Origin: Lachnospiraceae bacterium
GTDB lineage: Bacteria; Bacillota; Clostridia; Lachnospirales; Lachnospiraceae
Direction of reading: 5' to 3'
Assembly (NCBI GenBank): GCA_014799405.1
Contig: JAAVIA010000002.1
Coordinates: 1 to 42,855 of the forward strand
Length of the DNA: 42,855 nucleotides
Positions 1-42,855 of the stretch are shown piece after piece (positions within the stretch are counted from its first letter, which is position 1; every line of letters starts with the position of its first letter). The notes beneath the pieces are model-generated. The model worked only from the letters and a program-made list of their open reading frames with translations. It did not search any database and was not told the origin of the DNA. Both the position numbers and the translations under genes were made by a program.

Positions 1-296
1 GTTAAAAACCGTTTCCGGTTTCTTACTTCAGTTTAATCCGGGGCCAGTCATAAACTCCAGCTTATAACTTTCCCTGTTTTACTGTTTTGTGTTTCTGTTC
101 TTGAATTTTCTTTTTAAGAATCTTCAGGGTTAACATGTTATTAAGTTGTCATATGAACTCTATAAAAGTCAAAAAAATAAATCCCTGCGGTATTCATTTT
201 AAGGCTTTCTTCATGCTGTCCTTGCGACAGCTATTTGATAATAGCACAGTGATTTTTGAATGTCAACAGTTTTTTGGTAAAAAAATGGAATAAAAA

Positions 297-1088
297 TTAC
301 AATAATTTATTAAGCCCCGTTACCACCTTCATAAATACATTTTTTTCATATAATATAGTAAGTATTCTGCTGTCATCAATCTGTGAAAAGAACCAGTTTC
401 CCATTTGAGTACCAGAGATTATTGCCATAAGCACAAAGCATATCCACACTATAAAAAGCGCCTCAAAAAAACCAAACAGCATTCCACCTAATCGGTTTAT
501 GCCGCCAATTATAGGAATCTGCACAGCCACCGCTGATATAATACTTACAATTGCAAAAATAATAATAAGGAATGCAAAGTCCAGCACAAATGCCATTGCA
601 TTTATAATCATGTAACTTATATATGTGGAAATGTATTCGTAAAAGCTGGTTACTCCCAAGCTTTTTCTTGTATCATCATGGTTATTGTCCATAAGAGCAG
701 TTTTTATAAATTCGGGCACCCTCATTTTATTTATTATATTTACCTGCTGCACCTTTGCAGGGTCTACCTTCATAGCTTCATTGGTAACCTCCTCCACCAC
801 ATCTTCAGAAGCTACCCCAAGTTCATTTTTCAAATTTTCCTCAACATTTTCCTTCATCGTTTTTTCTATGACAGAGTATGCTTTTGCTTTGAAATATTCA
901 TCAACATTTGTATACTTTATAATCCCATCAGCAAGCATAGGAGAAAGGAAATATGACAAAAACAAGGACAGTACAAGCAGCACAAGCTTAAGTGCTGACC
1001 TGAACAGTCCATGTTTGTATCCTATAAATATACATACTATAAAAATAATTCCTACGATAGCAGCGAGATAATTCATCTTTTGCTCCAC
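297..1088 (-). CDS. CvpA family membrane protein
   Basis: ORF with N-terminal YKHGLFRSALKLVLLVLSLFLSYFLSP and several TM segments typical of CvpA-like proteins; start may be internal Met (MNYLAA). Confidence 0.75.
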   Translation of the reverse strand: MEQKMNYLAAIVGIIFIVCIFIGYKHGLFRSALKLVLLVLSLFLSYFLSPMLADGIIKYTNVDEYFKAKAYSVIEKTMKENVEENLKNELGVASEDVVEEVTNEAMKVDPAKVQQVNIINKMRVPEFIKTALMDNNHDDTRKSLGVTSFYEYISTYISYMIINAMAFVLDFAFLIIIFAIVSIISAVAVQIPIIGGINRLGGMLFGFFEALFIVWICFVLMAIISGTQMGNWFFSQIDDSRILTILYEKNVFMKVVTGLNKLL

Positions 1089-1097
1089 ATTTAACCT

Positions 1098-2354
1098 TTA
1101 CTCTTGTTCTGAAGGCTTATCCGATTTTAATTTTATGATTTCCGTAGCATCATCATATACAACAACATAGCTAAGCTTCTTTCCGCTTGGAACCATACTT
1201 AAAATTTTTCCTGATAATTTTCCGTCAAATTTTATACTTCCGTTTGTTCTTATAATTTTACAGCTTGCACCGCCCGTTACAATTATCTCCTTTTCGGCGG
1301 CATATATATTGTCATAACTAAATTCAATCTTTTTCGTAAATTTTTTGTTTCCCTTTGTATCATACACTTTCATCACATAGCTTGATTCCCCATCATCTGA
1401 TTTTTCCTCCTGAACAAAGCCTATGTAATCCTCACTATAAAAAATACTCCTTATTTCACCCTCAAATTCAATTTCTGCCTTTTCATTGGGTTTTTCCTTC
1501 ATGGAATATATGATTATACTGTTTGTTCCAAATGCGGCCATGGTATCGTTGCTGATAAACTGTACCTTAGGTACTACCTGTCCGTCAAGCTTGTAACCAC
1601 CCACCATTCTGTCGGCGTTGGCATTCTGCCCTACATCCCCCAGGTTATATGCGGCAAGATTATTCTGAACAGTGCCGGAGCTTACATTTATATAACTTGT
1701 AAATAATTTCTGACCGTCATTGGAAATGGTTATATCAAGAGGATAACCGCTCTTTCCTATGGTCGTCTGCATTTCATATATACTATCACCGTTTTTATCG
1801 TAAATATTCACATAATTTGTTTTTTCGCTTTCTAAAACAACGGCAAAGGCACCCTGATTGGCAACATCCACATCACAGATAGTGTATGGCATGGTAAGGC
1901 TGCTGACCTGTCCCTCCTCATTGAAAATGTAAACCTCATTGCCACTCATATCCGCAACCGCAGCATAATTTCCACTTGTTACAGCCATAGGCATTTTCAT
2001 ATTTACACCAGCTGTCCACACCACATTTCCGTTTGCATCAATATATGACACTCCATCAGGCGTATATTTAAGCAGATTACCACAAAACTGAACATACCCC
2101 GCAGTATTCTCATACTGAGTTTCATTTCTTTCCTGAACCTTATAGCCGTGGTATTCCCTGTTTAACAGAACAATAACACAGACTGCCGCAATAACGATTG
2201 CCAGCATAAAGACTGCCCGCTTTATACTTTTTTGTTTTCGTGCCCTGTAAGCCGCCTCTTTATTGTTTTTCAATGCCTCCTCAGAGCCACCCATGTATAC
2301 TATATTGTCCGTTTTATTACTTTTTTTATCCTTCATGTTATTCACCATATACAC
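1098..2354 (-). CDS. Membrane-anchored beta-propeller-like protein (DUF5711-like)
   Basis: One N-terminal TM helix followed by repeated beta-rich segments (YVQFCGNLLKYTPDGVSYIDANGNVVWTAG...). Confidence 0.6.
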   Translation of the reverse strand: MYMVNNMKDKKSNKTDNIVYMGGSEEALKNNKEAAYRARKQKSIKRAVFMLAIVIAAVCVIVLLNREYHGYKVQERNETQYENTAGYVQFCGNLLKYTPDGVSYIDANGNVVWTAGVNMKMPMAVTSGNYAAVADMSGNEVYIFNEEGQVSSLTMPYTICDVDVANQGAFAVVLESEKTNYVNIYDKNGDSIYEMQTTIGKSGYPLDITISNDGQKLFTSYINVSSGTVQNNLAAYNLGDVGQNANADRMVGGYKLDGQVVPKVQFISNDTMAAFGTNSIIIYSMKEKPNEKAEIEFEGEIRSIFYSEDYIGFVQEEKSDDGESSYVMKVYDTKGNKKFTKKIEFSYDNIYAAEKEIIVTGGASCKIIRTNGSIKFDGKLSGKILSMVPSGKKLSYVVVYDDATEIIKLKSDKPSEQE

Positions 2355-2394
2355 TTGAAACTAAAACATATCCATAATAGTATACATCTAAATG

Positions 2395-3654
2395 CTATCT
2401 TGCGTCAATTGCCGGAAGTAATATTTCGTCTCCCTCATATATGTTATCCTCCAAATCAATTTTGTTTGCTTTGGCAATATCCTCAGCATACACAACCGAG
2501 CCATACGCCTCATAAGCTATGGAGGAAAGCGTATCTCCCGCCTTTACCGTGTAGTATGTAGGATTTCCATTAGTCATTGCAGGAAGAGTCTGCTCTTTCA
2601 CTACATCCTCCTCCGTGTTTTCCGCAACTGTAGGTTTCTCGGCTTCCGTATTAATATCTGCCTGTTCCCCTGTCGTTTTGTCGGCATCTGTTACGGTTTC
2701 TTCCGAATCAGTATTTTTACCGGTCTGCTCAGTTGCAAGCACCTGTACCGTATCCTCATTTGCGTCCGCAGTAAGCTCAAGCCTGTTAATGGATATTTCC
2801 ATTTCCTTCATTTTATCATAATTGCTTATAACGGTTATTCCCATAGCAAGCATAACCAACACGACAAATGAGCTTGCTACATATATAAGGCTGATATTAT
2901 TATTTCTAGGCTCTTTCCCGTGGAAATTTTTTTCACGGTACTGCTTTATAAGCTCCTCATCCTTTCGGTGTATTTCGGTGTCCGTTTCCTCCTCCATACC
3001 TGTTTTCTTCTTTATTATGTAGCTCTGCATAGGCTCATTCTGCGCATAATATATATAATATCCCCTTTGCTTTACAAGCTGTCCTTTCTCATACATATAA
3101 AATGCATCCTCCGATTCCAGGGAATCGGTTACATATAAAACCTTATTTTTCCCTGAAAAATTTTCCACATGCATTTTCTCTATCTTTTCATTTACCGCAG
3201 TGGAAAAACCCATCCTCGAGAGAAACCATCCCACTACGGAAAGCTCCGGAAAGTTTTCTTTTATTTCCGCATATATTCCTGACCATACCTCCTGGTCAAA
3301 TTTACTCTCATCCATATCAAATTCAATATTCTGCGCATCCACTGCTCCACTTATGAATACAATGTCACCCACCTGTGAATGCTTCATTTCTCCAAGTAGT
3401 ATAGCTCCCCTTGCATGTGTGCTTCCCGGTCTTGATATATAATTAAGATATGTAACGACATAATCCTCTATGTAAATTCTTTTATTCCCGCAGGGATTTC
3501 CTATTTGTCTTATATTTTTCGGCAGCTTGATATTTTCGGCGGTTTCATTTGCATCGCTGTCTATGTCACCGTTTGCAACAGCTCTGCTGCTTTCTTCCTC
3601 CTTCTCCGCTTTTTCCTTTGACTTGTCATAGATGATTTCTATCATTCCTTCCAC
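2395..3654 (-). CDS. LysM domain-containing membrane protein
   Basis: C-terminal LysM motif TYYTVKAGDTLSSIAYEAYGSVVYAEDIAKANKIDLEDNIYEGDEILLP; central TM segment. Confidence 0.8.
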   Translation of the reverse strand: MEGMIEIIYDKSKEKAEKEEESSRAVANGDIDSDANETAENIKLPKNIRQIGNPCGNKRIYIEDYVVTYLNYISRPGSTHARGAILLGEMKHSQVGDIVFISGAVDAQNIEFDMDESKFDQEVWSGIYAEIKENFPELSVVGWFLSRMGFSTAVNEKIEKMHVENFSGKNKVLYVTDSLESEDAFYMYEKGQLVKQRGYYIYYAQNEPMQSYIIKKKTGMEEETDTEIHRKDEELIKQYREKNFHGKEPRNNNISLIYVASSFVVLVMLAMGITVISNYDKMKEMEISINRLELTADANEDTVQVLATEQTGKNTDSEETVTDADKTTGEQADINTEAEKPTVAENTEEDVVKEQTLPAMTNGNPTYYTVKAGDTLSSIAYEAYGSVVYAEDIAKANKIDLEDNIYEGDEILLPAIDAR

Positions 3655-3887
3655 CTCTCTCTAAAACTACTTGCTACATAGTGTAATAAAGAGAGAATAG
3701 CATGTCCCATACCATTACATAGTCAAATTGTGTCGCTTACCCTTTAATTTCAATCGCATGTTTTTTATATTTAGTTTTTCTTTCGACAACATGTATTTAT
3801 GGCCATTTGTTTAAATTTTTTTCAATTTGTCTACAATAGCTGCATATGCTAATAATAATCATTGGCCAAAGTAAAGCCGAGGTAACT

Positions 3888-4460
3888 ATGAACAATATTC
3901 TTCATGAAAATACAATAATGCAATATTTTGATACATTAAATAGCTATTCACATATAGAATTAGGAGATTTTATTTCAGAGCTTATGCCGGAGGACCTGAT
4001 TTCAAACTACACGCCGATTATACTCTGCATAGGAACAGACAGGGCTACAGGTGACTGCCTTGGCCCTCTTGTCGGTGACCAGCTTGTAAATTACGACAGC
4101 AGAATTAAGGTAATGGGCTGCCTTGAAACTCCTGTACACGCCTTAAACATACGGGAAACAATAAGTGAAATAAATATGAAGGTTGAAAATCCATTTATAA
4201 TTGCGGTGGATGCTGCCTTAGGGCAGGGCTGTCATGTAGGACATATTACAGTCAGCAATACCCCTATTTTTCCGGGCAAGGGTGTAAATAAAAAATTACC
4301 AGCGATAGGGGATATATCTATCACTGGTATCGTAAATGTTTCAAGTCATCACTCTGGTCTTTTACACAGCACAAGGCTTTATACTGTTGTCACACTGGCA
4401 AACTGTATAGCAGACGCCTTAAAGCATTCCATTGATTACTTTGACGTCTTACCCTTGTAG
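3888..4460 (+). CDS. yyaC: YyaC-like spore protein (germination protease-related fold)
   Basis: ILCIGTDRATGDCLGPLVGDQL, VHALNIRETI and IAVDAALGQGCHVGHITV motifs; start set at MNNILHEN after a GAGGT-like RBS (ORF opens at 3846). Confidence 0.8.
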   Translation: MNNILHENTIMQYFDTLNSYSHIELGDFISELMPEDLISNYTPIILCIGTDRATGDCLGPLVGDQLVNYDSRIKVMGCLETPVHALNIRETISEINMKVENPFIIAVDAALGQGCHVGHITVSNTPIFPGKGVNKKLPAIGDISITGIVNVSSHHSGLLHSTRLYTVVTLANCIADALKHSIDYFDVLPL

Positions 4461-5560
4461 AGACTAATTGCTTCGGAAACAGTAGCTGCCTGTCCCTCCT
4501 CCATAATGGCTATAAGGCTGCTAAGTTTCTCCTCTTTGCAAAGCTCCTCACCCAAATATGAGGCATACTGATTTGTAATCTGCAAAACCTTATCCGAATA
4601 CATCTTTTCGCCCTTGGCAATTTTTTCCTCGAGTTCCTTTTTTTCCGCCTTCATATCCTCAACGGTCTGGAGGCGTCTTCCATTTATCTCATCTATGATA
4701 AGCTGCTTGGTATCTGCTTCAAACGCCCTTAATGCCTCCTGTTTTTCTGCTCCTATTGTATCAGCCTCAGCATCAAGGTTTGCAAGCTTTTCATCATATG
4801 CATCTAAATTGTATGCACTTTCGTCCTTATCTTTATTTATGGAATTCTTGATGGCATCTGCCTGACGGTCATTAGCCTTCATTTTGTCTCTTATGTTTCT
4901 GCCCTGCTTTATAACATCACCATGACGTATCTTGGTAGTGTTGTACAGTGCAAAGTAAATTACAAGCTGTAAAATAACAAGACATGCCGCAATAAGCACA
5001 CACCAAAAGGCTACATTTATGTTCTTTTTTCCATCTAAGACAAAAGCTTTTACAAGTGCCGTTATACCTGCCGGAAGTCCTGCAAAGAAAAGCAGAAAAC
5101 AACCCAGCAAACCGAATACCTCTGCAATTCCTCTAGGCATAAACATGACGTAGTAAAGCTTTGTGGAGCAAAAAGACGGAACCTTATTTTTCTTAAATAA
5201 GGTTTTCATCTCTACCTCAAGCTCACGTGTATTTTTATGAATATGCTTTGTCTCATTATCGATTCGCTGATTTATTCTTTGGTTTTTCTTTTTGTCACGC
5301 TTTGAGGATACCTTTTTCTTGCGTGCCCGATTATCGTCCAGTCTCTCATCATATGTATTTGATATTTCCTGCTTACGCTTTTTAAGTGTAGCTGCGATTT
5401 CGTCAGCTATGGACTTTTCCTCTGCGGCAATATTTTTCGTAAGCCTTTTCTGATGTGCTCTCATCTTATCAAGCTCTGCCGCCATACTGTCACGTTTTAC
5501 GACCTCATCTCTGGCACCTATTAGGTAATCCTGTTTTTCGTTAAATACGTTTTGTGCCAT
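4436..5560 (-). CDS. Coiled-coil protein with two central TM helices, function unknown
   Basis: Long ORF, charged coiled-coil ends around hydrophobic VFGLLGCFLLFFAGLPAGITALV...FWCVLIAACLVILQLVIYFAL. Confidence 0.65.
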   Translation of the reverse strand: MAQNVFNEKQDYLIGARDEVVKRDSMAAELDKMRAHQKRLTKNIAAEEKSIADEIAATLKKRKQEISNTYDERLDDNRARKKKVSSKRDKKKNQRINQRIDNETKHIHKNTRELEVEMKTLFKKNKVPSFCSTKLYYVMFMPRGIAEVFGLLGCFLLFFAGLPAGITALVKAFVLDGKKNINVAFWCVLIAACLVILQLVIYFALYNTTKIRHGDVIKQGRNIRDKMKANDRQADAIKNSINKDKDESAYNLDAYDEKLANLDAEADTIGAEKQEALRAFEADTKQLIIDEINGRRLQTVEDMKAEKKELEEKIAKGEKMYSDKVLQITNQYASYLGEELCKEEKLSSLIAIMEEGQAATVSEAISLYKGKTSK

Positions 5561-5568
5561 GTTTATCC

Positions 5569-6693
5569 TTATCCCCTTCGGCGGTCTTTAAATGCACGGT
5601 CTCCGCTATTTCTGTACTCCTCGAGACGTTCCTGATCAACCTTAATACGGTTATCCATCGTCTTCATAATATCAACAATCTGATACTTTTTGTATACGCT
5701 GTTATTGCTCAAATCATAAATCTTGTTTGTTGTAAATCCAAGCACCATAGGCCTTAAAATATTATCAGTATTTTCAGTTATGACAAGACCCTTTTCCTTA
5801 TTAGTAAGCTCAATACAAACTCCCGGTGTAAGAATATTTATGCTCTTAATAAGTGCCCCAACGATTTCCTCACCATATTCCTTCTGATTTTTAAGCAAAT
5901 GCTTTATAGCCGCAATTTCAGATATGGATTCGCTGTTAAGCTTCATACATGTCATAGTGTCAAAAAGGTTTGCAACCTTAAGTATCTTGGTACTTTTAAA
6001 TATTTTGCCCTCATCGCCGTCATCACTGCCATATTCCATGCGGTGCATCTGTGCAACGATACGCTTCACTCCGCTGCTAAGTCCAAGCTCCGGACGTATA
6101 AGACCAAGTCCATCCGCCTGAAATTTTCTTACCATTACCATATCATTGGCATCATAATCATCATATTTATCCCTTACCCTGCTTGGAAGCAGAAGCTTGC
6201 CCGTATCATGCACAAGAGCTGCAAGCACAAGTTCTTCCTGCTCGTTAGGACCTATTCCCGCATGTGAAGAAATAAGCGCAGAAAGTATGGCTGTATTTAT
6301 CACATGCTTATATACATAATCCGTAGTACTTCTAAGATTCTGAGTAAATGAAATCTTATGGTCAAGCCTTCCGTAATTCGTAATGATTGCATGAGAAAGA
6401 CGCTTTAAATTTCTCGGTTCCCTACCTGCTATGAGGCTTTCAAGCTCCTCACGTATACTGAACACCGCCATAGTCTGGAATCTCTCGAAATCTAAATCCT
6501 CCTCTGTCATAGGCGGAACAGGCTCTGCCGGCTCAAGAATATAAAGTCCGAGAAGGCCGAAATTCTTCACACTCTCTATACCCTGCATAGTAAGTCCTGT
6601 ATTACGCTCATAAAGCAGCACACCTGTCTTATTGTAAATCGGCTTTGCTAAACGCATGCCGTATTTTAAGTCTTCAGCTTTTATAAAAAGCAT
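5569..6693 (-). CDS. HD-domain (HD-GYP-like) phosphohydrolase
   Basis: LVHDTGKLLLP HD motif, AQMHRMEYG, KILKVANLFDTMT; N-terminal region common to HD-GYP proteins. Confidence 0.75.
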   Translation of the reverse strand: MLFIKAEDLKYGMRLAKPIYNKTGVLLYERNTGLTMQGIESVKNFGLLGLYILEPAEPVPPMTEEDLDFERFQTMAVFSIREELESLIAGREPRNLKRLSHAIITNYGRLDHKISFTQNLRSTTDYVYKHVINTAILSALISSHAGIGPNEQEELVLAALVHDTGKLLLPSRVRDKYDDYDANDMVMVRKFQADGLGLIRPELGLSSGVKRIVAQMHRMEYGSDDGDEGKIFKSTKILKVANLFDTMTCMKLNSESISEIAAIKHLLKNQKEYGEEIVGALIKSINILTPGVCIELTNKEKGLVITENTDNILRPMVLGFTTNKIYDLSNNSVYKKYQIVDIMKTMDNRIKVDQERLEEYRNSGDRAFKDRRRG

Positions 6694-6864
6694 ATCGTAA
6701 CCTCCTCAAATAATTTAAAATGTGTACTTACGACATATTTCACTAATACTCCATGCTTCGCATGAAGCCACGCCCTAAGGTATCCACCGCCTTTGGCGGT
6801 ACCCCTTAGGACATATTTTAACATATCAAATGCCATAATACAACTAAAATACCTTTAATGAATT

Positions 6865-8535
6865 TTACTTTTTCATACGACCCGTTCTGTTTAATGCACT
6901 TATAAGAGCAAATGCCGATGCATCCACGATATCTGTTTTTATACCTGCACCCCATACAATTTTGTCAATTCCTTCAACCTCTATGCCCACATAGGCACAT
7001 GCCTGTGAGTTTGAACCAAGCTGAAGCGCATGCTCCTTGTAGGTTACAAGTGAGAATCTTATGTTAAAGTGCTTCATAATTGCGTTGCTGACCGCATCAA
7101 GCCTTCCGTTTCCATGTCCATGGTAAACCTTTTTCTCATTATCTACCTCAATCGTCACCTCCGCATCAATGCCGTCCACCTGCTTATAATGACATTCCAA
7201 AAGCTTTACGGGCTCACTGTGATTTACATACTCATCTTGGAATATGCCAAGTATTTCCTTAGGCGAAAGTTCCTTATGCTCATGGTCGGACACACCCTTG
7301 ACAGTGTAGCCAAAATCTTCCCTCATCTTTGCAGGCAGGTCAAAACCATATTTCTGCTCAAGAATGTAACCGATACCGCCCTTTCCGGACTGACTGTTTA
7401 TTCTTATAACGTCACCATCATATTTCCTGCCTATATCCTCAGGATTAAGCGGAAGATACGGCACCGTCCACATCTGCTGCGGGTCATCCTCCCTGAATTT
7501 CATTCCCTTTGCAATTGCATCCTGATGCGAGCCGGAAAATGCCGCAAATACAAGCTTGCCGGTATATGGTGAACGCTCGTATACGTGCATCCTTGTCAGT
7601 CTCTCGTAAATCTCTGTTGTTCTCGGTATGTCAGACAAATCAAGTTGCGGGTCAACCCCATGTGTAAACATATTCATGGCAAGCGTGATAATGTCCACAT
7701 TTCCTGTTCTCTCACCGTTTCCGAAAAGCGTACCCTCAATACGGTCCGCTCCTGCAAGTATTCCAAGTTCCGCATCCGCCACGCCACAGCCTCTGTCATT
7801 GTGCGGATGAAGGGATAAGATAACATTCTCTCTGTTATGAAAATTGTTGTTCATATATTCTATCTGACTTGCATATACATGAGGCAGCGACATTTCCACT
7901 GTTGCAGGCAGATTTATAATAACCTTTCTGTCAGGAGTAGGCTTCCATTCATCTATGACGGCATTACATACCTCAAGGGCATATTCAACCTCTGTTCCCG
8001 TAAAGCTTTCAGGTGAATACTCAAACTGATATTTGACACCATACTCATCTGCCAGCTCATTTAAAAGCTTCGCTCCGTCAGTTGCTATCTTAAGTATCTC
8101 CTCCTTAGACTTTTTGAACACCTGCGTTCTCTGTGCGTAGGAGGTAGAATTGTAAAGATGGACTATAACATTTTTAGCACCCTGCACTGCCTCAAAGGTT
8201 TTCTTTATAATGTGTTCCCTTGCCTGTGTAAGCACCTGAATCGTCACATCATCAGGAATGAGATTGTCCTCTATGAGTGTGCGGCAAAACGCATACTCAG
8301 TTTCGGATGCGGCAGGGAAGCCAACCTCTATTTCCTTAAAACCAACTCTTATAAGCTCTTTAAAAAACTCTATTTTCTCATCAAGGCTCATAGGAACGAT
8401 AAGTGCCTGATTGCCGTCCCTAAGGTCTACGCTGCACCATGCAGGCGCCTTGTCAATGTACTCTTTGTCAACCCAGCTTGTGCTCTTTACCGGCGGCATG
8501 TAATATCCGCGCTTGTAGTGTTCGTAATTTTTCAT
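6865..8535 (-). CDS. leuA: 2-isopropylmalate synthase
   Basis: WCSVDLRDGNQALIVPM, FKEIEVGFPAASETEYAF, LHPHNDRGCGVADAELG, GNGERTGNVD, plus C-terminal regulatory domain. Confidence 0.96.
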   Translation of the reverse strand: MKNYEHYKRGYYMPPVKSTSWVDKEYIDKAPAWCSVDLRDGNQALIVPMSLDEKIEFFKELIRVGFKEIEVGFPAASETEYAFCRTLIEDNLIPDDVTIQVLTQAREHIIKKTFEAVQGAKNVIVHLYNSTSYAQRTQVFKKSKEEILKIATDGAKLLNELADEYGVKYQFEYSPESFTGTEVEYALEVCNAVIDEWKPTPDRKVIINLPATVEMSLPHVYASQIEYMNNNFHNRENVILSLHPHNDRGCGVADAELGILAGADRIEGTLFGNGERTGNVDIITLAMNMFTHGVDPQLDLSDIPRTTEIYERLTRMHVYERSPYTGKLVFAAFSGSHQDAIAKGMKFREDDPQQMWTVPYLPLNPEDIGRKYDGDVIRINSQSGKGGIGYILEQKYGFDLPAKMREDFGYTVKGVSDHEHKELSPKEILGIFQDEYVNHSEPVKLLECHYKQVDGIDAEVTIEVDNEKKVYHGHGNGRLDAVSNAIMKHFNIRFSLVTYKEHALQLGSNSQACAYVGIEVEGIDKIVWGAGIKTDIVDASAFALISALNRTGRMKK

Positions 8536-8587
8536 AACTTTTACCTCCTTTTGGAAATATATTTTTTATAATTTAACTGTGTACCTG

Positions 8588-8945
8588 CAAAAAAATAAAC
8601 TTACATCTCTAATCTTTAGAGACGCAAGTTTTGCGCGGTACCACTCTAATTCATACATTAAATGTATGCACTTATCAGGATACGGACTCAGTCATATATC
8701 CTCCTGCTATAACGGTCAGGCTCCGTCCAAGTCTACTGATACCATCAGGTACCGTTCAACCGGCTGCTCCAAGGCGAGTTCGCATATATCACAACATCAC
8801 GAATGTCATAACATACAATCCACCAAATACTGTCTCACACCACCCGACAGCTCTCTGAAATCCGGTAAATTCCTACTATTCCTTTTCATCGCTTTTCCAT
8901 ATTTACAGGAAGCTTGCTTCCATTTAAGAAACTTTAACATATTTT
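8588..8945 (-). promoter_or_regulatory. T-box riboswitch (leucine) leader of leuA
   Basis: On minus strand: GATGAAAAGGAATAGTAG, AGAGAGC...GGTGTGAGAC, specifier region GAACTCGCCTTGGAG (CTC at 8776-8778), T-box AGAGTGGTACCGCG (8634-8647), then terminator hairpin AACTTGCGTCTCTA/TAGAGATGTAAGTT and T tract. Confidence 0.93.
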
Positions 8946-9050
8946 TTATTGAGTGTCAACACAAAATATGTTAATCTGTGATTATTAAAAACGAATGGAA
9001 TTTAGTTCATTTTAATATTTTTATAATTATATAACTACGGAGAAAAAAAT

Positions 9051-9725
9051 ATGCCACCAATATCAAACGACTGGGCATCTGCCCTTGCACCGGAATACAA
9101 AAAACAATATTACAGGGATTTATTTAATTTTATAGGACAGGAATATGCAACACGCCAAATTTTCCCGCCGGGCGATGACATATTCAACGCATTTCATCTC
9201 ACACCGCTTTCCGATGTAAAATGCGTCATTATAGGGCAGGACCCTTACCACGAGCCGGAGCAGGCTCACGGTCTTTGTTTTTCAGTAAAGCCGGGGGTTG
9301 ACATTCCCCCTTCCCTTGTAAATATTTACAAGGAGCTTGAGGAGGATATGGGCTGCTATATTCCAAATAACGGCTACCTTGTAAAGTGGGCAAAGCAGGG
9401 TGTACTTATGCTGAACGCCGTATTGACGGTGCGTGCGCATCAGGCAGCCTCCCATCAGGGTAAGGGTTGGGAGGAATTTACCGATGCAGCAATCCGTATT
9501 GTAAACGAGCAGGACAGACCGATTGTATTCCTTCTTTGGGGAAGCTTTGCCGGAAAAAAGGCGGCTATGCTGAATAATCCAAAGCACCTTATACTTAAGG
9601 CACCTCACCCGTCTCCTCTCTCGGCCTACAGAGGCTTTTTCGGCTGTAAGCATTTCAGCAGCACGAATGCATTTTTAGAGAAAAACGGCATTGCACCTAT
9701 AGACTGGCAGATAGAAAACATCTGA
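9051..9725 (+). CDS. ung: Uracil-DNA glycosylase (family 1)
   Basis: VIIGQDPYHEPEQAHGLCFSV, LLWGSFAGKKAAML, APHPSPLSAYRGFFGCKHFSSTN. Confidence 0.96.
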   Translation: MPPISNDWASALAPEYKKQYYRDLFNFIGQEYATRQIFPPGDDIFNAFHLTPLSDVKCVIIGQDPYHEPEQAHGLCFSVKPGVDIPPSLVNIYKELEEDMGCYIPNNGYLVKWAKQGVLMLNAVLTVRAHQAASHQGKGWEEFTDAAIRIVNEQDRPIVFLLWGSFAGKKAAMLNNPKHLILKAPHPSPLSAYRGFFGCKHFSSTNAFLEKNGIAPIDWQIENI

Positions 9726-9773
9726 CAACAGGCATTATCATAATTACTTTGATATTATCGGAAAGGAAACGGC

Positions 9774-10385
9774 ATGGAAATATATATTGTACGTCACGGA
9801 GAAACATTGTGGAATCAGGGAAAAAGGCTTCAGGGAAGCACAGACATAGAGCTTAATGAAAACGGCAGGGATTTGGCAATAAAAACAGGAATTGCATTAA
9901 AGAACACAAGAATTGATGTTATATATTCCAGTCCCTTAAAAAGGGCATACGAAACCGCTTCGCTTATAAGAGGCGACAGGGACATCTCCATAATAACCGA
10001 CGAAAGAATAAAGGAGCTTTCCTTCGGACATTTTGAAGGTGAAAGCTTTTCGGAGCTTTTAAAGAATGACAAGCTTACCTTTAAATATTTCTTCAAGCAG
10101 CCTCATTTATATGTGCCTGCCGATGACGGGGAAACGCTTGAACACTTAATAGAACGGGCAGGTAACTTTATGCAGGAGGTAATCGAACCACTGCAAAGTA
10201 AATACGAGCGTGTAATGATTGTAGCCCACGGTGCCTTAAACAAGGCAATCATGAGCTACATAAAAAAGCACTCTACCGAATATTTTTGGTCAGGCGGTCT
10301 TCAGGAAAACTGTAACGTCATAATTGTTGATTACTCAGACAGTGAATACAAAATAATAGACGAGACAAAGCTGTTTTACAGGTAG
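9774..10385 (+). CDS. Histidine phosphatase family protein
   Basis: IYIVRHGETLWNQGKRLQGSTDIELNENG and VMIVAHGA motifs. Confidence 0.9.
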   Translation: MEIYIVRHGETLWNQGKRLQGSTDIELNENGRDLAIKTGIALKNTRIDVIYSSPLKRAYETASLIRGDRDISIITDERIKELSFGHFEGESFSELLKNDKLTFKYFFKQPHLYVPADDGETLEHLIERAGNFMQEVIEPLQSKYERVMIVAHGALNKAIMSYIKKHSTEYFWSGGLQENCNVIIVDYSDSEYKIIDETKLFYR

Positions 10386-10386
10386 A

Positions 10387-11394
10387 CTAATCCTTTTTCC
10401 TTAAAAAGAGCGCCGGAATTATGCCTATGACAAACGGAACAATCCACGTAAAAAACCTGTAAATCACCAATGTTGCCGCAATAACGTCCCCCTCGGGTAT
10501 TATCGTAGCAAAAAATATTGCAACGACAAATTCAAGCGTTCCTACACCTGATGGTGCAATCATGACACAGCCTATCATATTACACACCGCCATGAGAAGA
10601 AGGCATGTAAGCATCCCCACATCAAACTGCTCCCTGAATATTGTACCGGGTATACAGTACCAACAGGTAAACTTGAACATATTTAAAAATATAACCTGCA
10701 CGAACAACAACTTATCATGCCAAAGCATTCTTCCACATTCCTGAAGATTTTTCACTGCCTTTTCACCGTCAGCAAGCTTTGGATAAAGCCTGCTTTTTTC
10801 CTTAACAAGCTTGTAGCCAAGCTTTATAAGCAAATTCGATATTTTTTCTGACACAGTGATAATAAATAAAAAGAGGCATACAAGTGCTATTACTATAGAG
10901 CCTGCAAGCATATAGCCCCAATATTTTTTAATATCCTTATCTCCTGAAATTATAAGAATAATAAAGGAGCAAATTCCCATAACTCCAACTGTTATCTTCA
11001 TAAATGTATACTGTGCCATGGACATGCCTGATGCACGGCTCACGCTTATTTTTTTCGTATTATAATAGTAAAGCTGGGCGACAGCCGTTCCGCTTCCCAA
11101 AGTGGAAACCCTGTAAAATGCACACATGTATGCACAGCTTATTCCCTGAAACAGTGATAGGGTATGTTCCTCCTTCGATGTCATCCTGCTTATGATAATA
11201 CCTTCAGCCAAAAAATAAATATTGGCAAGAACTGCGCATATTGCTATGCTTTCGGCAGATATATCTGAAATTTCATTAATCGCATCTCTAAAAAACGATT
11301 TATATTTTATACATGCAAAGACAAGTAATCCTAGTATCAGTATCCACTTAACGATACTTGAAATCACCTTCTTTTTTTCCAATCTATAACTCAT
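10387..11394 (-). CDS. Lysylphosphatidylglycerol synthase TM region / UPF0104 family membrane protein
   Basis: Multi-TM with GTAVAQLYYYNTKKISVSRASGM and APSGVGTLEFVVAIFFA motifs; ORF opens at 11430, start set at MSYRLEKKK. Confidence 0.75.
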   Translation of the reverse strand: MSYRLEKKKVISSIVKWILILGLLVFACIKYKSFFRDAINEISDISAESIAICAVLANIYFLAEGIIISRMTSKEEHTLSLFQGISCAYMCAFYRVSTLGSGTAVAQLYYYNTKKISVSRASGMSMAQYTFMKITVGVMGICSFIILIISGDKDIKKYWGYMLAGSIVIALVCLFLFIITVSEKISNLLIKLGYKLVKEKSRLYPKLADGEKAVKNLQECGRMLWHDKLLFVQVIFLNMFKFTCWYCIPGTIFREQFDVGMLTCLLLMAVCNMIGCVMIAPSGVGTLEFVVAIFFATIIPEGDVIAATLVIYRFFTWIVPFVIGIIPALFLRKKD

Positions 11395-11573
11395 ACTGCT
11401 CCCTTTGCAAATAATTTTTAAATAACTCACTATGCTTTATTTTATTATTTTATACATTACTTTGCAATATTAAAAGAACTTTTCACATTTTAATAAAAAA
11501 TACATAGTATGAAATTATAGCAACTAAAAGCACTGACATAGTACTGAGTATTTTAGAAAGTGAGGATGTTATT

Positions 11574-11909
11574 TTGGATACAATGAGATCATATGGCCGC
11601 AGTGGCATGGGTCGAAACGGATACCCACAGGGTTCCTGCCAGCCATGTAGCTACGGAAGAAGTAATTCACAAAGATTTGGAAATCCCAGCAATTGTCAGA
11701 TAGACAACACCTGTATAAGAAACGATTCCCGTGATTGCAAGGATGACTGTGGGGACAGCAACAAGCACATGTCCACCATGCCTCTTGGCATGGGATATGT
11801 TCCAATACAGTCCTTCGGTGAGCTTTATGACCCTTGTACAGCTTTAAGGGAGGGGACAGCATTTCCTTGCCTAAATCTTATATTCTGTGGTTCAAGGGGG
11901 AAAATGTAA
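11574..11909 (+). CDS. cotJA: Spore coat protein CotJA-like
   Basis: C-terminus MGYVPIQSFGELYDPCTALREGTAFPCLNLIF; followed directly by cotJB and cotJC. Confidence 0.85.
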   Translation: MDTMRSYGRSGMGRNGYPQGSCQPCSYGRSNSQRFGNPSNCQIDNTCIRNDSRDCKDDCGDSNKHMSTMPLGMGYVPIQSFGELYDPCTALREGTAFPCLNLIFCGSRGKM

Positions 11910-12173
11910 ATGCATAATATGAATAAAAAAGAATTATTTAATTTTATCAGTCAGGTTTCATTTATGCTTGACGACATAACGCTTTTCCTTAACACACATC
12001 CCGACTGTGAGGATGCAATTTCTGCATACAACCAGTTTAAGGAAATGCGCAGAGAGGCTGTTTTTGAATACACGGAAAACTATGGACCTCTTAACAGATA
12101 CGATGTAAATGCATGCAATTATTGGGATTGGGTAAATAAACCATGGCCTTGGGAAGGAGAGTGTGGCTGTTAA
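11910..12173 (+). CDS. cotJB: Spore coat protein CotJB
   Basis: FISQVSFMLDDITLFLNTHPDCEDAISAYNQF...YGPLNRYDV...WDWVNKPWPWEGECGC. Confidence 0.92.
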   Translation: MHNMNKKELFNFISQVSFMLDDITLFLNTHPDCEDAISAYNQFKEMRREAVFEYTENYGPLNRYDVNACNYWDWVNKPWPWEGECGC

Positions 12174-12814
12174 TGTGGGTATATGAAAAGAGACTTCAAT
12201 GTCCTGTAAATATAAAAGAAACGAATGCGAAGCTTGCTCAGGCAATCATAAGTCAGTATGGTGGTCCGGACGGTGAGCTTGGTGCCTCTATGCGCTATCT
12301 TTCACAGCGCTATGCAATGCCTTACAAGGAGGCTATGGCAACCTTAAATGACATAGGAACCGAGGAACTCGGTCATCTTGAGATTGTTGGTACAATCGTT
12401 CACCAATTAACAAGGGATTTATCTATGGAGGAAATCAAAGCGTCCGGCTTTGACAAATACTATGTGGATCACACCCTTGGAGTGTGGCCTCAGGCTGCAG
12501 GTGGTGTACCGTTTAATGCCTGTGAATTCCAAAGTAAGGGTGATCCAATCACGGATCTTTACGAGGATATGGCCGCCGAGCAAAAGGCGCGAAGCACCTA
12601 CGACAATATCTTAAGACTCTGCAAGGATTATCCGGATGTTTATGAACCGATTAAGTTCCTAAGAGCAAGGGAAATTGTACACTTCCAAAGATTCGGTGAA
12701 ACGCTCCGACTTATCACTGACAGACTTGATGACAAAAACTTCTATGCATTTAACTCTGCCTTTGACAGGGCCGCACCATGTATTGACATGAATAAATGTA
12801 ACTGCGGGAAATAA
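12173..12814 (+). CDS. cotJC: Manganese catalase family spore coat protein CotJC
   Basis: MWVYEKRLQCPVNIKETNAKLAQAIISQYGGPDGELGASMRYLSQRYAMP...GTEELGHLEIVGTIV; ATG overlaps cotJB stop (TAATG). Confidence 0.93.
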   Translation: MWVYEKRLQCPVNIKETNAKLAQAIISQYGGPDGELGASMRYLSQRYAMPYKEAMATLNDIGTEELGHLEIVGTIVHQLTRDLSMEEIKASGFDKYYVDHTLGVWPQAAGGVPFNACEFQSKGDPITDLYEDMAAEQKARSTYDNILRLCKDYPDVYEPIKFLRAREIVHFQRFGETLRLITDRLDDKNFYAFNSAFDRAAPCIDMNKCNCGK

Positions 12815-12845
12815 ACAAATATCATCAACATGATAAATCTACAAT

Positions 12846-12884
12846 AAAAGAACCGGATACATAAATGTATCCGGTTCTTTTTAA
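12846..12884. terminator. Bidirectional rho-independent terminator between cotJC and mcp
   Basis: AAAAGAACCGGATACATAAATGTATCCGGTTCTTTTT near-perfect hairpin with A/T tracts on both sides, between convergent genes. Confidence 0.92.
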
Positions 12885-12920
12885 GCTTCAGCGGTAAATC
12901 CGCCTTTATATACATATATC

Positions 12921-14723
12921 TTAGTACTTACCAAAATCTCCATCAAGAGAAATGATTGGCTCATCAACACTATCATATGATGAAGATGGCATGTCTGAGA
13001 AAGAGCTTCTTCCACCACCTGATGATGCAAGCTTGTAAGTTGCAATAAGGTTTTTAAGAGTAAGTGCCTGATTTGAAAGCTCCTCACTGGCAGCTGCACT
13101 CTGCTCACTTGTAGCAGCATTTGTATGTACAACCGTAGATACCTGTGATATAGCCTGATCAATCTGTGTAATTGAAGCTGCCTGGTCATTAGATGAAACC
13201 TTGATATTGCTGATACGATCAACAATCTCATCGATTGACTTAACAATCGCATCAAGAGACTTAGCAGTCTCCTCGGCAATCTTAGTACCATTTGCTACCT
13301 TGTTGATAGAATCCTCTATCATCTCTGCCGTCTCACCTGCTGCAGAAGCACTCTTTGCTGCAAGGTTTCTTACCTCCTCTGCAACTACTGCAAAGCCCTT
13401 GCCATGTACACCTGCACGTGCAGCCTCAACTGCTGCGTTAAGTGCAAGGATGTTAGTCTGGAATGATATATCATCAATAGTCTTAATAATCTTGGAAATC
13501 ACCTCTGATGACTGATTTATGCCGTCCATAGCCTCAATCATTGCCTTCATGTGTTCATTTCCCATTGTTGCCATATCTTTGATATTGTTTACTAAGTTGC
13601 TAGCCTCTCCGGCCTCTGTTGCACTATCCTTAGTACGCTGAGTAACCTCATGCATGGATGCAGTTATCTGCTCAAGTGCGCTTGCCTGCTCTGTAGCACC
13701 CTGTGCCAATGCCTGACTTGCACTTGCAACCTGCTCAGAACCAACTGTAATCTGTGAACCTGCCTCCTTAATGCTATTAAGGGTCACGTTCTCATCCATA
13801 ACAAGCTTTTTAAGTGACTTTCCGAGAATATCCTTATCACTTCTAGGCCTAACATCTACTGTAAAGTCTCCCTTAGCAATAACGTCTGCAACTCTTACCT
13901 GATCTCTTATTCCATCAGCCATAACTGCGAAATCATCCATCAAATCACCGAGATCATCATTGTTAATCTTCTGACAGTCAACATCAACGTCTCCGATAGC
14001 AAGCTTTCTTGCAGCCTCAGATAACTTGGCAAGTGGAAGTGTAATATCTTTTGCCAACCTAACTGACATGAAAATCGTAAAGAGAATTGCCAAAAGTGAA
14101 ACAACAATAATTGCCACTGTAATTATCAGCAGATCTTTATCAACATTATCATTTTGTACCTCTAAATCTTCTTCCATCTCGCTAATAAGCTCTGAAAGCT
14201 GAGTCTTAGCATTAGTAGCTAAAGTTTTACCATCACCCATAAGGTTCTGTGCTGCATCAGTAGTCTTTCCCTGCTTAATTAATGCAATGGTGTTGTCAGC
14301 GCTTTTATACCACTCATCAATAGCGCTCATAACATCCTCGTACTCTGACTTTATTTCGCTGTCATGCGCACTCAACGTTTTCTCAAAAAGATCCATTTTT
14401 TTAGTAATATCTGCCTTGTACGTTGCAATATCACTCTCCAAAGTCTGAATAGATGAATCGTTACTGTAGTATGATGAGAACAAAGCATCACGTATTAATA
14501 CCTGTATTTGAACAAAATCACTATATGCTTCACTCAGGTAATACTCAGCCATTGCATAATTTTGGTAAATATCCTTTCTCTCCTTGTTGATGACTCGTGA
14601 TGTAACTACTCCGACAATTGATATGATAATCATCATAGCCAACAGAATAACGCTGAATATTAAAACTTTGCCCTTTACACGCATATCTCTAATTGAAAAT
14701 TTCTTTTTCTCCATGGTACACAC
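12921..14723 (-). CDS. Methyl-accepting chemotaxis protein (4HB-type sensor, HAMP)
   Basis: Two TM helices flanking a helical extracellular domain, HAMP, and hairpin signature [37 protein letters not shown]. Confidence 0.95.
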
Positions 14724-14732
14724 TCCTTTTTA

Positions 14733-15242
14733 TTATTGTTCTTTGTCTGAAATTTCTCCAAGCATATTTATGTCTTTCTGTCCTATAAGCTTCTCAGGGT
14801 CAATTAAAAGCTTAACCGCATCCCCTGTTCTGGCAAGACCATATACATACTTGTTGCTCTCATTATCTTTATGTCCTATGGCAGGTGGCGGAACTATGTC
14901 ATCATCCATAATATCATCCACCTCTGCTATCTTCTCGACAATTAATCCTATCACCGTGTTTTTAACATCAATAACAATGATACATGTTCTATCGTTGTAC
15001 TCCACAGGTTCCATTTTAAATCTCAACCGAACATCAATAACAGGAATAATCTTGCCACGAAGATTTATAAGTCCCTTAATGTAATCGTCTACTTCAGGTA
15101 TTGCCGTTATTGGCTGCATGGCAATTATTTCGTTTACGAAACTTATGCTTATACCGAAGTACTCTTTGCCTGTTTGGAAGGTCATGAATTTACCCTTTTG
15201 GGCATCCTCCTCCATCAGTTCTTCTCTCAACTCTTCAGCCAT
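14733..15242 (-). CDS. cheW: Chemotaxis coupling protein CheW
   Basis: FQTGKEYFGISISFVNEIIAMQPITAIPEVDDYIKGLINLRGKIIPVIDVRLRF. Confidence 0.95.
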   Translation of the reverse strand: MAEELREELMEEDAQKGKFMTFQTGKEYFGISISFVNEIIAMQPITAIPEVDDYIKGLINLRGKIIPVIDVRLRFKMEPVEYNDRTCIIVIDVKNTVIGLIVEKIAEVDDIMDDDIVPPPAIGHKDNESNKYVYGLARTGDAVKLLIDPEKLIGQKDINMLGEISDKEQ

Positions 15243-15245
15243 GTA

Positions 15246-17390
15246 CTATCTCCTTTCCTCGTCAAGCATCAGCCCGGCAGTGTCAAGAATCAGTGCAATG
15301 CTGCCGTCACCAAGCTGGGTACAGCCTGAAAGTCCCTTAACCTTCTTAACATAGGAAGGTATAGGCTTAACAACAATTTCCTGTTCCTGAAGCAGGCGGT
15401 CAATCAAGACGCAAACCAAACTGCCTTCATGTTCCAATACAACAACGATACCTTCATCTACCTTACTGCAAGCATTCGGTAAATCATATCTTTCACCTAA
15501 CCGGATAAACGGATGACATTCGCCTCTAAGGACCATGATTTCTGCTCCGCTAGGCTGCTGTATGAGGGCATCCTCACCAACTCTTACAAACTCTTTTACG
15601 GAAGCTGTTTCAATGACAAAGAATGTATCTCCCGCCTGTACGACAATACCGTTTATAATGGCAAGTGTAAGCGGTATTATAAGAGTCATCTCTGAACCCT
15701 GACCCTCGACGCTCTCAATGTCAAGCCTTCCTCCAATACTCTGAATGTTCTTTACGACAACATCCATTCCAACGCCTCTTCCGGAATACTCCGTAACCTC
15801 TTCTTTTGTAGAAAATCCAGGTAATGTAATAAACCTGAATATTTCCTTTTCCGGAAACTCCGACATAGGCTTGTTCTCAATCAGACCATGGTCAAGCGCC
15901 TTATTGTAAAGCGCCTCCTTATTAAGTCCCTTACCGTCATCCTTAACAGTAATGTAAACCTTTCCGCCCTCATTCTTAGCCTCCAGTACAATGGTTCCCT
16001 TTTCAGGCTTACCCTTTGCCACACGAGCCGCAGGGTCATCCTCAATACCATGATCTACGGAATTTCTTACCAAATGCATAAGCGGGTCAGAAATGTTTTC
16101 TATAATATTTTTATCTACCTCTGTGTTTTCGCCGATTACCTCAAGCTCTATATCCTTACCAAGCTTTCTTGACACATCAAAGACGATACGTTTCATCTTC
16201 TGGAATGTACTTGTAAGAGGCATCATTCTCATGGACATGATTACGTCCTGCAGGTCTGTAGTAATCTTCGAAAGCTGACCTGAAGCCTTTTGGAAATTGA
16301 CAAGGTCAAGTCCCGGCACCTTCAAATCAGGATTTTGAAGCACAACCGCCTCAGCTATAACAAGCTCTCCGATAAGATCCATAAGTGCGTCCATTTTCTC
16401 TACATTTACACTTATAACTGCCTGCTGTTGCTTTACATGATTCTTTGCAAGTGTTTTTCCTTTACCTGTTTCCTTTGATTTTACAACATAATCACCAGGC
16501 TTAGGTGGTGGAGTATCTTCCTTCTTTGGCGCTTCTGTTTTCTTCTCGTCTTTCTCATCATCAAGCTTAATAATAATAGGCGCATTTCCCTGTCCAAGCT
16601 CAGTAACACCTTTACCATACTCCTCGGCATTAATCTCGTCAAAATCTATCTGCTCGGCCTCGGCATTGTCTATCAGCTCCATAACTTCATCCTTGCTGCT
16701 TTTTGTCTGAAGGAGCATATAGAAGCCCTCTGCCAAAATTGTATCGGCACTAGCTTCATTGGATAAAATATCCTCAGGTGTGTAAAGAAGATCTTCTGCA
16801 ATCTCCTTTAAAGCATATGTTGCAGAATATGCTCTTATGTTACTCATTTGGGTGTCATTTCTGTAATGAATGACTATCCTGTAAAAATGACTGTCTTCCT
16901 CCGCTACAGGTGATATGTAGAATTGAACAGGCTCCTCCTGTTTATTTTCCTTCGGAAGCCTTCTTCCCTGTTTCTTAATATCACCTTTCAGCTCTCCCAA
17001 AAACTCATCTAAATCCGCTATAATACCGCTCTCGTCTCCATCAGGTGCGTCTCCATTTTTAATTTTTTCAATTTCACCTGTAATAAAGTCCGATACCGCA
17101 AGCACCTTTTCCACAAGTTCCAAATGTGGAACATCGTCAGGGTGGGATTCTCTTAAATAGTAAAATACATCTTCAAGCTTATGGGAGGTCTTCATAATGT
17201 TATCATACATCATAACTCCTGATGAGCCCTTAATTGTATGCATTACACGGAAGATTTCATTAATGTCGGCATCGTCGAAGCAATCTGCGTTCTGTTTTTC
17301 TAATATGATGCCCTCCAGCTTTTCAAGAAGCGTTCCGCTTTCATACAAAAACATGGAAAGCATGCTGTCAGTATTAAATTCGTCTGCCAT
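15246..17390 (-). CDS. cheA: Chemotaxis histidine kinase CheA
   Basis: Hpt motif MHTIKGSSGVM, dimerisation/kinase domains (LMHLVRNSVDHGIED, GRGVGMDVVVKNI), C-terminal CheW-like domain. Confidence 0.96.
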   Translation of the reverse strand: MADEFNTDSMLSMFLYESGTLLEKLEGIILEKQNADCFDDADINEIFRVMHTIKGSSGVMMYDNIMKTSHKLEDVFYYLRESHPDDVPHLELVEKVLAVSDFITGEIEKIKNGDAPDGDESGIIADLDEFLGELKGDIKKQGRRLPKENKQEEPVQFYISPVAEEDSHFYRIVIHYRNDTQMSNIRAYSATYALKEIAEDLLYTPEDILSNEASADTILAEGFYMLLQTKSSKDEVMELIDNAEAEQIDFDEINAEEYGKGVTELGQGNAPIIIKLDDEKDEKKTEAPKKEDTPPPKPGDYVVKSKETGKGKTLAKNHVKQQQAVISVNVEKMDALMDLIGELVIAEAVVLQNPDLKVPGLDLVNFQKASGQLSKITTDLQDVIMSMRMMPLTSTFQKMKRIVFDVSRKLGKDIELEVIGENTEVDKNIIENISDPLMHLVRNSVDHGIEDDPAARVAKGKPEKGTIVLEAKNEGGKVYITVKDDGKGLNKEALYNKALDHGLIENKPMSEFPEKEIFRFITLPGFSTKEEVTEYSGRGVGMDVVVKNIQSIGGRLDIESVEGQGSEMTLIIPLTLAIINGIVVQAGDTFFVIETASVKEFVRVGEDALIQQPSGAEIMVLRGECHPFIRLGERYDLPNACSKVDEGIVVVLEHEGSLVCVLIDRLLQEQEIVVKPIPSYVKKVKGLSGCTQLGDGSIALILDTAGLMLDEERR

Positions 17391-17429
17391 ACTTCCTCCA
17401 ATCTTAAGGATTTACCTTCGCTTTTCTTC

Positions 17430-17822
17430 TTATATAAGATTCAGCTTTTTTAGTACCTTTTCGAATTTTTCCACATCTATCGGTTTCCCAGCGTATGCTT
17501 CGCATCCAAGTTCAAATGCCATTTTGACATTACGCTCATCGTTAAGTGCAGTAGTCATAATGACTTTAACACACTTTTCCTTGGGGATACCTCTTTGCGC
17601 TTCAATATTTCGGATTGCCCTCAAAACCTGATACCCATCCATGACCGGCATCATGACGTCAAGACACGCCAAATCATAGGGCTCGCCATCCTCAAGCGCC
17701 ATCATAAAAGCATCAACTGCTTCTTCGCCATCCACCATGACATCACATTCTCCATACTTAGAGAGCTGCTTATCCATAAATTTCCGGCTGGCAAAGTCAT
17801 CTTCTGCCAATAAAATCTTCAT
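17430..17822 (-). CDS. CheY-like response regulator
   Basis: Single REC domain: ILLAEDDFASRKF...LACLDVMMPVMDGYQVLRAI...GKPIDVEKF. Confidence 0.92.
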   Translation of the reverse strand: MKILLAEDDFASRKFMDKQLSKYGECDVMVDGEEAVDAFMMALEDGEPYDLACLDVMMPVMDGYQVLRAIRNIEAQRGIPKEKCVKVIMTTALNDERNVKMAFELGCEAYAGKPIDVEKFEKVLKKLNLI

Positions 17823-17853
17823 TCGCGCCTTGCTCCTTTCTATTTGTATGTAT

Positions 17854-18876
17854 CTATTTGCTTAACAGGCTGTAAACTTTTCCTGCAATAGCCGTAATAC
17901 CTAACTGGTACTGAACAGCACCTAAATCATATGCCACCTTCGGCATACCATAAACAACACAAGTTGCCTCATCCTGTCCTATTGTCTGCGCACCTGCATT
18001 GCGCATCTCCAAAAGTCCCTTTGCGCCATCACCGCCCATGCCGGTAAGAATTACACCAACTGCATCCTTTCCTACAAGTCTGGCCACGGAATTAAAGAGA
18101 ACATCTACGGAAGGGCAGTGTCCATTTACCCTCTCAGTACCCTTACATTCTACTTGATAAACTCCGTTGACCTTAACGAGCTTCATCTGCATGTTGCCCG
18201 GTGCAAGAAGCACATGTCCCTGACGCACCACATCTCCCGTCTGTGCCTCCTTAACGGCAACCTCACACTGGTTGTTAAGACGGTCAGCATACATTTTTGT
18301 AAAGCCCGGCGGCATATGCTGTACGATGACAACTCCCGGTATATCTCTTTTAAATCTTTTTACTACCTCAAATATTGCCTCCGTTCCGCCTGTTGATGCT
18401 CCGATTGCAACAATACGGTTTTTATTTGCTGTACTTATTTGTCCCGAAACGGTTTCTGCACCTGCAAGTTTATATTTGGCAACCTTTGCAGTTGACGCAA
18501 TTTTAACCTTTGTTGCGAGGTCTTGAGTAAAAAACTCATGAAGCTTTGCCTTATCCATACTGTCAGGCTTCTTAACAAAATCTACGGCTCCCGCATCAAG
18601 GGCATCAAACACCTTATCACTTAATGAGCTTATCATAACAACTGGAAGTGGATATTGGGGCATAAGCCTTTTAACGAATTCTATACCGCTCATTTTCGGC
18701 ATCTCCACATCAAGAGTCATAACATCAGGCTTATATTTTATAATTGCGTCTCTCGCTTCGTATGCATCAGCAGCCTGTGCCACAACTTCAATATTGGGAT
18801 CAGAATCGAGGCCTTTTACAAGCATGTTTCTGAACATCAACGAATCATCACATACTAATACTCTGATTGGTCGCAT
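17854..18876 (-). CDS. cheB: Chemotaxis protein-glutamate methylesterase CheB
   Basis: REC domain plus IGASTGGTEAIFEV, VVQHMPPGFTKMYADRLN, VILTGMGGDGAKGLLEMR. Confidence 0.96.
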   Translation of the reverse strand: MRPIRVLVCDDSLMFRNMLVKGLDSDPNIEVVAQAADAYEARDAIIKYKPDVMTLDVEMPKMSGIEFVKRLMPQYPLPVVMISSLSDKVFDALDAGAVDFVKKPDSMDKAKLHEFFTQDLATKVKIASTAKVAKYKLAGAETVSGQISTANKNRIVAIGASTGGTEAIFEVVKRFKRDIPGVVIVQHMPPGFTKMYADRLNNQCEVAVKEAQTGDVVRQGHVLLAPGNMQMKLVKVNGVYQVECKGTERVNGHCPSVDVLFNSVARLVGKDAVGVILTGMGGDGAKGLLEMRNAGAQTIGQDEATCVVYGMPKVAYDLGAVQYQLGITAIAGKVYSLLSK

Positions 18877-18887
18877 ACTTTTTCCCC

Positions 18888-19691
18888 CTATTTTCTATAT
18901 ATTGAAGGCTGGACATATTGGAACTTGACTTTATTTCTATCTAAGCTCTCCGTTGTACCAATAAACAAATATCCACCCGGTTCCATAAAATCATATATAC
19001 GATTTACAAGATCATGCTTTGTATCATCCTCAAAGTATATCATTACATTACGCAAGAATACAATATGAAACTTTCTCTTAAACGGTAAAGGATTCATAAG
19101 ATTAAACTGTCTGTAAATGACTTCCTTCTTAAGCTCATCGTTCACTTGATATTCTTCATCACTAATTTTTTTAAAGAAACGTTTTTTCCAGCTTTCAGGC
19201 AGAGGCGCTATATTCTCTCCCAAATACACGCCCTTTACTGCATGCGCAAGAACTCTTTTGGATATATCCGTAGCAAGAATCCTCGTATCCCAGCCATTAT
19301 GGTCAAACCCAAAAAAATCACGTACAACCATCGCAAGGGTATAAGGTTCTTCACCGGTAGAGGATGCTCCGCACCATATTCGAAGATCCTTTGAATTTCC
19401 GGCATATTTTTTTGCCCAAGGTAATGCCTCTCGCTTCATGAAATCAAAATGTGCACTTTCACGCATAAAATATGTATGGTTTGTCGTGAGAACATTTACC
19501 AAATCAGTAGCTGCGGTACCACCCGGTTCTGCTTCAACCTTAGCCATAAACTCGTTATAGTTTGCATAACCGTTTTTGGCAAGGTAGTTTTCAAGTCTTC
19601 CGCCGACCAGAACTCTCTTCTGTCCAAGCTCAATTCCAAAGTTTTGTTTCATGTACGCTACAATACGCGCAAATTCGCTGTCTGTTATCAC
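18888..19691 (-). CDS. cheR: Chemotaxis protein methyltransferase CheR
   Basis: LTTNHTYFMRESAHFDFM, WCGASSTGEEPYTLAM, IVFLRNVMIYF. Confidence 0.96.
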   Translation of the reverse strand: MITDSEFARIVAYMKQNFGIELGQKRVLVGGRLENYLAKNGYANYNEFMAKVEAEPGGTAATDLVNVLTTNHTYFMRESAHFDFMKREALPWAKKYAGNSKDLRIWCGASSTGEEPYTLAMVVRDFFGFDHNGWDTRILATDISKRVLAHAVKGVYLGENIAPLPESWKKRFFKKISDEEYQVNDELKKEVIYRQFNLMNPLPFKRKFHIVFLRNVMIYFEDDTKHDLVNRIYDFMEPGGYLFIGTTESLDRNKVKFQYVQPSIYRK

Positions 19692-19732
19692 ATCTGCCTC
19701 CTCAGACGTAAAAGTCTTTCTTAATAATATAT

Positions 19733-20830
19733 TTAAACATTTTTGTTAAAATGTTCATTTACTTTCATCTGTCTCCAAATCTTGTTGAACGCGTCAACAA
19801 TATCGGGATCGTAATATACTCCGCTGCTTTCATTTATAAGCCTTATTTTTTCCTCAACGGAATCTACCATCATGCCTGTTTCTCTGGAAACGGGATTGTC
19901 AAAGTCATCAAGCAATGCAACTATTCTTGCTTCTAAAGGAATGCTTGCACCCTTTAAGGTAGGATAACCTGTTCCGTCCCAATTGGCATAAAGATAATTT
20001 ACTATTTCAATCGCCATTGTAAGATAATAGCCATCAATCTGGCCGGCGGATATCTCCTCAAGTATCTCGGAGCTTTTCGCAAGACAGCTTTTTATGTATT
20101 CCTCATCCCACTGTCCCGGCTGATTTTTTGATATTTGTGCCTGTTCCGCCAAAATAAAACATCCTATATCATGAAGCATCGCTGCTTTTTCAATGGTCTC
20201 AATAAATTTGTCTGTAATCTCATGCTCAAATTTAGGAAGAAGCTGCAACCCCTGTGCCATCACCCTGCTGTTGTAACCAACATTTGCCATATGCTCACCA
20301 AGCTTCCTATCACGCTTGCCCATAAGCTTTACAAGAGACAATAAAACATTTTCCTGCTCCTGCTCTATCTGTTTTTTCTGCTCGTCAACAAGCTTATGCA
20401 TCATACGGTTATAATCACCCATCTGCTGTTTGAGCTGATAGTTGGTAATATGGTTTTTGACACGCATTATAACCTCTATGCTGTCAAAGGGCTTTGGTAT
20501 AAAATCAACTGCTCCCGTTGAAAATGCCCTTTCCTTTTCACCTGTTGTGTCAAGCACAGTTATAAACACAAAAGGAATATCTCTCGTCTTTGGATTATTC
20601 TTAAGCATCTGACAAAATTCCATGCCGTCTATCTCCGGCATAGAAAGGTCTGACAAAACAAGAGACGGCTTATTCACCTTAATAAGCTCCAAGGCATCAT
20701 GAACACTTGTGGCACAAATAGTATCATAGCCCTCACTTTGAAGAATGTTATCCAAAATAGCCACATTCATGTCCATATCATCCACTATAAGTATTTTAGG
20801 TGTCTCAGTGTCAGTGTATTTTCTTTCCAT
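19733..20830 (-). CDS. Response regulator with divergent HD-GYP-like output domain
   Basis: REC domain (ILIVDDMDMNVAILDNIL...LVLSDLSMPEIDGMEFC) plus LHDIGCF and WDGTGYPTLKGASIPLEARIVALLDDFD; ORF opens at 20854, start set at MERKYT after GGAG. Confidence 0.88.
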   Translation of the reverse strand: MERKYTDTETPKILIVDDMDMNVAILDNILQSEGYDTICATSVHDALELIKVNKPSLVLSDLSMPEIDGMEFCQMLKNNPKTRDIPFVFITVLDTTGEKERAFSTGAVDFIPKPFDSIEVIMRVKNHITNYQLKQQMGDYNRMMHKLVDEQKKQIEQEQENVLLSLVKLMGKRDRKLGEHMANVGYNSRVMAQGLQLLPKFEHEITDKFIETIEKAAMLHDIGCFILAEQAQISKNQPGQWDEEYIKSCLAKSSEILEEISAGQIDGYYLTMAIEIVNYLYANWDGTGYPTLKGASIPLEARIVALLDDFDNPVSRETGMMVDSVEEKIRLINESSGVYYDPDIVDAFNKIWRQMKVNEHFNKNV

Positions 20831-20837
20831 CAAGCCC

Positions 20838-22268
20838 TCACTCCTTTTCATCAAGCCCTGTGATGAGAGCGTTTTTCAAATTGTCATATGCAGTCATGCT
20901 TCTGTCATAATTTGCTTTTCTGATTGCCATTTCCATCCGAAGTACATGTTTTTTTATGTCCTCATCCGCACCTTCAACAAGTGCTTTAATTGTAGATGCA
21001 AGAACCTCCGCCTTTTCCCATGCGCCAAGCTCAATAGAAAGCACAAGCTTCTCCATACGCTTTTTAAGCTCCTGCCTGTTTTCAGGCTCTCCAAACTGCA
21101 TAAGACCTTCTGTGCTTAAGTCTTCTTCATTTACATAATTGTTCCAATCCGCATACGTCTGTCTCTGATTGTCCTCAGGGTTTTCAGTTGTTTTCAGCTT
21201 AATTGAAAAGGAAAATGTGCTTCCCTTACCCTTTTCACTTTCTACATAAATATTTCCATGCATAAGCTCAATAAGCTGCTTTGTAATTACAAGTCCAAGT
21301 CCTATGCCTCCGAAACGCCTTGTAATGGATGCGTCCACCTGACTAAAGCTTTGAAAGAGCTTATCCTGCTCCTTAGGTGAAATTCCGATACCGGTGTCCT
21401 TCACCATAAAAAAGAGCTCAACTTCATCATTTATCTGCATTGTCTTGTTTATTGCAAGGCTTACATATCCAACCGTCGTAAACTTTACTGCATTGGACAG
21501 CAGATTGTTAAGTATCTGCCCTATTCTGAGCTCATCACCAATCATAAATCTAGGAATCTGCTCATCTATACTGACATTCAGCCTGAGCTCCTTACGGTTT
21601 ATCTCCATGCTGTGGGTGGCTATTACCTTTTCCATCAGCTCGTAAAAATCAAATTCTGTTTCATCTATAGTAAATTTGCCTGTCTCAATCTTTGCATAGT
21701 CCAATACATCATTTATAAGAGAAAGCATGTTTTCACAGCAATGCAATATAACATCCAGCATCTTTCTTTGCTGTGGATCATCTATCTCCTCACGAAGTGC
21801 TAAGGCCTGCCCCTTGATGCCATTGACAGGAGTTCTAAGCTCGTGTGTGACATTGGCAGTAAACTGATTTCTGCCTCTGCCGCTTTCCTCTTCGTCTTCC
21901 TTAAGCTTTCTTACCCTTTTGTTTATACTGGCAGTAATATCCTCCGCCATAATTATGTATGTATCGGGTATGTCAGTCGTAATAACACGCACGTTAACAG
22001 AGAAACAGGAGTTGTTTTTACGATACATGGCAAGCTCCTTATTTCCCTTTTCAATACCGTCTAAAAATGTATCACAGGCTGCCTTTCCAAGGGCAAAATC
22101 CTGTCTGAAAATCTGAGACATACTGCATGCTAAAAGCTCGTCATTGCCATACTCAAGTTTATCCTCTGCCGTTCTGTTTCCAAACAGTATTTTACCATCC
22201 TTATCGAAAACAAGAATAAGCTCAATTGCTTCATTTGCAATTTGAGAATTTAACCATTCAAGCTTCAT
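20838..22268 (-). CDS. PAS-domain sensor histidine kinase
   Basis: PAS-like N-terminus, H-box FTANVTHELRTPVNGIKG, N-box IGQILNNLLSNAVKFT, G boxes VKDTGIGISPKEQ and GGIGLGLVITKQL. Confidence 0.93.
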   Translation of the reverse strand: MKLEWLNSQIANEAIELILVFDKDGKILFGNRTAEDKLEYGNDELLACSMSQIFRQDFALGKAACDTFLDGIEKGNKELAMYRKNNSCFSVNVRVITTDIPDTYIIMAEDITASINKRVRKLKEDEEESGRGRNQFTANVTHELRTPVNGIKGQALALREEIDDPQQRKMLDVILHCCENMLSLINDVLDYAKIETGKFTIDETEFDFYELMEKVIATHSMEINRKELRLNVSIDEQIPRFMIGDELRIGQILNNLLSNAVKFTTVGYVSLAINKTMQINDEVELFFMVKDTGIGISPKEQDKLFQSFSQVDASITRRFGGIGLGLVITKQLIELMHGNIYVESEKGKGSTFSFSIKLKTTENPEDNQRQTYADWNNYVNEEDLSTEGLMQFGEPENRQELKKRMEKLVLSIELGAWEKAEVLASTIKALVEGADEDIKKHVLRMEMAIRKANYDRSMTAYDNLKNALITGLDEKE

Positions 22269-22376
22269 TTTGCAATGCCTCCGTGCATGTATTTTAAAGT
22301 GCTATTTCCACTTTTAAATAATACAATTTTTTGTTTTATTTGTCAACGCTTCATTGCTTTAATGGGACATAAGCTT

Positions 22377-22742
22377 CTATTTATCAAAATGTGCCCTAAC
22401 ACCGCTTCCTGCAACTAATATAAAGGCAAAAATCACATCAATTATGCCTTCTGCCAAATAAAACCAATGATGACCGGTAATATTTCCCACAACGTGTATA
22501 AGAAAAATGACAACGAGATATGCTGCCGTAATGAAATTGAAATACTTAATTCCTGCAATGAGTGTAAAGGCAAGCGCTACACTTACAACAAGCGTAATCA
22601 CATTTCCAAGCCCAAAACCCATAATAAGATTAATGATGCTCTTTACTACCATGTAACCGCCTATGACGATACAGGTATTTTTTCCTGAATTTGTGTTTTC
22701 CATATATGTACCTCCATGTGAAATATTTAGAACAAAGTGCAA
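22377..22742 (-). CDS. Small multi-TM membrane protein, function unknown
   Basis: 121-aa ORF with about four hydrophobic segments. Confidence 0.55.
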   Translation of the reverse strand: MHFVLNISHGGTYMENTNSGKNTCIVIGGYMVVKSIINLIMGFGLGNVITLVVSVALAFTLIAGIKYFNFITAAYLVVIFLIHVVGNITGHHWFYLAEGIIDVIFAFILVAGSGVRAHFDK

Positions 22743-22861
22743 ATTTATTTATATATTATATTCACTGTTGCACAGAATATCAAGATGGATTTAAATATTT
22801 GACATTGCAGATACGATACCATTTATAAGGAGGAATAAATGTTTTATTATATCGGCTGAAA

Positions 22862-22908
22862 AAAAAGAAAAAGCCGGTGCTTAGGGTGCTTGGCTTTTTT
22901 TCTTTTTT
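22862..22908 (-). terminator. Putative rho-independent terminator overlapping the 3' end of the small membrane protein gene
   Basis: Minus strand AAAGAAAAAAAGCC...GGCTTTTTCTTTTTTTT hairpin. Confidence 0.55.
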
Positions 22909-23132
22909 TCACGCTTTAATATCTCAATGATTATTCCGAGTATAAATAAGTCGGCAAAAAGATAAGGGAGCATATACCATAAGAAAGTCAAAAAATCAAT
23001 ATTCCAAGTATCCCTGTAAAAATTTGCAAATTTAATAAATTGAGTAATTCCAAAAATCAGGACAACAATGCCTGCTAAAGTCAATGCTGCGATAATAAGC
23101 TTTTTTGTTTTTTTCATTTCTTGTCTCCTCAA
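22881..23132 (-). CDS. Small membrane protein (two TM helices)
   Basis: 83-aa ORF IIAALTLAGIVVLIFGI...FLWYMLPYLFADLFILGIIIEIL, 5 bp downstream of the WXG-like gene. Confidence 0.6.
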   Translation of the reverse strand: MRRQEMKKTKKLIIAALTLAGIVVLIFGITQFIKFANFYRDTWNIDFLTFLWYMLPYLFADLFILGIIIEILKREKKKKSQAP

Positions 23133-23137
23133 ACATT

Positions 23138-23845
23138 TTAATCAACCAACTTAAAAGGATCCATAAACCACCAGATTAAGTTGTAATGTGTATCCAAACC
23201 ATCACCCAATCCGATATCGGCAACTTCTCCGCTTTCCATTAAGCTTTGAACAAGGTCTCCGTCAATTCCGTATCCTTCCAAAGCGGTTCCTGTATAGTAG
23301 CCTATCGCATGTGCATATAATTCTTTGGCAATTCTTTTTTTGTTCATACCATTGCACATTCCGTCCTCTCCGTGCTCTGCAATAATTCGTTCTGCCATGA
23401 TAAGGCATGTATTTTTGTCAAGAAACTCAATGTTTATCGGTACGGCAATATTGTCTTCATAATAGGTATAATCATAATTATCAACGAACTCTTGTCGTCT
23501 TTCCTCAGCGCTTTTTCCATCTTCAGGTGTTGCATCTGTAGGATTTGCGATTTCGAAAGCATTTTTAATACAGTTTCCAAAGTAAACCAATTCTTCATCA
23601 ACAGATGCATATTTATCAGAGATTTTCTGTAGACAATTGCTTAATTGTATTATATCATTCACTGCATTATCAAATCTGTATTCAAGTCCTAAAAGCATAT
23701 TTTTTATTTCCGGAAACATATCATACAAACTTTGTGTTTCATGTAACATGTTCTTTATTTTTAGTCCAACCATATTTGTTGCAATATCATGCAATTTGCA
23801 CGCATTAGATTTTAGTGAATTTTTGTTAACGTATATAGTGTTCAT
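23138..23845 (-). CDS. Protein with helical WXG100/LXG-like N-terminus and uncharacterised C-terminal domain
   Basis: N-terminus VNKNSLKSNACKLHDIATNMVGLKIKNMLHETQSLYDMF... helical; C-terminus AKELYAHAIGYYTGTALEGYGIDGDLVQSLMESGEVADIGLGDGLDTHYNLIWWFMDPF. Confidence 0.5.
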   Translation of the reverse strand: MNTIYVNKNSLKSNACKLHDIATNMVGLKIKNMLHETQSLYDMFPEIKNMLLGLEYRFDNAVNDIIQLSNCLQKISDKYASVDEELVYFGNCIKNAFEIANPTDATPEDGKSAEERRQEFVDNYDYTYYEDNIAVPINIEFLDKNTCLIMAERIIAEHGEDGMCNGMNKKRIAKELYAHAIGYYTGTALEGYGIDGDLVQSLMESGEVADIGLGDGLDTHYNLIWWFMDPFKLVD

Positions 23846-24076
23846 ATGCGTCCCCCCTGATTGTATTTACCACATAATCTCACAAACAAAGTATATGTCT
23901 AATATAATATATTAAGATTATCATATTAATTTAAAAGATACAAGATACTCATACAGTGAGACATTATTTTCTGTTGACCTATATTTGCAGTAAAAGTATA
24001 ATTGAGCTTAAATATATCAATTTATCCTTGGAGAGGGATTCATAAATACTACTATTTGATAATACGAGGACATAAA

Positions 24077-24778
24077 ATGAACGAAAAAATCCTTTTGGTG
24101 GACGACGAAAAAGAAATAGCCGACCTTATGGAAGTTTACCTGACAAATGACGGCTACACGGTATATAAATTTTATAACGGTGCAGATGCATTAAAATGTA
24201 TTGCTGAGGTTGAATTTGATTTGGCAATTTTAGACGTTATGCTCCCCGATGTTGACGGCTTTCACATTTTGCAGAAAATACGGGAACTCTTTTTTTATCC
24301 TGTCATTATGCTCACCGCCAAGGTTTCGGACAATGACAAGATAATGGGGCTTACAATGGGTGCCGATGATTATATTACAAAGCCTTTCAATCCACTTGAG
24401 GCGGTTGCAAGGGTAAAAACGCAGCTAAGGCGGTATAAAAAATACAACGTCACGTCCCCTGCCATGACCGATACTACCGGAGAATGTGACATAAGAGGTC
24501 TTTTCTTAAGCAAAGAAAGTCACAAGTGCTATCTTTATGAGCAGGAGCTTCACCTTACGCCAATTGAATTTTCCATACTTTGGTATCTCTGCGAAAATCA
24601 GGGCAGGGTCATTTCCTCCGAGGAGCTGTTCGAGGCTGTGTGGGGCGAGAAATATCTTGACAACAATAATACGGTTATGGCGCACATCGGAAGACTGCGA
24701 GAGAAAATGAACGATACGTCAAAAAATACAAAATTTATAAAAACAGTATGGGGAGTGGGATATACAATTGAAAAATAA
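24077..24778 (+). CDS. VanR/OmpR-like response regulator
   Basis: ILLVDDEKEIADLMEVYLTNDGYTVYKF REC domain and winged-helix DNA-binding domain; start set at MNEKILL (ORF opens at 24002). Confidence 0.9.
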   Translation: MNEKILLVDDEKEIADLMEVYLTNDGYTVYKFYNGADALKCIAEVEFDLAILDVMLPDVDGFHILQKIRELFFYPVIMLTAKVSDNDKIMGLTMGADDYITKPFNPLEAVARVKTQLRRYKKYNVTSPAMTDTTGECDIRGLFLSKESHKCYLYEQELHLTPIEFSILWYLCENQGRVISSEELFEAVWGEKYLDNNNTVMAHIGRLREKMNDTSKNTKFIKTVWGVGYTIEK

Positions 24779-25898
24779 AAAACAGAAAAACAAGGATTTC
24801 AGTTCAATCAAAACAAAAATATTTTTTCAGACAATTCTTATGGTTTTGGGTGCAATAGTATTTGTTTGGTTCTTATACAATGCTTTTATTTACGCAAATT
24901 TCGGGAACTGGTTTGTATACGTGCTGGAACATTTTTTTAAGATGGAGTATTATGACGCCCTTACCTTTTACCACAACCACATACAAAGATACTCCGCCAC
25001 TATAATTGAGCTTGCAATGGCGGCATTATTTTTTATCATTTTTCATTTTTACCTTAAATCCTTTACAAAATATTTTGAGGAAATCAACAAGGGAATCGAC
25101 ACGCTTGTAAAAGAGTCAGAGGAGGATGTTACGCTTTCACCGGAGCTGGCCTCCACTGAAAAAAAGATAAATTCCATACGACACACCCTTTCAAACAGAA
25201 AGCTGGATGCACAGCTTGCCAATCAACGTAAGGACGACCTTGTAATGTATCTTGCCCACGATTTAAAAACACCCCTTTCCTCTGTCATTGGATATCTGAC
25301 GCTTTTAAAGGATGAAAATATGATTTCGGAAGAAACACGGGAAAAATACCTGTCCATAGCTTTAGACAAAGCAGAGCGTCTTGAGGATTTAATAAATGAG
25401 TTTTTTGAAATCACAAGATTTAACCTGGCAAACATTCCCCTCGAATATGGTAAAATAAATCTTACAAGAATGCTCGAGCAGCTTATATTTGAGTTTCAGC
25501 CTATGCTCGCAGACAAAAAAATAACATGTGAGCTTAATGCGGATGCAGACATCATGATATCCTGTGATGCCGACAAGCTACAGAGGGTATTTGATAATAT
25601 TCTAAGAAATGCCGTTAATTACAGTTACGAAAACACCAATATTAAAGTAATCCTAAAATCAGATACAGACAATGTATTCATCAGTTTTTCCAACGAAGGA
25701 AACACAATTCCTTCCGAAAAGCTTGAAAGGATATTTGAGCAATTTTATCGTCTTGATACAGCAAGAGGCACAGGAAGTGGCGGCACAGGCCTTGGACTTG
25801 CCATTGCGAAGCATATTGTTGAGCTTCATAAGGGAACCATAACTGCAAAAAGCGAGGATAACATCACATGCTTTGAGGTCGTGCTTCCCACCTCATAG
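24768..25898 (+). CDS. VanS-like sensor histidine kinase
   Basis: Two TM segments, H-box LVMYLAHDLKTPLSSVIGYL, G boxes and GGTGLGLAIAKHIVELHKG; overlaps upstream regulator. Confidence 0.9.
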   Translation: MKNKKQKNKDFSSIKTKIFFQTILMVLGAIVFVWFLYNAFIYANFGNWFVYVLEHFFKMEYYDALTFYHNHIQRYSATIIELAMAALFFIIFHFYLKSFTKYFEEINKGIDTLVKESEEDVTLSPELASTEKKINSIRHTLSNRKLDAQLANQRKDDLVMYLAHDLKTPLSSVIGYLTLLKDENMISEETREKYLSIALDKAERLEDLINEFFEITRFNLANIPLEYGKINLTRMLEQLIFEFQPMLADKKITCELNADADIMISCDADKLQRVFDNILRNAVNYSYENTNIKVILKSDTDNVFISFSNEGNTIPSEKLERIFEQFYRLDTARGTGSGGTGLGLAIAKHIVELHKGTITAKSEDNITCFEVVLPTS

Positions 25899-25962
25899 AA
25901 AAATTGTAATAAATTGCATATAAATGTTATAAGCTGTTTATAATAGAAAGCAAAAGCACGAG

Positions 25963-26006
25963 TCGCTTTGTTTATGTACAACCGGTACATGACAAAGCGA
26001 TTTTTA
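25963..26006 (+). terminator. Terminator-like hairpin in leader of first vanY-like gene
   Basis: TCGCTTTGTTTATGTAC AACC GTACATGACAAAGCGA TTTTTATT; TATAAT upstream. Confidence 0.8.
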
Positions 26007-26063
26007 TTGCCATAGGCTATATGCCACAGGTCTAAGATTCTTTCTAAAAAGGAGACAACAGCT

Positions 26064-26927
26064 ATGAACAACAATAAGAGACGAAAAAAACAATACCGCA
26101 TTTTAAGGCAGCAACTTATTATTTTGTGCTTTACAGCCGCCGTTTTATTGACCTTGATTATAAACCTGTCTTGGAAGTCAGATACCTCTGATAAAGCGTA
26201 TACCGCTGCATATTCTGAAAACAACAACAGCATAGATACAGACAACAGCACAGAAACTGATAACAGGATTATATCGGAAAACCAAATTGTTCCCGCAAGC
26301 TCCCAAAATAATAACTTGACGCTTTCACAGGAAGCAACAGAAATATATAAGCGAAACAAAAGCCTGCTTATACTTGTAAATACCGAAAATCCTCTGCCTG
26401 ATAGTTACGAATTCAGCAGGCACACCTTAAACAGCGGATTTGTAATAGATGAACAGGCGTATATTGATTTTTACAGCTTTACCAAGGCATGTAATGATGC
26501 AGGTTTCCACTACAATATTATTTCCGCATACAGAGACAGGGAAACCCAACAGGGTATTATTAACAGAAATGTGAGCGAGTTTATGCAAAAAGGCTTAAGT
26601 GAAGCAGAGGCAATGGAAAAAACCTACGAAACCGTTCAGCGTGTAGGATGCAGCGAGCATGAGACAGGACTTGCCATTGATCTTTCCGATGAGAAGATTT
26701 TTTCTCTTACGGAGGATTTAGAGACAAATCCTACCGTGAAATGGTTTATGGAAAACTGCTGCGACTACGGCTTTATTTTAAGATATCCAAAGGAAAAGGT
26801 TGATGTTACGGGTATAGATTATGAGCCCTGGCATTTCAGGTATGTAGGTCAGGAGGCCGCCAAATTTATGAGCGAGCATAATCTTACCCTTGAAGAATTT
26901 TACCTGCTCCTGCTTTCAACTTCGTAG
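26064..26927 (+). CDS. D-Ala-D-Ala carboxypeptidase, M15B / VanY family, membrane-anchored
   Basis: SEHETGLAIDLS and YEPWHFRYVG metal/active-site motifs; N-terminal signal anchor. Confidence 0.92.
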   Translation: MNNNKRRKKQYRILRQQLIILCFTAAVLLTLIINLSWKSDTSDKAYTAAYSENNNSIDTDNSTETDNRIISENQIVPASSQNNNLTLSQEATEIYKRNKSLLILVNTENPLPDSYEFSRHTLNSGFVIDEQAYIDFYSFTKACNDAGFHYNIISAYRDRETQQGIINRNVSEFMQKGLSEAEAMEKTYETVQRVGCSEHETGLAIDLSDEKIFSLTEDLETNPTVKWFMENCCDYGFILRYPKEKVDVTGIDYEPWHFRYVGQEAAKFMSEHNLTLEEFYLLLLSTS

Positions 26928-26990
26928 GAAAATCGTAAGAATTTGAATATAAAAATGTAAGCTGTTTATAATAGAAAGCAAAAACACTAG

Positions 26991-27034
26991 TCGCTTTGTT
27001 TATGTACAATAGGTACATGACAAAGCGATTTTTA
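26991..27034 (+). terminator. Terminator-like hairpin in leader of second vanY-like gene
   Basis: TCGCTTTGTTTATGTAC AATAG GTACATGACAAAGCGA TTTTTATT; near-copy of the hairpin at 25963. Confidence 0.8.
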
Positions 27035-27098
27035 TTGTCACAGGCTAAAATATTATATGCCTCAAAGCTAAGATTATTTTTAAAAGGAGAGAACCGTT

Positions 27099-27875
27099 AT
27101 GAGCAACATTAAGAGAAGAAAAAACCAATACCGTATTTTAATGCAGGTACTTATTATTTTGTGTTTTGTCATTGCAGTTTCTTTTATTCTTCTTATAAAC
27201 CTGTTTGGGAAATCAGATAAGAATTCATCATATACCTCTGTATTTTCCGAAAGCAGTAATGATGTGGGCACAAACGAAATTATTTTGGACGCCCAAGCTT
27301 CCACCGAAAACAAACAAAATGATGATTTTCAAAATAATGATTGGTACTTAATTTTAGTAAACCGTGACCATCCACTGCCTGACAACTACACTATAAACAC
27401 GGTAACCCTTTCAAACGGACAAATAGTGGATGCACGCATGTATCCTTATCTACAGGAAATGTTTGACGATATGAGGGCAGATGGCATTTATCCCGAAGTT
27501 GTTTCGGGCTGGCGCACATACGAAAAGCAACAGCAGTTAATGGACGAAAAAATACAGGAATATGTTTCGGAGGGATATTCATATGAGGATGCTAAAGCAA
27601 AGGCGGAGGAATGGGTTGCAGTTCCGGGCACAAGCGAACATCAGCTTGGACTTGCAGTTGATATAAATGCAGACGGTGTCAACTCATACGGATACGAGGT
27701 TTACGACTGGCTTTTGGAAAACGCCTGGAAATACGGATTTGTAAAACGCTATCCTGAAGATAAGACGGAAATCACAGGCATAATAAACGAGCCTTGGCAC
27801 TACCGCTATGTAGGCTATGATGCCGCAAAGGAAATGACGGAGAAAAACCTCTGCCTTGAGGAATATGTAAAGTAA
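27099..27875 (+). CDS. D-Ala-D-Ala carboxypeptidase, M15B / VanY family, membrane-anchored
   Basis: GTSEHQLGLAVDINAD and NEPWHYRYVG motifs; N-terminal signal anchor similar to upstream paralog. Confidence 0.93.
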   Translation: MSNIKRRKNQYRILMQVLIILCFVIAVSFILLINLFGKSDKNSSYTSVFSESSNDVGTNEIILDAQASTENKQNDDFQNNDWYLILVNRDHPLPDNYTINTVTLSNGQIVDARMYPYLQEMFDDMRADGIYPEVVSGWRTYEKQQQLMDEKIQEYVSEGYSYEDAKAKAEEWVAVPGTSEHQLGLAVDINADGVNSYGYEVYDWLLENAWKYGFVKRYPEDKTEITGIINEPWHYRYVGYDAAKEMTEKNLCLEEYVK

Positions 27876-28334
27876 GAGGCTGTCGCACTAGGTCTGCATA
27901 CATTATAACACAAACATGTTTTTATTAGTCTTTGTAGGCACGAATTGCCCACACGATACAGCTATACTGTAAACTAAAAACCGTTTGAAGACGTCGGTAC
28001 TTGAGTTGGTGATTGGGATTGCCTGCATAGGTGGCTGAAAAACCCGCTCTCGCTCGTCTCCGCCGTAATGGTACTAAAAATTGCCGGCTTAAGATATCCT
28101 TATATAAAATCAGGATACTTTATGCCGGCAATTTAAGTACCAACGTCTTCAAACGGTTTTTCTGCCACCTATGCAGGCAATCCCAACCACCAACTCTTAG
28201 TACCGCTACGTCTGAATCGAACGAAAGTGAGTTTTTAGTTACAGTATACGCTGTATCTGTGGGCAACCCGTAAGTAACTAACAGATAAAAACATGTTTGT
28301 GTTATACGATATGCAGTCCTAGGCGACAGCCTCC
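27876..28334. repeat. Long imperfect palindrome filling a convergent intergenic gap
   Basis: GAGGCTGTCGCACTAGG...CCTAGGCGACAGCCTC ends; AACACAAACATGTTTTTA/TAAAAACATGTTTGTGTT; GGGATTGCCTGCATAGGTGGC/GCCACCTATGCAGGCAATCCC; apex AAATTGCCGGC/GCCGGCAATTT. Confidence 0.9.
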
Positions 28335-29954
28335 CTACAATCTCTCAAGCAGCCCTTCAAGTCCTTCTTCGTCATATATTTGCTTATAATACATAACCTC
28401 ATCCTTAATAAGCTCATCTATGACCTGCATTCCAAGGAGCTCCACCGGTGCCTTATCATCGGTCATAATATAGCTGCCTGGCTCATATGCCATAAGACAT
28501 CCCTCCAGCTTTTGTTCCATAAAATTCTTCAATTCACCCTGCAATGGATTATCCGATGATAACGCCTCCACCTCAGCGTAAAAGGTTTCCATCATAATCT
28601 TGTTATTTGAGGCAAAAAGCTGACGGTTTGTGGTGCCTCCCACATCAACAGTATAAACCTCATCAAACACCTGTGAAATGGTATCTGCAAGATGCTGATT
28701 TATATCACCCTCACTGTTCCCCCTCATATTCATATTTACAACCATAACTCCGTCAGGTGTAAGATGCTCCTTTACGAGGGTAAAAAATTCAACGGATGAC
28801 ATCTGAAAAGGGATTGTTATATCCTGATAAGCATCCACCATTATAACGTCATATTTCTCATCTATTGCATTTAAGTACGCCCTTCCATCATAGGTTGTAA
28901 CCTTCACATTCTCAGGCAGCTCAAAATATTCTCTTGCAAGCTTTGTTATTTTTTCATCTATCTCAACTCCTATACAGACAACATTATCAAAGTACCTGCT
29001 GCACTGGGTTGCATAGGTTCCCGTCCCCATACCAAGTATAAGAATATTCATGCCGTCCCTTTTTGACAGACCTGCCATAAGGGGCGCTGCCATGGCATAA
29101 TCATAATACATGCCCGTAAGTCTCTCCTCCTTGACATAAACAGACTGTACGCCGAAAAGAACATTTGTGGAAAGATATACCTTCTCATCATTTTCCCTAA
29201 CCTGAAGGTAGTTGTATATGGATTCTCCCTCATAGGTCAAATCCTTTTCCCAAAATGCAAAGCTGTCCGATGAACCAAAAATGCAGCTTATAATAAGAAT
29301 TACAACCGAGACGGCAGACTTAACCTTTCCCGTCCTACAGCTTACAAAATATATAATTCCAAGTAGCATAAGCACCCCTGCAAATATAAGAAATGTAATA
29401 GACGTTCCCACCGCAGGTATGGTTACAAATGTAGGCAGGAATGTTCCGATTATACTTCCTATCGTATTAAATGCCCCAAGGTTACCCACAACCTTTCCGC
29501 TTTCCTCAAGGCTTTCCACTGAATATTTTGCAAGCGATGGTGTGACCGTCCCAAGAAGAAAGAGCGGAAACACAAATATAACCATACAGGCAAAAAAAGC
29601 CGCCCATATGAGAAAGTTGTTATTAACTGTAAAAACAAGAATTGCCGAAACCCCCAGAATAATATATTTCCCCACAACAGGAATAAGCGCTATCCATACG
29701 GCTGCAATTAAAATTCTGCCGTAAAGCTTATCGGGATTTGGATTTTTGTCCGCACTTCTTCCACCGTATATATTGCCAAGCGCCATTGCAATCATTATTG
29801 TTCCAATAATGATTGTCCAAACGATTTGGGAGGAACTGAAATACGGGGCAAGAAGTCTGCTTGCTCCAAGCTCCACAGCCATTACGGACATTCCTGCAAA
29901 AAATTCCGTAAGGTACAAAAACATTTTACTTTTTAATATTCTTTTTTCACTCAT
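28335..29954 (-). CDS. Fused MFS-type membrane domain / spermidine synthase-like methyltransferase domain
   Basis: N-terminal multi-TM FFAGMSVMAVELGASRLLAPYFSSSQIVW; C-terminal ILILGMGTGTYATQCSRYF...YDVIMVDAYQDITIPFQMSSVEFFTLV; start set at MSEKRIL. Confidence 0.88.
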   Translation of the reverse strand: MSEKRILKSKMFLYLTEFFAGMSVMAVELGASRLLAPYFSSSQIVWTIIIGTIMIAMALGNIYGGRSADKNPNPDKLYGRILIAAVWIALIPVVGKYIILGVSAILVFTVNNNFLIWAAFFACMVIFVFPLFLLGTVTPSLAKYSVESLEESGKVVGNLGAFNTIGSIIGTFLPTFVTIPAVGTSITFLIFAGVLMLLGIIYFVSCRTGKVKSAVSVVILIISCIFGSSDSFAFWEKDLTYEGESIYNYLQVRENDEKVYLSTNVLFGVQSVYVKEERLTGMYYDYAMAAPLMAGLSKRDGMNILILGMGTGTYATQCSRYFDNVVCIGVEIDEKITKLAREYFELPENVKVTTYDGRAYLNAIDEKYDVIMVDAYQDITIPFQMSSVEFFTLVKEHLTPDGVMVVNMNMRGNSEGDINQHLADTISQVFDEVYTVDVGGTTNRQLFASNNKIMMETFYAEVEALSSDNPLQGELKNFMEQKLEGCLMAYEPGSYIMTDDKAPVELLGMQVIDELIKDEVMYYKQIYDEEGLEGLLERL

Positions 29955-30030
29955 TACATTCTTCCATCTCCATGTAAATTTTTGATTCACGTCAAAAACA
30001 AGCTTGACTTCATATGTGCTTTCCATAGTT

Positions 30031-32664
30031 TTATTCTATGGATTTCAGAGATTCTGCCATATCAATAGCCTCAAGCTTCCTTCTCATAATAATATCCACT
30101 ATTACCAAAAACATAAGCACTGTTATTACGCCTATTATATAGCTTACAGGAAGTATGGTTATCTTGAAGGAAATAAGGTCAATTTTAATCTGGGACATCA
30201 CAAACGCATGAAGCCATTTTCCAAGTGGCAGCCCCACAATTATTCCAAGTATGGTCAGAACAAGGTTTTCTCTGAAAACATACGAGCCTGTCTCCCCTGA
30301 GTAAAAGCCCAGCACCTTTATTGTTGCAATTTCCCTTACACGCTCCGTTATGTTAATGTTGCTCAAATTAATAAGTACTATGAATGCAAGCGCAGCAGCA
30401 CAGCCTATTACAAGCCATACAACCGAATCAAGCATCTTCATCATATTGGCTATTCTATCCTTTAATGCGGCAACGACATTCACATTCATAACTCCGTCTA
30501 TATCCGTAAGCGTTGCCCCTGCCTCATATGGGTCTGCCGCCTCCGACAGATTTATAAACATTGAATTAGGCTCATATTCCGCACCAAAAAAGTCCCTATA
30601 GGTTTCAGGCGTTACATATGCATAATGCCATACATAATTTTCAAATATGCCGGAAACCTTAAGTTCCGTCTCCCTTCCATCATTATCCGTAAGTGTAAAT
30701 ACATCTCCATTCTTTACGCCTGCCGTTTCAGCAAGTCCCTTAGAAAGCAGCACCTCGCCATACTCCGGATACTCCACCTTTTTTCCATTTCTGTGAAAAT
30801 CAACAAAACCATCAAGGCTGTCCCCATCAGCGGCAGTAAGATATACCGTCTTAGACACATCATCCGACCGGTATTCCATTGAGGTTTTATATATCTCCGT
30901 CGAAGACTTGATTACATCTCCAAGCTGCTTTTCTATTTCATCTCTTGAAGCATCGTCCACCGTCTTGGAAAATGTTGCGTCTATATCAAAAATCTCTATC
31001 TCATCATACTGAAAAGCCGCAATGTTTGAAATGGAATCCTTTAGACCAAGTCCCGTCATAACAAGAGCCGTACACCCTGCTATTCCTATAATCATCATAA
31101 ACATACGCTTTTTAAACCGAAATACATTTCTTGCAGTAACCTTGTGAAGAAATTTCATATGCTTCCAAATGAAATTAATCTTTTCAAGCAGTATTCTTTT
31201 TCCCGCAGCAGGAGCCTTCGGTCTTATAAGCTCAGCCGGCATACATCTAAGCTCATTTTTGCAGGCAAGATATGTTGTGCCCGCAGAGCAAAGGAAAGCC
31301 ACAATAAGAGAAAGTACAAGCATCGTTCCCGAAAAATAATATTTAATTTCCGCAAAGCCGTACAGTAAATCATAGGTAGACCATATGACGTAAGGAAACA
31401 AAAACGTACCTCCGAAAAAGCCTGCAATCCCGCCTATGCCTGCCGCACTTCCCGAATAAATTATATATTTTGCAATTATGGAGGAATTACTGTAGCCAAG
31501 GGCACGAAAGGTTCCTATCTGCCCTCTTTCATCATCAATCATCCTCGTCATTGTTGTTGAGCACACAAGTGCAGCTATAAGAAAGAAAAATACCGGAAAT
31601 ACCTTTGCAATACCCTCAACGATTGCGGAATCATTTTTAAAGCACACATACCCGATATTTGAATTTCTATCAAGCACAAAGGTTTCAGGCGGAGAGAGCT
31701 CCGGCAGCTCGATTTCACCTACAAGCCTGTCTATTTCCTTATCTATATCCTCCTGCGGAAGCGTTAATGTTCCGTCGGCAAGAAAAGCATCTATAATGGA
31801 CTCCGTAAAGCCCTGTGCCATCATCTGCTCATAAAAGGCCTGCCTGTAGGCATCAGTAACCTTAACCTTAATTTCTTCAACAGCCTTGTCATACTCTAAG
31901 TTTATTTCATCAAGCAAATCCTCATATCTTTCATTTGCAGTCTCCTTTAAATGCTCCTCAATATAAAAGGTCCTCTCATCAATAAAACCATCATATTCAT
32001 CTGTATATATATCATAGCTGTCCTGACATTTCAGATACATTTCCGTATAGTATTCTGTGGCAAATGCACCAGGCAGCATGTAAACAAAGCCTCCAAGCCT
32101 TCCGTTTCCAAGGCTCGTGGTTCCCCTTTCATAATTCAGATATACAGGGGAATAAACAGTACCCACAACAGTATATGTATCTCTTGAAAAAGCATCCTTT
32201 ATTTCATCCGAATTGCTCTCATCAATGGAAATTTCCCGGCCTATCATATCCTCGCCGTAGGAATAAGCGTCAAGCACGCATTCGCTTTCATCCTTTGGCA
32301 GACGTCCCGACACAAGATTTAATTTATTTATATTTTTGGAAATGGAATTTGCCTTAATGACAGACTCGTATCCCTCAGAATCCACATAAATAAAATCCTG
32401 ACTGTAGGCTCCCTCGGCAACCATTGCCATTTCGGACATTTTTTCCACCTCGTCATCCGTAAAGCCGTATGTGGAAAGAAGCTTAAAATCATACAGACTG
32501 TGTTCCCTTATGTAATTGTTTCCCGTAGTTACCATGGCAGGCTTTGTCACCTTCAGACCTGAAAAAAATCCTACTCCCAAAGCTATAATCGCCATAATGG
32601 CAAGATACCTTCCAAAGCTTCTTCCTATGGTACGGGTAATGTTTTTACCATATGCATTCTTCAA
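30031..32664 (-). CDS. ABC transporter permease, FtsX/MacB type
   Basis: N-terminal signal/TM, large extracellular region, FtsX-like segments (GTFRALGYSNSSIIAKY, REIATIKVLGFYSGE). Confidence 0.9.
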   Translation of the reverse strand: MKNAYGKNITRTIGRSFGRYLAIMAIIALGVGFFSGLKVTKPAMVTTGNNYIREHSLYDFKLLSTYGFTDDEVEKMSEMAMVAEGAYSQDFIYVDSEGYESVIKANSISKNINKLNLVSGRLPKDESECVLDAYSYGEDMIGREISIDESNSDEIKDAFSRDTYTVVGTVYSPVYLNYERGTTSLGNGRLGGFVYMLPGAFATEYYTEMYLKCQDSYDIYTDEYDGFIDERTFYIEEHLKETANERYEDLLDEINLEYDKAVEEIKVKVTDAYRQAFYEQMMAQGFTESIIDAFLADGTLTLPQEDIDKEIDRLVGEIELPELSPPETFVLDRNSNIGYVCFKNDSAIVEGIAKVFPVFFFLIAALVCSTTMTRMIDDERGQIGTFRALGYSNSSIIAKYIIYSGSAAGIGGIAGFFGGTFLFPYVIWSTYDLLYGFAEIKYYFSGTMLVLSLIVAFLCSAGTTYLACKNELRCMPAELIRPKAPAAGKRILLEKINFIWKHMKFLHKVTARNVFRFKKRMFMMIIGIAGCTALVMTGLGLKDSISNIAAFQYDEIEIFDIDATFSKTVDDASRDEIEKQLGDVIKSSTEIYKTSMEYRSDDVSKTVYLTAADGDSLDGFVDFHRNGKKVEYPEYGEVLLSKGLAETAGVKNGDVFTLTDNDGRETELKVSGIFENYVWHYAYVTPETYRDFFGAEYEPNSMFINLSEAADPYEAGATLTDIDGVMNVNVVAALKDRIANMMKMLDSVVWLVIGCAAALAFIVLINLSNINITERVREIATIKVLGFYSGETGSYVFRENLVLTILGIIVGLPLGKWLHAFVMSQIKIDLISFKITILPVSYIIGVITVLMFLVIVDIIMRRKLEAIDMAESLKSIE

Positions 32665-32683
32665 TTTTTATCCCCTATCAATT

Positions 32684-33385
32684 TTACCATTCAATATTTT
32701 CCACCGGAATAACATTTTCATTTATTTTTACGGAAGAAATGTGTCCGTTTTTAACCTTTATAATTCTGTCAGCCATGGCGGTCAGTGCCTGATTGTGCGT
32801 AATGATAATAACTGTCATTTTATTTTTTCTGCTGCAATCCTGCAAAAGCTTTAATACGGCCTTACCCGTTTCATAGTCAAGAGCACCCGTAGGCTCATCG
32901 CATAAAAGAAGCTTAGGGTTTTTGGCAAGAGCTCTTGCAATTGACACCCTCTGCTGTTCTCCTCCCGAAAGCTGTGCAGGGAAATTGTCACGTCTGTCCT
33001 TAAGACCCACAAGCCTGAGAACATCCTCAGGGTCCATAGGGTCCTTTGAAAGTTGTGTGGCAATCTCTATATTTTCTATTGCCGTAAGATTGGGTATAAG
33101 GTTGTAAAACTGAAATACAAATCCGATATCCTGCCTTCTGTAGGTGGCAAGCTGTTTTTTGCTAAGCTCCGACACCTTCTTATCCTCAAGATATATTTCT
33201 CCGCTTGTCAGTTTATCCATACCGCCTAATATATTTAACAGCGTTGTCTTTCCTGCGCCTGACTGTCCCACGATAACACATATCTCACCCTTTTCAACCT
33301 CAAAGCTTGCATCCTTAAGCGCCTCAACCTTAACGTCTCCGCTATGATAGGTTTTGCATACATCCTTAAATCTTACATAACTCAT
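32684..33385 (-). CDS. ABC transporter ATP-binding protein (LolD/MacB type)
   Basis: Walker [10 protein letters not shown], signature [16 protein letters not shown], Walker [13 protein letters not shown]. Confidence 0.96.
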
Positions 33386-33408
33386 ATTTTACCGCCTTTA
33401 CATGTGTA

Positions 33409-33632
33409 CATATTTAGTCATGCGCAAAGCTCTACTTTTGCAGACATCCGTTGTACAATATAGGCAAATCACCGCAAGGCACGCTTTCGCTATGTGTCGC
33501 ACGTAACTGTACATAAGGTGCCAAAATACGGCACCTAAGTACAGACGGCTCCCCAATGCCTTGCTTGCGATATTGTCTATATTGTACAACTACATATCAG
33601 AAATAGTGCGTTTTGCTCATGTCTAGTATATA
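33409..33632. repeat. Imperfect intergenic palindrome
   Basis: Arms share TTGTACAATATAGRCAA...CAAGGCA with apex GGTGCC AAAATAC GGCACC (33517-33535). Confidence 0.8.
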
Positions 33633-33633
33633 T

Positions 33634-33695
33634 TAAAAACGGAGTTGCCACGCTAAGAATATTTATAATATAAATATTCTTAGTGCGACAGCCCC
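33634..33695 (-). terminator. Terminator hairpin downstream of ilvE
   Basis: Minus strand GGGGCTGTCGCACTAAGAATATTTATA...TATAAATATTCTTAGCGTGGCAACTCC GTTTTTAAT. Confidence 0.8.
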
Positions 33696-33710
33696 TTTAT
33701 AAATTCACTG

Positions 33711-34733
33711 TTATTTGATTTCCTTAATCCATCCCTCAGGTGCTTCTATTTTGCCCATCTGAATACCTGTAAGAGTATCATAAAGCTTCTTTGTTACAGG
33801 CCCCATATCATCCATGCCGCTTGGGAAGCAGATTTCCTTTCCGTGGTCATCTATCCTTCCTACAGGTGAAATTACCGCCGCTGTTCCGCAAAGACCACAC
33901 TCAGCAAAATCCTTAACCTCATCAAAATATACCTCTCTATGCTCAACGGTCATACCTAAATATTTCTCGGCAACAACCATAAGCGAACGTCTTGTGATTG
34001 AAGGAAGTATGCTGTCGGACTTAGGAGTTACAAGCTTGCCGTCCTTTGTTATGAAAATAAAGTTTGCTCCGCCTGTCTCCTCTACCTTCGTACGTGTAGC
34101 AGCGTCAAGATACATATTCTCAGCATAACCCTTATCATGTGCATCCACGATTGCATGAAGACTCATTGCATAGTTAAGCCCCGCCTTGATATGTCCCGTT
34201 CCGTGAGGCGCCGCTCTATCAAAATCACTGACACGAATAACAATAGGCTTTGCACCACCCTTAAAATAAGGACCTACAGGTGTTGTAAACACACGGAACT
34301 GATACTCGTCTGCCGGCTTTACACCGATAACCGCATTGCTTCCGAACATATATGGCCTTATGTAAAGTGTTGCGCCTGAACCAAATGGTGGAACATAGTC
34401 CGCATTTGCCTTTACGGTATCAACAACAGCCTGTACAAATCTATCCTCAGGAAATACAGGCATCTCAAGCCTCTTACATGTATCTGCCATTCTCTGGGCA
34501 TTAAGATCAGGTCTGAAGCATACAATACGTCCATCCTCAGTGGTATATGCCTTAAGTCCCTCAAAGCAGGTCTGCGCATACTGAAGAACACAGGCACATT
34601 CACTCATTGTAACCATCGGATCATCAATAAGCGCCCCTTCATCCCATGCTCCGTCCTTATAATTTGATACAAATCTCTTATCTGTTTCAATGTATCCAAA
34701 TCCCAAATTTGACCAATCAATATTTTTACTCAT
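33711..34733 (-). CDS. ilvE: Branched-chain amino acid aminotransferase
   Basis: LQYAQTCFEGLKAY, LYIRPYMFGSNAVIGVKPADEYQF, GHIKAGLNYAMSLHA, CGTAAVISPVG. Confidence 0.96.
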   Translation of the reverse strand: MSKNIDWSNLGFGYIETDKRFVSNYKDGAWDEGALIDDPMVTMSECACVLQYAQTCFEGLKAYTTEDGRIVCFRPDLNAQRMADTCKRLEMPVFPEDRFVQAVVDTVKANADYVPPFGSGATLYIRPYMFGSNAVIGVKPADEYQFRVFTTPVGPYFKGGAKPIVIRVSDFDRAAPHGTGHIKAGLNYAMSLHAIVDAHDKGYAENMYLDAATRTKVEETGGANFIFITKDGKLVTPKSDSILPSITRRSLMVVAEKYLGMTVEHREVYFDEVKDFAECGLCGTAAVISPVGRIDDHGKEICFPSGMDDMGPVTKKLYDTLTGIQMGKIEAPEGWIKEIK

Positions 34734-34794
34734 AATAGTATACTTCCTTTCTACCCAATCTAGTTTATCACCCTAAAGTTAATTGCGCAAGATT

Positions 34795-35178
34795 TTACTT
34801 ATTTTTTATTGCAACTGCCTCAATCTCTATAAGCACATCCTTCGGAAGCCTTGCTACCTCAACGCATGAACGTGCAGGGTAATTATCCGTAAAAAATGAT
34901 GCATAAACCTCATTTACCTTTGCAAAATCATTCATATCCTTTATGAATACATTGGTCTTTACAACTGACTGTGCGTCTGACCCTGCCTCCTCAAGAAGCG
35001 CAATAAGATTTGATATTGCCTGACGTGCCTGTGCAGTAATATCACCGCTTTCAAGTTCTCCTGTCTCAGGTATAATCGGTATCATACCCGATGTGTAAAT
35101 CATATTCCCTACAACTACCGCCTGTGAATATGGTCCTATTGCCGCAGGTGCCTTTTTTGTTGAAATAATTTCCTTCAT
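34795..35178 (-). CDS. ridA: RidA family protein (reactive intermediate deaminase)
   Basis: APAAIGPYSQAVVVGNMIYTSGMIPI...ARSCVEVARLPKDVLIEIEAVA. Confidence 0.95.
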   Translation of the reverse strand: MKEIISTKKAPAAIGPYSQAVVVGNMIYTSGMIPIIPETGELESGDITAQARQAISNLIALLEEAGSDAQSVVKTNVFIKDMNDFAKVNEVYASFFTDNYPARSCVEVARLPKDVLIEIEAVAIKNK

Positions 35179-35180
35179 TT

Positions 35181-36023
35181 TTATTTCCTCCTTAATTCAA
35201 TGGTTTTTTCCGTGATTTTTATTTTGCCCTCCTTAAGCAGCTTTCCAACGGCACGCTTAAAGGCATTTTTACTGAGTCCCAGCTCTCTTTTTATAAGCTC
35301 CTTATCCGCTTTATCATTAAAAGGAAGCACTCCCTTGTAGCTTTTTATGACATCGTATACCATTTCACTGTCTGAAATCATCTGCTTATAGGCCACATCC
35401 TTAAGTGCAAGGTCCGCTCTTCCATCTTCTCTTATGTTTACGATTCGTCCCTCTATCTCATCTCCAACATAGACATTATTATAAATCTCATTTTCATGGA
35501 TAAGACCACTATATTTGTCGTCTATGGCAACAAACGCTCCCATTCCCTGCTTGTACTCGTATATGATTCCCTTAAAGCCCTGTCCCTTCTCATAGCCCTC
35601 TATAGGCAGAAGATAATTATACAGCTTCATGGAAACACAAAGCCTGTCGGATTTATCCGCATACATTCTCACAAGGTACTCTTTTCCCACCTTGACCTTG
35701 GTAGTCTGCTCCTTAAAGGGAAGAAAAATGTCCTTCTCAAGACCCCAGTCCATAAATGCGCCTATATTTGTTACTCCATTCACAACAAGCCTTTTTATCT
35801 CACCGATTGTAATGTATGGCTCATTTACGGTTGCAATAAGTCTGTCGGAAGAATCCCTGTATATAAATACATTTAAGGCATCACCCTTTTTTGTATGTTC
35901 AGGTACCTGTCTTTTAGGAAGCAGAACTGCATCCTTTGCATCGCCGCCTTCCTCTGCCAGATACACACCAAACTCCTTTTCTCTCACTACCTTTAAGGTA
36001 TTCCATTTTCCTACTTCTATCAT
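35181..36023 (-). CDS. cvfB: S1 RNA-binding domain protein, CvfB-like
   Basis: GEIKRLVVNGVTNIGAFMDWGLEKDIFLPFKEQTTKVKVGKEYLVRMYADKSDRLCVSMKL S1-like repeats; C-terminal winged helix. Confidence 0.85.
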   Translation of the reverse strand: MIEVGKWNTLKVVREKEFGVYLAEEGGDAKDAVLLPKRQVPEHTKKGDALNVFIYRDSSDRLIATVNEPYITIGEIKRLVVNGVTNIGAFMDWGLEKDIFLPFKEQTTKVKVGKEYLVRMYADKSDRLCVSMKLYNYLLPIEGYEKGQGFKGIIYEYKQGMGAFVAIDDKYSGLIHENEIYNNVYVGDEIEGRIVNIREDGRADLALKDVAYKQMISDSEMVYDVIKSYKGVLPFNDKADKELIKRELGLSKNAFKRAVGKLLKEGKIKITEKTIELRRK

Positions 36024-36127
36024 GTTAAACTCCATTTCCTGTAAAACCATACATATGGCAAATACATTTTCAAGGTAAAAAAGAGCCGATTTTCAGCTCC
36101 TTATTACTTCACATACAACCTGTACAT

Positions 36128-36469
36128 TTATTTTTTTGCAGCTTGCAATACCTTTTGTTTTATATAAGCTGCCTCTGTATCTGATGCTTTTTCAAAACCG
36201 CACTCCATAAGCTTATCTGCTGAATTGCTTAACGAGAAAAATGAAACTCCCTTTTCATTTTTCTGTGCATCATAACCATTATAAACATCTATAATTGCAT
36301 ACTTATCCTTGCTTCTCTTATCCGGATTAGGAACAACCTTTTTTATACACCAGTCCCATACAGGGGTACCGGCCTCTAACTCCGTAACCTCATCGCTTGG
36401 AACCTTTTTCACATATACACTGTCCGTATCACATATAGCCCATGGTACAACGTAAATTATGCTGCTCAT
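36128..36469 (-). CDS. Hypothetical protein
   Basis: 113-aa ORF, soluble, plausible RBS (GGAGGATTGCTATG on minus strand). Confidence 0.55.
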   Translation of the reverse strand: MSSIIYVVPWAICDTDSVYVKKVPSDEVTELEAGTPVWDWCIKKVVPNPDKRSKDKYAIIDVYNGYDAQKNEKGVSFFSLSNSADKLMECGFEKASDTEAAYIKQKVLQAAKK

Positions 36470-36638
36470 AGCAATCCTCCTAACCGTTTATGACATGTGA
36501 AATTCTAAACCATGATTTGCTGTTTGTCAAATATTTTAGTAAAAATGTTTAAAATTCTAATATCATAAAATAGTTATAAAAAATTTTAAAAAAACACTTG
36601 CATTTTTTCTTCTGTTGTTTTATAATATCAACTCGTAA

Positions 36639-36710
36639 TGGGCTATCGCCAAATGGTAAGGCACTGGACTCTGACTCCAGCATTTCAAGGTTCGAATCCT
36701 TGTAGCCCAG
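36639..36710 (+). tRNA. tRNA-Gln(CTG)
   Basis: TGGGCTA...CTGGA CTCTGAC TCCAG...TTCGAAT...TAGCCCA-G cloverleaf, anticodon CTG. Confidence 0.95.
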
Positions 36711-36712
36711 CT

Positions 36713-36742
36713 AAAAACGACCTCGGTGAGGTTGTTTTTTTA
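36713..36742 (+). terminator. Terminator downstream of tRNA-Gln
   Basis: AAAAACGACCTC GGT GAGGTTGTTTTTTTA. Confidence 0.85.
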
Positions 36743-36912
36743 TTTAATCGAGATATTTATGTGAAATTAGGCATTCAGCTTAACATGCCTGATATACAAC
36801 ATAGCCTGTATTTCCTATGAAACATCTTCGTTATTACCATTTTGGGAAACATACTTTATTAATACCATAAATAAACTTCATGGTTACTATACCACACATC
36901 CATGTAATTAAT

Positions 36913-37299
36913 ATTTCCTAAGCCTAACAACTATTGTAGTAATTAATCCCGCTAAAATCATAGCAGGTGTCACTACTAATGCCATAGCGTGTATTCCCAA
37001 CTTAGAAACTGTTTTGTTTTGAGATAGTTACTGTCATAATCTCGTTTTGTTGAACGATGCACCATTTTGGTTGGGACATTCAACGCATACTTCATCGTTT
37101 TGTCCCGAATGTCGATATTCATGGTACTCTCGATTAACCTCACAAAACCATATCCGCGACTAGCATGCACAGGGTTATCGTGAGCTTTTAGACATCGAAT
37201 AAACAAAATATCAGATATACTTAGATGGCATAGGATTGCGAGAAAATACAGAGAAGTGGTCGAATATGCAAAATTCACATCATTGGTCTCTAAATTCAA
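36913..37299 (-). pseudogene. Degraded ORFs: truncated membrane-protein C-terminus and possible transposase remnant
   Basis: Minus strand encodes HAMALVVTPAMILAGLITTIVVRLRKY* without an intact upstream gene, next to a 107-aa ORF (36976-37299) lacking a clear complete domain. Confidence 0.35.
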
Positions 37300-37311
37300 A
37301 ATATAAAATTA

Positions 37312-38233
37312 TCATACATTTACCCTGCGGCGGATAAGCTTGTCATAGGCATACTGTATACCATAACTCACCACTAACGCTGCCGGAAGCGCAACCAGGT
37401 AAGCCTTCCATATTGCCGGTTCGCCCAATTTGCCGAATATAAACCAATAAACAGGTCTATGAAAAAGATATGCGCACATGCTTGCATAGCTTATTTTTTG
37501 CAAGAATGGCAAACAAAACGTTTTTTGCAAGAACCCCCCCCAGATTTAGTGCAAAGACAAGGACACAGATACAGGGGATAAAGTGATATTTTAACGGAGC
37601 ATCACCTATATTCAGGCTTATTATCGCAAAGACGATTGGAGAAAGCACTAGTAAATAGAGGTTTGCCTGTGCAGATATCCTGCCTGACATTAGGATACCG
37701 GCTCCGTAAAAGCACCAATAAAACCAGTATCTTTCGTCCAACCCGGTTATATGTGTAAAGAGGAGCAATACTGTCATAATTGTCAATATCAGTATGATTT
37801 TGACCGGGACTTTGTGGCAAAAATTCACTAAAGGCGTTACAAGGTAGAAAAGCATCAGCATGCACAAATACCAAAGAGTCACCGCAGCAGGAGAGATAAT
37901 TCCCGATAATCCCAAGACAGTAAACAGCCATTCCCGAAAATTTTTAATATAGCCTATATACCACATCAATGCCGCAGCAATAACAAAAAGGGGATAAAAG
38001 GTGAGCAACCTTCGGATATAGAAAATCAGGCAGTCCTTATGGTCTTGAACTTTTTTTGAACCAAGCAAATAGCCTGATATGAAGGTAAAGACAGCAAGTA
38101 CTCCGTATGTGATTTTACGTGTCAACAAGCTCTGAATCCCTTTATCGATATAGGGAATCAGATGCCAGAACCCCACTATATATAGCATGCACATTGCTCT
38201 GGCACAGTCGATAAAGTACTTTCTGCCTTCCAT
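37312..38233 (-). pseudogene. Acyltransferase 3 family membrane protein, frame interrupted at a G8 tract (pseudogene or phase-off allele)
   Basis: N-terminal part (37457-38233) MEGRKYFIDCARAMCMLYIVGFWHL... and C-terminal part (37312-37530) KISYASMCAYLFHRPVYWF... in different frames that meet at C8 (+ strand 37534-37541). Confidence 0.88.
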
Positions 38234-38518
38234 ATATCTCCTTTCCGAGTTTAGTAACAGACCATTGCGCCTGAACCATTATTTTTTGTCTTTCTGTTTG
38301 ACGTTATCAGTGTAGCATAAGAGGTTTTATTCGGTCAACATTTATTTGCAGCAGGATGTGAAATATGGTATTCTAAAATAAGATTTTATAATAATTTCAG
38401 AATGAATGGAGGAACCTATGTTGATTGATGCACCATTTTGGGTGGATTATTCAACCACCACATTTAGTATTAATCTTATCCTCTGAATCTAAACCAACAT
38501 CTCAAACATTACAATCCT

Positions 38519-38578
38519 ATAAAAAAAGGCTTGTCACAGGCAGGTAACTTATCCCTTAAATTCCTACTGCGACAGCCT
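38519..38578 (-). terminator. Terminator hairpin downstream of tRNA-Arg
   Basis: Minus strand AGGCTGTCGCAGTAGG...CCTGCCTGTGACAAGCCTTTTTTTAT. Confidence 0.75.
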
Positions 38579-38586
38579 GTTATTCG

Positions 38587-38660
38587 CGCGGCTGAGAAGA
38601 TTCGAACTCCCGACACCTTGGTCCGTAGCCAAGTGCTCTATCCAGCTGAGCTACAACCGC
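38587..38660 (-). tRNA. tRNA-Arg(ACG)
   Basis: GCGGTTGTAGCTCAGCTGGATAGAGCACTTGGCTACGGACCAAGGTGTCGGGAGTTCGAATCTTCTCAGCCGC-G, anticodon ACG. Confidence 0.95.
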
Positions 38661-38786
38661 ATAATATTTCTTTAATACTACAACAGTGGTTATTTTACAA
38701 TAAGCACAATTCTTTGTCAAGGTGCAATTAAAATAACCACTGTGTCCATCATATAAATATTTATTTAAAAAATAATTTTCAATCTC

Positions 38787-40484
38787 CTACTCCCACTCAA
38801 CAGCCTTGAAGGAATCTATCAGTGCCTGGGACAAATCATCCATGACAGCCTGCTTGGATGCGTCTTCTGAAACATCGAAATACAAAAAACCCCAATCGTT
38901 AATGTCATCCTCTGTAAGTCCGGAAAATCTTATAAGGTTGTAAGGAATCTCTCGAATGATTATCTCATCACCCGAAATATGCTCATGTTTCTCCTCCACG
39001 GTCATTGTACCCTTCTCCAAAGTATAGGAAAATCCAAAAGGATTGACTCCCTCATCTGCGCTTGCAATGCTTCGTGTCAGGCTCTGAATGTTTCTAAGAC
39101 TGTATTCACTATATCCTCCGTCAAAAGTAGTGCGCAGCCAATCATCACTAAATGCCTCCTCCCATGGTGTGGTGCTACTCGTATCATTTATATATAATCC
39201 GATATCCAAAGCCTCCGAATCAGGGAAGTACTCGCCATCAACATATGCCAATGAATGACTATAGCCAAGCTGTACATTTCTAATAAGCGTTACATCCTCC
39301 AGCTTCCGTGTGTGATAATCCCATGCTTCATTATCTAATCTTTGCCCATCAAACTCCAATGGAATAAGAAAATTGTATGTCTGTTTAAGCCAAACCTGAC
39401 TTTCAAGATAACTGAGATTATACCGTTTAAACATATCATCAGATACCGTTTCATTAAATTCATTTGATACATGGTTGTAATTAGTATATTCAAACACAAT
39501 ACGGGAATCTCCGCCCTGTGTCACGCTTTCAAGCTGTGTTGTTCCATTATCCGCTTTATTGTCATCCTTGTCATTGTTCGCAATTATAAAGCCTGCCGCA
39601 CCTCCCAGTACAGCAAGTGCCGCTATTCCTGCTATTATTTTTGTCTTTAAAGCCTTTGTCATAGCATATCCTCCTATTTTCGCTGCCGTGCCTGCTACCG
39701 CCTGTCCTCCCACTGCCGTGCCTGCTGCCGCTTGTCCTCCCACTGCTCCCGCTGTCGCTGTCTGCCCTGCCGTTGCAGCTGCTGTTTCCGTAGTTACACC
39801 GCCAGCAACAGAAGCTGCCACCGCTGCCTTTGCCATAGGTGGGATTCCGTATACCTGATAGTGAAAAAGCAGCGCAAGAAACGGTATACCTGCAACAGAG
39901 TAGATTTTCTCTCCGCTTTGCTGTTCATAGGCAAGCACACCCTCCTTTATTTTCCTACGGGCTGCATTTAGGCGGTATTTAACCGTACCAACCGGACACT
40001 CCATAAGCTGGGCAATTTCCTGTATTGTCATTTCATCAAAATAAAACAGGATAACTGTTCTGTACAGTGTTTCCGATAAAACATTGCTCATAATATGAAA
40101 TACAAGCTGCCGTTTTTCCTGCTGCGTTGCATAGCTTTCAGGAAGAAAATTTTCGTTTTCCTCCTTACAATCCTCCATGGCATCAGTATCATTCAGATAA
40201 AACATATTGTTTTTCTTTAAAAGGTTTTTACATTTATTTACTGCAATTCTTATAAGCCATGCCTCAAACTGTTGTCTGTCCTTAAGTTCCCCCAAATGCT
40301 CCCATGCTGAAGTATAGGTCTCCTGAGCCATGTCAAGTGCATCCTGCTCATTTTTAACAAGACAAATACATGTATAATATATTTTTTGATAAGTCATCTG
40401 GTAAAGACGGTTCCATGCATCCTGATTTCCTGATAGAGCCTGCTCCACAAGTGTCCTAAAATCCATTTTATATCCTCCTCTCAA
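38787..40484 (-). CDS. ECF-type RNA polymerase sigma factor fused to TM helix and extracellular domain
   Basis: Sigma region 2 (DALDMAQETYTSAWEHLGELKDRQQFEAWLIRIAVNKCKN) and region 4 (MTIQEIAQLMECPVGTVKYRLNAARRKIKE), then Gly/Ala linker, TM (IIAGIAALAVLGGAAGFIIA) and ~250-aa domain. Confidence 0.88.
   Translation of the reverse strand: MRGGYKMDFRTLVEQALSGNQDAWNRLYQMTYQKIYYTCICLVKNEQDALDMAQETYTSAWEHLGELKDRQQFEAWLIRIAVNKCKNLLKKNNMFYLNDTDAMEDCKEENENFLPESYATQQEKRQLVFHIMSNVLSETLYRTVILFYFDEMTIQEIAQLMECPVGTVKYRLNAARRKIKEGVLAYEQQSGEKIYSVAGIPFLALLFHYQVYGIPPMAKAAVAASVAGGVTTETAAATAGQTATAGAVGGQAAAGTAVGGQAVAGTAAKIGGYAMTKALKTKIIAGIAALAVLGGAAGFIIANNDKDDNKADNGTTQLESVTQGGDSRIVFEYTNYNHVSNEFNETVSDDMFKRYNLSYLESQVWLKQTYNFLIPLEFDGQRLDNEAWDYHTRKLEDVTLIRNVQLGYSHSLAYVDGEYFPDSEALDIGLYINDTSSTTPWEEAFSDDWLRTTFDGGYSEYSLRNIQSLTRSIASADEGVNPFGFSYTLEKGTMTVEEKHEHISGDEIIIREIPYNLIRFSGLTEDDINDWGFLYFDVSEDASKQAVMDDLSQALIDSFKAVEWE
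39681..39750. repeat. Short 30-bp tandem repeat inside the sigma-factor linker
   Basis: CCTGCTACCGCCTGTCCTCCCACTGCCGTG / CCTGCTGCCGCTTGTCCTCCCACTGCTCCC, encodes GGQAAAGTAV/GGQAVAGTAA. Confidence 0.75.
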
Positions 40485-40557
40485 TTATTTGTTCCAGCAT
40501 TTTGGCAAATACCTATACACTATATAGACAAAAAAAAGTACTGAAAGGTTTGCTTTA

Positions 40558-40602
40558 AATTAAAAATCCGCATAAAAAATTTACTAATTTTCTATGCGGA
40601 CA
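40558..40602 (-). terminator. Terminator at 3' end of PPTase gene
   Basis: Minus strand CCGCATAGAAAATTAGTAAATTTTTTATGCGG ATTTTTAATT. Confidence 0.7.
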
Positions 40603-41255
40603 TCCGTAACATCCTCAGCGCAAATTGCATATATATAATTATCTATTTCTCCAGTATAATATTTTAAAGCCTCATTCTTCACGCATTTATTTACAACATC
40701 AACTTCAAACGATGATAACGGGACGCTTATCCCTTTACCGCTCAGCTTTAAATATGCTTCTTTGAGTGTCCAGATTTCAAAGAAACGCCTGCTCCTTTCG
40801 GCATTCATTTTATCTTCCCCACACCCATCAAACACAGGCTCATCATTTCCATTTAATACATACAAGTACTCATGTGGAACAAAGCATCTCTTGGCGACCT
40901 TCGTATCCTTAATCCTGAGCTCCTCTATATCTACTCCAAGCTCCTGCTTGGAGTATGCCATCATAACCATATCCCCCGAATGGGATATGTTGTATTTATA
41001 CTCAGGATATTCCTTTAAATACGGCTTTCCGTTTTCACCCTTTCCGATAAGAATGTCATCCGGCTTTAAACCAAATTCTCGTTCCACAATCTCCTGTAAA
41101 AGCAGTCCTGCCGTCATGGAAACATATGCAGCCTTTTTATTTTTAAGCTTTGCAACCTTTTCCCTTCTCGCAAGGTGAAGCATATTTATTATACTGTCAA
41201 AGTTTTTTTCAAGGTACTCGGCATCAACTCTTTTGAATACTACGTTTATTTTCAT
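40584..41255 (-). CDS. 4'-phosphopantetheinyl transferase (Sfp type)
   Basis: GKPYLKEYPEYKYNISHSGDMVMMAYSKQELGVDIEEL and RFFEIWTLKEAYLKLSGKGISVPLSSFEV. Confidence 0.93.
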   Translation of the reverse strand: MKINVVFKRVDAEYLEKNFDSIINMLHLARREKVAKLKNKKAAYVSMTAGLLLQEIVEREFGLKPDDILIGKGENGKPYLKEYPEYKYNISHSGDMVMMAYSKQELGVDIEELRIKDTKVAKRCFVPHEYLYVLNGNDEPVFDGCGEDKMNAERSRRFFEIWTLKEAYLKLSGKGISVPLSSFEVDVVNKCVKNEALKYYTGEIDNYIYAICAEDVTDVRIEN

Positions 41256-41379
41256 TTTTCAGCTCCGTTATATTGAACGTCAGACTATTCCAAATTTGCT
41301 TTCAGCAAATAGGCTGACATAAACCTTTAACCCAATTATTAAAACGTGGGCAGGCTTATGTCTATTTTAACCTATAACA

Positions 41380-41826
41380 TTACTGATTGTAAATATCCTC
41401 TTTATTCATTGCAGTAAACGCAAGTATACCCTTGGCTTTTACCTTTCCGTCAACCGTAACCTTCGCATTAAATTTTATAAGTCCTGCGCCGCCGCTCTCC
41501 TTTGTAACCTCTATGACAAGAGTATCCCCCGGAAGAACAGGCTTAAGAAACTTGAATTCCTCGCATTTTAACAGCACATATATTTTACTGTCATCGGTCC
41601 CCTCGCTCTCAATAGTTATTGAGCATAGTTGTGCTGCTGCCTCAATAACAAGAACTCCGGGCATTATCGGTGCATCGGGAAAATGTCCTGCAAAATATGG
41701 TTCGTTTATGGAGACGCATTTGATTCCCCTCGCATATTCGCCTGCCCGCACCTCCTCAACCTTCTCTATCATCTGAAAGGGAGGTCTTTGCTTTATCCTC
41801 TTTTGTACCTCGTTTATATTCATCAT
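41380..41826 (-). CDS. 3-hydroxyacyl-ACP dehydratase FabZ-like
   Basis: RPPFQMIEKVEEV...GHFPDAPIMPGVLVIEAAAQLC; start set at MMNINEV just after the upstream stop. Confidence 0.93.
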   Translation of the reverse strand: MMNINEVQKRIKQRPPFQMIEKVEEVRAGEYARGIKCVSINEPYFAGHFPDAPIMPGVLVIEAAAQLCSITIESEGTDDSKIYVLLKCEEFKFLKPVLPGDTLVIEVTKESGGAGLIKFNAKVTVDGKVKAKGILAFTAMNKEDIYNQ

Positions 41827-41828
41827 AA

Positions 41829-42566
41829 TTACAGACTTAAGCCCCCATCTAATACTATTACCTGCCCCGTCATATATGTACATGCAGGTCCCGCAAGCAT
41901 TGCAACCATTTCCGCTACCTCCTCGGCAGTTCCAAAACGTTTTAACGGAATTGTACTTAAATACTCCTCCTTCTTGTCCTCAGGAAGCTGGTCCACCATG
42001 TCAGTTGCAATAAAGCCCGGTGCAACTGCATTTACCCTTATTCCGTATGGTGCAAGCTCCTTAGCCATTGTTGCCGTCATGGCGTTTACCGCTCCCTTTG
42101 TGGAGCTGTAAACAGACTGTCCCGGTACTGCAAGCTTTGAGCTTACGGAGGATACATTTATTATTACGCCCTGTTTTTTAGAAAACATTTTTAATACTGC
42201 CTGCTGTGTACAGTATAAATACCCCTTTATATTAAGATCAAGGCATTTATTTATTGTTTCCTCACTCATCATAAGGACAAACTCGTCCTTTACAATTCCT
42301 GCATTGTTTACAAGCACATCAATCTGTCCGTATGTATTTACGGTTTCCCGTATAAGCATTTTTGCTTCAGCCGGATTGGAAACGTCCGCCTTTATTGCGG
42401 TTGCCTCGCCGCCTGCTTCTTTTATGAGGCTTACAACCTCATTTGCCGCCTCGTCATTTGAATTATAATTTACTACAACCTTGTAGCCCTCCGCTCCAAG
42501 CTTTATGGCACAGGCACGTCCTATACCTCTTGAAGCACCTGTTACAAGCGCCACCTTATTTTCCAT
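41829..42566 (-). CDS. 3-oxoacyl-ACP reductase FabG-like
   Basis: VALVTGASRGIGRACA, NNAGIVKDEF, YSSTKGAVNAMT, PGFIATDM SDR motifs. Confidence 0.94.
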   Translation of the reverse strand: MENKVALVTGASRGIGRACAIKLGAEGYKVVVNYNSNDEAANEVVSLIKEAGGEATAIKADVSNPAEAKMLIRETVNTYGQIDVLVNNAGIVKDEFVLMMSEETINKCLDLNIKGYLYCTQQAVLKMFSKKQGVIINVSSVSSKLAVPGQSVYSSTKGAVNAMTATMAKELAPYGIRVNAVAPGFIATDMVDQLPEDKKEEYLSTIPLKRFGTAEEVAEMVAMLAGPACTYMTGQVIVLDGGLSL

Positions 42567-42587
42567 TGTGTTTCTCCCTTCATCTAT

Positions 42588-42855
42588 TTACAGTCCCGCT
42601 TTCTTAAGTACAACTGCGCTGTATGAGCCACCTACAGCGTAAGCAGTCGTAAGCACATACTTGTATGCGGTGGTATCAGATTCTATTTTTTTTGCGCCAC
42701 CCTTGTTTACATAATATGCCTTCTGATTTCCTACAAGATCCCCTGCGAGGGTAAGCGCCGCATGTGCAACCGTAAGGGTGCTTGCCGCAGCCCTTGCCTC
42801 CCCTGACACTTCTTTTATACAATGTACAGGTATTTTTCCTTCGAAAAGTTCTCCG
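42588..42855 (-). CDS. Beta-ketoacyl synthase, C-terminal fragment truncated by window edge
   Basis: VSGEARAAASTLTVAHAALTLAGD...YVLTTAYAVGGSYSAVVLKKAG; reading frame appears open to the window end. Confidence 0.65.
   Translation of the reverse strand, partial: GELFEGKIPVHCIKEVSGEARAAASTLTVAHAALTLAGDLVGNQKAYYVNKGGAKKIESDTTAYKYVLTTAYAVGGSYSAVVLKKAGL

Follow-up and report, generated by a model that had tools for sequence, protein, structure and literature searches.

Within the window, by which we mean the whole 42,855-nucleotide stretch of Lachnospiraceae DNA analysed here, two vanY genes each follow a leader that probably represents a VanR-activated promoter with its -10 element at the tip of an intrinsic terminator's hairpin. 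This explanation of the leaders is computational as a whole. According to it, a polymerase that has passed through vanRS (copy 1) or vanY1 (copy 2) would transcribe both arms of the hairpin, and the RNA would fold and stop at the U-tract; as read-through would end there, the target gene would be insulated from the preceding operon. Phosphorylated VanR would bind direct repeats at -83, -72 and -50, and transcription would begin about 7 nt past the loop -10. Such an RNA would begin in the 3' arm and continue into vanY, and, as it lacks the 5' arm, the terminator could not form.

If this is true, one stretch of DNA serves as a terminator for the passing polymerase and as a promoter for the recruited one, with little leak and full inducibility. 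It would explain how VanR targets stay off despite their position right behind the regulator's own operon, and it would be an economical natural device in which only the position of the transcription start decides whether an RNA escapes termination. It also offers a route from sequence alone to VanR promoters and their predicted start sites. A literature search on promoter/terminator overlap, of incomplete coverage, found nothing relevant, so the novelty of the arrangement is provisional.

Gene content and the two leaders

The VanR and VanS genes adjoin the vanY pair on its 5' side, and both score above their NCBIfam cut-offs (Table 1). The products of vanY1 and vanY2 fall below the 400-bit cut-off of NCBIfam NF000473 (VanY-B/VanY-G, vanY_BG), with 135.3 and 270.9 bits, respectively. 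Leader copy 1 is located between the VanS stop codon and vanY1, and copy 2 between the vanY1 stop and vanY2.

Table 1. Features of the vanRS-vanY1-vanY2 region (window coordinates)
Feature	Position	Strand	Evidence or remark
VanR-like OmpR-family response regulator	24077-24778	+	NCBIfam NF033117, 396.6 bits (cut-off 350)
VanS-like histidine kinase	24768-25898	+	NCBIfam NF033091, 429.8 bits (cut-off 400)
Copy 1, promoter-in-terminator element	25886-26011	+	covariance model R1, 61.7 bits; promoter apparently decayed, hairpin intact
Copy 1, VanR-box region	25893-25938	+	TCATAG (25893), TTGTAATAAATT (25904), TTATAAGCTGTT (25927)
Copy 1, TTGCAT	25914-25919	+	
Copy 1, TATAAT	25939-25944	+	
Copy 1, terminator-like hairpin	25963-26000	+	
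Copy 1, loop -10 position	25977-25982	+	TACAAC
Copy 1, U-tract	26001-26008	+	TTTTTATT
vanY1, VanY-family peptidase	26064-26927	+	Pfam PF02557, 114.4 bits (cut-off 25); ATG at 26064
Copy 2, promoter-in-terminator element	26915-27039	+	covariance model R1, 93.9 bits
Copy 2, VanR boxes	26922-26966	+	TCGTAGGAAAA (26922, across the vanY1 stop), TCGTAAGAATTT (26933), ATGTAAGCTGTT (26955)
Copy 2, TTGAAT	26943-26948	+	
Copy 2, TATAAT	26967-26972	+	
Copy 2, AAAACA	26981-26986	+	-35-like, as published for PYG (PMC4405338); spacer 18 bp
Copy 2, terminator-like hairpin	26991-27028	+	
Copy 2, loop TACAAT	27005-27010	+	proposed VanR-promoter -10; box register and apex enrichment
Copy 2, U-tract	27029-27036	+	TTTTTATT
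vanY2, VanY-family peptidase	27099-27875	+	Pfam PF02557, 121.4 bits (cut-off 25); ATG at 27099

An earlier note on this DNA had described duplicated leaders, each with a TATAAT promoter followed by a hairpin, before both vanY genes, and these are present as described, with spacers of 19 bp (copy 1) and 18 bp (copy 2) between the -35-like hexamer and TATAAT. It was also right that the leaders are alike while the proteins have diverged: identity between the copies is 93% over the 90-nt leaders and 78% over a 143-nt stretch spanning the start codons, as against about 42% over the whole VanY proteins. Both hairpins are as strong as had been claimed (-21.5 to -23.3 kcal/mol, z -5.0 to -5.6, no shuffle being equally good), as well as terminator-like, conserved and tied to the vanY promoter. 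What had been overlooked were the VanR-box repeats before the hairpin, the adjoining VanRS genes on the 5' side and a second -10-like element in the loop, TACAAT or, in copy 1, TACAAC.

A search of the 2.8-Mb genome for the 24-nt leader core, allowing up to 3 mismatches, found these two leaders only. An Rfam search of both leaders gave no match, and a simple promoter/terminator scan detected neither of the hairpins. Some features count against a start from the loop element. By sigma-70 fit it is inferior to TATAAT with TTGAAT or TTGCAT, which the genus copies retain, and TG directly abuts TACAAT in the window, while a standard extended -10 has one more base between them.

Two other features of the window were recorded. 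Directly 3' of vanY2 (27880-28335) lies a nested palindrome of about 450 bp that belongs to a repeat family, with 103 matching pieces in the genome and one further near-full copy (94% identical); it looks like a miniature transposable element. On the minus strand, positions 8615-8898 contain an ordinary T-box leader 5' of a 2-isopropylmalate synthase-like gene.

VanRS loci with a -10 in the hairpin apex

The survey covered 100 VanR loci drawn from the bacterial family, and 114 VanRS pairs were analysed overall. A terminator-like hairpin follows shortly after VanS in 53 of the 114 pairs, mostly with a -10-like apex. Even in distant VanRS-VanY loci, a long hairpin with a U-tract appears again after VanS, differing in sequence and length, and its loop holds a -10-like box, usually preceded by TGn (TGGTACAAT, TGATAAAAT, TGGTAGAAT). 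An extended -10 (TGnTAnnnT) occupies the apex in 27 of 37 VanRS hairpins, compared with 1 of 150 terminators from control loci (p 3e-23).

In total, we collected 44 non-redundant VanR-linked sites with an apical -10, typically TGGTACAAT, in a terminator-like hairpin (42 after VanS and 2 after vanY1); owing to kinship among the loci, these counts do not represent independent events. The scan gave no site in 70 of the 114 VanRS loci, some of which (L051, L134) show one by eye. The most constrained positions of the hairpin are those of the -10. TATAAT 5' of the hairpin occurs in the six genus rows and at one other locus, and is absent from 37 of the 44 sites. The genes 3' of the sites encode VanG-type D-Ala ligases in many loci, and elsewhere VanY, VanZ, a penicillin-binding carboxypeptidase, a C39-like peptidase or an ABC transporter. 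Similar sites were found in further families of the phylum.

VanR boxes in register with the apical -10

The VanR motif consists of 12-bp direct repeats, YCGTANGAAAWT (PMC4405338). The apical -10 was picked from the hairpin alone, and GTANGA, the core of this motif, was then sought upstream. Among the 52 occurrences of GTANGA in the 44 sites, 49 lie at -83, -72, -61 or -50 from the apical -10, i.e. in 11-bp steps, where about 2 were expected. As the distance from the VanS stop to the site varies (42 to 217 nt) while the register holds, the boxes and the apical -10 shift together. The boxes of copy 2 fit this register exactly, at -83, -72 and -50.

Because the VanR boxes are in register with the loop -10 and TATAAT is limited to the genus and one other locus, we take the loop element to be the VanR promoter. 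Judging from sequence, the vanY start is more likely to lie inside the hairpin, for copy 2 near the predicted position 27017. TATAAT is better regarded as a genus feature, possibly a secondary, genus-specific -10. The same observations, i.e. the box register and the restriction of TATAAT to the genus plus one locus, speak against the RNA of about 60 nt from TATAAT suggested in the earlier note.

Evidence for a terminator

A stable hairpin and a U-tract after a gene, the combination by which an intrinsic terminator is recognised, are present here, and a U-tract follows the hairpin in 41 of the 44 sites. The stem covaries: an alignment of 22 sites shows changes on both sides at 16 of its 19 pairs, a level reached by 0 of 500 shuffles and by no slid structure. 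With stem boundaries set by Watson-Crick pairs only (an earlier count of 124:20 was biased by the stem search), the stems contain 92 G.T against 28 A.C combinations (p 2e-9). This excess of G.T over A.C implies that pairing is maintained on the transcript strand, the 5' arm included, and, as the 5' arm is transcribed only from upstream, that it is kept in RNA arriving from upstream. Median folding over all sites is -24.1 kcal/mol for the read-through RNA versus -3.5 kcal/mol for the loop-start RNA, and for both window copies the folding of the loop-start RNA is not more stable than that of shuffled sequences (z -0.24 for copy 1, 0.48 for copy 2).

The orientation of the upstream neighbour was compared at covariance-model matches off the standard position, together with L028. 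Three matches with a same-strand upstream ORF (L293, L299, L302) have the terminator. At L294, an orphan vanY, and at L301 the upstream gene is divergent; boxes and -10 are in register and the terminator is absent. L028, in which VanRS and vanY are divergently oriented, has a -50 box and TGATAAGAT in register and lacks a U-tract, though the region still folds at -17.6 kcal/mol. L298 is a misfit, with an apparent same-strand upstream ORF and yet no terminator. The presence of the terminator thus appears to track a codirectional neighbour, mostly in the predicted direction and over few sites (three divergent). A search of 397 genomes with the gapped pattern CGTANGANTT-58-TGNTANNAT was overall no better than its reversed control and yielded no new divergent site.

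Alternative explanations

The earlier note had proposed that the hairpin acts as an attenuator: transcription starts at TATAAT, the hairpin halts most RNA after about 55 nt, and a signal lets the remainder reach vanY. We consider this improbable, although each of the six genus copies does have TATAAT and a -35-like hexamer ahead of the hairpin, and a U-tract follows the hairpin. Alignment of the leader in relatives, which had been recommended as a check, shows TATAAT, hairpin and U-tract to be kept, but the leader 3' of the hairpin is unconserved within the genus and only about 12-15 nt separate the TATAAT start from the hairpin, so that no antiterminator region is visible, nor is a sensor. 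Furthermore, the 37 sites without TATAAT share the box/hairpin layout, and divergent sites drop the hairpin while keeping box and -10, which is unexpected if the hairpin regulated the downstream gene. The outcome named in the note as refuting it, a hairpin that simply terminates the upstream gene with no promoter before it, fits as far as the terminator is concerned, while a start at TATAAT might still occur in the genus. Accommodating both starts, the loop promoter might coexist in the genus with a TATAAT promoter that overlaps the VanR boxes and gives a short terminated RNA or basal read-through, or is blocked by bound VanR. This is somewhat less unlikely than attenuation, but still doubtful: in the genus, all copies retain each of the two -10 elements, apart from the loop -10 of copy 1, and the -50 box falls within the spacer of the TATAAT promoter, whereas outside the genus TATAAT is unconserved save at one locus, and the copies are few and closely related.

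Instead, the inverted repeat surrounding the -10 might act as DNA, either as an operator (e.g. a repressor site) or as a cruciform. Dyad operators are known in van systems, an example being the imperfect palindromes at PUG to which VanUG (vanG system) binds. We nevertheless regard this as very unlikely, as stems of differing sequence remain paired from locus to locus, an excess of G.T over A.C on the transcript strand is not what a DNA site would give, and the U-tract is nearly constant. Least probable of all is a trans-acting small RNA. An RNA of about 55 nt with an intrinsic terminator would be expected if TATAAT is used; however, Rfam gave no match, the stem can change in sequence provided that pairing persists, and the strongest constraint on the hairpin falls on the -10 positions. 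Operator, cruciform and small RNA were set aside on these grounds.

Comparison with known VanR promoters

Among the closest described promoters is PYG, the vanG resistance promoter of Enterococcus faecalis BM4518. It is reported (PMC4405338) to have a -10 TACAAT, a poor -35 AAAACA with a 16-bp spacer, and 12-bp direct repeats, the VanR footprint covering -100 to -43, at a site after the regulatory genes. By this description its geometry matches that of copy 2, TACAAT and AAAACA being common to both and the spacer being 16 versus 18 bp; the available text mentions no hairpin at the -10. The loci differ in that vanU and D-Ala-D-Ser ligase genes are absent beside the vanY genes of the window. Of the features that characterise PH/PYG-type promoters, copy 2 has linked VanR/VanS, direct repeats 5' of the -35, and TACAAT with AAAACA; in copy 1 the boxes are degenerate and the hexamer is TACAAC.

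In the vanA promoter PH of Tn1546 (L235, 6407-6463), a 22-bp hairpin (-32.8 kcal/mol) carries the -10-like TAGACT at its apex, and VanR-like motifs lie exactly at -83 and -50 from this hexamer. The layout is that of the window, although the U-tract (UUUUCGUUCUU) is weaker and the promoter drives vanHAX. The idea can thus be tested on a well-studied promoter. The vanSB-vanYB interval of vanB (L238), whose VanR is more distant, contains a terminator-like hairpin with seven U and TATAAC in the loop; its likeness to the window is that of hairpin and loop -10. It seems reasonably likely that an apical -10, with the start placed in the terminator of the upstream operon, is a general design of VanR promoters, from gut Lachnospiraceae to clinical vanA. 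Transcription attenuators and riboswitch terminators likewise place a terminator hairpin before the affected gene. Unlike them, the present leaders show no visible sensor or antiterminator, and escape would hinge on the start position rather than on refolding.

Apparent decay of copy 1 and other hairpins

The leader DNA as a query matches this genus only, and relatives were therefore sought via the VanR and VanY proteins. Among 37 genus genomes, the window genome included, the module is present in 3 others, two with VanRS and one VanY and the third with VanRS and two VanY. TATAAT, hairpin and U-tract are kept in all six genus copies, two of which show a compensated stem pair, C-G in place of T-A, and the sequence from the hairpin to the ribosome-binding site has diverged.

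Copy 1 differs from its relatives in each of the boxes at -83, -72 and -50, in one extra base between boxes, and in the last base of the loop -10, these changes being private to it; both hairpin arms are intact. The loop -10 is kept in the other genus copies. The copy 1 promoter looks decayed, with the consensus lost at every promoter element, and this copy has probably kept its insulating function while its own VanR start has been weakened.

Beyond the two copies, covariance-model matches in the same genome comprise one partial hairpin without boxes and weaker ones. The former (G000:C9:10538-10616, L269) is a lone hairpin between convergent genes; its apex contains TGGTACAAT, and it has a T-run, lacks VanR boxes and may be what remains of a former VanR site. 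At two of the surveyed loci (L067, 4866-4910; L077, 4823-4867) the 3' arm of the hairpin includes the vanY ribosome-binding site, so that a read-through RNA would mask vanY translationally as well.

What the first reader, a model, noticed from the sequence alone, without database searches (positions are those of the whole stretch)
27876..28334. 459-bp palindrome exactly spanning two convergent stop codons, with internal modules swapped between arms
The sequence begins at the base after the vanY-like stop codon and ends at the base before the opposing gene's stop codon. Arms pair at the outer ends, the core (GGGATTGCCTGCATAGGTGGC) and the apex (AAATTGCCGGC). Between these, arm 1 reads X-core-Y (X = CCGTTTGAAGACGTCGGTACTT, 27981-28002; Y = CCCGCTCTCGCTCGTCTCCGCCGTAATGGTACTA, 28043-28076). 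The reverse complement of arm 2 reads Y'-core-X' (Y' ~28197-28231, X' 28135-28156). X can therefore pair with X' and Y with Y' only in a register different from full nested folding, implying alternative structures. Y and Y' differ mainly by transitions. This is more than a simple terminator and could be a structured RNA, a MITE-like element, or a DNA cruciform/protein-binding site. Function is inference.
Basis: partly seen in the sequence, partly recalled or inferred. Interest (0 to 1): 0.82.

Follow-up and report, generated by a model that had tools for sequence, protein, structure and literature searches.

The report
Nested palindromic mobile element, conserved core
The 458-base mirror-image sequence between two genes is one of about 40 related copies in this gut bacterium. 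It looks like a small gene-less jumping element nested inside another, and each carries a folded core sequence that also recurs in roughly a third of sampled genera of the bacterial family Lachnospiraceae.

Summary
Window 27876-28333 is a 458-bp imperfect palindrome (185 of 206 aligned arm positions identical; RNA fold -261 kcal/mol, z = -25), and its X/Y modules are arranged as described. It is not a one-off: about 40 places in the same genome hold a relative. The X/Y pairs are two copies of one conserved folded core (X:y), nested one inside the other and lying on opposite strands.

A covariance model of the core matches 117 of 329 Lachnospiraceae genomes (about one per genus). In a 350-genome phylum sample it matches 4 genomes, all in this family. 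No Rfam family matches credibly. The core covaries strongly (97.1% of cells paired; 22 of 24 pairs change on both sides), has a mini-hairpin with GNRA loops, and favours G-U over A-C (41:6). The outer arms do not (122:140).

Several core-bearing copies in other genera have the same ends and 10-12-bp target duplications as an autonomous IS1182-like transposon, so they are MITEs. The window's own subfamily has other ends and no target duplication; its orthologous sites are consistent with replacement of short stem-loops, as described for IS1272.

Best reading: a non-autonomous palindromic element nested in another. The core's role is unknown. The alternative-fold and stop-to-stop interpretations are not supported.

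The parts
27876..28333 (.). whole palindrome: nested two-level element filling the space between two convergent genes
   Evidence: inverted repeats, fold, about 40 related places in the same genome
27876..27891 (+). left outer end GAGGCTGTCGCACTAG, the end sequence shared by many long and short palindromes of the genus
28318..28333 (-). right outer end, partner of the left one (CCTAGGCGACAGCCTC on the + strand)
27961..28248 (+). outer copy of the conserved core (X ... y), carrying the inner element as its apex
   Evidence: covariance model R1, 79 bits
28026..28176 (-). inner copy of the conserved core, on the opposite strand
   Evidence: covariance model R1, 91.9 bits
27976..28002 (+). module X of the outer core (AAAAACCGTTTGAAGACGTCGGTACTT)
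28043..28076 (+). module Y, strand complement of the inner core's y
28078..28134 (.). apical hairpin AAATTGCCGG...CCGGCAATTT
   Evidence: (I4)
33462..33578 (-). second, one-level element with the same core elsewhere in the window
   Evidence: covariance model R1, 52.4 bits
33632..33704 (.). 73-bp coreless palindrome with the same GGCTGTCGCACTAAG end
   Evidence: (I4)

Best explanation
The sequence is a non-autonomous mobile palindrome (a MITE in the broad sense) with a second palindrome of the same kind at its apex. Each level carries one copy of a conserved asymmetric folded core (X:y): a long helix with a 2-nt bulge and a side mini-hairpin, GC-GNRA-GC, on one strand. Shown: dispersed multicopy relatives, no coding capacity, presence/absence at orthologous intergenic sites, covariation of the core, and, for core-bearing relatives in other genera, the ends and 10-12-bp target duplications of an IS1182-like transposon. 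Inferred: copies spread by using an IS1182-type transposase in trans. The window's subfamily (GGCTGTCGCAC ends, no target duplication) would insert by replacing an existing stem-loop, such as a terminator or the apex of an older copy, which would build concentric shells. The X:y core is kept by selection on a folded single strand (RNA or ssDNA), probably for recognition by a protein; what that protein is remains unknown.
For: Copies: 40 places in G000 and relatives in the genus. Core: 117 of 329 family genomes, 4 of 350 in the phylum sample, all same family. Covariation: 97.1% of cells paired, 22 of 24 pairs with double changes, 0 of 500 shuffles. GNRA in 78 of 80 scored mini-hairpin loops; G-U:A-C 41:6 in the core against 122:140 in outer arms. 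Mobility: TIR TAGGYNNTTGCGAAAC with 10-12-bp direct repeats around core-bearing copies in several genomes; a 1.8-kb autonomous IS has the same TIR and a DUF772/IS1182-like transposase. One duplicated flank is single in the sister genome (TAAATATATAC, G015 v G001). Replacement: in G035 the apex hairpin between AAAT and ATTT is exchanged for a GGGGCTGTC...GACAGCCCC palindrome without duplication; the window site is a 26-28-nt hairpin in G001 and G015; an ordinary terminator stands at another site in G011. Precedent: IS1272 stem-loop replacement (PMC5678879).
Against: No autonomous IS with GGCTGTC ends was found, and the IS1182-like elements examined on plasmids do not carry that end, so the link of the window subfamily to IS1182 is by analogy. 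The transposases match the IS1182 model far below its cut-off (about 53-70 bits against 270). Some short hairpins may be deletion remnants rather than targets: G001 at element A keeps a piece of y, and the G015/G001 pair at element E also fits slippage deletion between CAGGC repeats. The autonomous IS copies lack the X:y core.
Confidence: 0.68

Rival explanations
1. Long bidirectional intrinsic terminator or mRNA 3'-end stabiliser that evolved in place between convergent genes.
For: Some copies and short palindromes of the genus are flanked by A-rich and T-rich tracts and sit after stop codons; the window copy fills a convergent gap.
Against: Across 80 copies the 5 nt after the arm are only 28% T; the window copy has no T-run; contexts are tandem 50, convergent 14, divergent 10; the family-wide conserved core is not needed for termination.
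Confidence: 0.12
2. REP/BIME or REPIN-type element mobilised by a RAYT (Y1 tyrosine transposase).
For: High-copy extragenic palindromes; some occur as inverted pairs at one locus.
Against: No Y1_Tnp in the window's own genome (98.6% complete) although it has about 40 places; across 329 genomes Y1_Tnp is not enriched with the core (58 of 117 v 128 of 212; odds 0.65, p = 0.06). Size and core do not fit 20-40-bp GTAG/CGTC-tagged REPs (PMC3733652).
Confidence: 0.04
3. Family-wide structured non-coding RNA gene or cis-regulatory RNA, with the palindromic arms secondary.
For: Covariation, GNRA loops and G-U tolerance of the core.
Against: No orientation bias relative to tandem genes (24 sense, 26 antisense); up to 339 motif matches in one genome; arms private to each copy; no Rfam match; no expression data here.
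Confidence: 0.12
4. Palindrome grown by replication template switching or inverted duplication of host flanks, not by transposition.
For: Each copy has its own near-perfect outermost arms; at element E the right arm is an inverted copy of the left flank.
Against: Shared ends across loci, TSDs and an autonomous partner for the TAGG type; dispersed similar copies. It may still act as a secondary arm-correcting process.
Confidence: 0.1

Closest known systems
IS1272 / IS1182-family stem-loop-replacing transposition (PMC5678879)
   Same: Palindromic element found where an inverted repeat was, no target duplication; the IS1182 family includes members that target palindromes, as cited there.
   Different: IS1272 is an autonomous IS with a transposase; here the elements are gene-less, nested and carry a conserved core. 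No autonomous partner with the window's ends was found.
Prokaryotic MITEs (review PMC10969869)
   Same: Short, non-coding, terminal inverted repeats, multicopy, intergenic; TAGG-ended copies have TSDs and an autonomous partner.
   Different: Almost the whole element is a palindrome, and the conserved part is the internal core rather than the ends, which differ between genera.
REP/BIME and REPIN elements (PMC3733652, PMC3116915)
   Same: Dispersed extragenic palindromes, sometimes in inverted pairs.
   Different: About 125-460 bp rather than 20-40 bp, no association with a RAYT gene, different core.
ssDNA hairpin recognition sites with extrahelical bases (integron attC, IS608 ends; recalled, not tested)
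   Same: Imperfect palindrome whose strand-specific unpaired bases are conserved.
   Different: No tyrosine recombinase or Y1 transposase link shown; no strand bias relative to genes.

Membership tests
MITE | short, no coding capacity, many dispersed copies | tested here: met
   40 places in G000; the only ORF over it is an 80-aa frame running through the palindrome
MITE | terminal inverted repeats shared with an autonomous transposon | tested here: inconclusive
   met for TAGGYNNTTGCGAAAC copies (L158, L174, L194, L341) with IS in L365 and L370; no autonomous partner found for the window's GGCTGTCGCAC ends
MITE | target-site duplication | tested here: inconclusive
   10-12 bp in the TAGG group; none above chance in 82 GGCTGTC-ended palindromes or across 80 copies scored without TIR anchoring
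IS1272-type inverted-repeat-replacing element | a pre-existing stem-loop is replaced, with no TSD | tested here: inconclusive
   G035 apex exchange and the window site fit, but direction (insertion or deletion) is not proven at every site
IS1182-family transposase partner | transposase matches the family model above its cut-off | tested here: not met
   NF033551 at 68-70 bits against a cut-off of 270 for the TAGG IS; PF05598 is met at 48 bits
REP/BIME-RAYT | RAYT (Y1_Tnp) in the genome | tested here: not met
   none in G000 or G027
intrinsic terminator | GC stem followed by a T-run | tested here: not met
   no T-run at the window copy; T not enriched after arms
Rfam family | score at or above a curated threshold | tested here: not met
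   no match over the element in the window; permissive searches gave only sub-threshold, implausible families
cis-regulatory RNA | fixed orientation relative to the regulated gene | tested here: not met
   24 sense, 26 antisense among tandem contexts

The most novel reading that the evidence does not exclude
The X:y core is an undescribed, Lachnospiraceae-wide functional nucleic-acid structure (RNA or ssDNA) that a transposase or host protein reads. Elements with unrelated ends in over a hundred genera keep it because it makes them mobile, or makes long palindromes tolerable to the cell. Nesting on opposite strands would then give each element one core in either direction.
Probability: 0.4. 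Interest if true: 0.82.

Novelty: new variant of a known kind. Interest (0 to 1): 0.62.

Why it matters
MITEs are normally defined by their ends; here the ends vary between genera and an internal, strand-specific, covarying structure is what is conserved. That predicts a protein which reads the core, and a testable link between IS1182-type stem-loop replacement and the nested palindromes that break assemblies of these gut genomes. The core model (R1) is a ready tool for annotating Lachnospiraceae intergenic regions.

Tried and rejected
Alignment A1 was discarded because I had typed in one sequence that does not exist; A2 and R1 use only fetched sequences. Alternative registers X:X' and Y:Y': about 60 kcal/mol worse. 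Rfam at permissive thresholds: nothing credible. RAYT/Y1 mobilisation: rejected for this genome. Targeting of terminators as a general rule: A/T tracts not enriched family-wide. Insertion into viruses: 0 exact matches of the y pattern in IMG/VR. DDE_Tnp_1_6 in the own genome: none; DUF772 was not searched there. Autonomous partner with GGCTGTC ends in viral contigs: only scattered single matches. TSD search without TIR anchoring: no excess. Close plasmid relatives of two MITE copies: none. The orthologous site of L219 in G747 lacks the element but is too diverged to show a footprint.

Full report
OBSERVATION. Window 27876-28333 is a near-complete palindrome between the stop codon of a VanY-like gene (27099-27875, PF02557) and that of a convergent gene with a spermidine-synthase domain (28335-30026, PF01564). 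Fold energy is -261 kcal/mol, z = -25 against shuffles; arm identity is 185 of 206 aligned positions. Pairing X with X' or Y with Y' costs about 60 kcal/mol compared with the nested fold, so I do not support alternative structures.

IT IS A FAMILY. BLAST of the element against its own genome gives 40 separate places (113 matches; my count of merged places); several contigs end inside copies. Among 99 relatives searched, 14 genomes match: 13 of the same genus and one of another genus of the family. Named records with the X motif are MAGs, mostly labelled Lachnospiraceae or Clostridium. Listing X and Y modules shows one-level (X-y), two-level (XYxy or YXyx) and three-level (XYXyxy) elements; where modules of both levels are present the levels alternate, and I saw no XXyy. 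Two-level copies may share one founder, so alternation is not a count of independent events.

THE CORE. In elements of other genera the outer arms and apex are unrelated in sequence, but X and y are recognisable. A covariance model R1 from 25 sequences matches 117 of 329 genomes of the family, with at most 10 candidates scored per genome, and 4 of 350 in a phylum-wide sample, all in the same family. One genome (G052) has 339 matches of the strict y pattern. On 81 distinct hits 97.1% of cells pair, 22 of 24 pairs show double changes, and no shuffle reaches the scores. The mini-hairpin on the y side has GNRA loops in 78 of 80 cases, and its 2-bp stem covaries. G-U outnumbers A-C 41 to 6 in the core but is 122 to 140 in the arms outside the model. 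Mild bias from the model is possible, since it was defined on that strand. I read this as selection on the folded X-to-y strand for the core, and symmetric DNA-palindrome evolution for the arms. RNA and ssDNA cannot be separated here. R1 finds both levels in the window: 27961-28248 on + and 28026-28176 on -. So the 'swapped modules' are two nested copies of one asymmetric core, one per strand.

CONTEXT. Of 74 copies with genes on both sides, none lies inside an ORF by a simple ORF caller; 50 are between tandem, 14 between convergent and 10 between divergent genes, and the core strand is sense in 24 and antisense in 26 tandem cases. The stop-to-stop fit of the window copy is therefore not a family rule, and a fixed cis-regulatory role is unlikely.

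MOBILITY. (a) Orthologous sites: where the window has 458 bp, G001 and G015 have 26-28-nt hairpins, and G035 has a one-level, partly deleted element with other arms before the same right-hand gene. Other sites show empty junctions, ordinary terminators, or partly deleted elements. (b) Ends and duplications: core-bearing copies in G052, G134 and G186, and a core-deleted copy in G015, lie between TAGGYNNTTGCGAAAC inverted repeats with exact 10-12-bp direct repeats; one in G011 has one mismatch. In G015 the repeat TAAATATATAC flanks the insert and is single in G001. IMG/VR contigs carry 1.8-kb elements with the same ends and a DUF772 transposase weakly matching IS1182; one (L410) has an 11-bp duplication visible. 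These IS copies lack the core. (c) GGCTGTCGCAC-ended palindromes, the window's type, show no duplication. In G035 the apex hairpin of a copy, between AAAT and ATTT, is exchanged for a GGGGCTGTC...GACAGCCCC palindrome. This matches the stem-loop-replacing transposition proposed for IS1272. No autonomous element with these ends was found.

ALTERNATIVES. Y1 transposases (RAYT) are absent from the window's genome and not enriched with the core. Terminators do not explain the core, and T-runs are not enriched. Template-switch arm correction probably adds to the near-perfect private arms, and central deletion clearly occurs (L316 keeps a remnant of y). For several sites I cannot tell insertion from deletion.

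VERDICT. The mobile, nested, palindromic nature is well supported. The IS1182 link is shown for the TAGG-ended copies (weak family score) and inferred for the window copy. The X:y core is a new, widespread, structured motif of unknown function.

Noticed in passing
window 33462-33578 (-) and 33632-33704: A second, one-level element with the same core (52 bits), followed by a coreless 73-bp palindrome with the GGCTGTCGCACTAAG end.
   Followed up: partly
window 25930-26927 and 26958-27875: Two tandem VanY-like genes (PF02557), each preceded by a 90-bp repeat (93% identical) that itself contains a hairpin; looks like a gene duplication.
   Followed up: no
L227, L228, L230 (G121), L239 (G111), L240 (G374), L260 (G334), L040 (G052): Pairs of core hairpins in inverted orientation at one locus, a BIME-like arrangement, with unrelated sequence between them.
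   Followed up: no
L112, L114, L116, L345: Another small palindrome (GTCCTGAGG...CCTCAGGAC) inserted inside X:y elements, including one copy within module y.
   Followed up: no
   Followed up: no
window 37048-37084 and 38419-38455: Two 37-nt palindromic repeats (84% identical) near the tRNA genes.
   Followed up: no
window 8615-8898 (-): T-box leader (RF00230, 103 bits).
   Followed up: no
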